From an uncultured Bacilli bacterium (GTDB lineage: Bacteria; Bacillota_I; Bacilli_A; RF39; UBA660), in the NCBI GenBank assembly GCA_910586425.1, contig CAJUHL010000014.1, positions 1-38,892 on the forward strand: a stretch of 38,892 nt of DNA. Direction: 5' to 3'. The notes beneath the pieces were generated by a model that saw nothing but the letters and a program-made list of their open reading frames with translations, was not told the origin of the DNA and did no database searches. The position numbers and the translations under genes are program-made. Shown here one piece after another: positions 1 to 38,892 of the stretch. The first letter of the stretch is position 1. Every line of letters begins with the position of its first letter.

Positions 1-152
1 ATCATATTTTGAATGATTTTTCTATTTTTTATCTTTAACTAGCACAACGGGTTAAATTAGTATTAAAATTACTTCAAACTCTCGTACTTGTACCTTAAAA
101 TAAGGACTTTTCATCAAAAACTTTTACATCAAAAAGCAGTATGGTGTGCATA
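1..152. other. Gene-free left edge
   Basis: No start with a ribosome site and no RNA gene is visible. The only structure is a weak 6-bp hairpin (AGTATG at 138-143, CATACT at 149-154) that touches the stop codon of the leftward glycosyltransferase gene; it lacks a T-run, so I do not call it a terminator. Confidence 0.4.
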
Positions 153-1253
153 CTACTCTTCTGGTTCATTCCTATCAAGTTCCTCTAAACATTTTTTATT
201 TTTTTGCAATCGTTTGTCTGTTGGATTGATATCAAGTGCAAAATGAATATATTTGATTGCATTTTTGTAATCTTTCTTATAATAATATGCCATTGACATT
301 ACATCATAGATGGTTGCATCCCAACTGAATGTTTCGTTGATATAGCTTTTGGTATGGGTTTGAATTTGTAGTGCTTGTTTTCCGTAATCAATCACGTCAT
401 CAAATTCCTGTAATTGATAACTAAGCAAAGCACGTTCTACATAAGGATCCCTCAAATAAGGAGCTTCCTCTATTGCCTTTGCCAACCACATTTTGGCTTC
501 ATCATAACGCTCTAAAGCTCGATATGAACGCGCAATAAAACGCATAGATGCGCATCGCTCATCTCGCCAAACAGATTTTTTTAAATGTAAATGTCTTATT
601 AATGTATCAATACATTCATTCCATTTTCCATAATACATATATTCTCTACCCAAATAATGCATATTACGATCATCTTCAGGATCTTCTTCTACTGACAATT
701 CTAAAAGTGGTAAATAACTCGATCTTGATTTGGTAGAATCTGGGTAATGATTTAACGTAATCCCATCAATTGTAATAAATTTTTCAGGATTACTTCCTGT
801 ATAAGTTAATACTTCATGCACAGGATGAGTCCAACGATATCCTTCTCGCTTATGAATTTTTTCAATATAAAAATTAACCGCTGGTTTTCCCTCTGCATCA
901 AAACTCCAATTGTAGTTATATCTAGCGTGAGTCACACCTGATTGCCATGCTTCTTCTAATTTTTTGCGCCAACCAGATTCAAATACTTCATCTAAATCAG
1001 TGCAAACACAAATATCAGTATCTTCAGGAACCAAATCCAATGAATGATTTCTTGCAATATCAAATCGCCAAGGATTAATTACCTTTGTTTCAACATGAAC
1101 ATTTCTTTGTTTTAATTTTTCTACTGTTTGATCTTCTGATCCAGTATCCAATACATATATCGCATCTGCTTCTTGCATAGAATCCACCCAACGATCCACA
1201 AATTGTTCCTCATTTTTACAAATGGCATATACCACTACTTTATATTGATTCAT
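153..1253 (-). CDS. GT2-family glycosyltransferase with C-terminal TPR repeats
   Basis: 366 residues. The N-terminal 110 residues are a GT-A glycosyltransferase fold: an opening strand ending in ICKNEE, a VLDTGSEDQT nucleotide-binding turn near residue 34-43, and a DLD metal-binding motif at 86-88. Residues about 190-360 form TPR-like helical pairs (for example YYKKDYKNAIKYIHFALDI). This architecture is known in SunS-like and other peptide or protein glycosyltransferases. The ATG follows GAGGTGA, which itself directly follows the stop of the collagen-like gene 11 bases upstream, so the two are almost certainly one transcript. I infer that it puts sugar on the collagen-like protein, as BclA-type proteins of spore formers are glycosylated. 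The sugar and acceptor cannot be read from sequence. Confidence 0.85.
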   Translation of the reverse strand: MNQYKVVVYAICKNEEQFVDRWVDSMQEADAIYVLDTGSEDQTVEKLKQRNVHVETKVINPWRFDIARNHSLDLVPEDTDICVCTDLDEVFESGWRKKLEEAWQSGVTHARYNYNWSFDAEGKPAVNFYIEKIHKREGYRWTHPVHEVLTYTGSNPEKFITIDGITLNHYPDSTKSRSSYLPLLELSVEEDPEDDRNMHYLGREYMYYGKWNECIDTLIRHLHLKKSVWRDERCASMRFIARSYRALERYDEAKMWLAKAIEEAPYLRDPYVERALLSYQLQEFDDVIDYGKQALQIQTHTKSYINETFSWDATIYDVMSMAYYYKKDYKNAIKYIHFALDINPTDKRLQKNKKCLEELDRNEPEE

Positions 1254-1264
1254 AATTCACCTCA

Positions 1265-2563
1265 TTATCTTCCTAAATATTGAATATTAATGGTAATGAC
1301 TGGATTTAGAAAATAAGAATGTAGCGTCAAATCTTGAATTTTTGGACTATTCAAATAGATACGTCGTCCTGAAAAATTATAAAGTTCATATGGTGTAGTT
1401 GTACTTGCTACATTAAAAATACCTGACGCTATCACTTGATGCGGTTGTTCATCCGCAATCCATTCACTTGCTCCAGCATATATCACAGAATCGTCTACTT
1501 GACGAAAACCAAGAGATACAAAATCTACCAAAGGATCAAAGGTTGTATTAAAAAATGGAACGTAAGCACTTACAATAAATTCTACTCGATAAGTCCCTCT
1601 TCGATTAAATTGTATAGTATAGTCAGGATTAAGTACACAAATGTTGGCTTGATCAGTTTCAATTCGGTCAATGGGAAGTCGTTCACAGTCCAGTACTTCA
1701 TATCCTGTATCTGGAAAATTACGATTAAAAGTTGCTAAAAATACACTATCAATTTGATAAGGACCTGCTGGCCCTGTTGGCCCTTGTGGAATGGCAAAAT
1801 CCAATAAAACATGGTCTCCCACTGTTTGTTGCATAACAGCGGCCATTGTTCCTGGTTGTAAAGTTGCTACATTCCCAACTTGAAATTGAAAACTCACCCC
1901 TGTTGGTCCTATTGGTCCTGGAATACCTTGTGGTCCTGGTGGCCCTTGAATATGACCAACATTTTCCCAATTATTGCTGGTATCTGACCATACATATAAA
2001 TCTCCACCCACTAAATAAGCATCTGATACATTCCCAACTGGATGAGCATTTATCAAATCAGCAAATGTATCATAAGATCCTAAAATATTTACTCCGGTTC
2101 CTGCTGGCCCTGTTGGCCCTGTGGGTCCTGTTGGTCCTGTTACACCAGTTGGCCCAATCAAACCTGGAACACCTTGTGGTCCTTGAAGCCCTTGGGGTCC
2201 TGTCGGTCCTGTCGGTCCTGTAGCGCCATCCAGCCCATTGTCTCCTGGAAGTCCTGGGATGCCTTGAAGTCCTTGTGGACCCGTGGGTCCTATTGATCCT
2301 GGGATGCCTTGTGGTCCCTGAAGCCCTTGAGGTCCAGCAACCCCTTCTGGTCCCGTTGGCCCTGTGGGTCCAGTCGGTCCTGTTATCCCCGTTGGCCCTG
2401 TTGGTCCTGTTGGTCCGCCAGATGGTCCTGTTGGCCCCGTTGGGCCTGGTATGGCAATTACATTAGAAATATTTCCGCAAACATTTTGATCCGCTTCAAT
2501 TTTGGCAAGTGCTTCTCTATATATATTACTCGATGGATTTCCACAATTATTACAAGAATTCAT
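1265..2563 (-). CDS. Collagen-like (GXY repeat) surface or exosporium protein, BclA type
   Basis: 432 residues, ATG preceded by AAGGAGG. A short Cys-containing N-terminus (residues 1-40) leads into [14 protein letters not shown] collagen repeats to about residue 155. A small globular insert follows ([15 protein letters not shown]... ending NNWENVG), of the kind found between collagen stretches in Firmicutes and phage fibre proteins. A second repeat block follows, then a roughly 145-residue C-terminal domain rich in beta strands ([17 protein letters not shown]), like the C1q/TNF-like trimerising head of BclA. Family knowledge says such proteins form hair-like filaments on exosporia or cell surfaces. 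No signal peptide is visible, which fits a spore-coat protein made in the mother cell. Thr in the Y position is the usual O-glycosylation site, and a glycosyltransferase gene follows 11 bases downstream. Confidence 0.88.
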
Positions 2564-2580
2564 AATGATTCCTCCTTTTC

Positions 2581-2594
2581 TATTATAAAATATG
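2581..2594 (-). promoter_or_regulatory. Likely promoter -10 of the collagen-like gene
   Basis: On the minus strand this reads CATATTTTATAATA. It contains TATAAT, and also CATATTTTA, which fits the CATAnnnTA -10 of sigma-K. No good -35 lies 16-17 bases upstream for either, so which sigma factor reads it is undecided. Confidence 0.35.
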
Positions 2595-2621
2595 CAGCTT
2601 TTAACTTTATTGCTAATACAT

Positions 2622-2660
2622 ATGTAGATAAAAAAATGTAGATTTCATTTTTATCTACAT
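2622..2660. repeat. 13-bp perfect inverted repeat ahead of the collagen-like gene
   Basis: ATGTAGATAAAAA at 2622-2634 pairs perfectly with TTTTTATCTACAT at 2648-2660 around a 13-base loop that holds a third partial copy (ATGTAGAT). It lies between the terminator of the upstream small gene and the promoter of the collagen-like gene. It could be a regulator site or a second, AT-rich terminator. Confidence 0.5.
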
Positions 2661-2684
2661 TTTCATGAATATATCATTTGAATC

Positions 2685-2709
2685 AAAAAGAGTCCATTTA
2701 GACTCTTTT
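2685..2709 (-). terminator. Intrinsic terminator of the 50-residue gene
   Basis: Perfect 9-bp stem (AAAAGAGTC with GACTCTTTT) around a 6-base loop, ending in a T-run on the minus strand just after the stop codon at 2711. Confidence 0.85.
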
Positions 2710-2710
2710 A

Positions 2711-2863
2711 CTACATCATATTTTCTAGCTTTTTATTTGCTTTTTTCATAGTTGCATCTACTGCTTTTTCTACACTTTTTTTGACAGGCTTATTATACTT
2801 TTGATACGCCAAAACAGCTCCCGCACCTAAGCCCATAAGTGCCATATCTTTTACAAATTTCAT
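2711..2863 (-). CDS. 50-residue YtxH-like small membrane protein
   Basis: The start is the ATG at 2863, because GAAGGTGAT sits just ahead of it; a longer reading frame upstream has no ribosome site. Residues 8-20 (LMGLGAGAVLAYQ) form one short glycine-rich membrane segment. The rest is a lysine-rich amphipathic helix (KPVKKSVEKAVDATMKKANK) with the heptad-like look of YtxH/general-stress membrane proteins. No enzymatic motif is present. It has its own terminator, so it is probably transcribed alone from the gap after recD2. Function unknown. Confidence 0.7.
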   Translation of the reverse strand: MKFVKDMALMGLGAGAVLAYQKYNKPVKKSVEKAVDATMKKANKKLENMM

Positions 2864-2936
2864 ATTATCACCTTCTCGCCAAAAAATATGAACCGTATGT
2901 ATACTATACATACATTCATAGTTTGCAACAAAAAGA

Positions 2937-5153
2937 CTAATTTATACATATTTTTTTTAATTTCTGACATAAACTCGTTTTACGAATTCTTTCATTGTTA
3001 TTTGAAACACTATAAACAAATGCCTGTGGTTCTCCAATTAAAATCAACTTTCGTTTGGCTCTGGTTATTCCAGTATAAATGAGTTTACGATATAACATTC
3101 TATAATAAGACATACAAATAGGTAAAACAACCATTTCAAATTCGCTACCTTGAGATTTATGGATACTAATAATATAACCATGTTTTATTTTAGAAAAATC
3201 TTTGGGCAAATACTTCACTTCTAATCCATCATAATCCACATAGATTTCATTTTTTTTACTTTTGCTTTGTTGTGCAGGAATAATGTATTTAATGATCCCA
3301 ATATCTCCGTTGAACACGTTTTCATCTGGCATATTGACTAGCTGCAATACTTTATCATTTTCTCTAAATATCACATCACCTACTTGGATTTCCCTTTTCC
3401 CTTCTTCCTTTGGATTCCATATCATCTGCAATATTTGATTGAAACGATCAATTCCGTTCATCCCAGCATACATAGGTGCCATGACTTGTACTCTTTTATA
3501 ATCGTATCCTTTTTCAATTAACTGTTCTGTTAATTTTTGCAATGTTGGGCCAATTTGCTCTGATGAACAATTTAAAAATGTAAAATCATTGGTGGTATTC
3601 AAATACTGATTACTCAACTGATTATTTTTGATTTCTTCTGCCAAAACAGGAATATAAGAATCGGTACTTTGTCGATATAATAACTCCAAAGGAACTGTAG
3701 AAATACATTCACTTAATAATAAATCCTTTAGAACTTGACCAGGACCAACGCTTGCAAGTTGATTGGCATCCCCAACCAATACCAATTGAATATTGGAAGT
3801 GAGTCCTTTTAGCAAATGGCCAAATAATTCAACATCAATCATACTCACCTCATCAACTACAATTAAATGTTGCAAAGCAGGATTCCATTCATTGACTGCA
3901 AACTCATTGTTATCTTTATTCCATTTTAAAAATCGATGGATGGTTGTAGCTGGAAATAAGGTAGACTCCATCATCCGTTTACTCGCTCTTCCTGTAGGTG
4001 CCAACAAAGCAATTTGTTTCTCCGCTTCTTCTGCCGTCAAATGATTGAGACTCTGATACAATTCTACAATCGCCTTAATAATGGTCGTCTTACCTGTCCC
4101 TGGTCCTCCTGTAATAATGGTAATATGTTTTTGAAGTGCTTCTTTAATCGCCTTTTTTTGTGCTTCATTATATTCCATTTGTTGTGTATGTTCTAATATT
4201 TTTATTTTTTCATCCAAGGTTTGATTGATGGAATCTTTCTTTTGTAATAATGTTGAAATTCGCTTTACAATATATTGTTCTGCTTCATAAATGGCTTTTA
4301 AATAATAATATCCTTCTTCTTCTATCAATTTATGTTCCAAACACAAGTCCTTTATATTGGCTTGAAAGACATCTTTGTCCATTTCTGCATGAAAAAATTG
4401 ATTACAGTTTTCATATATTTCCTCTAATGTAAAATAAGTATCTCCTGTTTCAAAAGAAAGTTTTTTACAAATATGTAATAATCCTGCTTTGATGCGTCTT
4501 TCATCCATTGCATCCATGTTTAATTTTAGAGCAATGGAATCCACTTTTGTAAACGTAATTTCCTCAACATCGTCAATGGTTCTATAAATATTATGCTCCA
4601 ATTCTAGAACAGTATTACTCTTATAACAATGATAAATCGCCAAAGCATCTTTCATAGAAAAACCAAGTTCTGTTAAGTACACGATCGTTTTATGACTTTC
4701 TTCATATTGTGTTAAGTGATCATAAATCTGTTTTTGTTTTTGATAAGAAAGTTTAGGAACTAAATTTAAACATGCTGGTTCTTCTAAAATACGCTCTAAA
4801 GTTTGGTCACCTAAAACTTCTACAATTTTAGTTGCCATTTTCTCCCCAATTCCTGGAAATAAATCACTAGATAAAAAGGCAATAATACCATCTTTGTCTT
4901 CTGGCTTCATATGCTCACATTCTGTTACCTGAAATTGAAAACCATATTTAGGATGTTGAACAGTTTCACCATGTAATAAATAGATGTCATCTTCCTTTAA
5001 ATCTGCAAAATATCCAGTAAAAGTCAATGTTTTTTCAATATAATCCTTTAATTCTTCATCGTTAGTTTCTTTGACCTTTAATATGCCAATTACAAAGCCT
5101 TTTTCAGAAGAAAAAATACTTCTTTTATAAATTCCTTTTACATATTTCTGCAT
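2937..5153 (-). CDS. recD2: ATP-dependent RecD2-type DNA helicase
   Basis: 738 residues, the usual length for RecD2, the 5'-3' superfamily 1B helicase of bacteria without RecBC. The N-terminal OB-like and helix-hairpin-helix part (residues 1-330; for example FPGIGEKMATKI near 99-110) is followed by Walker A GGPGTGKT at 349-356. Further motifs are an APTGRA box near 385-390, Walker B VVDEVSMID at 432-440, GDANQLASVGPG, motif V SIHKSQGSEF and motif VI GITRAKRKLILIG near the C-terminus. In Bacillus relatives RecD2 acts in mismatch repair and replication-fork maintenance. The ATG follows AGGAA and the gene stands alone between terminators. Confidence 0.96.
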   Translation of the reverse strand: MQKYVKGIYKRSIFSSEKGFVIGILKVKETNDEELKDYIEKTLTFTGYFADLKEDDIYLLHGETVQHPKYGFQFQVTECEHMKPEDKDGIIAFLSSDLFPGIGEKMATKIVEVLGDQTLERILEEPACLNLVPKLSYQKQKQIYDHLTQYEESHKTIVYLTELGFSMKDALAIYHCYKSNTVLELEHNIYRTIDDVEEITFTKVDSIALKLNMDAMDERRIKAGLLHICKKLSFETGDTYFTLEEIYENCNQFFHAEMDKDVFQANIKDLCLEHKLIEEEGYYYLKAIYEAEQYIVKRISTLLQKKDSINQTLDEKIKILEHTQQMEYNEAQKKAIKEALQKHITIITGGPGTGKTTIIKAIVELYQSLNHLTAEEAEKQIALLAPTGRASKRMMESTLFPATTIHRFLKWNKDNNEFAVNEWNPALQHLIVVDEVSMIDVELFGHLLKGLTSNIQLVLVGDANQLASVGPGQVLKDLLLSECISTVPLELLYRQSTDSYIPVLAEEIKNNQLSNQYLNTTNDFTFLNCSSEQIGPTLQKLTEQLIEKGYDYKRVQVMAPMYAGMNGIDRFNQILQMIWNPKEEGKREIQVGDVIFRENDKVLQLVNMPDENVFNGDIGIIKYIIPAQQSKSKKNEIYVDYDGLEVKYLPKDFSKIKHGYIISIHKSQGSEFEMVVLPICMSYYRMLYRKLIYTGITRAKRKLILIGEPQAFVYSVSNNNERIRKTSLCQKLKKICIN

Positions 5154-5221
5154 CTTATCATTCCTATCATTTACATTATATCAAACATACGTTCTAATTA
5201 CAAATAAATTTCAAAAAGAAA

Positions 5222-5239
5222 AAAGTCTTCTATGACTTT
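5222..5239 (-). terminator. Intrinsic terminator overlapping a stop codon
   Basis: AAAGTC at 5222-5227 pairs with GACTTT at 5234-5239 around a 6-base loop. The minus strand continues into TTTTTTC. It ends the gene at 5238-5855 and overlaps its TAA. Confidence 0.75.
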
Positions 5240-5855
5240 ATTTTTTGAATTTTTGATGTCCTTCCAGTTCGGTTTCTAATTCTACCAAACCTTTTGTCCT
5301 AATGTCTTCCAATCTTTTTTGTTCCTGTTCCAACTGAATGTTTCGTTGATAATCAATTTCTGAATATATATTAGGAATGCAAGCACAACCACTTCCTAAT
5401 AACACACTAAACAGAATCATCGTACCAATTGTTTGTTTGATTCTATCTTTTCCTTTTGATTCCTCACTGTTAGCTCTATGAAGAAGATTCACCAAAGTTT
5501 TTTCTAGATCTCCCCATTCTAAATCGAGACATTTTTTCGTATATATCTCTTTGCTGACTTTCAATATCAACCGTTTTGTTGGTGCAGATAAACATTTTGA
5601 TTTTATATTTCCTTTTTTGGCGCAGAAAATAAAGTACATACCATCCTTATTCATACAAAGAAAGCCATCTATATTTTCAATCTTCACTCTCAATTCATGC
5701 AACAAATCAGAAACAATGATATCTGCTTGACCATTCTCTGGCGATATTTGTCTAAAGACAAATGCCTCCTGATTCACATCAATATATTGCAATCCATCCA
5801 TATATGTTGCCGTATCATGCAATTCATAAACCAAACACTCATAATTTTTTGACAT
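5238..5855 (-). CDS. Unknown protein with one internal membrane segment
   Basis: 205 residues, not recognised. Residues 1-130 look like a soluble alpha/beta domain; residues about 140-163 (IGTMILFSVLLGSGCACIP) form one hydrophobic segment, followed by a charged coiled-coil-like tail (EQEQKRLEDIRTKGLVELETELE). There is no N-terminal signal, so the likely topology is a cytosolic domain, a membrane anchor and an outward tail. The layout (soluble domain, basic helix, single span) resembles anti-sigma factors or the sporulation/cell-wall component EssB, but I see no residue match that would support a call. The ATG follows GGAG; 74 bases separate it from the ymfH gene upstream. Confidence 0.6.
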   Translation of the reverse strand: MSKNYECLVYELHDTATYMDGLQYIDVNQEAFVFRQISPENGQADIIVSDLLHELRVKIENIDGFLCMNKDGMYFIFCAKKGNIKSKCLSAPTKRLILKVSKEIYTKKCLDLEWGDLEKTLVNLLHRANSEESKGKDRIKQTIGTMILFSVLLGSGCACIPNIYSEIDYQRNIQLEQEQKRLEDIRTKGLVELETELEGHQKFKK

Positions 5856-5929
5856 TTTCTCAACTCCACTCCCACTAGTATACTGTATTTTTAAAATATG
5901 TCAAATTATCAAATCTAATTCAAAAACGT

Positions 5930-7216
5930 CTAATTGGTATTTTTGGAATGAATGACAAGTACACTCCTATGTTCAAAATGAAAAGCATCTACTACTTTTC
6001 TAAAATCACTGTAATTTAAACTTTGATACTCGTCATATAAATTGCTCCTGACATGACCATATCTTACAAAATCGCTCACCAATCGATTATTAAGTCGATC
6101 TACACTATCACTCATAAAAATACAAGAACTTAAAATTGTCTTCTTTTTACGAATGAAATCTGCCTCTATCGTTTTTGTATTTTTGAGTTCTAAATCAATA
6201 CGACTAATCAATTCATCTTGTCTTTCTGTTTCTCCTTCAATACTTAACAAAATATGACTTTCAATATCAGAAAAATCAAAATATAAATCTTCTGTTACCA
6301 CCTTATCTTTTTTGAGTTGTTCTAAAAAAGATGAGGTTGCGCTCAATTTAATATCCAAATAAATCGAAACATATAAAGAAAGTAATGTATCTGGAATATC
6401 CTTCATTTCTCTTTTATTTAATTTATAATTGATGAATATTTTAGGAATCGTCACATTCATAGCAATACTTTCAAATTCCTTATTTACGGTATCTGGTTCT
6501 TGATATTCCTGAATTTTAATTGGTTCTGGTTTTGGAAATTGTTTTCTTGCCTGATTTTTTCGAATCCATTCCATTGTCATTTCAGGATCTACATTACCAG
6601 TAATCACAAGAGCCATATTAGAAGGATGGTAAAATGTTTCATAGCAAGTATATAAATCTTTTTCAGTGATGGATTCTACACTTTCTTTAGTACCACCTGT
6701 AGAAATCCGAAGTGGATGCACTTGTAGCAAATTCAAATTGCTTTTTTCAAATCCAACCCGATAAGGATTATCCATATACATTTCGATTTCTTGTATTATG
6801 ATTCCCTTTTCTTTTTCTACATTTTTCTTTGTAAAATAGGGTGATTGAACAAAATCAAGTAAAAAATTCAAATTTTTTTCAAAATCCTGCGTCCCTGCAA
6901 ACCAGTAATTTGTTTGCCAAGGATTGGTAGAAGCATTGCACTCACTTCCACTTTCATCAAAGAAAGAAAACGGATCAACCCCATCTTCTTGTTCAAACAA
7001 TTTATGTTCCAAAAAATGGGCAACTCCATCTGGAACACGAATCATTTCTGTTTTTCCCATTGGAACAAATTCACTAACATTAGATCCATACTTGGTAACT
7101 AATGTAGCTCTTGCATTGTTACAATTTTCTTTTGGAACAATATAAACTTGTAGACCTTGTTCTAATGTTTCCTCATAAATGGTCAAATCCAAATGCTCAA
7201 AGGGTATCTTTTTCAT
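5930..7216 (-). CDS. ymfH: M16B metallopeptidase, catalytic subunit type (YmfH)
   Basis: 428 residues from the ATG at 7216, chosen because AAGGAGG lies 5 bases ahead; a longer frame upstream lacks a site. The inverted zinc motif HXXEH is intact as HFLEH (His67, Glu70, His71), and a third ligand Glu is expected in the EKEKGIIIQEIEMYMDNP region. The N-terminal M16 lobe and the C-terminal lobe are both present. Its start lies inside the end of ymfF, a translational overlap of 20 bases. M16B enzymes of this kind pair one active with one inactive subunit to enclose peptides. The Bacillus YmfF/YmfH pair has been linked to EF-P 5-aminopentanol modification, but the true substrate is not shown by sequence. 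Confidence 0.93.
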   Translation of the reverse strand: MKKIPFEHLDLTIYEETLEQGLQVYIVPKENCNNARATLVTKYGSNVSEFVPMGKTEMIRVPDGVAHFLEHKLFEQEDGVDPFSFFDESGSECNASTNPWQTNYWFAGTQDFEKNLNFLLDFVQSPYFTKKNVEKEKGIIIQEIEMYMDNPYRVGFEKSNLNLLQVHPLRISTGGTKESVESITEKDLYTCYETFYHPSNMALVITGNVDPEMTMEWIRKNQARKQFPKPEPIKIQEYQEPDTVNKEFESIAMNVTIPKIFINYKLNKREMKDIPDTLLSLYVSIYLDIKLSATSSFLEQLKKDKVVTEDLYFDFSDIESHILLSIEGETERQDELISRIDLELKNTKTIEADFIRKKKTILSSCIFMSDSVDRLNNRLVSDFVRYGHVRSNLYDEYQSLNYSDFRKVVDAFHFEHRSVLVIHSKNTN

Positions 7217-8474
7217 TTTTGCCTCCTTCCAATAAATAAACGGTATCAACATGAATTTTTTTAGCAAGTTCTACAATCATGTCTTTTGTTACTTTTTTGA
7301 TATTGTCTATTTTTTCTTCTAGCAAATCATTTCCCATATATTCATGTACCAAATAAATATTAGATAATAGTGTTGGGGAATCCTCTACTTCCTTACAACC
7401 ACTTATGAAAGTTGCAACAGCTTTTTCCATCATTTTAGAATCAAATTCCCCTTGCTGCATACTTTCAATTTGTTCCTTGATTAAATTTAAGGTCTTTTTA
7501 AATGTTTTCGCATCAATTCCGGCAGAAATGACCAAAGTATGATACAAATAATTGTAGTTAGAATTAATAAAATAGCAAAGTGAATTTTTTTCACGAACCG
7601 TTTGAAATAATTTAGAGTCTCCGCCCCCACCTAAGATAAAAGAATAAATATTCATAACATATTGGCGTTCAAAAGGGGTCAGTTCTTCTACTTTACAACC
7701 AATCAATAGCTGACTTTGTGTAATATCCATCGGCTCTTTTACTACTTGTTCTTCTTCTGAAAAATTTGTATAGTTTAATATATGTTCCCCAGTTGCCATT
7801 TGATTTTTAGGCGCTACAATATATTTTTCTATGTAAGATTTTGCCTGTTGTGAATCAATATCACCAATGACAAAAACATCTACAATTGAATTATTTATCA
7901 GATTTTGATAATAAGTATATAAATTTTTTCTTGTAATTTTTTCTAAATCTTCTAAATACCCAGAAGGATGATAAGAAAGTTTAGAATCTGGTGCCATGAC
8001 TTCATATAAACGAAGTAAACTATATCGTCTCGGATTATCCTTGGTACTACGAATGTCTTCCTCTAATCCTTTTTTTATAATATCAAATGAGGTTTCATCA
8101 AAACAACCATCTACTACATTTGGGTGATATAGTAAATTCATAAAAAAAGCAATTGATTTTTCATTCATACCTAATTCTGTATATTTTTCATTTAAAAACC
8201 GACATTTAAAAGATAAAATACTATATTTACCTGATCGAATATTCGCTCCATTAACAGAGATATTATATAAATCTTCTGTCGCGATAGAAAGTGCTTTACT
8301 GGTTGGATATTCCTTGCATGTAGAAAGTAACATATCATCTAAAAAATTGCGTATTGTTATTTCTTCTTTTTTGAGCTCATTTTTATAGTTGACAATGACT
8401 TGTATCGTTTTAAAGCGATCGGTTTTTATGATGTGCAAATTATAATTTTCTTGAGACAATTTTTGATAATTCAT
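7197..8474 (-). CDS. ymfF: M16B peptidase-like protein without zinc motif (YmfF)
   Basis: 425 residues from the ATG at 8474, preceded by AGAGGTG at correct spacing; a GTG nine bases upstream lies inside that ribosome site and is a poor start. It has the M16 fold end to end (for example FILGGGGDSKLFQTVREKNSLCY, here quoted only as the glycine-rich loop GGGGDSKLF) but no HXXEH: the matching place reads FLDDM. This is the pattern of the non-catalytic partner in M16B heterodimers, which keeps the glycine-rich loop instead. It overlaps ymfH by 20 bases, so the two are made together in one complex. Confidence 0.92.
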   Translation of the reverse strand: MNYQKLSQENYNLHIIKTDRFKTIQVIVNYKNELKKEEITIRNFLDDMLLSTCKEYPTSKALSIATEDLYNISVNGANIRSGKYSILSFKCRFLNEKYTELGMNEKSIAFFMNLLYHPNVVDGCFDETSFDIIKKGLEEDIRSTKDNPRRYSLLRLYEVMAPDSKLSYHPSGYLEDLEKITRKNLYTYYQNLINNSIVDVFVIGDIDSQQAKSYIEKYIVAPKNQMATGEHILNYTNFSEEEQVVKEPMDITQSQLLIGCKVEELTPFERQYVMNIYSFILGGGGDSKLFQTVREKNSLCYFINSNYNYLYHTLVISAGIDAKTFKKTLNLIKEQIESMQQGEFDSKMMEKAVATFISGCKEVEDSPTLLSNIYLVHEYMGNDLLEEKIDNIKKVTKDMIVELAKKIHVDTVYLLEGGKNEKDTL

Positions 8475-8514
8475 AGCGTTCACCTCTTGTTTAGTATATG
8501 AATATTTTTCATTT

Positions 8515-9219
8515 TTATAATATCGATTCTAAAGCCAATTCAATCATTTTTAAAAACGATGTTTGTCTTTCTTTACCAGTCGTTTCCTCATTTGTAATAA
8601 GATTATCAGATACAGTTAAAATACAAGCAGCCCTCTTATTACATACTTTTGCATTATGGAATAAAGCAAATGACTCCATTTCTACAGCCAAACAACCATA
8701 TTGATGATATAACTCTAAATAATTATTTGTTTCATTATAAAACACATCACAACTATGTATATTGGCAATTGTAATAGGAAAGTTTAAAGCTTCAGCGGTT
8801 TGTTTAATGACTAAATTCATACTATCAGATGCATATAACATGTGATCTTCTGTTCCATTTTGGGTTTTGGCATAACTAGATTCAGAATAAGCCCCATTGA
8901 CCAAAATTAAATCATATAAATTGAGATCTTTTGTATATGCCCCACAAGAGCCCACTCGAATAATTTTTTCGACACCATATACTTGAAATAACTCATAAGA
9001 ATAAATTCCCATACTAGGCATTCCCATCCCTGATCCCATTATGGTAACTTCTTTTCCTTTATAATATCCTGTATATGCGTACATATTTCTAAGCTGATTC
9101 ACCAATTTATAATCCTCTAAATAAGTTTCTGCAATCATTTTAGCGCGCAAAGGATCTCCTGGCATAATAACAGTTTTTGCAATTTCACCTATATTTGCTT
9201 CATTATGTGGTGTTGCCAT
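8515..9219 (-). CDS. deoD: Purine-nucleoside phosphorylase, DeoD type
   Basis: 234 residues, the normal length for hexameric DeoD. The ATG at 9219 is chosen because AAGGAGGTAG precedes it; an upstream ATG-containing frame adds 11 unlikely residues. Motifs seen are the phosphate-binding VIMPGDPLRAK, GSGMGMPSMGIYSYEL, the ribose and base contacts AVEMESFALF, and TVSDNL with the catalytic Asp. It splits purine nucleosides with phosphate to the base and ribose-1-phosphate for salvage. It sits between the DUF1016 gene (46 bases upstream) and ymfF (40 bases downstream). Confidence 0.97.
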   Translation of the reverse strand: MATPHNEANIGEIAKTVIMPGDPLRAKMIAETYLEDYKLVNQLRNMYAYTGYYKGKEVTIMGSGMGMPSMGIYSYELFQVYGVEKIIRVGSCGAYTKDLNLYDLILVNGAYSESSYAKTQNGTEDHMLYASDSMNLVIKQTAEALNFPITIANIHSCDVFYNETNNYLELYHQYGCLAVEMESFALFHNAKVCNKRAACILTVSDNLITNEETTGKERQTSFLKMIELALESIL

Positions 9220-9265
9220 TTTATCTACCTCCTTATTTATTATAGCACGCAAACGATTAATTCGA

Positions 9266-9709
9266 TTATAATTTTTTCTGCAACATTTGTAATTCTGTCA
9301 ACATATAATCGACTTGTAAAAAAGAAAGACATTTTTTCTTACATACTATCAACGAATAAGAATATTTATAATATCTCATTAATAAAAAATTTCTTTTCCA
9401 CTGTTTTCTCTTTTTCAATAAATATAAATGTTGATGCCACATAATAAATTTTAAATAGTGCAAATTACTTTTAGAATACACTTGATAAAATTGCATCATC
9501 AGTATCAAATTTCTTTTGGTAAAACCAATTATAATCCCATACTGTTTCTGCAATTCCCATTCTAATACTTTAAGCATATGAATCGGAATGTTTTTACAAA
9601 GGTAACAGCCGATTTGATAGTAAAGGAATATCAAAATGCCATTATCAATAGGATGACTCAAAGCTTCTAAAATATACAAATTAATTTGTTTGATATCTTC
9701 TTTTTTCAT
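9266..9709 (-). CDS. Stand-alone DUF1016 N-terminal (YhcG_N-like) domain protein
   Basis: 147 residues from the ATG at 9709, which has AAAGGAG ahead; the open frame further upstream lacks a site. The pattern FLYYQIGCYL ... LEWELQKQYG ... GFTKRNLILMMQFYQVY ... WHQHLYLLKK is that of the DUF1016 N-terminal domain, a helical, probably DNA-binding region. In the full family it is followed by a PDDEXK nuclease domain; here the protein ends before it. The tail is very rich in Lys and aromatic residues. It may be a DNA-binding remnant or a lineage-specific short form. Family call by eye from the RNL-MxxFY pattern. Confidence 0.65.
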   Translation of the reverse strand: MKKEDIKQINLYILEALSHPIDNGILIFLYYQIGCYLCKNIPIHMLKVLEWELQKQYGIIIGFTKRNLILMMQFYQVYSKSNLHYLKFIMWHQHLYLLKKRKQWKRNFLLMRYYKYSYSLIVCKKKCLSFLQVDYMLTELQMLQKKL

Positions 9710-9956
9710 AGTCCACTCCTTTATATTAACAATATAAAGAATGTTAGACCAATTGTCAAAGTATAAAAATAAAAGATCAGAAGATAAAAAAAGACAAATT
9801 AATAATTTGCGGTAATACATTATTTGAATTTAGAATAGTAAGAAACTGCAAACTGAAAAAGAACGTTTTTTTAAATATTTTACTCAAAAAAATCATCATT
9901 TAATTGTTGAACAACTAAATTTATTTTATGAAAACACTTTTTTACAAAAACAGATG

Positions 9957-10091
9957 TTAAGAGACATACAAAATTGCGTTGGAATTTCCTTCTTCCTCCA
10001 AATGGTTTATCTGTATAGAGTTTAAATATGTGAACCCTAATACAAATATCACAAAACCAATTAATACCTTACTATGTAACATTTCTTTCAT
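9957..10091 (-). CDS. 44-residue membrane peptide under LexA control
   Basis: A short gene opposite lexA: GAGGAGG precedes the ATG at 10091 and the frame runs 44 codons to a TAA at 9957-9959. Residues about 8-23 (KVLIGFVIFVLGFTYLNS) form one membrane segment and the rest is a short acidic tail (NHLEEEGNSN). Its promoter (TTGACA, 17 bases, TAAACT) holds a LexA box between the two hexamers, so it should be silent until DNA damage. In B. subtilis yneA and in Staphylococcus sosA occupy this same divergent place and encode single-span SOS division inhibitors. I infer the same role here, although no LysM domain is present and the peptide is much shorter. Confidence 0.7.
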   Translation of the reverse strand: MKEMLHSKVLIGFVIFVLGFTYLNSIQINHLEEEGNSNAILYVS

Positions 10092-10115
10092 TGTTTATCC
10101 TCCTCTGCTAATTTT

Positions 10116-10144
10116 AGTTTAACACGAACATACATTCGTGTCAA
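10116..10144 (-). promoter_or_regulatory. SOS promoter of the 44-residue peptide
   Basis: Minus strand: TTGACA (10139-10144), exactly 17 bases, then TAAACT (10116-10121), 24 bases ahead of the start codon. LexA box 1 fills the spacer. Confidence 0.8.
10125..10138. promoter_or_regulatory. LexA (SOS) box 1
   Basis: CGAACATACATTCG, one base from the Bacillus consensus CGAAC-N4-GTTCG. It lies within a longer perfect arm pair ACACGAA/TTCGTGT (10122-10128 and 10135-10141). It sits between the -35 and -10 of the leftward promoter. Confidence 0.85.
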
Positions 10145-10153
10145 TACAAAATT

Positions 10154-10167
10154 CGAACAAATGTTTG
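10154..10167. promoter_or_regulatory. LexA (SOS) box 2
   Basis: CGAACAAATGTTTG matches the Bacillus LexA consensus CGAACRNRYGTTYG at every position. Its last three bases are the first bases of the lexA -35 hexamer, so bound LexA would block its own promoter. Confidence 0.92.
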
Positions 10168-10193
10168 ACTTATTGTCAACAGTGTGTTAAAAT
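10165..10193 (+). promoter_or_regulatory. lexA promoter
   Basis: TTGACT (10165-10170), 17 bases, TAAAAT (10188-10193), about 30 bases ahead of the lexA start. Overlaps LexA box 2. Confidence 0.85.
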
Positions 10194-10223
10194 AAAGAGG
10201 AAAATAAAAAAGGAGGTCGTAAT

Positions 10224-10841
10224 ATGATTACATTAACCAAGCGACAAAATGAAATTTTAAGCTATATCAAAAAATATATTGCAACCCATGGTTATCCCCC
10301 TACCATTCGTGAAATTGGATCAGCGGTAGATGTTTCCTCCCCTGCAACCATCCATGCCCATTTGGCCAATCTAGAGAAAAAAGGATTCATTCGAAAACAA
10401 GAAACCAAAAATCGTGCTTTAGAATTGTTAGTTGAAAATGAATTTGAACCTAAAAATGACTTAATTATAGAAGTACCTTTGCTAGGAAAAATAACAGCTG
10501 GTTCTCCGATCGAAGCCATTGAACATCCCGATGAAACATTTGCGATACCATCCTACTTGGTTCCTAAAAATAAAGATGTCTTTACTCTAAACGTAAGTGG
10601 TACTAGTATGATAAATGCGGGAATTTTGGATGGAGATATTGTCATTGTGGAACGAAAAAATACAGCACGCAATGGACAAATCGTTGTTGCTATGACAGAT
10701 GAAAATGAAGTGACATTGAAAACATTTTATAAAGAAGATGGCTACTTTAGATTACAACCAGAAAACGATTCCATGGAACCAATTATTTTAGACAATGTGA
10801 CTATTTTAGGAATTGCGATTGGACTTTATCGAAAACTATAA
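10224..10841 (+). CDS. lexA: LexA SOS repressor / self-cleaving protease
   Basis: 205 residues, standard length; the ATG follows AAAAGGAGG. The N-terminal winged helix (residues 1-65: TKRQNEILSYI, GYPPTIREIG, SPATIHAHLANLEKKG) reads the SOS box. The self-cleavage bond is Ala92-Gly93 in KITAGSP. The catalytic Ser128 lies in GTSM and the Lys166 in TLKTFY. RecA filaments trigger cleavage and release the SOS genes. It autoregulates through box 2 and shares its control region with the divergent membrane peptide. Confidence 0.98.
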   Translation: MITLTKRQNEILSYIKKYIATHGYPPTIREIGSAVDVSSPATIHAHLANLEKKGFIRKQETKNRALELLVENEFEPKNDLIIEVPLLGKITAGSPIEAIEHPDETFAIPSYLVPKNKDVFTLNVSGTSMINAGILDGDIVIVERKNTARNGQIVVAMTDENEVTLKTFYKEDGYFRLQPENDSMEPIILDNVTILGIAIGLYRKL

Positions 10842-10873
10842 AAGAGAATTCATTGGAATCCTCTTTTATTTTT
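10840..10873. terminator. Two-way terminator between lexA and the lipoprotein gene
   Basis: AAAAGAG (10840-10846) pairs with CTCTTTT (10861-10867), extended inside by ATT/AAT after one mismatch. T-runs leave on both strands, and both convergent stop codons lie in or next to the stem. Confidence 0.75.
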
Positions 10874-11591
10874 CGTATTTTTCTTTTAGTCCTTGATACC
10901 AATTGCTTACTTTTTCTTTTCCAGATTGATACACATGAGAAGCGCCTTCTTGAATCATCCCAGCAGTATTTTGGAATGCTTCCACCATATCATCTTTGGC
11001 TTCTACAAAATTTTGATAATTGTCACTTCCCATTGTGGATTCTAGCTTTTCTGATATTTTATGTGTTAAATTAGCAGCTTCTGTTTTTACATACTGAAGT
11101 ACAATTTGATACTTTTCTTTTAATGTATCTTTATACCCAGGTAATTTATTTTCAATCGCTTGATCCATGCGTGCTAAAACTGCACACACTTTTTCTTGTG
11201 CGCTTGCTGTCAAATCCTTGAAATAAAGATTTCCTATTGGTTGTTCATAATAGATAAAATCAACCAACATAATGAATTTTGTTGCAATGGTTTCTTTGGC
11301 TGATTCTATCTTTTCTGATGCAAGAAGTGTCGTAATTTCTTGTTCTAAAGAATCAATCTGTTGCATTGCTTGTTCCTCCTTTGTAATAACAGGAGTATTT
11401 TTTATTGATCCATCTTCTAATGATTCACTTACTGGTATAGTGGGTTCAACATCCAAACTAGAAGATTCTGGATTGGAGTCCGTTTCTTCTTTGATTCCCA
11501 CATCTACTTTTTGATTGTTTTCATTTTGAACAATCCTTTTTTCATTACAACCAGTTACCAATATTAAACTTACTAATACAATCCATTTCAT
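10866..11591 (-). CDS. Putative lipoprotein, function unknown
   Basis: 241 residues. The N-terminus is a short signal peptide with a lipobox LVTGC (Cys15), so it is expected to be lipidated and held on the outer face of the membrane by LspA-type processing (lspA is at 30599). A Ser/Glu/Pro-rich linker runs to about residue 65. The rest is predicted mostly helical with two blocks around residues 70-120 and 150-241, ending in a YtxH-like amphipathic tail (QSGKEKVSNWYQGLKEKYEK). ATGA overlap with queH (four bases) and an AGAGGTG site show translational coupling. No enzymatic motif seen. Confidence 0.75.
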   Translation of the reverse strand: MKWIVLVSLILVTGCNEKRIVQNENNQKVDVGIKEETDSNPESSSLDVEPTIPVSESLEDGSIKNTPVITKEEQAMQQIDSLEQEITTLLASEKIESAKETIATKFIMLVDFIYYEQPIGNLYFKDLTASAQEKVCAVLARMDQAIENKLPGYKDTLKEKYQIVLQYVKTEAANLTHKISEKLESTMGSDNYQNFVEAKDDMVEAFQNTAGMIQEGASHVYQSGKEKVSNWYQGLKEKYEK

Positions 11592-12196
11592 ATTTCACAC
11601 CTCTTTTTAGAAAACTCACAACCACAATAATCCTGTCTATATAAATGATATTGTTTGGATAATTCTATAGAACGTTTATACCCATTTCTTTTCTTAAAAT
11701 CTGCATATAAGTAAGAAATTCCATATTGTTTTTCTAATATTTCTCCAATTTGATTTAATTTCTGACTGTCTTTATAAGGACTAATGGATAATGTAGTTGT
11801 AAAATAATCAAAAGCCAATTCCTTGGCCTTTTTTGCCGTTTCATTCATACGTAAATAGTAACATTTATTACAACGAGCACCTCCTTCAGGTTCCTCTTCG
11901 AGTCCCCTACTCATTTCAGTAAACAGATTAGGGGTATAAGTTCCTTCCAAAAAGTGTACATCTGGATGAATCAATTCAATCAATCGCTTTTGTTCTTCTA
12001 CTCTATGTTGATATTCTATGCCATCAGTAATATTTGGATTATAATAAAAAACTGTAATTTCAAAATAATGTTTTAAATACTCTAATACATAACTGCTACA
12101 AGGTCCACAACAACTATGTAATAGCAATTTCGCTTTTCTTTCAATAGGTAAATGGTTCAAAATTTCATCTAATTTTAATTGATAATTGATTTTCAT
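11588..12196 (-). CDS. queH: Epoxyqueuosine reductase QueH
   Basis: 202 residues. The hallmark Cys sets of QueH (old DUF208) are all present: HSCCGPC at 27-33, GARCNKCYYLRM in the middle and DYCGCEFSKK near the end. These hold a 4Fe-4S cluster and a neighbouring metal. The protein carries out the last step of queuosine synthesis in tRNA, epoxyqueuosine to queuosine, and replaces QueG in many anaerobes. The TTTSISPYKD segment is also typical. No other queuosine genes are in the window. Its stop overlaps the lipoprotein start by four bases. Confidence 0.95.
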   Translation of the reverse strand: MKINYQLKLDEILNHLPIERKAKLLLHSCCGPCSSYVLEYLKHYFEITVFYYNPNITDGIEYQHRVEEQKRLIELIHPDVHFLEGTYTPNLFTEMSRGLEEEPEGGARCNKCYYLRMNETAKKAKELAFDYFTTTLSISPYKDSQKLNQIGEILEKQYGISYLYADFKKRNGYKRSIELSKQYHLYRQDYCGCEFSKKRCEI

Positions 12197-12232
12197 ATTT
12201 CCACATCCCCTATCAGTTTAACATAAATCATA

Positions 12233-12264
12233 GAAAAAAGAAACTTACGTTCGTCTCTTTTTTC
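12233..12264 (-). terminator. Intrinsic terminator of the membrane protein gene
   Basis: A 12-bp stem with one mismatch (GAAAAAAGAAAC at 12233-12244 with GTCTCTTTTTTC at 12253-12264) around an 8-base loop, overlapping the stop at 12245. Confidence 0.7.
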
Positions 12265-12922
12265 TTTTTTCATTATAACTTTTTAGTATTGCTTTGACAT
12301 CTGGAAAAGCATTCATCAAGCGTTTTCCTAAAAAGGAACGATTGGATAAAACAGCTTTGACTTTTTTTGAAATTTCTTCTGTACTGTCTTTTCGAATATT
12401 AGTTGCAACTTTCTTAAAATTAAGAATAACTTTAAAGGAAACCAAATTATCAGTGATGAAAATTAAAAAGAAAAGAATAGCTGTTATTGTTAATATTTGA
12501 CTAGGTATCAAGGACAAACTATATGTAATAAGAGGATTGGCTATATACAAAATCAAGCATCCACCAATTCCAAAAAGAATCATATTTACCAAACAAATAC
12601 GACCATTGAGATTGAATTTACTACTGCTATAATCCCACCACCTTGCTTTGAATATTTTTTCCATAATATAGCTTGTTCCATATTCTAATACAGAACAAAT
12701 AACAATTGTCATTAGAAATAAAACAAGGGGGTTGCTTATATAAGAATGTAAAAAATAAATAATAAATAAAGAGCCATATCCATAGATAGGACAATAAGGG
12801 CCGATTAAAAAACCACGGTTTATCCATTTTTTTGTAATCAAAAAAATATTAATTACTTCTATAATCCAACCAATAAAAGAATAAATCATAAATAACAAAA
12901 ACCATGTTTTCAAATCATACAT
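12245..12922 (-). CDS. Putative ABC-transporter type IV permease-like membrane protein (PF06541 type)
   Basis: 225 residues with about five membrane segments and a basic C-terminal tail (NEKRKKRRT). The signature runs are YSFIGWIIEV, NRGFLIGPYCPIYGYG, SVLEYGTSYIMEKIF and RWWDYS followed by NLNGRICL; these mark the family annotated as putative ABC-transporter type IV (COG4905), found widely in Firmicutes. Despite the name no transport role has been shown and no ATPase gene is near. It stands alone, with a terminator at its end and tRNA-Thr divergent upstream. Confidence 0.85.
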   Translation of the reverse strand: MYDLKTWFLLFMIYSFIGWIIEVINIFLITKKWINRGFLIGPYCPIYGYGSLFIIYFLHSYISNPLVLFLMTIVICSVLEYGTSYIMEKIFKARWWDYSSSKFNLNGRICLVNMILFGIGGCLILYIANPLITYSLSLIPSQILTITAILFFLIFITDNLVSFKVILNFKKVATNIRKDSTEEISKKVKAVLSNRSFLGKRLMNAFPDVKAILKSYNEKRKKRRT

Positions 12923-12998
12923 ATTGTAGGCTCCATTTCAGATTTTAAAATTTCCCATTTAGTATATCATATTTTGTCAAAAAAAGAAACAATTTTAA

Positions 12999-13027
12999 TT
13001 GGCAATCATAAAATTATATGGTATAAT
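12999..13027 (+). promoter_or_regulatory. Promoter of tRNA-Thr
   Basis: TTGGCA (12999-13004), 17 bases, TATAAT (13022-13027), placed 17 bases ahead of the tRNA 5' end. Confidence 0.8.
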
Positions 13028-13044
13028 AAGTTTGTTTTTAAATT

Positions 13045-13118
13045 GCCGCCTTAGTTAAGTGGTATAACAGAGCCATGGTAAGGCTCAGTTGTAAGTTCGA
13101 TTCTTACAGGTGGCACCA
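13045..13118 (+). tRNA. tRNA-Thr (anticodon GGT)
   Basis: Acceptor GCCGCCT pairs with AGGTGGC. The anticodon arm is GAGCC-ATGGTAA-GGCTC, giving anticodon GGT; the T arm is GTAAG-TTCGATT-CTTAC; the encoded CCA ends at 13118. Its last 7 bases plus the next 9 recur at 15002-15017, marking it as an integration site. Confidence 0.95.
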
Positions 13119-13127
13119 GATTGATAG
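13112..13127 (+). repeat. att-like direct repeat, copy 1 (tRNA-Thr tail)
   Basis: GGCACCAGATTGATAG: the 3' end of tRNA-Thr plus nine bases. The same 16 bases recur at 15002-15017. Both copies are followed by a hairpin, then AGTTTTAATAT and a TTTTAA-N17-TAnAAT promoter. Confidence 0.8.
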
Positions 13128-13129
13128 GA

Positions 13130-13171
13130 AACTCGAACTTTCTATATTTTTGTAGAAATTCGAGTTTTAAT
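13130..13171 (+). terminator. Terminator hairpin after tRNA-Thr
   Basis: AACTCGAA (13130-13137) and TTTCTA (13139-13144) pair with TAGAAA (13153-13158) and TTCGAGTT (13159-13166): a 14-bp stem with one bulged base, then TTAAT. It ends the tRNA transcript. Confidence 0.75.
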
Positions 13172-13193
13172 ATGCTTTAAATTATTGTATAAT
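13165..13193 (+). promoter_or_regulatory. Promoter of the KilA-N gene
   Basis: TTTTAA (13165-13170), 17 bases, TATAAT (13188-13193). The same -35 and spacing appear at 15040-15068, behind the second repeat copy. Confidence 0.6.
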
Positions 13194-13237
13194 ATATTTG
13201 TAGTAACCAAACTAAACTTATTTATCAGGAGGTTTTA

Positions 13238-14098
13238 ATGAACAAAGAAATAGTTCAATCAGAAATAAATGTAAATGATAACAAAATAAAAGTAATAAGA
13301 ATAGGATCTAAAGAATATATATCTTTAACCGATTTAGCAAGATATGCAAATCCAGAAGAGCCTAAAGTCCCTATACAAACTTGGATGAGAAATAAAGATG
13401 TAATAGCTTATTTAGGATTGTGGGAAAAATTAAATAACGAAAATTTCAAAGGTCACGAATTTACGACCTTTGAAAATTCTGCTGGTAGAAATAGTTTTTA
13501 TATGTCACCACAAAAGTGGGTCAAGGAAACAAACGCAATAGGAATTGTATCAAAATCTGGAAATAATGGTGGTACATATGCTTGCAGTGATATTGCTTTG
13601 GAATTTGCAAGTTGGTTATCTCCAGAATTTAAATTATATGTTATTCAAGAATTTGAAAGATTAAAGAAAAATGAAGCGTACCAGTATAAGCTTGATTGGT
13701 CTGCTAACAGAATGCTTGCAAAAACTAACTATCATATCCATACAGATTCTATTAAAGAAAATATTGTACCTAAATTAACTGAAAAACAAAAACAATATAT
13801 CTATGCAGAAGAAGCTGACGTGTTAAATGTAGCATTATTTGGTATGACTGCCAAAGAATGGAGAGAAGAAAATCCAAATTTAAAAGGCAATATTCGCGAC
13901 TATACTGATTTAAAACATTTACTAATTTTATGTAACCTAGAAAATACTAATGCTGAACTCATTAACGATAATATTCCACAAAAAGAAAGATTGGTAAAAT
14001 TAAATAATTCTGCAATTAGACAAATGAAAATTTTAGAAAATGATAAGAGTATAAAGGAACTTGAAACATTAAATAAAAATCTAATTGAAACGAAATAA
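13238..14098 (+). CDS. KilA-N domain protein
   Basis: 286 residues; ATG preceded by CAGGAGG. Residues about 20-140 are a KilA-N DNA-binding domain (SLTDLARYAN, PIQTWMRNKDVIAYLGLWE, GNNGGTYACSDIALEFASWLSPEFKLYVIQEF; the last is quoted here only as IALEFASWLSPEFKLYVIQE). The C-terminal half (LTEKQKQYIYAEEADVLN, AKEWREENP, NIRDYTDLKHLLILCN) is the region that usually follows in chromosomal KilA-N proteins of gut bacteria, ending in a coiled coil. The domain is typical of phages and mobile elements. Target and effect are unknown; a repressor or island regulator is a reasonable guess. It opens the tRNA-Thr island with its own promoter. Confidence 0.88.
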   Translation: MNKEIVQSEINVNDNKIKVIRIGSKEYISLTDLARYANPEEPKVPIQTWMRNKDVIAYLGLWEKLNNENFKGHEFTTFENSAGRNSFYMSPQKWVKETNAIGIVSKSGNNGGTYACSDIALEFASWLSPEFKLYVIQEFERLKKNEAYQYKLDWSANRMLAKTNYHIHTDSIKENIVPKLTEKQKQYIYAEEADVLNVALFGMTAKEWREENPNLKGNIRDYTDLKHLLILCNLENTNAELINDNIPQKERLVKLNNSAIRQMKILENDKSIKELETLNKNLIETK

Positions 14099-14202
14099 AG
14101 TGTCAATTTAGTAAAACACACTTGTACATTGACATCATCAATGCACACACGGAACTTAAGTTTTTCGCCATTAAATCTTTTAGTAGTAGAAGTTGAGAAA
14201 AT

Positions 14203-14370
14203 ATGAAAAAAGTACTTGTTTTATATTCTAGTGGTAAAGATTCAACGTTAAGTGCCATGTTATTAATAAAGCAAGGATATCAAGTATTTTTAATATATTA
14301 TGATAATTCATTAGAAATTGGTAATCACAATGTTAAAAATGATGCTAAAAGATTAGAAAAAAATACATAA
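14203..14370 (+). pseudogene. Truncated PP-loop ATPase (N-type ATP pyrophosphatase) fragment
   Basis: The frame runs 55 codons from the ATG at 14203 to a TAA at 14368. It begins with a textbook PP-loop, VLYSSGKDSTLSAMLLIKQG, as in QueC/ThiI/diphthine synthase-like enzymes that adenylate a substrate before adding N or S. After the lysine-rich end the next 80 bases continue the same kind of sequence in two other frames (KYISGKVIY, then DAVKNLEVEKI) before a stop, so the gene has at least two frame breaks and lacks most of its fold. A full-length member would be around 200 residues. It lies directly ahead of the TudS-related gene. Confidence 0.6.
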
Positions 14371-14451
14371 GCGGTAAGGTAATATATTGATGCAGTAAAA
14401 AATCTAGAAGTAGAAAAAATATAACAGTATTGAGATAGGAGAAAACTATAT

Positions 14452-14976
14452 ATGACAGATAATAGGAGTGAATATTTTGTATTTGTTCCCTTTTGTTTAT
14501 TGGCACAAGCGTATCAAGCTCAAGGAATTGTAAAATATGAATGGAAAAGTTCGATAAAACCATTCGTAAATCTTCTTATTGACAATGATATTAATATAAT
14601 TCAAATGCCATGTGCTGAAAGTACCTTTCATAATAATCTAATAAGAGAAACAAAGGGACTAACAAAATATAATACAGTGGATTTTAACATACATTGTGAA
14701 CATATAGCAAAAGAAGTTTCTAATCAGATAAAACAACTTATAGAATCAAATTATAAAGTAATAGCAGTTTTAGGAATAGAACAATCACCATCGTGCTGTG
14801 TAAACTATATATATACTAATCATGGAAACGAAAACCGAAAAGGTATATTTATAGAAAAATTGTATGAAAAAATTAAAGAATATGATATACCTATTATAGG
14901 TATTAACAGAAAATATATTAATAAATCTCTAAAACAATTAGAAAAAATAATTAATGCAACAAAAATCAAAAACTGA
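14452..14976 (+). CDS. TudS-related (CD3072-like) putative Fe-S desulfidase
   Basis: 174 residues; GATAGGAG precedes the ATG. It has Cys15 in VPFCLLAQAYQAQG, Cys54 in QMPCAES and the pair Cys115-Cys116 in GIEQSPSCCVN. This spacing matches the three cluster-binding cysteines of DUF523/TudS (2-thiouracil desulfurase), with the SPSC element in the usual place; the longer middle fits the CD3072 subgroup. The family holds a 4Fe-4S cluster that takes sulfur from thiolated bases. A PP-loop gene, a family often used for thiolation, lies just upstream but is broken. The substrate is not known. Confidence 0.72.
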   Translation: MTDNRSEYFVFVPFCLLAQAYQAQGIVKYEWKSSIKPFVNLLIDNDINIIQMPCAESTFHNNLIRETKGLTKYNTVDFNIHCEHIAKEVSNQIKQLIESNYKVIAVLGIEQSPSCCVNYIYTNHGNENRKGIFIEKLYEKIKEYDIPIIGINRKYINKSLKQLEKIINATKIKN

Positions 14977-15001
14977 AAAGTTGTTGAACGTCCTTCCTTA
15001 G

Positions 15002-15017
15002 GGCACCAGATTGATAG
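15002..15017 (+). repeat. att-like direct repeat, copy 2
   Basis: GGCACCAGATTGATAG, identical to the tRNA-Thr tail at 13112-13127 and 1890 bases from it. Upstream bases (TTAGG) also resemble the end of the tRNA T arm with a small gap. Confidence 0.8.
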
Positions 15018-15019
15018 AT

Positions 15020-15045
15020 ACTCCACTTTATTGTTGGAGTTTTAA
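15020..15045 (+). terminator. Terminator hairpin behind repeat copy 2
   Basis: ACTCCA (15020-15025) pairs with TGGAGT (15035-15040), then TTTTAA. It occupies the same place after the repeat as the larger hairpin at 13130, though the stem sequence is different. Confidence 0.55.
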
Positions 15046-15068
15046 TATACTTAAAATTATGATAGAAT
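15040..15068 (+). promoter_or_regulatory. Promoter of the ADP-ribosylglycohydrolase gene
   Basis: TTTTAA (15040-15045), 17 bases, TAGAAT (15063-15068). Same geometry as the promoter at 13165-13193. Confidence 0.55.
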
Positions 15069-15121
15069 ATTTCTATAAATTAAATTGATTTTGTCAATAT
15101 ACATTTAAAGGAGGGACCAAA

Positions 15122-15913
15122 ATGTATGGGGCTATTATAGGAGATTTAGCAGGATCGATATATGAATTCGGCCAAATAAAAAAAGTATCCCCTATTTCTG
15201 TTAATAAAATAATTGAAGATAATAGTTTTTACAGTGATGATACTATTTTAACAATTGCTATACTTGATGCCATATTAAATCATGACCAAAATTATGAACT
15301 GTATCTTAAAAAATACATAAAAGCATATTTGAATTATAAACCAAATTATAAACCATATTTTAAAACACCCTTTTCTCCCAAATTAATAAAATGGTATGAA
15401 GGCAGCATTGAAGGTCAAAGTAAGGGAAATGGAGCAATGATGCGAGTTTCATCAATTGGTTATTTATTTAACACTAAATATGAAATTCTAAATCAATCCA
15501 TATTAGCGACTATACCATCTCATTATTCTTTAGAAGCGATAAACGCGTCTCAAATAGTATCATTAATTATTTACTATGGAAGATTAGGTATGTCAAAAAA
15601 AGAAATAATTAGTAAAATAAATAATCCCTTTGATTACCAACCGTTTCATCAATTTAATACAACATGTCGTGAGACTTTACCAAATTGTTTATACGCCTTA
15701 TTCTCATCGAATCATTTTGAAGAAGCTATCAGAACAATAATATCATATGGTGGCGATACAGATACTAATGCTTGCATCGTAGGTTCTATGGCTGAAGCTT
15801 TATACGGTATAGATGAAAATCTTATTTTACTGGCGAAGAAAAAAATTCCTAGTGAGTTTAATGATATTCTAGAAAAAGGATATCGTAAAATTCAGAAGCC
15901 TATTTTATATTAA
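15122..15913 (+). CDS. ADP-ribosylglycohydrolase (DraG/ARH family)
   Basis: 263 residues; AAAGGAGGG precedes the ATG. The metal-binding signatures of the family are intact: GAIIGDLAGSIYE at 3-15, SDDTILT at 38-44, KGNGAMMRVSSIG in the middle and YGGDTDTNACIVGSMAEALYG near residue 210. Family members remove ADP-ribose from protein side chains or small molecules with two Mg ions. Compact, 260-residue forms like this are often found in gut Firmicutes with no known partner. Here it sits directly behind the second tRNA-tail repeat with its own promoter, which suggests accessory or defence cargo, but no ADP-ribosyltransferase is in the window. Confidence 0.92.
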   Translation: MYGAIIGDLAGSIYEFGQIKKVSPISVNKIIEDNSFYSDDTILTIAILDAILNHDQNYELYLKKYIKAYLNYKPNYKPYFKTPFSPKLIKWYEGSIEGQSKGNGAMMRVSSIGYLFNTKYEILNQSILATIPSHYSLEAINASQIVSLIIYYGRLGMSKKEIISKINNPFDYQPFHQFNTTCRETLPNCLYALFSSNHFEEAIRTIISYGGDTDTNACIVGSMAEALYGIDENLILLAKKKIPSEFNDILEKGYRKIQKPILY

Positions 15914-16180
15914 AAATCAGAAAGACTACATCACTATCAACCTACCAGATTGTCGCATGATATTGCTCTATACCATTGCTAATCATTTCATGTTTAATAA
16001 AGTTTCATTCTGATAAAACATTTTCAAATAATCTCTTAAAAAAAAAGATATTTAAATAGATACCAAAAATTTTATATAAAAAATACAATCTTTTTTGAAA
16101 ATTAATTAATCCAAATACGAAACGCATTGCATTGTAGTTCATATCTCAAATAAAATAATTTATCATAGGAGGAAACAATA
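15914..16180. other. Gap with a possible third partial tRNA-tail repeat
   Basis: No gene seen. ACCAGATTG at 15944-15952 matches nine bases of the 16-base repeat; the flanks do not match well. The rest is AT-rich with no clear hairpin or promoter apart from the ribosome site of the next gene. Confidence 0.3.
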
Positions 16181-16908
16181 ATGGCTTATATTCTATTTCA
16201 TATTCCACATGCATCTTTAAAGATTCCAAAACAATATTGGAGTATCTGTATAAAAAATAAAGATTATATCAAAAAAACAAATCAATTTTAAGTGACTTCT
16301 TAACAGATAAATTGGTTCCCTATCGATGTCACAAATTGGTATTTCCATACTCTAGAATTTTTTGTGATGTTGAAAAATTTAAAATAAGATTCAGAAGAAA
16401 CCATGTCCAAAAAAGGAATGGGTGCAATTTATACAAATGATTGTGATTATGTAATTGCTACTCCAACCAAAAAATATAAAAAGAAAGTATTACAATCCTA
16501 TTATGATACCCATCATAATAAATTAGATAAAATGGTTACCAATATTTTAAAAAAATATAACAAATGTATGATAATTGATTTTCATAGTTTTTCGGATGAA
16601 ATGGTAAAAACATTATTTCATATTGATAATACTCCTGATATTTGTATTGGAACAGATGAATATTATACCAACCAGAAACTAATTCATTTTACAATAGAAC
16701 ATTTTAAAAAATATGGTTTTACAGTTGAAATAAATAACCCCTATATAGGGACAATCATTCCAAATAAATATTTCAAAAAAAAGAAGACCGACTATCTTCT
16801 ATTATGCTAGAAATCAACAAAAGAATATACTTAAATGATAAAAATAGTTTTTATAAACTGAAAAAGTGCATCGATGAATACTATAATGAGCTTTTAAAAA
16901 AACAATAA
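16181..16908 (+). pseudogene. Decayed N-formylglutamate amidohydrolase-like gene
   Basis: An intact AGGAGG and ATG at 16181 start a frame that reads FHIPHAS, then stops after 36 codons. The sequence goes on in a second frame (SDFLTDKLVPY, VFPYSRIFCDVEKF), a third from about 16385 (MGAIYTND, CMIIDFHSFSDE, IGTDEYY) and finally a fourth from about 16800 (IMLEINKRIYLND) to a TAA at 16908. Together these are the N-formylglutamate amidohydrolase fold in the right order (His-Pro-His, DVE and DFHSF elements), with at least three frame breaks. Total span fits a 240-residue enzyme. It is either a recent pseudogene or the site of several sequencing errors. Its terminator is still in place. Confidence 0.8.
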
Positions 16909-16923
16909 GCTAATGCCAATTCC

Positions 16924-16948
16924 AAATGGATTCTTATATCCATTTTTT
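16924..16948 (+). terminator. Terminator after the decayed amidohydrolase
   Basis: Perfect 8-bp stem AAATGGAT/ATCCATTT around a 6-base loop with a TTTT tail. Confidence 0.8.
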
Positions 16949-16979
16949 CTACTAGCTTTGAATATTTTATAACAAACAA

Positions 16980-17837
16980 TCAAAACGATTGCTTTATCAT
17001 AAAAACACCAATGATAATTAAAATACCTGCAATAATCTTTCTGAATATATTTTTTCGATTTTTCAAAAAAAGAAAAGCAAATAAAACATTTAAAATTACA
17101 GTAAGACTACACAATGGTGCAATTTTGGTAACTTCACCTAATTGATAAGTTCTCAATTTTGTAATCATCATAAAAGACCAACTAATACCAGTTAACCAAA
17201 TAAATTTTTTAGAATGATGATTCCACTCCCCTATTACCTGTTTGATTTTTAATCTTTCTACAAGAAAAACTAAAATAGCTGGAATGATTAAAGTAATGGA
17301 AACATAAAAAGGTAAAGAAAACGAATTAGAAGTATTCACATCTAAAAAAAGGGCCATTCCCATACATAAATTAGCAATAATTCCCAACCAAAGATAACGA
17401 TTATTTCTCCATGACCCTTTCTGATAAAAGATTAAGATATTGCTTCCTATCAAAAGAATGGAACCTATTATTTTTGGATATGTGATTTCCTCTTTTAAAA
17501 ATAGAAATCCTAAAACCATAACAAATACAATGGAAATTTGTTTTACAATGCTATAAGTAGAGGCATCCATTCCGCTTCTTGCACTCGTTGCAAGTCTATT
17601 TTGAATCGTATAAAAAACAATCGCCAAACTCAAAAAAAGATATACTTTCCAATCAGTTGGAAATTTTATTTCAAAAAAAGGAATCCATAATAAACTAAAA
17701 ATACCAGCAATCAATTCTACTAAAACAGTTAAAGATCCTGCATGTTTCATATTCTGTGACACAACTCTATAACTTTCATTAAAAATAACCGTCATAATCA
17801 AATAAGCAATTAAAAAGAAATAAACATTTTCTAACAT
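16980..17837 (-). CDS. DMT-superfamily (EamA) transporter
   Basis: 285 residues with ten predicted membrane segments in two EamA-like halves. Typical landmarks are VFVMVLGFLFLKEEITYPKIIG at the end of the first half (quoted in part: GFLFLKEEITYPKIIGSIL) and NVLFAFLFLKNRKNIFRKI at the end of the second. The ATG follows AAGAAGG. Proteins of this type export amino acids or other metabolites; the substrate cannot be read from sequence. It stands alone on the minus strand, convergent with the decayed amidohydrolase gene. Confidence 0.85.
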   Translation of the reverse strand: MLENVYFFLIAYLIMTVIFNESYRVVSQNMKHAGSLTVLVELIAGIFSLLWIPFFEIKFPTDWKVYLFLSLAIVFYTIQNRLATSARSGMDASTYSIVKQISIVFVMVLGFLFLKEEITYPKIIGSILLIGSNILIFYQKGSWRNNRYLWLGIIANLCMGMALFLDVNTSNSFSLPFYVSITLIIPAILVFLVERLKIKQVIGEWNHHSKKFIWLTGISWSFMMITKLRTYQLGEVTKIAPLCSLTVILNVLFAFLFLKNRKNIFRKIIAGILIIIGVFMIKQSF

Positions 17838-18015
17838 ATACTACCTTCTTTCTAAAATAGTATATGTATTTCTGTGTTTTATGCTTATTTAAAAAACTTC
17901 AAAATTTAAAGGATATATTATCATTATTCTTCATAAATGATCTTTAAAATGAAATAACGTCAACATAGAATCATAGTTTTTAAGATTTCTACCAACATAA
18001 TTCACTTGAATCTAT

Positions 18016-18124
18016 TTACCATTCGCTCTTCTTTATATCTTCTTTCCATATAACTTTAACAACCTTACATTCATAGTATAAAGGATATTCATTCAAAAGA
18101 TAACGAATCAATTTATTGCCTTCT
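18016..18124 (-). other. Open frame without start behind the DUF1848 gene
   Basis: Directly after the stop of the DUF1848 gene, one frame stays open for about 35 codons with protein-like composition (NKLIRYLLNEYPLYYECKVV, then KVIWKEDIKKSEW) and ends at a TAA at 18016. It has no start codon or ribosome site. It may be the tail of a longer, frameshifted protein or chance. Confidence 0.2.
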
Positions 18125-18988
18125 TTTTATTACATCATTTTCGTTTAAATCGCCAATCAACAAACTACTATTAGAATGATGTTGACTAAAATTAGACATA
18201 ACTAATTTTTCATCATAATTAGCGTAACAATACTTACAAAAATGCCTACATGAATTATAAACACCAATATCAACCATTTCCACACATCCACATTTTCTGG
18301 CCTTCCAATTGGGGTACTTTTTTCCTGTCAATTGATAAGCAAGTGAATGAGAAAAACATTCCCCCTTCACAAAATCATATTCCGTCAAATCCTTTTTCTC
18401 AAAACATGTCTGCACGGTCATTCCATTCCTTTTAGCACTTTCACTAAATGAAATTCCAATTTTCTGGTAATCTTCTTCTGACAATTTTCTAACATTTAAA
18501 ACAGATTTATTTTTTCTCACATTTTGATAATCATCTAAAAAGGAAACAATCACCGTTTTCACAAAACCATTTAATAAAGAGCACATATGATCAAAAGCCT
18601 TTTTATGATACGCAATCGTATATTTATCATTAAAAAAAATAGGGTCATAACGAATGAATAAATGATCAATGCCAACCATAGAAGATAACTGTTTGATTGC
18701 TTCAATGATTTTTCCCTTTGGGGGAACATTGGGTTCAATCTCTTTTAAATAAGGTGTTAATGTTACATGAAAAAGAATGGGTTTATCAATTGCTTTTAAA
18801 TATTTTAAAATGGGAATGGGATTTTTGGTACAAAATAAAATCGCATCCACATCCTCAAAATAAATACGACTAATTTGTTTGGGATAAAAAGGATTTCTAA
18901 CGTCTACAAATCCTTCATAGTATCGTTTCAAAAACCAATCAGAATAAAATGCCACAATATCTGTTCTACCACTCACATTTAAAATCAT
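18113..18988 (-). CDS. DUF1848 family protein with C-terminal Cys cluster
   Basis: 291 residues from the ATG at 18988, chosen because AAGGAG lies 8 bases ahead and the alternative GTG start would overlap it. The opening ILNVSGRTDIVAFYSDWF and the inner FCTKNPIPIL and LFIRYDPIFF are hallmarks of DUF1848. Near the C-terminus is CGCVEMVDIGVYNSC followed by RHFCKYCYANYD, giving a CX3CX2C set like the radical SAM cluster site. The family is thought to be radical-SAM related but has no proven reaction. The C-terminal end is shorter than I would expect for the family (see the open frame behind it). Confidence 0.9.
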   Translation of the reverse strand: MILNVSGRTDIVAFYSDWFLKRYYEGFVDVRNPFYPKQISRIYFEDVDAILFCTKNPIPILKYLKAIDKPILFHVTLTPYLKEIEPNVPPKGKIIEAIKQLSSMVGIDHLFIRYDPIFFNDKYTIAYHKKAFDHMCSLLNGFVKTVIVSFLDDYQNVRKNKSVLNVRKLSEEDYQKIGISFSESAKRNGMTVQTCFEKKDLTEYDFVKGECFSHSLAYQLTGKKYPNWKARKCGCVEMVDIGVYNSCRHFCKYCYANYDEKLVMSNFSQHHSNSSLLIGDLNENDVIKRRQ

Positions 18989-19013
18989 ATCGCACACTCC
19001 TTATTATATTAGA

Positions 19014-19038
19014 AAAACAGATTTGGAAAATCTGTTTT
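19014..19038 (-). terminator. Terminator of the TfoX-like gene
   Basis: Perfect 11-bp stem AAAACAGATTT/AAATCTGTTTT with a 3-base loop and T-run; overlaps the stop codon at 19037. Confidence 0.9.
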
Positions 19039-19342
19039 ATTTTTTCTTTGGTTTCAATTCCTTACAAGTATCTACAATTATATTTTTTAATCGTTCAGAG
19101 TCTTCTAAATCTTCTAGCCAATACATCAGCTTCGCACCTTTATAAGGAAGCGCCTCTTTTAAATTGTATTTTTCATTGCTGCTTGTTTCTTTGATTAAAA
19201 AACGATCCTCTTCATAAATTCCACCAAAATAGATATTCTGATAATAAAATAGATAACCACCCATCATAGGACGATGTGTAATAGAATCCAAACATTCTAA
19301 TTTTTCTAATATATAGTCTTTATATTCTTTTGTAGTTGCCAT
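19037..19342 (-). CDS. TfoX N-terminal domain protein
   Basis: 101 residues. The pattern ITHRPMMGGYLFYYQNIYFGGIYEEDRFLIK, shown in part as RPMMGGYLFYYQNIYFGGIY, followed by LKEALPYKGAKLMYWLED is the TfoX N-terminal domain. Only this domain is present; the C-terminal helix-hairpin-helix domain of competence regulator TfoX is missing, as in most Gram-positive members. Role unknown. AAGGAG precedes the ATG and lies in the 9-base gap behind the 182-residue gene, so the two form an operon. Confidence 0.88.
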   Translation of the reverse strand: MATTKEYKDYILEKLECLDSITHRPMMGGYLFYYQNIYFGGIYEEDRFLIKETSSNEKYNLKEALPYKGAKLMYWLEDLEDSERLKNIIVDTCKELKPKKK

Positions 19343-19351
19343 GGATTCTCC

Positions 19352-19900
19352 TTATTTTGCAGAAAAAATGCTATTGATAGATGGGAATCTTTTTAAGACT
19401 TCATCTATGTTTGTTTCAATTTGGTTCATCATTGTTTCATTGTAATTTGATTTTCTTGTAAATGATATTTCATAAGGTTTAAATGTGATGGTAAATGCAT
19501 TTTCATGTTCTGATCCTACATCTTCTCTGTCTCGTTTAAAATTCAAATTCATTTTAATCTCTAAACTACTCATTTCATTTAAACCTTTTTCCTCTATTGT
19601 TTCTTCAAATTCCTGTAAATTATGACAAGTAGTACTACTATACATTTTTCCTCTCAATGTGATTTCAAAAAATGTACTTCCCTTTTTAAAACTATAGTTA
19701 TATTCTCCATGTTGTCCTTTATTTTTTTCTACTTCTTCTGTAAGCGCAATAAATTTATTGTACTCATCGCAACAATATTGTACTAAATATTGAATACATT
19801 CTCCTGTTGGCACAATTGTTGAATAATAATGTTGATTCTCAATTCCAAATGGTGTATTTTCATCCATATAGTTGTTCACTTTTCCACTCCTTCTTTCCAT
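19352..19900 (-). CDS. Unknown soluble protein, first gene of the TfoX operon
   Basis: 182 residues, not recognised. AGAGGTTG precedes the ATG at 19900. The sequence is mixed alpha/beta, without signal peptide or membrane segment. The segment SSLEIKMNLNFKRDREDVGS followed by FTITFKPYEISFTRKS looks like paired beta strands, and the C-terminal ETNIDEVLKRFPSINSIFSA is helical. No catalytic pattern is obvious. It is transcribed with the TfoX-domain gene 9 bases downstream. Confidence 0.6.
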   Translation of the reverse strand: MERRSGKVNNYMDENTPFGIENQHYYSTIVPTGECIQYLVQYCCDEYNKFIALTEEVEKNKGQHGEYNYSFKKGSTFFEITLRGKMYSSTTCHNLQEFEETIEEKGLNEMSSLEIKMNLNFKRDREDVGSEHENAFTITFKPYEISFTRKSNYNETMMNQIETNIDEVLKRFPSINSIFSAK

Positions 19901-20036
19901 TATTCAACCTCTTTATATTCTTTTTCACTGACCAATTATATCACAATTCAATATCAATCAGTTTCATATTTCCATTATAACATAAATTTGTTTCATATAG
20001 AAATAATTTTCTATATAAAATCATTCCATTCCGATT

Positions 20037-20067
20037 AAAAGGCAGATATTATTTCAATCTGCCCTTT
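20037..20067 (-). terminator. Terminator at the end of the DGR-target operon
   Basis: GGCAGAT (20041-20047) pairs with ATCTGCC (20057-20063), with flanking A and T runs. It overlaps the stop of the VWA gene at 20049 and closes the leftward operon that begins at 25.9 kb. Confidence 0.8.
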
Positions 20068-21368
20068 GTAGATGGTACTTGTATAGAAAATAATCTTTCT
20101 AATTGCGATTCTGTTATTAAGATAACCTTTCCACAACAAGGATGAAAATTTGGATTTCCATAAACTAACCAAATAATATTTTCATTTTTCAAATCTTCTT
20201 TTGGCATATTACCAGGTCCAGGAATTCCATCTGTAAACACAATTTTATTGATTTCTTTTTTTCTTGTAAAGGAACGAACGGCTAAATCCCAATCTTCTGT
20301 CTGTGCAGAACGTCCACGAGCTCCCGCAGGAATTTCAAAATGATCAATGTCTGAATTCGCTTTCACTTCTACCATTCCCCAAAACTTTTCATTAAAACAT
20401 CCTACTTTTAGTTTTGAGTGTTTCAATAAAGGTTTTAACATTCTTAAAAATGCTTTTACTAAATCTAAATCTACAGATCCTGACACATCAATTAATACTT
20501 CTGTTTCTGCTTCATCTTCTATATCATTTTCTTCTAATCGATAAGCGTAGTTATTTTCCGCAATTGAACGTCTTTGGCTCCAAATGGTCTCTGTTTTTTC
20601 TACCTCTTTTCGAACCAAAATTCTCCAATCTATTTCATGTTTACTTTGGCCAACTTCTCCCAAAGAAATTTTTTCTGATAAATTATCACCTATATTTTTA
20701 AGTACCTGCTCTTTGGCATGTTCTAAGTTTTCTTTTGCTTTTTGAATTCGTTCTTTTCTATTTTCCGAAAATTCTACACTTTCATCTATTTCTTCATATG
20801 AAAAATCGTTGGAATCAAATGAATCTTGTTGTTTTTCAAATGCTTCTTCCCATAGACTATGATCATCACCTAAATGCTTTCCGTCTGTCTGTTCTCCTTT
20901 TTGATTATCATCTTTCTGTGATGTAGATTCTTGCGTATTCTTTTGTTGTTCCTTTTCCTTTAGTAAAATTTCATAAAATTCATTGGCAGAATAATGTAAA
21001 GCCTCTGGCCGATTGACATAACCTTCTTTTATATGAAAACCATCACGCTTTAAATTAGCGTTTATAATCGCATCGGTTGCCTCATTCCATACATCCAAGT
21101 CTTTCTTCTCACCGTTTTTATCATTTAATCGAAAAACATGGGCAAATTTAATATGCAAAAATTCATGTGCAACTAGAAAAATTCTGTCTTCCTCATTTAA
21201 GCTTGCAAAATACTCTGGATCCAAGTAGATTTCTTTTCCATCTGTTGCAGCAGTATGATATTTTAAGTCAGATTTATAAGATATATGAGTTTGAGCAATC
21301 TCACTTCCAAGACGGGAATAACGGATTAATAGAAGTCTTTTGATATCAGATATTAAATGTTCATTCAT
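20049..21368 (-). CDS. HEXXH metallopeptidase-like plus VWA domain protein (DUF2201/COG3864 type)
   Basis: 439 residues from the ATG at 21368, which has AGGAG ahead. The N-terminal domain carries a zinc-protease motif HEFLH at 68-72 inside FLVAHEFLHIKFAH, followed by DVWNEATDAIINANL; this is the putative metallopeptidase domain of DUF2201. A long charged linker (about 135-245) leads to a C-terminal von Willebrand A domain with the MIDAS start DVSGS at 294-298. In family members this pairs with a MoxR-type AAA+ ATPase, as it does here: the ATPase is two genes upstream. The pair resembles RavA-ViaA or CbbQ-CbbO, in which the ATPase remodels a target recognised by the VWA partner. Confidence 0.88.
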   Translation of the reverse strand: MNEHLISDIKRLLLIRYSRLGSEIAQTHISYKSDLKYHTAATDGKEIYLDPEYFASLNEEDRIFLVAHEFLHIKFAHVFRLNDKNGEKKDLDVWNEATDAIINANLKRDGFHIKEGYVNRPEALHYSANEFYEILLKEKEQQKNTQESTSQKDDNQKGEQTDGKHLGDDHSLWEEAFEKQQDSFDSNDFSYEEIDESVEFSENRKERIQKAKENLEHAKEQVLKNIGDNLSEKISLGEVGQSKHEIDWRILVRKEVEKTETIWSQRRSIAENNYAYRLEENDIEDEAETEVLIDVSGSVDLDLVKAFLRMLKPLLKHSKLKVGCFNEKFWGMVEVKANSDIDHFEIPAGARGRSAQTEDWDLAVRSFTRKKEINKIVFTDGIPGPGNMPKEDLKNENIIWLVYGNPNFHPCCGKVILITESQLERLFSIQVPSTKGRLK

Positions 21369-21379
21369 ATGATAAACTC

Positions 21380-21763
21380 CTAAAATGCAACAACACAAAA
21401 GCGGTAAAGATCACTTACAATTTTTTGTACCGATGCTCTATCTTTAACAGTAAATACAATAATTACATTAGAAGGTAGAAAATAACCACCCATTTCCCTA
21501 TCTTTTACAAGTCCAACATAACGTTTCTGCAATTCTTCTGAAATTACATCAATTCCTCTAATCACAAAATATGTAATTTTTCCATTTTGAGCTAACAAAT
21601 TCATTTTTTCTTTAAAAATAGGTTCAGAATAACAAAATAAATATGCACTGTCCATTCCAGCATCCATCACTAGTGTTTGTCCTAAATTTCTATACGCCTC
21701 ATCTAAAATGACACAACAAGTTGCTTTACATCCTCTTTGTAACTCTATTAACGCCTTATTCAT
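21380..21763 (-). CDS. Small third component between the AAA+ ATPase and VWA genes
   Basis: 127 residues. Start and stop are tightly packed: four bases overlap with the ATPase gene and 11 bases precede the VWA gene. The second half (GKITYFVIRGIDVISEELQKR, shown only to here, then GGYFLPSNVIIVFTVKDR) reads like the Walker-B to sensor-1 part of an AAA+ core, but the acidic Walker-B residues are replaced (FVIRGID) and there is no Walker A. I infer a degenerate P-loop protein or adaptor that works with its neighbours. I do not recognise a named family. Confidence 0.6.
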   Translation of the reverse strand: MNKALIELQRGCKATCCVILDEAYRNLGQTLVMDAGMDSAYLFCYSEPIFKEKMNLLAQNGKITYFVIRGIDVISEELQKRYVGLVKDREMGGYFLPSNVIIVFTVKDRASVQKIVSDLYRFCVVAF

Positions 21764-23673
21764 CTTCTCTTTCCAACTCCTTCACTTTGTGTAGTATGAT
21801 AAGCCATAGCTAGTTCCTTCAATTCATTAATCTTTACCATTTTATTTTCATCTGTACCAATCCAAAGCAAGTCATAAAGTTCCCGGTATTCTGGATCACA
21901 ATATTGATTGATGAAAGTTCTACAGATTCCAACTTGGTTCTCATCAGCTAAAAGTAAAGAGATCATGCATGCGAATCGTTCATTGATATTTCTTGGTAAA
22001 TCCGCCTGTGTATAAGTTTCCTTCACCACTTCTTCTACTGTAAGTGTAGGAATATTATAAAAGTTTAAAAATTCAGCTGCCCACCCCTCTCGGAGTTTTG
22101 TACCAATCGATATTTGCAATAAATTTTCTACGTTTTTTCCAATCAATTTTCCCGCGATTAAATCCTTTTCAAATGCATATAGTGTGTTGGAAATGGAAAC
22201 CCAACCACGTGGATCATTGGTTCTACCATGACAATCATATCGATCCAAATGTTTCTCACCAACTTCAGGTTCTTCATAGAAATAATCCATATTACAAATT
22301 TTTTCACTTCTACCTTTTTCTATATATTTTGAAGCAATATACCCGATAACAGCAGGATGTACTTGGTTTGGAATTGCATATTCATAAATCCATTCTCCTA
22401 CATGTGGTTCCATATCAAAAATATGATCAAATCTTTTTTCAAGCGGTTCTGCTACATCCTCTGCAACATTCGAATATTTCTTTTGGTTACCAGTGGCAAC
22501 AATCACAGTATTCGCTGGCAATTTTAATCCCTTACCTGTTTCTACCAATCTATTTAATACCAAGGTATAAACCAAACATTGAACGGCAGGTTTTACATTC
22601 AATAATTCATCCAATAAAATGACAATTTTTTTAGTACTTGTCTTGGATCTTTCATAAATCGTATCCGCTATTTCATAAAGATTCTGTATATTGTCTTGTA
22701 CCATTTTTCTTTCTGCATCAGTGGCACAAGACAAAAGTGCCTGTTTCGCAAAATCAGGAGGAATATTTTGACCTGTTTGGAAGTTCATAGATCCTACTAC
22801 TTTTTCAGGAAGCATATTATTGGTTAACTTAATATAAATTAAATCTGGATAAAGTGTTTTAATACGTTCTGTTTTTCCAATTCCAGAAGGTCCTCTTAAA
22901 AGAACAGATTGTCCAGCTTCAATCCAATTATGGATGATTTCAGTATCCGTCATGTTACGCCTTTCTGATGGAACGGTCGTATCAGGATTCAGTTTTTGCA
23001 ATCTAGTTTCTCGCTTCAATCCTGATGTATTTATATTTATGTTTTCAGATGACTTCGATAATCTTTGTATGGCTTCAAGTGCTTTTGCAAAACAGTTATC
23101 CAAATATTTTTTGATATCCGTTTGTTCAAAATTTCCTGTATAATTACTGACATGATTGAATTGTACACCTGCAAACAATATTTTTTTTGCCACTACTTCA
23201 TGCTTTTGTTCATCCACCAACCATTTGATTGGTTCAACTGCTATCCAATAAGGTTTATTTATTTGTACTTTGCTGCCATCTGATAAGGTTTCTCCCTTTG
23301 CATTTTTGTCACCCAAAAAGCGAATATATTTCTTACCCCTATATTCGTACGCAATATGATTTCGTTTTTGAAATTCTATATCATAATCACTGATATCAAC
23401 AGAATCAGTTGGAAACTCGATATCTGTTTCCTTTAGTGTTTTTCTTTGATATTCCGTTTCTAATTGTGTTGCAATCGCACTTTCTACCACAGTTTGTGGC
23501 CATTCAAAGCACTCAACTTCAAAAACTCCACTAGCCCCTCTCACTTCGTTCGAGGAGATAGAAGAGATGGATGAGTATGGTAAAGCTGGACGCGCCCCAA
23601 CATTGCGCGTTACTAACAGTGTTTTAGTAACTATTACCGTAACTGTCAACGACGCGCGCGTCATTATCCCCAT
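21760..23673 (-). CDS. MoxR-type AAA+ ATPase with diversified N-terminal region (main part of the DGR target gene)
   Basis: 637 residues as read. Residues 1-25 lie in the variable repeat in a shifted frame and have no ribosome site, so the natural start is the ATG at 23869 (separate entry). From NVGARPALPYSSISS on, the protein follows the DUF6273/FGE-like domain that ends C-type-lectin folds, then a second module at about 50-200 (YWIAVEPIKWLVDE, LFAGVQFNHVSNYTGNFEQT). The AAA+ domain has Walker A GPSGIGKT at 261-268, Walker B VILLDELLN at 351-359, sensor 1 ATGNQKKY at 393-400 and arginine finger region EPLEKRFDHIF at 409-419. It overlaps the 127-residue gene by four bases. The ATPase likely remodels a target recognised by the variable domain. 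The frame break is explained by one extra base in VR. Confidence 0.82.
   Translation of the reverse strand: MGIMTRASLTVTVIVTKTLLVTRNVGARPALPYSSISSISSNEVRGASGVFEVECFEWPQTVVESAIATQLETEYQRKTLKETDIEFPTDSVDISDYDIEFQKRNHIAYEYRGKKYIRFLGDKNAKGETLSDGSKVQINKPYWIAVEPIKWLVDEQKHEVVAKKILFAGVQFNHVSNYTGNFEQTDIKKYLDNCFAKALEAIQRLSKSSENININTSGLKRETRLQKLNPDTTVPSERRNMTDTEIIHNWIEAGQSVLLRGPSGIGKTERIKTLYPDLIYIKLTNNMLPEKVVGSMNFQTGQNIPPDFAKQALLSCATDAERKMVQDNIQNLYEIADTIYERSKTSTKKIVILLDELLNVKPAVQCLVYTLVLNRLVETGKGLKLPANTVIVATGNQKKYSNVAEDVAEPLEKRFDHIFDMEPHVGEWIYEYAIPNQVHPAVIGYIASKYIEKGRSEKICNMDYFYEEPEVGEKHLDRYDCHGRTNDPRGWVSISNTLYAFEKDLIAGKLIGKNVENLLQISIGTKLREGWAAEFLNFYNIPTLTVEEVVKETYTQADLPRNINERFACMISLLLADENQVGICRTFINQYCDPEYRELYDLLWIGTDENKMVKINELKELAMAYHTTQSEGVGKRR
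23586..23660 (-). repeat. DGR variable repeat (VR)
   Basis: 75 bases matching the 74-base TR at 25179-25252. In coding sense there are nine substitutions, each at a TR adenine (A to G twice, A to T five times, A to C twice), plus one extra base near 23608 in a CGCG run. The ends are invariant and GC-rich: CGCGCGCGTCGTT at the 5' side and CGCAATGTTGGGGCGCGTCC at the 3' side, the latter acting as the homing (IMH-like) end. It retains a TAA at 23624-23626. Confidence 0.93.
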
Positions 23674-23869
23674 CTGAAGTTCTAGTCCACCACAAACCAG
23701 TACGGTCTTTTAATGTCCTTCCTTCACTTGTATATATATCATTTGCTACATAACCGCCTAATAAAATAGCAAAATCTGTAATAGCACATTTTGTTCCATA
23801 TTGTTTAAAGATATCTAATTGTTTATCCCCAAATATTTCATTTTGTTCTAAAAATGTAAAATCAAGCAT
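23624..23869 (-). CDS. 5' part of the DGR target gene (DUF6273-like, ends in VR)
   Basis: 81 residues; GGTGGTGA precedes the ATG at 23869. The run IFGDKQLDIFKQYGTKCAIT, then LGGYVANDIYTSEGRTLKDR and TGLWWTRTSDGDNDARVV is the opening of a DUF6273/FGE-like (C-type-lectin related) domain, the fold used by most DGR targets. The frame stops at a TAA inside VR, right where homologous domains would go on to NVGARPALP; that continuation is present downstream in another frame. The frames of the two parts differ by one, and VR is exactly one base longer than TR. So this and the ATPase frame are one gene, interrupted in this allele by a stop and a one-base insertion. Confidence 0.85.
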   Translation of the reverse strand: MLDFTFLEQNEIFGDKQLDIFKQYGTKCAITDFAILLGGYVANDIYTSEGRTLKDRTGLWWTRTSDGDNDARVVDSYGNSY

Positions 23870-23931
23870 AGTTAATCACCACCTATATCATAACATAATT
23901 TTGCTAATTGTAGACATTTTTTTACAATTTT

Positions 23932-24951
23932 TTAACGATTTAACAATATATCTTTCCATTTCGAACAATCACTTGTCTTTTTAATATGATTATAAAATGC
24001 ATTTTTTCGTACCAACACATAAGTATCATCAACCACACCCTTACGATATAACTTACCCAATGTTTTTAAATGTTTCTTCATTCTTTGTTTAGAAGAATAT
24101 CTTAATTTCATGATAATTCTCCCACTAGAACTTACAATATGACGATATCCTAAAAAATCAATTCCATTTTTTACCATACCAATTTGTGTTTTTTGATTGA
24201 GCTGTAAATCTAAAACAGTATTACATAATCTATTTATTTCATTTTTACAATGTGATAAAAACTTTTTATCTCTATGGATTAGTATCATATCATCCATATA
24301 CCTTACATAATGTTTTACTTGCAATACCTCTTTGATATAACGATCTACTACATTCAAGTAAAAAAGCGCAAACCATTGACTCGATTGATTTCCAAGCGGT
24401 AGTCCTCTATCTGCATAATCTGGCTGTTCCTGAACTAATTTTCGGATCAACCACATTTCATCTTCAGAAAAATCAATTTTTTCTAATAAATGAATTAAAA
24501 TATCATGATGGATACTCGGAAAATATTTATGAATATCACATTTTAAAAAATAAATATGATTGTTATTTTCCTTGCGATATTCTTTTCTTAAAAATTGATG
24601 TAAGCGATTGATTGCAAATGTAGTACCTTTTCCCTTTCGGCAAGCACAGTTATCATAGATCAGTTTCTTTTCTATGTTTGGTTTTAAACAAACATCACAA
24701 AAACATCTAATGACTACTCTATCTTTAAAAGGTAAAGCTTCTATTAATCGTTCTTTTGGTTCATAAATATAAAATTTTTTGTATGATCCTAACTGGTATT
24801 GTTTAGTCCAAAGCGCATTCATTAAACGATATAAATTGATGGCTAAATCAGTTTCAAAACGAATGACCTCACCTTTATGTTGTTTTGATTTACGACAATT
24901 TTTATATGCCGTATATAAATTTTCAAACGTAAAGATTTCCTCTATTTGCAT
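23932..24951 (-). CDS. DGR reverse transcriptase
   Basis: 339 residues. RT motifs are in order: FLKCDIHKYFPSIHHD (catalytic Asp139), the DGR-specific motif 4 GLPLGNQSSQW at 183-193, where DGR RTs have a GNxxSQ core in place of the usual PQG, and YMDD at 218-221. A thumb region follows (GIDFLGYRHIVSSSGR). There is no maturase X domain or nuclease domain as in group II introns, and no retron-type NAXXH/VTG pair is visible. With Avd it copies the TR RNA, misreading adenines, and the cDNA replaces VR. It lies between TR and its target. Confidence 0.95.
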   Translation of the reverse strand: MQIEEIFTFENLYTAYKNCRKSKQHKGEVIRFETDLAINLYRLMNALWTKQYQLGSYKKFYIYEPKERLIEALPFKDRVVIRCFCDVCLKPNIEKKLIYDNCACRKGKGTTFAINRLHQFLRKEYRKENNNHIYFLKCDIHKYFPSIHHDILIHLLEKIDFSEDEMWLIRKLVQEQPDYADRGLPLGNQSSQWFALFYLNVVDRYIKEVLQVKHYVRYMDDMILIHRDKKFLSHCKNEINRLCNTVLDLQLNQKTQIGMVKNGIDFLGYRHIVSSSGRIIMKLRYSSKQRMKKHLKTLGKLYRKGVVDDTYVLVRKNAFYNHIKKTSDCSKWKDILLNR

Positions 24952-25252
24952 ACGTTACTCCTCTCAAAAAAAAGAAACACCCCTGATAACGCCCAAAGAA
25001 TGATTCCATTCGTTGTTTGTGTGAGTGTTCATGTATTTTTCCATCGCACTAAGAATTCTCTTTTAGCGGTTAGAAAAGAAGAAAATTCCTTCACCTTACA
25101 ATACGGACCTATTTTACATAAAATAAATTTCTCTGATCTGTTTTCTAGATTTGATTTCAAATCTCTTCAAAAGTGAATCTGGACGCGCCCCAACATTGCG
25201 TTTTCTTACATTGTTTTAGTTACTATTACCGTTTTTGTTAACGACGCGCGCG
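24952..25252 (-). ncRNA. TR RNA with spacer leading to the RT gene
   Basis: From TR to the RT start is 227 bases without a gene. In studied DGRs the RNA just downstream of TR folds, binds RT-Avd and primes cDNA synthesis, so a structured role is expected here. I see no simple strong hairpin by eye; the role is inferred from position. Confidence 0.45.
25179..25252 (-). repeat. DGR template repeat (TR)
   Basis: 74 bases, same orientation as VR. In coding sense it has 27 adenines, many in AAC, AAA and AAT codons (reading Asn-Lys-Asn-Gly-Asn-Ser-Asn-stop-Asn-Asn-Val-Arg-Lys-Arg-Asn-Val). The in-frame TAA is at 25216-25218. No ribosome site or start codon; it is a non-coding template between avd and the RT gene. 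Confidence 0.93.
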
Positions 25253-25330
25253 AGCACACCAAAAGGGGCAAGAACAAAAACGCACAACTAAAAATTTTCT
25301 CCTTAATTAAAGATTTTTCAATCTAAAATC

Positions 25331-25915
25331 CTAATTTCTTTTACGCCATCTTTCATCATCACTCTTTTTCCAAGCAACAATTAAATTGATGGCTTCTGCT
25401 AATTGAATGGATATTTGCTTATATTGCTTTTTTAAAATACAATTAGAGTCTTCCGCAATCATCGCAACATACCCTAAAAGTTTTAACTTTACAATTGCTT
25501 CTTTTTGAAGCTGTTCTCGGCTTATTTTATTGGTTCCAGAGTCCATTCGAATCAAATTAGCTTCCAACAACAATTCTAATGTATCTAAACAATAATTCTG
25601 CATTCTATTCACAAATACGCCTCTAAACTTTTTAGGGGATTTTTCCGTCACCGCAATTACATAAGCACCCAACTTCTTTACAACCGTAATTACCATTAGA
25701 TCATTTGCATTGAACGGAATCTTGGAAATTCTTTCCAATTCCTGATCTTCTATTTCTAATTTTTCTCTTAAAGTATTTATATTTATTTTTTGTTCATTTA
25801 CACGGGCAAGCGCTTTTTTGATTGCAATGGCATCATCTATACTATTTGCACTTGTTTCATATTGTTCTACTTGCTTTGGTATTTTTAAACTACCATTTCT
25901 ATTTACCTGCAGCAC
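25331..25915 (-). CDS. avd: DGR accessory protein Avd with N-terminal extension
   Basis: 194 residues with a GTG start at 25915 (CAGGAG upstream; the nearby ATG runs straight into TAG). From about residue 85 it is the four-helix-bundle fold shared by Avd and the rRNA intervening-sequence proteins: KKFRGVFVNRMQNYCLDTLE, LLEANLIR, EAIVKLKLLGYVAMIAEDSN, and a last helix with QYKQISIQLAEAINLIVAWK. The five-subunit Avd barrel binds RT and nucleic acid and is needed for adenine-directed mutagenesis. The first 70-80 residues, with a helix-rich REKLEIEDQELERIS segment, are extra compared with the 120-130 residues of classical Avd and no inner start with a ribosome site explains them away. Confidence 0.8.
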   Translation of the reverse strand: MLQVNRNGSLKIPKQVEQYETSANSIDDAIAIKKALARVNEQKININTLREKLEIEDQELERISKIPFNANDLMVITVVKKLGAYVIAVTEKSPKKFRGVFVNRMQNYCLDTLELLLEANLIRMDSGTNKISREQLQKEAIVKLKLLGYVAMIAEDSNCILKKQYKQISIQLAEAINLIVAWKKSDDERWRKRN

Positions 25916-25937
25916 TACATCACAGCTCCTGATTGGT

Positions 25938-25943
25938 ATTATA
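25938..25943 (-). promoter_or_regulatory. -10 element ahead of avd
   Basis: TATAAT on the minus strand, about 22 bases ahead of the GTG start. No strong -35; the best hexamer at 17 bases is AT-only. Likely promoter of the whole DGR-target operon. Confidence 0.45.
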
Positions 25944-26126
25944 TCACAAGATTTTATATTTTAAAATCATTACTTTCATTTTTGAAACATATATTAATAG
26001 AACAAAATACCCATTACTATCCATTTTATATTAAGGGAACTATTCGATAATTTTTAACCAACATCAAAAATAATGCTATATGCATATATAATATTTTATA
26101 TCATTTTACGATATTTAAAAATAAGA

Positions 26127-26162
26127 AAAATGCCCTGAAGTTATTTAAAATCAAGACATTTT
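26127..26162 (-). terminator. Terminator after tRNA-Arg
   Basis: A 12-bp stem (AAAATGCCCTGA with TCAAGACATTTT on the plus strand, all pairs counting G-U) around a 12-base loop, ending in TTTTT on the minus strand. Confidence 0.8.
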
Positions 26163-26171
26163 AATATCATC

Positions 26172-26247
26172 TGGTGTTCCCGACAGGACTCGAACCCGTA
26201 TCGGTCCCTTAGGAGGGGACTGCTCTATCCTGCTGAGCTACGAGAAC
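26172..26247 (-). tRNA. tRNA-Arg (anticodon CCT)
   Basis: On the minus strand: acceptor GTTCTCG pairs with CGGGAAC, D arm GCTC...GAGC, anticodon arm GTCCC-CTCCTAA-GGGAC (anticodon CCT), T loop TTCGAGT, encoded CCA. It stands alone, right upstream of the DGR locus. Confidence 0.95.
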
Positions 26248-26281
26248 TTGTTAATATTGTACCACAATGAATTACAAAAAA

Positions 26282-26301
26282 AAATAGATTTGCATCTATT
26301 T
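26282..26301 (-). terminator. Terminator of the HD-domain gene
   Basis: 8-bp stem AAATAGAT/ATCTATTT with loop TTGC, overlapping the stop at 26296 and followed by a long T-run on the minus strand. Confidence 0.85.
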
Positions 26302-26808
26302 CAAAATATTTAGCATTAATAATAAAGAAAAATTAAATCCATAAGTAAGTTGATACTTAAATTTACAACCAAATTCATAAAGACCTACCAGTTTATCAAC
26401 TGTACATATAATCCAACTTTCAGCATATTTTGGAATATGATAGTCTACTGGAAACATATGTGTTTTAATCATATCCTCTTCCTTTTCTGTCAAAGAAAAG
26501 TACTTTTTTGCATTTATCGTTGCTACTTTAGGATGTCCAGTGGTAAACAATATTACCTTATCCTTTGTTTTTTCATAATTTGTTGTTCGATCTAGAAAAA
26601 AATCATGCAACAAACCAGCACGTGCTACTTGATCGTAATCCAAACACAATGCTTTTGCAATTTTATAAGAATAATAAGAAACACGAAGTGAATGATTCAT
26701 TCGAGTAGTTCCATGATGCACGACTGTTTCTAATTGACTAAATTCTTTATTTGCTAAAATCGGATTTACTAATTTCATATAGCATTTATCCCGATGATAA
26801 TTGACCAT
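26296..26808 (-). CDS. HD-superfamily phosphohydrolase
   Basis: 170 residues from the ATG at 26808 with AGGTG at good spacing; a GTG 12 bases upstream overlaps that site. The metal ligands of an HD domain are in place: His35-His36 and MNHSLRVSYY, the HD pair His68-Asp69 in GLLHDFFL, HPK after TTGH, and THMFP at 116-120. The last 25 residues are hydrophobic (FNFSLLLMLNILK). HD proteins of this small kind cleave phosphate from nucleotides or nucleotide signals; the substrate is not evident. Monocistronic, with a TATAAT at 26836-26841. Confidence 0.85.
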   Translation of the reverse strand: MVNYHRDKCYMKLVNPILANKEFSQLETVVHHGTTRMNHSLRVSYYSYKIAKALCLDYDQVARAGLLHDFFLDRTTNYEKTKDKVILFTTGHPKVATINAKKYFSLTEKEEDMIKTHMFPVDYHIPKYAESWIICTVDKLVGLYEFGCKFKYQLTYGFNFSLLLMLNILK

Positions 26809-26918
26809 TTTTACTTTCACCTCAAGTACTATTACATTATATCATAAAATTAAGAATTTAATCATTATTTTTATAACAATTTTAAAATTTATTCTAAAAA
26901 AGATAACAAAATACTTGA

Positions 26919-26948
26919 AAAACCTATGTATTTGATACATAAAGTTTT
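26919..26948 (-). terminator. Terminator of the DUF3048 gene
   Basis: ATGTAT/ATACAT with TTG loop, extended by AAAAC/GTTTT across a small internal loop; overlaps the stop at 26947. Confidence 0.7.
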
Positions 26949-27969
26949 AGGAAATAATGGCTGTTTGATAAGTTGGAAGCACTTGAATAAATGTATTTCC
27001 ATCATTGACCGTAATTGGTGTTCCATCTAAATAAGAATATACCGTCTGTGCGGATCTAGAAGTTTTACTCCAAGTAATCGGTACTGCATACCCATTTGTA
27101 ATATAGTAACCTGTTCCTGTTCCAACTGTATCCAAATTTTGTCTTCCATAAGAATCCATATTATAATTGTTGACACTTGCAATAATAATATTTTTAAAAT
27201 GATATTGTTCATTTGTTACGGCATCTTTATGAATCTCATCATTGACAGAACGCAAATATACTTTTTGTTCTGGGTCATATTGGTATGAAGTTGTCACGTA
27301 TGCAGAATATCTTAACGTAAGTGCACTTGCAACAATCGCATCTTCCCTTGTCTCTAAACCAAATTCATCAACACTATAATGAAGCAACAAGGGTTGATCT
27401 GAAGTCATACGATACCCTTTATTATTTGCTGTATGTTGGATACGGTCCATATCTGTAAACGCAGTGTGCTCATAATCCACACCTAACGTACGATCTCGAT
27501 AAAAACCATCATCATATAAACCATTGATATTAGAAACGCCTAAAGCAGAAATATCGGTCTGTGCTTTTGGACTCCATCCAAAATGAACATAAATTGCGTC
27601 ATGTTCTAATGCATAATCCAAAAAATTATGACGAGAACTACGCACAGATCCAATCCGAGCTGTTGACTGATCTTTAAAAATAGCCATTAACCGTGTCAAG
27701 CCACCTTCCACAATCATCTCATATACAATATAGGCATCCTGTAACCCCGCATGATTTCTTCTTGCCTGTGCATGATTATTAATCATAATCGCATATGGTC
27801 TACTGTTAGAATCCTCATTTATAATTTGCAATTTTGGAACAGGGATTTCTTCTACTGGTGGCTGTTCTACCTTTGGTATCTCTTGTTTCGGTTTCCATAA
27901 GGATACTCCAAATACAACTCCTCCTCCAATCAATAAAAGAAATAATATTATAACAACTACCTTTTTCAT
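26947..27969 (-). CDS. DUF3048 (YerB-like) membrane-anchored protein
   Basis: 340 residues. An N-terminal membrane anchor (residues 4-23, VVVIILFLLLIGGGVVFGVS) without lipobox is followed by a Pro/Glu linker and then DUF3048: RPYAIMINNHAQARRNHAGL, EGGLTRLMAIF, RIGSVRSSRHNFLDYA, HFGWSPKA, and GLYDDGFYRDRT, with the conserved C-terminal part including the TGTGYYITNG and PITWSKTSR elements. In B. subtilis YerB is a lipoprotein near membrane and DNA-repair genes; its role is unknown. It likely faces outward. Single gene with own terminator. Confidence 0.92.
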   Translation of the reverse strand: MKKVVVIILFLLLIGGGVVFGVSLWKPKQEIPKVEQPPVEEIPVPKLQIINEDSNSRPYAIMINNHAQARRNHAGLQDAYIVYEMIVEGGLTRLMAIFKDQSTARIGSVRSSRHNFLDYALEHDAIYVHFGWSPKAQTDISALGVSNINGLYDDGFYRDRTLGVDYEHTAFTDMDRIQHTANNKGYRMTSDQPLLLHYSVDEFGLETREDAIVASALTLRYSAYVTTSYQYDPEQKVYLRSVNDEIHKDAVTNEQYHFKNIIIASVNNYNMDSYGRQNLDTVGTGTGYYITNGYAVPITWSKTSRSAQTVYSYLDGTPITVNDGNTFIQVLPTYQTAIIS

Positions 27970-28001
27970 ACGCTCACCTATCTAATTTCATTATAACAAA
28001 A

Positions 28002-28036
28002 AAAATAGGAATCATGAAAAAATATCATCCTATTTT
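28002..28036 (-). terminator. Terminator of the rhomboid gene
   Basis: 9-bp stem AAAATAGGA/TCCTATTTT with a 17-base loop and T-run on the minus strand, just behind the stop at 28046. Confidence 0.75.
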
Positions 28037-28045
28037 ACCTGCCCT

Positions 28046-29209
28046 TTACAGTACAATTCCATGAAATGCCATATAAATTAGAAATACTGTAAAAATAATA
28101 GTCAAAATCCATCCATTGATTTTTTCAATACGTGTAGATTTATAAGGAACACCAACTGCCATAGTAAGTAGATATCCCCCAATCAATCCTCCAATATGAG
28201 CTGCATTATCAATTCCAGAAATCGTAAAACCAATAATCAAATTAAGCGCAATTAAAGGAATAACTTGGGATTTTAAGACTGTTCCTAAATAGATACGGTA
28301 ATGATACCCAAAGAACAACAATGCTCCAAATAATCCAAATATCGCTCCACTTGCTCCTGCACTAATAAAATTAGAAAAGATAATGGATAATAAATTTCCC
28401 ATGACAGCACTTAACAAGTAGACAACAATATATTTGAATCTCCCTAAAAAACTTTCAATTTGTGACCCAATGACATAAAGCGCATAATTATTCAGAAAAA
28501 AATGCAACAATCCAATATGAACGAAAGCACTAGTCAGTAGTCTATAGTACTCACCATCACGTACTCTTGCTCCATAGTTTGCTCCAAATTCAATTAAAGT
28601 AGAAACATCCCTACTACCTTCCCCTAATAGATACATTGCCAAAAAGACAACCGTATTAATGGCAATCAGAAGGTATGTCATAATTGGTTTTTTTTGCTCA
28701 AATACATGTTGGGCCTTCTTGGATTCTTCCTCATTTTTTTTACTAATATCCTTTGTAATTTTCATAAACAATTCTGCACCTTTTTCTTTAAAGGCTATTT
28801 TTTTTGTAATTGTTGGAAATTCTTCTATGATAAAAGGATACTTTTTCAAATCTGATACTTTTTGAATATTGGCACAACTAATATTTCCAAAATGCATATA
28901 TTCATCCATATGCACACTTTCTCCTAAATTCAAAAATAACGATAAAGCTTCCATATGGAAAGAACAAGTTTTCTTCTTAACTCTTTTTAATATTTGTTTG
29001 GTCCTGTATAAATCAAAACTCATTTGTTCATCATTGTGAATATAATTAGATACAATTCGAACAACTGGATATGAATTTTCTAAATTTTCTAACCAAATTT
29101 CGTTTTTTGCACCATGTAATACAATTGGACTATATCCTTGCTCTGTTATGAAAAAATGCAAAAGTTTCATCACAAGTTCGTCACTTTTTTCTAGCATAAT
29201 CTCTTCCAT
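28046..29209 (-). CDS. Rhomboid intramembrane serine protease
   Basis: 387 residues. A soluble N-terminal domain of about 175 residues is followed by six or seven membrane segments. The catalytic dyad is Ser287 in GASGAIFG and His338 in NAAHIGG; the HFFLNNYALYVIG segment holds the oxyanion His/Asn. This is the layout of B. subtilis GluP (YqgP), which cleaves membrane proteins and helps in quality control of transporters, although the C-terminal TPR domain of GluP is absent. GGAGG precedes the ATG. Divergent from the TspO gene. Confidence 0.95.
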   Translation of the reverse strand: MEEIMLEKSDELVMKLLHFFITEQGYSPIVLHGAKNEIWLENLENSYPVVRIVSNYIHNDEQMSFDLYRTKQILKRVKKKTCSFHMEALSLFLNLGESVHMDEYMHFGNISCANIQKVSDLKKYPFIIEEFPTITKKIAFKEKGAELFMKITKDISKKNEEESKKAQHVFEQKKPIMTYLLIAINTVVFLAMYLLGEGSRDVSTLIEFGANYGARVRDGEYYRLLTSAFVHIGLLHFFLNNYALYVIGSQIESFLGRFKYIVVYLLSAVMGNLLSIIFSNFISAGASGAIFGLFGALLFFGYHYRIYLGTVLKSQVIPLIALNLIIGFTISGIDNAAHIGGLIGGYLLTMAVGVPYKSTRIEKINGWILTIIFTVFLIYMAFHGIVL

Positions 29210-29272
29210 AATTTCCTCCAGTCAGTAATAATATTGTATCTTATTTCATAGGATAAGTAAAGAGGTGCTTTC

Positions 29273-29728
29273 ATGAAAAAAATAATCACATTTTTACTTA
29301 TTTTAGCTCCATGGTTTTTAGGGGGTCTATTATTTTCTTCCAATATCCAATTTTATGAATCATTAAATCTTCCCTTCTTCGCTCCACCTAGCTTTTTGTT
29401 TCCCATTATATGGACCATTTTATATATTTTAATTGCTATTAGTGTTTACAAAGTATATCAAATTTATCATTTTAGTTATCTCAAAAGCTATAACAAATCT
29501 TTATTATGTAATTATATTTTAAATCAACTATTTCCATTTTTCTTTTTTCAATTAGAAAATATTTTCCTAGGATTTGTTGACTGTGTTGCTACTTTAATTA
29601 CAGCGCTTTTTGTCTATTATGAAACAAAAGAGATTGATAAAAAAGCAAGTAAATTCCTGCTTCCATATGTATATTGGTGCTTATTTGCTTGTATCCTTTG
29701 TGTTACAATTTATTTTATGAACTTGTAA
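29273..29728 (+). CDS. TspO/MBR family membrane protein
   Basis: 151 residues with five membrane segments. The strongest signature is NLPFFAPPSFLFPIIWTILY at 32-51, the typical loop and second helix of TspO; the usual W-x-P-P-x-x-x-F-x-x-V-W motif is altered only at its first and next-to-last positions. ATG preceded by AGAGGTG. TspO proteins bind porphyrins and help in stress responses. It is the only plus-strand gene in this stretch, and its stop overlaps the ylyB stop by 14 bases, so the two converge without a spacer. Confidence 0.85.
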   Translation: MKKIITFLLILAPWFLGGLLFSSNIQFYESLNLPFFAPPSFLFPIIWTILYILIAISVYKVYQIYHFSYLKSYNKSLLCNYILNQLFPFFFFQLENIFLGFVDCVATLITALFVYYETKEIDKKASKFLLPYVYWCLFACILCVTIYFMNL

Positions 29729-30617
29729 GTTGATCCACAATATTAGAGAAACACGTAGGAAGTTCGCTTGTAAATTCCATATATTTTCCTGTAGTAGGAT
29801 GAACAAAACCAAGACTTTTCGCATGTAAACATTGCCCGCTATCATCTATAATCTTGCGTCTTCCATAAACCGCATCATTGACAATGGGATACCCAATATA
29901 AGCCATGTGTACCCGAATTTGATGGGTCCTTCCTGTTTCTAATTGTAACTCAAGTAAAGTGGTATTGGAAAATCGTTCCAATACTTTAAAATGGGTTACA
30001 GCATTTTTACTATTGATATCTGTAACTGCCATTTTTTTTCGGTCATTCATGTCTCTTCCAATAGGAGCATCAATCGTCCCCGTATCAGCAGAAACAATCC
30101 CCCAAACAAGCGCAACATATTTCCGATATGTTGTTTTTTCTTCCAATTGTTTTGCCAAGGATTCATGTGCTTTGTTCGTTTTCGCAACCACCAATAAACC
30201 TGTAGTATCCGCATCAATACGGTGAACAATTCCAGGACGAAATTCTCCATTGATAGAACTCAAATGCTTTGAGTGGTATAAAAGCCCATTGACCAAAGTT
30301 CCACTGGGATTTCCAACAGCAGGATGGACAACAATTCCATTCGCTTTATTGACTACCAGTAAATCATCATCTTCATAAACAATATCCAAATCCATTTTTT
30401 CTGGTTTTAAGTCCATCACTTCTTCCTGATATTCTTCAGCTTCTATTTCATCATTTTCTTTGATAATATAACTACTTTTTACGTTTTTTTGATTGACAAA
30501 TACTTTATTCGTTTCTATCATGCTTTGTATTTTACTTCTACTCAAATCCATTTGTTTGGATAAATAAGCATCAATACGAATTCCTACATCTTCTATTGTT
30601 ACAATATATTTTTGCAT
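29715..30617 (-). CDS. ylyB: RluA-family 23S rRNA pseudouridine synthase (RluD-like)
   Basis: 300 residues. An N-terminal S4 RNA-binding domain (LSKQMDLSRSKIQSMIE, residues 16-60) is followed by the catalytic domain with the motif HRIDADTTGLLV; the Asp of this motif attacks uridine. GRTHQIRVHMAYIGYPIVND is the second conserved block. The motif has Ile and Ala in place of the usual Leu and Lys but keeps both Asp residues. It overlaps lspA by 19 bases, the lspA-ylyB order seen in Bacillus. GGAGGATAAAAG ahead of the ATG lies inside the lspA end. Confidence 0.95.
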   Translation of the reverse strand: MQKYIVTIEDVGIRIDAYLSKQMDLSRSKIQSMIETNKVFVNQKNVKSSYIIKENDEIEAEEYQEEVMDLKPEKMDLDIVYEDDDLLVVNKANGIVVHPAVGNPSGTLVNGLLYHSKHLSSINGEFRPGIVHRIDADTTGLLVVAKTNKAHESLAKQLEEKTTYRKYVALVWGIVSADTGTIDAPIGRDMNDRKKMAVTDINSKNAVTHFKVLERFSNTTLLELQLETGRTHQIRVHMAYIGYPIVNDAVYGRRKIIDDSGQCLHAKSLGFVHPTTGKYMEFTSELPTCFSNIVDQLTSS

Positions 30618-31063
30618 CTTTTATCCTCCCTCCACATGATTACAATGAGTAAAAAACCTCCAATAACAACCGCAATATCCGCCAAATTAAAGATTGGGGC
30701 ATCATAACCCAATAATTGAAAATCCAAATAATCAACCACGCCTGCACGAAAAATACGGTCAATTAAATTCCCAATAATACCGCCCAACAATAAACCAAAA
30801 GAAAAGATATTCCAAGAATCTTTTTTTTGTTTCTTTACCCATATATATAAGACAAATAAAACCATGATAGATAAAGCAATAATCGGAATTTGCGAACCCT
30901 CAAATAAACTAAAAGCCACTCCTCTGTTTTTGACAAATGTAAGTGAAAAAAAATGGGGAATCAAACCAACACTTTCTCCAAGTGCCATAAAAATGGTAAC
31001 TAAATATTTTATCAGTTGATCTAATACAGTGATAAAACTTGCAATCCCAACTATTTTTTTCAC
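30599..31063 (-). CDS. lspA: Lipoprotein signal peptidase
   Basis: 154 residues with four membrane segments. The catalytic aspartates are Asp111 in RIFRAGVVDYLDF and Asp129 in FNLADIAVVIGG; the other family boxes are ITVLDQLIKY and FVKNRGVAFSLF. It removes the signal peptide from lipidated prolipoproteins, such as the lipoprotein at 10866-11591. It lies 24 bases behind proS and overlaps ylyB. Confidence 0.97.
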   Translation of the reverse strand: MKKIVGIASFITVLDQLIKYLVTIFMALGESVGLIPHFFSLTFVKNRGVAFSLFEGSQIPIIALSIMVLFVLYIWVKKQKKDSWNIFSFGLLLGGIIGNLIDRIFRAGVVDYLDFQLLGYDAPIFNLADIAVVIGGFLLIVIMWREDKRCKNIL

Positions 31064-31087
31064 ATAATCACCTCAATATCAATGCTT

Positions 31088-32761
31088 CTATTTACAAATT
31101 TGTTCTATATAAGTAACAATCTCTTCTTTTTTAATGTCCTTCGAAATTTCTTCATTTCTGAATTTGACCTCTACATATCCATCTACCAATTTTTTTCCAA
31201 CTGTAATACGTATTGGTATTCCAATCAAATCCATATCATTAAACTTAACCCCTGGTCGCACATCACGATCATCCAAAATAACATCAATACCCTTTTTCTT
31301 TAACATATCATATAATTCAGTTGCATATGCATTCCCACCAATGTCAATAATAGCGACTTGATAAGGCGCAATAGACATTGGAAAACAAATCCCATATTCA
31401 TCATGGTTCTGTTCTACGATTGCAGCTAAAATTCTTCCAATTCCAATCCCATAACATCCCATTTGAACTGGTTTTAAGTGATTATCCACGTCACTATATA
31501 ATAGATCCAAAGCTTCTGAATACTTGGTACCTAGCTTAAAGGTATTTCCTACCTCAATCCCTTTTTTAAAAATAAGTGGGGCACCACAGTTTGGACAAGC
31601 ATCTTGTTCTCTTACATTTTTAATATCCCCATGAATCTGATAAGTAAAATCTTTGGTATTAACATTTTGATAATGATAATCAGTCTCATTCGCGCCTACT
31701 ACATAATTGTACATATGTAATACTTCATCATCCACAACAATTGGTATATCAAGTCCAATTGGACCTGCAAATCCAACCTTTGCATGTGTAATACGCTCAA
31801 CATCAACCGTTTCTGCTAAAATCACTTCTTTGGCATGCAACAATTTCCTTAATTTTAATTCATTTAACTCACGATTTCCAGATATCATACAAGCATAGTA
31901 ATTTCCATCCACCTGATAAATTAAAGTTTTGACGATTTTGCTTTCTGATACATTTAAGTATTTTGTAATTTCTTCTATCGTTCCATGATTTGGAGTGTGT
32001 ACTTTTTTGATCGGCAACAAATCTTCTTGCATACAATCCTTCACCACACAAGAACTCACTTCTATATTAGAAGCATAATCACATGCTTCACAAAGAACTA
32101 AAATATCTTCACCGATATCCGTAACCGCTTGAAATTCTTCAGACAAAAGCCCACCCATTGCTCCTGTATCTGCTGTTACAATTTTATAATTCAATCCAAG
32201 TCGATTAAAAATGGTTTGATATGTTTGATACATCTTTTGATAAGAAAGGTTCATACTTTCTAAATCAGTATCAAAACTATAAGCATCTTTCATAATAAAT
32301 TCACGAACTCGTATTAAGCCATATCTCGGTCTTGGCTCATCCCGATATTTATTGGCCATTTGATATAAGTTAAAAGGCATGTCTTTATAAGATTTTATCT
32401 TCTCTTTCGCAACAGAAACAAATAACTCTTCATGAGTTGGTCCAAGTACATAATTACGATCCATTCTATCTTTTAAAGAAAACATACTAGATCCAAAAAT
32501 ATCTCTTCTTCCACTTGCAACATAAACATCTTCTGGAAGTAAACTAGGCATTACCAGTTCTTGAGCACCTGCTTGATTCATTTCTTCTCTCACTATTTTT
32601 TCAATCTTTTGAAGAACACGATATCCCAGTGGCAAATAGGAATATACTCCTGTTCCAAATTTTTTAATCATTCCACTACGCACAAGCAGATTTCCACTTA
32701 TACTTTCTTCTTCCTTACTATCCTCTCTTACTGTAAAAAAGAAACTTGATTTTAATTTCAT
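31088..32761 (-). CDS. proS: Prolyl-tRNA synthetase, bacterial type with editing domain
   Basis: 557 residues. Class II motifs are seen: VMPSLLPEDVYVASGR, motif 2 RYRDEPRPRYGLIRVREF, cited in part as PRPRYGLIRVREF, and motif 3 GCYGIGIGRILAAI. Between motifs 2 and 3 lies the YbaK-like editing (INS) domain (residues about 230-390) which clears mischarged Ala-tRNA(Pro). The C-terminal anticodon-binding domain ends with ITVGKKLVDGYVEVKFRN. ATG preceded by AGAGGG. Followed by lspA and ylyB in one operon. Charges tRNA-Pro. Confidence 0.97.
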   Translation of the reverse strand: MKLKSSFFFTVREDSKEEESISGNLLVRSGMIKKFGTGVYSYLPLGYRVLQKIEKIVREEMNQAGAQELVMPSLLPEDVYVASGRRDIFGSSMFSLKDRMDRNYVLGPTHEELFVSVAKEKIKSYKDMPFNLYQMANKYRDEPRPRYGLIRVREFIMKDAYSFDTDLESMNLSYQKMYQTYQTIFNRLGLNYKIVTADTGAMGGLLSEEFQAVTDIGEDILVLCEACDYASNIEVSSCVVKDCMQEDLLPIKKVHTPNHGTIEEITKYLNVSESKIVKTLIYQVDGNYYACMISGNRELNELKLRKLLHAKEVILAETVDVERITHAKVGFAGPIGLDIPIVVDDEVLHMYNYVVGANETDYHYQNVNTKDFTYQIHGDIKNVREQDACPNCGAPLIFKKGIEVGNTFKLGTKYSEALDLLYSDVDNHLKPVQMGCYGIGIGRILAAIVEQNHDEYGICFPMSIAPYQVAIIDIGGNAYATELYDMLKKKGIDVILDDRDVRPGVKFNDMDLIGIPIRITVGKKLVDGYVEVKFRNEEISKDIKKEEIVTYIEQICK

Positions 32762-33070
32762 AAAATTCCCTCTTTCTGTTTTGCTCTATTTTTATTTTAT
32801 GTTACCCACAAGGGGAAATTTTAAAGAATACATAAATTTCACCACATTTCTTACAAGTATTATATCATATAACTGTGGGAACGATACGATTTTCTTTTGT
32901 ACGATTCTATTTTTTCAATTTTTCTATTAAAAAATGAAATTAGTTTTTTCATGTATTCTTATGATTTTTCATCATTACTTATAATAAAAAAAATTTCCTT
33001 ATTCAAAAAATAGGTTTGAATGTATATTTGAAATAATAATGTACATAAGAAATTAGAAAGGATGAATGTT
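32762..33070. other. Divergent control region between proS and the coat gene
   Basis: No gene. On the minus side a TATAAT (32859-32864) lies about 100 bases ahead of proS; the leader has an inverted repeat CCCACA (32805-32810)/TGTGGG (32874-32879) and an inner GAAATTT/AAATTTC hairpin. No T-box signature (AGGGTGG) is seen. On the plus side TATAAT at 32980-32985 is the best -10 for the spore-coat pair. Confidence 0.45.
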
Positions 33071-33268
33071 ATGGAACAAGTACCTACTATGATTTCAACA
33101 AAGGATTTAGCTTATTTAAACGATATTTTTGAATGGAATTTCACTGTATGTAAAAAAGCATATCATTTTGCAAAAGAAGTAACCGATTCCGAAATCAAGG
33201 ACAATTTAATGCAAGTATCAAACATGCATAAAGGAATTTGTGAACAAATTATTAAAATTTTAGAATAG
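33071..33268 (+). CDS. Small CotF-like spore coat / ferritin-like protein
   Basis: 65 residues from the ATG at 33071; the earlier ATG at 33062 lies too close to the GAAAGG site. The sequence STKDLAYLNDIFEWNFTVCK and the following helix with KEVTDSEIKDNLMQVSNMHK look like a two-helix half of a ferritin-like bundle, as in small spore-coat related proteins of Clostridia and Bacilli. It sits 9 bases ahead of the larger CotF-like gene, which suggests that the two make one heteromer or layered coat element. Function known only by family resemblance. Confidence 0.7.
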   Translation: MEQVPTMISTKDLAYLNDIFEWNFTVCKKAYHFAKEVTDSEIKDNLMQVSNMHKGICEQIIKILE

Positions 33269-33277
33269 GAGAATCAT

Positions 33278-33595
33278 ATGAACGAAAAAATACAAAATCC
33301 CAAAACAGAAGTTCCTGCAACCAAAGAAATGAATGACAAGGATTATTTAAATGCCATATTAGAAAGTGAAAAAAATATGAGCGTCAATATGTGCATTGCG
33401 CTGAATGAGGCAAGCAATGAGGATTTATTCAATGAGCTTTATGAACTCTTTGAAGATATCAAAAAAAGTCAAAGGAATTTATTTGAACTTGCTTTTCGAA
33501 AAGGTTGGTATCCCCTTGAAAAAGAAACTCCCAATAAAATTTCTGAAAAATACAACATGTTAAAACAGGAATTACAAGAATTAGAAAATGAATAG
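33278..33595 (+). CDS. Coat F domain (CotF-like) spore coat protein
   Basis: 105 residues; TAGGAG precedes the ATG. The segment MNDKDYLNAILESEKNMSVN, followed by NEASNEDLFNELYELFEDI and FRKGWYPLE, is the CotF helical-bundle pattern; the closing KGWYPLE is typical. CotF-type proteins are structural parts of the spore coat. With the collagen-like protein at 1.3 kb this hints that the organism or its ancestors make spores. Ends in a strong terminator. Confidence 0.85.
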   Translation: MNEKIQNPKTEVPATKEMNDKDYLNAILESEKNMSVNMCIALNEASNEDLFNELYELFEDIKKSQRNLFELAFRKGWYPLEKETPNKISEKYNMLKQELQELENE

Positions 33596-33600
33596 TCGAT

Positions 33601-33627
33601 AAAAACCAAATCAATTTTGGTTTTTTT
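33601..33627 (+). terminator. Terminator of the coat gene pair
   Basis: AAAAACCAAA/TTTGGTTTTT stem of 10 bp around TCAAT-type loop, with a T-run. Confidence 0.9.
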
Positions 33628-33691
33628 ACACATGTTTTTATACTAAAGAGACAATGCAAATGTGGAAAGTTTTTTACTATTATTTCATGTA

Positions 33692-33716
33692 AAAAGACAA
33701 CTAATTGTTGTCTTTT
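33692..33716 (-). terminator. Terminator of tig
   Basis: Perfect 10-bp stem AAAAGACAAC/GTTGTCTTTT with loop TAATT, overlapping the tig stop at 33701. Confidence 0.9.
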
Positions 33717-34960
33717 AGCACATCTAATGCCTTACGCATTTCCAAATCATATTTTACCATATCCAAACCACCAAATAGTTTTAAGAATTCTTCTTTTTTC
33801 ATACTATATTTTTCGGCCAAACTATCTGCTTCTTTTTCAGTATCTTCTTCTGTTACTTCAATTTTTTCTGCTTTTACAATTTCTTCTAACAATAATCTTG
33901 AAGATACTCTTTTCATAGCTTCTTCTTTCATTTGTTCTTTTAAAGCAGTTTCATCAGAATTGGTAAATTGATAAAATTGTTCTAATGTAATTCCTTGCAT
34001 TTTTAAATTTTCTTCATATTGACGAATCATACGATCTAATTCGTCTTCTACCATCGCATCAGGAATATCTACTTCCATATTGGCAACAGCTTGATTTAAA
34101 ATTTCATCCATAAAATGATCTTCTGCATGATGCTCCTTATGTGTTTTAATATTCTCTTCTAATTGTTTTTCTAACGCTTCTTTGGTATCAATGCCTTCCA
34201 TTCCTAAATCTTCAAAAAAATCTTTATCAAATTCAGGAAGTTTTGTTTCTTTAATTTCATTTACTTTTACTTTGAATACAACTGGTTGTCCTTTTAAATC
34301 TTCTGCATGATAATCTTCAGGGAATGTAATATTAATTTCTTTTTCTTCCCCTTTTTTCATTCCAATTAATTGTTCTTCAAACCCAGGAATAAAAGTTCCA
34401 CTGCCAATTACCAAAGAATAGTTTTCCCCTTTTCCACCTTCAAACGGAACGCCATCTTTAAACCCTTCAAAATCTATAATAGCAGTATCATCATTTTCAA
34501 TTGTTCCTTCTTTGACAACACTTTCAGCATATCGCTTTCTCGTTTCTTCCAAAGCATGTTCTACTTCTTCTTTGGTTACTTTCACTTCTTCTTTTTTCAC
34601 ATCTAATTTTTTATATTTTCCTAATTTTACTTCTGGTTTTGTTGTTAAAATAAATAGAAATTCTACATAGTCCGCTGAAATGGATTTTAAACTGGCTTGT
34701 GGTTGAGCTACAATTACCAAATCTCCATTTTCATCCAACATTTTCGTATAAGCATCTTGTAATACACGGTCTGCTGCATCTAACCATAAATTTTCTTCAC
34801 CATATTTTTTTAAGAACACATCTTTTGGGGCCTTACCAGGTCGAAAACCATCGATTTTGGCCTTTTTACTTGCTTCTTTGAATGCATCTTTTTTGGCCTT
34901 TTCCCATTCAGATCCTTCTATTTTAATGGTAATTTCATGTACATTTTTATTTTCTTTCAT
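33701..34960 (-). CDS. tig: Trigger factor chaperone
   Basis: 419 residues from the ATG at 34960, because GGAGGAAATT sits right ahead; an in-frame ATG 15 bases upstream overlaps this site. The N-terminal ribosome-binding domain has the GFRPGKAPKDVF loop (signature GFRxGKxP). The middle FKBP-type peptidyl-prolyl isomerase domain (IDFEGFKDGVPFEGGKGENY, IPGFEEQLIGMKKGEEKEI) and the helical C-terminal domain (residues 250-419) are complete. It binds nascent chains at the ribosome exit. It lies behind greA, 82 bases apart with a terminator between. Confidence 0.97.
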   Translation of the reverse strand: MKENKNVHEITIKIEGSEWEKAKKDAFKEASKKAKIDGFRPGKAPKDVFLKKYGEENLWLDAADRVLQDAYTKMLDENGDLVIVAQPQASLKSISADYVEFLFILTTKPEVKLGKYKKLDVKKEEVKVTKEEVEHALEETRKRYAESVVKEGTIENDDTAIIDFEGFKDGVPFEGGKGENYSLVIGSGTFIPGFEEQLIGMKKGEEKEINITFPEDYHAEDLKGQPVVFKVKVNEIKETKLPEFDKDFFEDLGMEGIDTKEALEKQLEENIKTHKEHHAEDHFMDEILNQAVANMEVDIPDAMVEDELDRMIRQYEENLKMQGITLEQFYQFTNSDETALKEQMKEEAMKRVSSRLLLEEIVKAEKIEVTEEDTEKEADSLAEKYSMKKEEFLKLFGGLDMVKYDLEMRKALDVLKDNN

Positions 34961-35025
34961 AATTTCCTCCATCAATACATTTCTAGTATAACTGAACTAA
35001 AACAAATTTTCAAGTCGATTTCAAA

Positions 35026-35045
35026 AAAACACCTAAAGTGTTTTA
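35026..35045 (-). terminator. Terminator of greA
   Basis: AAAACAC/GTGTTTT 7-bp stem with loop CTAAA, overlapping the stop at 35043, T-run on the minus strand. Confidence 0.85.
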
Positions 35046-35513
35046 AAATATCTCTACAATTTCTACGTTGTATTTTCCTTGTGGACTTTCTACTGTTACT
35101 TGACTTCCTACTGCTAAACCCATAATTGCTTGTGCGATTGGAGACTCATTGGAAATCTTGTTTTGGAATGGATCTGCTTCCATACTTCCAACAATTGAGT
35201 ATGTTTCAATTTCTCCATCTTCTATGTATTTCAATTTGACACTAGTTCCAATGGATACCTTATCTGTAGATGTTTCTTTAATGATAACTGCTTTTTCAAT
35301 CATAAGTTCTAATTCAGCAATTCTACCTTCTACTTCAGCTTGGGAAGTACGCGCTGCATCATATTCTGCATTTTCACTTAAATCACCTAAAGCACGTGCA
35401 TCTTTTAATGCGTTAATCACTTCAGGTCTTTTTTCTAATTTTAAATAATCAAGCTCTTTTTTCAGTTCATTTAAACCAGCTTCTGTTAAATATATCTCTT
35501 TTGTACTTGACAT
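35043..35513 (-). CDS. greA: Transcription elongation factor GreA
   Basis: 156 residues, normal length. The N-terminal coiled coil (LTEAGLNELKKELDYLK to ALGDLSENAEYDAAR) carries the acidic tip that enters the RNA polymerase channel and rescues stalled complexes by RNA cleavage. The C-terminal FKBP-like domain includes SNESPIAQAIMGLAVG. It lies behind the trhP pair, as in Bacillus (with udk missing here). Confidence 0.97.
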   Translation of the reverse strand: MSSTKEIYLTEAGLNELKKELDYLKLEKRPEVINALKDARALGDLSENAEYDAARTSQAEVEGRIAELELMIEKAVIIKETSTDKVSIGTSVKLKYIEDGEIETYSIVGSMEADPFQNKISNESPIAQAIMGLAVGSQVTVESPQGKYNVEIVEIF

Positions 35514-35576
35514 ATAAAACGCCTCTTCTCTCTATCTATAAAACATTACAAATGATACTATAGAAATTTTATTTTG

Positions 35577-36779
35577 TCAATCTTTTTTTATGCGAATTAG
35601 ATTATTCGGATAAACATGTTCTTGTATTTTCATTTGTACAATTTGTCTTGGATGTCTTACAACCGAAATAAATTGTTGATTTTCGTCTAAAATTTCTGTA
35701 ATCTCGTATGTTATTGTATGCAATTGTGGACCAAATATTTCAACAACATCTCCTATTTTGAAATAATTTCTCTGTTCAATAGTGGCATATTTTGTTTTTT
35801 CATTATAATCTAAAACAATTCCTAAAAAATCTTGATTAGAAACTTCTTCTCTTCCATTATAATATCCACAAGCGGAATTATTTTCACCACCAAAGAATTG
35901 GGGCACAGAATCCCGATTTGCACAGTTTCTTAAAATACGCTCATATGTTATATTATATTGATAAGTTTCTGGATGGTTACAATACGCATCAATGGCTTTT
36001 CTATAAATATCAACAACCGTTGCGATATAATAGATAGATCGCATTCTACCTTCGATTTTAAAGGATGTAATTCCCATTTCTATCATATCTGGCAAGTACA
36101 TAAGCATTGATAAATCTTTACTACAAAACGTAAATTCTTTTCCACCTTTTAATAATTGTAACTGATTATTATATAAGTCAAAATCCCATCTGCATATCTG
36201 ACTACAACCACCACGATTGGCATCTCTTGCTGTTAAAAAGTTAGAAAGAACACACCTTCCACTCATCGAAGCACACATCGCCCCATGAATAAAACATTCG
36301 ATTTCTAAATTTGTATTTTCTATGATTTGTTTCACTTCTTCTTTTCGTGTTTCTCTTCCCAAAACAATTCGCTTAACACCCTGTTCTTCCCAAAAACGGC
36401 AAGCTTCGATATTCAAAGTAGATTGTTGTGTGGATAAATGAATTTCTAAATGAGTGTATTCTTTTGCGATTTGGATAATGGCAGGATCGCTTACAATAAT
36501 CGCATCTACTCCACAATCTTCCAAATGAATTAAATACTCTTTTATACGACTGATTTCCGCATTATGTAACACAATGTTCACTGTTACATGAACACGTTTG
36601 CCTCTTTCATGTGCATAATGGCATCCTTCTTCTATTTCTTCAAATGTAAAATTTTTAGCATTGGCACGAAGTCCCAAAAAAGGCCCACCTATATAAACCG
36701 CATCCGCTCCATATTCAATGGCCCATTTTAATCTTTCCAAATCACCTGCTGGTGCTAATAACTCTGGTTTTTTAATCAT
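35577..36779 (-). CDS. trhP2: U32-family protein, likely tRNA uridine hydroxylase subunit TrhP2 (YrrO)
   Basis: 400 residues. U32 landmarks: PELLAPAGDLERLKWAIEYG, DAVYIGG, FIHGAMCASMSGRCVLSNFL and GGCSQICRWDFDL, with the Cys set for an Fe-S cluster, then ITSFKIEGRMRS. The C-terminal part (about 310-400) is the small beta-barrel domain of the family. In B. subtilis the paralogous pair TrhP1/TrhP2 makes 5-hydroxyuridine at tRNA position 34 from prephenate. Eight bases overlap with the trhP1-like gene upstream, and greA follows, as in B. subtilis yrrN-yrrO-udk-greA. The context supports the tRNA role over an old protease label. Confidence 0.9.
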   Translation of the reverse strand: MIKKPELLAPAGDLERLKWAIEYGADAVYIGGPFLGLRANAKNFTFEEIEEGCHYAHERGKRVHVTVNIVLHNAEISRIKEYLIHLEDCGVDAIIVSDPAIIQIAKEYTHLEIHLSTQQSTLNIEACRFWEEQGVKRIVLGRETRKEEVKQIIENTNLEIECFIHGAMCASMSGRCVLSNFLTARDANRGGCSQICRWDFDLYNNQLQLLKGGKEFTFCSKDLSMLMYLPDMIEMGITSFKIEGRMRSIYYIATVVDIYRKAIDAYCNHPETYQYNITYERILRNCANRDSVPQFFGGENNSACGYYNGREEVSNQDFLGIVLDYNEKTKYATIEQRNYFKIGDVVEIFGPQLHTITYEITEILDENQQFISVVRHPRQIVQMKIQEHVYPNNLIRIKKD

Positions 36780-37632
36780 AATGTTTCACCTGATATACCG
36801 TTTCTTTATAAAGAAATCCTTTATCTGTATTTCCACCTAACAATGAGTCAATTAAAGCATCACTACCAGTTTCTTCATGAAAAAGAATCAGAATCTTAAG
36901 AAAGATAGATCTTTCTATAAAATGTTCATTTAGTAAAACATAATCTATATTGTGTTCTTTCAGTTCTAGATACTCTTGATATCCATTTAGTATATGGCTA
37001 GAATAAACAAAAGTTCCTTCTTCATTGTCAACAATCGGATAACGCTTTCCTTCTTTTTCCATGTAATAAAAAGGAGATTTATCTTGCAACTGAAAATAAT
37101 CTAAATAGTTTTTCACTTCGTGACGTTCTGATACAAACATAGGAAGATAACCCAAAATGGAAACCAGCAAAGGTATTTTAATTTGTTCTTTGATTTCTAT
37201 TATCTCTTTTTTGGTGATTTCTCCAGATACAAATACCATATCTGCCCCATGCTGATGCCAATAATTCATGGTTGCGTAATTGGTAGTCAAATGTTCTGCT
37301 CCCCAAATCAGCGGAATTTCTATTTTGTATTCCTTTTTCATTTGAATCACGGCAACATCATAATATAAAATTCCATCAATCTGTAAATCTGCAAGTTTTT
37401 GCATTACTTCTTTCACAGAACCAAGCTCACTGCTATGAAAATTTTTATTGAGTGCGATAAAAAGCTGTTTCTTTTTTTCTTTCAAAATAGGTAACATTTT
37501 TTGAATATCTTCTAAATCTACTGTTACTAAAAAATTCATGCTCATTTTTTGATAACCAAAAAGAAATGCATCTGCTTGATCAATTAAAGCATCTATATTA
37601 GGATAAGCTGGTATTATCATTATCTTTGTCAT
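36772..37632 (-). CDS. trhP1: U32-like protein, likely TrhP1 (YrrN)
   Basis: 286 residues with a TIM-barrel-like U32 pattern, such as QKLADLQIDGILYYDVAVIQ, GAEHLTTNYATMNYWHQHGA and VSILGYLPMFVSERH, but without the Cys cluster of the longer partner. Shorter, cysteine-poor U32 protein immediately upstream and 8 bases overlapping: this is the TrhP1/TrhP2 arrangement. It is thought to work as a partner of TrhP2 in tRNA U34 hydroxylation. The divergence from typical YrrN seems large, so the exact name is less sure than the pairing. Confidence 0.82.
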   Translation of the reverse strand: MTKIMIIPAYPNIDALIDQADAFLFGYQKMSMNFLVTVDLEDIQKMLPILKEKKKQLFIALNKNFHSSELGSVKEVMQKLADLQIDGILYYDVAVIQMKKEYKIEIPLIWGAEHLTTNYATMNYWHQHGADMVFVSGEITKKEIIEIKEQIKIPLLVSILGYLPMFVSERHEVKNYLDYFQLQDKSPFYYMEKEGKRYPIVDNEEGTFVYSSHILNGYQEYLELKEHNIDYVLLNEHFIERSIFLKILILFHEETGSDALIDSLLGGNTDKGFLYKETVYQVKHYD

Positions 37633-37673
37633 CTACTTCACCGCTCTCATTATATCACATATTTTCAAAAAAA

Positions 37674-37691
37674 GACGAACAACGTCCTTTT
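37674..37691 (-). terminator. Terminator of the TPR gene
   Basis: GACG/CGTC stem with AAAA and TTTT flanks (one bulged base), overlapping the stop at 37690. Confidence 0.6.
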
Positions 37692-38892
37692 ACTTATATT
37701 GTTTGATTCGCATTGCAACTTTTTCTTCAGTCAAAGGTTTCATAAATATTGGATCATATTGTAACCGATACGTTAGGTCTATCATTTGATTTAATGCATT
37801 AATATCTGTTATTGGTTTATTAGAAATACTTTCTAGTACATCCCATGCTTTCATCGCCCTTTTACATCTTTCTATATCTTGGCTTTGCATTCCCACATAT
37901 ACATGGCTTCCCATTATCATAATTTCATTTTGAAAGATATCCTTAATTAAAATTACTTTTTCTTGAACATTTTTTACTTTAGGAACATACGAAGATTTAC
38001 CTGTAACCCTTGATTGTTTCTTTCCTTCCACCACAATCATTTTAGAACTTTTACAAGTTTCCTTTTTAACAGGTGCTTTCACGATTGAATTCCTTTTTAC
38101 TGCAGTAATTTTTCCTTCTACTTTACTTTTTTGGGAGCTTTTTTCTATTTGAATTGCTAAATCCCAATCAATTACACAATCTAATATTTTAAGATAAAAT
38201 CCCCAATCAACCATTGTTTTTTTAGAAATTAATCTTTCTTTTAGCATATTCAACACTTTTATCTGATTTTCTTCTTCTACTTCTTGTTTTCTTTTATTAA
38301 TATATTGAATTCCTTGACTTTTATTATGTTTTTCATAATAAGCAGCCGATAATATTACTTTATCAAAAAAGTTTATATTTTCCTGTTCTAGTTCCTCTAT
38401 ATTAATATCACTACAATACAATCTTGTTAGCAAAGAACAGGTAATAGATTTCTCTTTATTTTCATTTGCAGATAAATTTGGAACTTTTTTCTCTATATTA
38501 CCATCATTGTTTACATTAATTTTTTTCATGTTTTTTAAAATTATTTTTCTTTGAGATACGAGTATCATACGCTCTTTTGAATTCAAATTCGGAAGCAATA
38601 ATACTTCCTCAATTATCTCTAATGCATCTTCATTCCTTCCTAAATTCAATAAGGCTGTTACTTTATTATTTTTTGCAATCATACAAGTCTTTAAATCCAC
38701 ATTTGGAAACGATAATACTTCCTCAATTATCTCTAATGCTTCTTCATTTCTTCCTAAACTCAATAAAGCGGTTGCTTTCTGATTTGTAAATATCATACGG
38801 GTTTTTGGATCCAAATTTGGAAGCAATAATACTTCCTCAATTAATTCTAATGCATCTTCATTCCTTCCTAAATTCAATAAGGCTGTTACTTT
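37690..38892 (-). CDS. TPR-like repeat protein, 5' end beyond the window
   Basis: At least 395 residues; the frame stays open to the right edge, so the start is outside. The visible part opens with three near-identical 38-residue helical repeats, each with LGRNEDALEIIEEVL, which resemble TPR motifs. They are also alike at DNA level (see repeat entry). A middle region of about 100 residues (KRKQEVEEENQIKV, ILDCVIDWDLAIQ) and a Lys-rich linker follow. The C-terminal 90 residues (VILIKDIFQNEIMIMGSH to LTEEKVAMRIKQYK) form a separate domain that I do not recognise. No signal peptide can be judged. Function unknown, probably protein binding. Confidence 0.7.
   Translation of the reverse strand, partial: KVTALLNLGRNEDALELIEEVLLLPNLDPKTRMIFTNQKATALLSLGRNEEALEIIEEVLSFPNVDLKTCMIAKNNKVTALLNLGRNEDALEIIEEVLLLPNLNSKERMILVSQRKIILKNMKKINVNNDGNIEKKVPNLSANENKEKSITCSLLTRLYCSDINIEELEQENINFFDKVILSAAYYEKHNKSQGIQYINKRKQEVEEENQIKVLNMLKERLISKKTMVDWGFYLKILDCVIDWDLAIQIEKSSQKSKVEGKITAVKRNSIVKAPVKKETCKSSKMIVVEGKKQSRVTGKSSYVPKVKNVQEKVILIKDIFQNEIMIMGSHVYVGMQSQDIERCKRAMKAWDVLESISNKPITDINALNQMIDLTYRLQYDPIFMKPLTEEKVAMRIKQYK
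38577..38892 (-). repeat. Tandem 114-bp coding repeats
   Basis: Three units with period about 114 bases (38 codons). The first and third visible units share the same run from TCTAATGCATCTTC to GGCTGTTACTTT; the middle unit differs at several places. The array continues past the right edge. Confidence 0.8.

Follow-up and report, generated by a model that had tools for sequence, protein, structure and literature searches.

A diversity-generating retroelement (DGR) of an uncultured Bacilli bacterium carries a stop codon in its template repeat (TR), and the target gene, whose variable repeat (VR) holds the same codon, is null. The locus lies in a stretch of 38,892 nucleotides (the window) and is a genuine, chromosomal DGR. 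In the lineage of its reverse transcriptase (RT), 12 of the 24 TRs read have an in-frame stop within the variable core, 13 codons that include TAA, TAG and TGA. We lean slightly toward the view that, in a chromosomal DGR with such a stop-bearing template, rewriting is predicted to give OFF oftener than ON, and that ON, likely with a new binding surface, arises only if the stop adenines mutate.

The window minus strand carries, in this order, a tRNA-Arg, an Avd-like gene, the TR, the RT, the target, a 127-aa gene and a HEXXH/VWA-type gene (Table 1). A reading of the sequence alone had placed the Avd-like gene, TR, RT, VR, AAA+, small protein and HEXXH protein in one leftward operon, and all of them are indeed present on this strand. 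The DGR-type RT that it proposed is supported by the PF00078 match and by GLPLGNQSSQ and YMDD motifs read directly in the protein; we take YMDD to be a mark of DGR-type RTs. The SQ motif is given as a DGR mark in the accessible text of PMC3521204.

Table 1. Features of the DGR locus and its surroundings in the window.
Feature	Coordinates	Strand	Basis or remark
tRNA-Arg(CCT)	26172..26247	-	upstream of operon; present in L124 too
Avd-like accessory protein, 194 aa	25331..25915	-	profile matches below cut-off; position
Template repeat (TR), non-coding	25176..25252	-	10/10 VR mismatches at TR adenines
In-frame TAA inside TR	25216..25218	-	frame from conserved GARP anchor common to TR and VR
DGR reverse transcriptase, 339 aa	23932..24951	-	PF00078, 69.4 bits; GLPLGNQSSQ and YMDD
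Target front part: lectin-like domain as far as VR stop, 81 aa	23624..23869	-	
Variable repeat (VR)	23583..23660	-	in-frame TAA 23626-23624; one more base than TR
Possible hairpin 3′ of VR	23535..23557	-	stem CCTC/GAGG (at most 6 bp including G-U), loop GAACGAAGTGA
ORF with remaining lectin-like domain and MoxR-type AAA+	21760..23673	-	637 aa
127-aa protein, predicted AAA+-like fold without Walker A motif	21380..21763	-	
HEXXH (HEFLH) putative metallopeptidase with C-terminal VWA-like region (DVSGS)	20049..21368	-	

The best profile matches of the Avd-like protein are Avd families, all under their curated cut-offs (PF22296 bAvd, 24.7 bits with a cut-off of 40; NF033474, 29.2 bits with a cut-off of 80), and the protein is 93% and 90% identical to those in the equivalent place of loci L085 and L124, respectively. 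Residues 4-81 of the target front part share 69% identity with P0009. The AAA+ ORF behind it shows the motifs GPSGIGKT, LLDE and VATGNQ and matches PF07728 with 23.9 bits (cut-off 22), a family matched by 56 of 56 aligned relatives (E ≤ 0.01). The small third protein has a predicted AAA+-like fold without a P-loop, its top structural matches including CbbQ and NorQ, level with dynein and ClpC modules. The HEXXH protein matches PF13203 (DUF2201_N) with 72.5 bits; its VWA-like region was assigned by eye from the DVSGS motif, Pfam giving only DUF2201_N and a sub-threshold phage metallopeptidase. PADLOC assigned neither the small nor the VWA-type protein to a family and gave a weak DolB match for the AAA+ (27.5 bits). 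As had been claimed, no membrane segment is apparent: the six window ORFs tested are free of long hydrophobic stretches (highest 19-residue Kyte-Doolittle mean 1.56).

The TR and VR of the window align over 78 columns with one 1-nt gap and 10 mismatches, all ten at TR adenines (alignment score 130; next region 39). Over 17 TR-VR pairs, 199 of 457 A sites differed compared to 14 of 872 other sites, so that the anticipated concentration of VR differences at TR adenines was borne out. With the constant edge base excluded, 182 of 440 TR adenines (0.41) were mutated. Differences restricted to adenines are described as a sign of recent DGR activity (PMC3521204, in the part available). Among 69 close target relatives in the protein database, the highest-entropy columns are those of the VR (up to 3.1 bits); entropy outside the VR did not exceed 2.2 bits, with its maximum at the C-terminal tail, and block means over columns 321-700, the ATPase part, were 0.01-0.22. 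When the target was tested for a C-type-lectin fold, DUF6273 was matched in 8 of 56 members (E ≤ 0.01), and in a fold search with the whole target model the matches were taken up by the AAA+ part.

Read from ATG 23869, the window target runs into the VR and terminates there at TAA 23626-23624; further on in the VR the frame is shifted by +1. As a consequence, the lectin-like first domain and the AAA+ are divided between one ORF of 81 aa and another of 637 aa. The VR therefore lies where the sequence-only reading had located it, in the first domain of a MoxR-type AAA+ protein, but the window target is not the single open frame that this implied. The window TR encodes the identical TAA at the matching codon (25218-25216, GARP-anchored frame).

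The stop-bearing TRs comprise those with TAA (the window, L085 and L124), with TAA at a different codon (L001 and L002), with both TAA and TGA (L087), with TAG (L092, L081 and L082) and with TGA (L005, L014 and L084). Since the TRs are related, near-identical ones were grouped by eye; counted in this way, stops occur in about 8 of 14 groups. The other half of the lineage's TRs is free of core stops (L076, L077, L078, L079, L080, L083, L086, L088, L089, L090, L141 and L142), an observation that counts against the explanation we prefer. Left out of the count were L003, L091, L093 and L094 (lacking a recognisable TR, or with the RT missing, truncated or decayed), L143 (at a contig edge) and L144 (distant RT, no pair); L091 (genome G096) has a TAA in its VR but its TR is absent from the contig. 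A TAA beyond the anchor in L081 and L082 is outside the core and was likewise uncounted. Stop-bearing TRs are scattered over several parts of an RT tree with good support for only 7 of its 22 inner branches and with long branches to L001, L084 and L094. They also occur with divergent AAA+ parts (24-28% identity), and a broken RT stands beside two of the twelve (L001 and L084).

Six of the 13 TR stop codons remain stops in the VR: TAA in the window and L124, TAG in L085 (from TAA), TGA in L005, and TAG in L081 and L082. Sense codons are found at the others (L001 TGG, L002 TCG, L014 TGT, L084 TGT, L087 TTA and TGG, L092 TGG). The VR has a stop in 6 of 12 loci with a stop-bearing TR compared to 0 of 9 with a stop-free TR (P = 0.019), the VR being unusable in L076, L086 and L089. 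Frameshifts in the VR, each by one added base in the A-rich part, occur in the window and in L079, the latter the only one among the nine with a stop-free TR. In whole-genome searches, G491, G489 and G003 each gave one strong target match (>900 bits) with one stop (TAA, TAG or TGA) in about 690 otherwise open residues; G489 gave one extra weak match (20 bits), and in G004 (locus L014) the match was in three pieces, two of them with stops. Recoding is unlikely, because TAA, TAG and TGA all terminate conserved genes across the loci.

No core TR stop was observed in control DGRs, neither in 20 phage and plasmid loci including BPP-1 nor in 10 cellular loci. A TR stop was found in the final two codons of the repeat in L103 and L108, and in the final codon in L132 (cellular). 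None of the control VRs computed, from sets of 24 and 12 pairs, contained a stop codon. The difference from the lineage is significant for the core (12/24 versus 0/30, Fisher P = 8e-6), with the last two codons included (12/24 versus 3/30, P = 0.002) and by TR groups (8/14 versus 0/30, P = 2e-5), P values that kinship among the lineage TRs and among the controls makes optimistic. Reading frames of controls were the annotated CDS or longest ORF, and some controls are alike. For phage and plasmid DGRs, 25 of 30 pairs in the 20 loci were kept and 24 computed; four that were strand-swapped or unlike a TR-VR pair were set aside (L104 minus, L114 plus twice, L115 minus), of which the L115 pair and one L114 pair show a TGA in the ‘TR’ reading, as was a second L113 pair, without stops. 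Ten of 12 cellular loci yielded a TR-VR pair and two none.

Avoidance of stop codons is a stated principle of DGR templates (PMC12875486, PMC4159848, PMC4891356, in the portions accessible), to which lysine codons in Treponema are a partial exception (PMC4891356). Tandem stop codons have been engineered into a TR to serve as a reporter (PMC12875486). In the open-licence literature, as far as its accessible text goes, we found no description of stop codons in natural TRs; a figure legend of the Treponema paper (PMC4891356) includes a stop-codon symbol, so that a rare natural case may be listed in that paper.

At an A-mutation rate of 0.41, a TAA, TAG or TGA is predicted to stay a stop with a probability of about 0.59-0.60. 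Per round, a stop-free VR is predicted with a probability of 0.15-0.41 if the TR has a stop (8 types computed) and of 0.87-1.0 if it has none (three types). The part of the target behind the null codon is nevertheless constrained. Between the sister species carrying L085 and L124, dN/dS is 0.089 over 602 codons behind the VR (dS 0.159); the two loci share one TR sequence, 9 of the 11 sites that separate their VRs fall at TR adenines, and both are null. Compared to the window, the downstream part gives dN/dS of 0.17-0.18, with dS near saturation. For the small gene, the ratio is 0.70 between L085 and L124, at a dS of just 0.039, and 0.27-0.28 in comparisons with the window. All three loci examined in the window's clade (the window, L085 and L124) have a null VR. 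Null alleles throughout the examined clade together with downstream purifying selection imply either that the target is made on other occasions or that an internal start is used; we favour the former.

The RT is found beside the lectin-AAA+, small and VWA-type proteins in nine loci (the window, L001, L002, L005, L014, L079, L085, L088 and L124), the gene order of the window recurring in relatives. Each of the nine has an Avd match (in two pieces in L001), and one, L014, has its AAA+ in three pieces split over frames. The supposition that relatives would carry the trio together with the retroelement thus stood for these loci, where Avd, TR and RT adjoin it, but the association is not exclusive: in L004, L007, L008 and L095, among others, target and VWA-type protein occur with RT absent from the examined flank. 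L003 has a partial RT and lacks an Avd match. A second set of loci combines a similar RT and lectin domain with an AAA+ part that has diverged (24-28% identity), the small protein finding no match there (e.g. L076, L080, L087, L090, L092 and L142). RT matches at E ≤ 1e-60 were obtained in 11 of 243, 9 of 243, 9 of 391, 12 of 337 and 2 of 5 genomes of overlapping sets, and at 1e-90 in 8 of 193 genomes of a set that overlaps with the others. The window flanks match G491 (HD, 87%; TfoX-like, 92%; ORF 28046-29209, 90%; DUF1848, 84%), which places the element at a stable chromosomal position in the clade. The named loci belong to uncultured Bacilli, ‘Tenericutes’ and Clostridia, and animals such as mouse and chicken are the source of several; the window bacterium is probably of animal gut origin.

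A candidate hairpin lies 3′ of the VR. The loop GAACGNAGTGA occurs 19 times, spread over 18 loci, and GAACGNAGAGA 10 times, in 8 loci; because these places were located by searching for the loop, part of its conservation follows from the way they were chosen. In 14 of the 19 loop-pattern places, which could be aligned, two of the four core stem pairs are invariant and two show two-sided changes (in one of them UA 8 times and AU 5 times), and the stem covariation score was reached in 1 of 500 shuffles. Hairpins of phage DGRs have stems of 7-10 bp and 4-nt loops (PMC3240598, accessible text), in contrast to the shorter four-pair stem and 11-nt loop here.

What could a template gain from a stop? 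By analogy with MoxR/vWA conflict systems, the lectin-like domain would be a sensor and the AAA+ ring a motor that displays such sensors. Binding may trigger remodelling that is relayed to the VWA/HEXXH protein as output, and the P-loop-less AAA+-like protein could be a ring partner, capping or regulating the ring. Retrohoming would rewrite the sensor, with the TR stop making OFF the commonest outcome, and a costly or self-reactive sensor would be kept off by default. It is close to an even call, in our estimate, that the template holds the OFF state, a verbatim copy being dead and only rewritten copies expressed, so that a population becomes a lottery of OFF cells and newly diversified ON cells, much like productive and non-productive antigen-receptor rearrangements. 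OFF alleles would then, we infer, be reversible and useful. The main competitor, which we find distinctly less probable, is that the stops are a tolerated load, a by-product of TNN/TGN diversity codons, with OFF alleles as dead ends and rarer ON alleles kept by selection among cells. The observed 6 of 13 null codons do not depart from the neutral expectation (P(≤6) = 0.32 at 0.565 and 0.25 at 0.59), so a tolerated load fits this share as well as a switch does, and TGA sits where other TRs have TGG or TAC and thus adds diversity. However, TAC or TGG at that codon would be free of this cost, about 8 of 14 TR groups retain stops, as three different codons and at more than one position, and the window, L085 and L124 are all null despite the downstream constraint.

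An internal start, from which the AAA+ would be made separately behind the VR so that a VR stop merely parts sensor from motor, would agree with the continued purifying selection downstream, and gene callers do begin 9 of 120 listed homologues behind the VR (inside it in the window). We regard it as improbable: the GTG used sits in the hairpin loop with no ribosome site ahead of it, as judged by eye, and 105 of the 120 listed homologues have a front-domain motif and the Walker A on one chain. Decay of the DGR, with the target as a pseudogene, is still less probable; RT or Avd matches are indeed broken in L001, L077, L083, L084 and L094, and the L014 AAA+ is split over frames, but the RT and Avd of the window are open, with every TR-VR mismatch at an adenine, as in L124, dN/dS behind the VR is 0.09-0.18, and adenine-only differences mark recent activity (PMC3521204, accessible part). 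Least credible of all is readthrough or suppression, by which the full-length protein would still be made. The intact downstream frame is the one thing found to speak for it, whereas TAA, TAG and TGA are all present and all act as terminators in the loci, and the window allele is frameshifted besides.

MoxR-type AAA+ proteins work with VWA-type partners in the NorQ-NorD and CbbQ-CbbO machines, as would be the case here; to our knowledge these lack a DGR and a variable domain. The suspicion that similar associations are known proved right, DGR-diversified MoxR/vWA systems being in print (PMC7159879 and PMC10907252, as far as accessible). The VMAP-ternary conflict systems (Kaur et al. 2020, PMC7159879) bring together in one neighbourhood a MoxR-type AAA+, a vWA-type protein and a third component, with a DGR in some cases; the latter have a diversified lectin-type domain, to which the lectin-like domain of the window would correspond. 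In the accessible text this domain is mostly fused to the vWA protein, whereas in the window the AAA+ protein carries it as N-terminal domain, with the VR inside. The window also differs in the HEXXH domain of its vWA-type protein and in its small third protein with a P-loop-less AAA+-like fold, and VMAP-ternary systems are tied to multicellular bacteria, unlike our Bacilli, ‘Tenericutes’ and Clostridia loci. In Thiohalocapsa and relatives (Dore et al. 2024, PMC10907252), the DGR target adjoins a MoxR system, as here, and is read as an antigen sensor, several targets being predicted to be cytoplasmic; these targets are separate proteins with a C-terminal CLec, unlike that of the window, and the available part of that paper makes no mention of TR stop codons. 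CLec-AAA ATPase targets of CPR DGRs, cited there, are described as sensing the signal at the C-terminal region; with the N-terminal VR of the window, in contrast, a null VR takes away the motor too. The DGR-MoxR/vWA link is thus already published, and the window locus is a variant, distinguished by a VR that is N-terminal in the AAA+ itself and by a third protein whose AAA+-like fold lacks a P-loop. A role in ternary conflict or defence is suggested by analogy only, from its resemblance to the published systems. Phase variation (PMC11868660, accessible text) offers another likeness, since reversible null alleles arising from a local mutator would give ON/OFF states as in the proposed switch; here, we infer, the null would be template-encoded and each ON allele different.

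Half of this lineage's templates, with TAA, TAG or TGA in mid-core, break the rule of stop avoidance, and since the VR lies N-terminal to the AAA+ motor a null silences the entire protein. If the switch is real, DGRs would regulate as well as diversify, and the tolerance of random, possibly self-reactive sensors would become open to test.

The tandem arrangement of targets in L003 and L004, each of which carries two lectin-AAA+ copies, is accompanied by a complete identity of the 220-base stretches around the VR between both copies of a locus. The pattern looks as though a single product of rewriting, or else gene conversion, had reached the two copies, or it may be an assembly effect. A tandem arrangement also occurs within a single target: in L095, one AAA+ is preceded by a tandem pair of lectin-like domains in an open frame of 960 aa. 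The proteins P0003 (962 aa) and P0048 (971 aa) are of similar length; for these two, inspection covered the ends of the sequence. Genomes G168 and G086 each encode several stand-alone lectin-like proteins of ~270-370 aa, some in tandem, which match without the AAA+ part.

The 182-aa protein encoded next to the window operon is conserved in position in L085 and L124, with 76% identity.

Features of the window and compared loci
Feature	Locus	Position	Remark
182-aa protein	window	19352-19900	directly after operon; no Pfam family
Identical VR stretches	L003	4801-5020 / 7889-8108	
Identical VR stretches	L004	4804-5023 / 7889-8108	
Tandem lectin-like domains, AAA+	L095	3443-5092	
TAG in TR and VR	L081	4694-4807	
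TAG in TR and VR	L082	4984-5098	reverse complement
Absent VR core	L076	near 5094-5110	in frame
Split AAA+	L014	8622-9841	three pieces

Stop codons were also found in a second DGR lineage (L081 and L082), with RTs 51-53% identical and a different target, where the reading frame is open on both sides of the TAG.

L076 lacks the VR core of its target, yet retains TR, RT and Avd matches. In L014 the VR is open and the AAA+ part downstream is split over frames, which may reflect real decay or an assembly fault. RT or Avd matches are broken in L001, L077, L083, L084 and L094, beside an intact VR frame; these five seem to be DGRs in decay, with one allele frozen.
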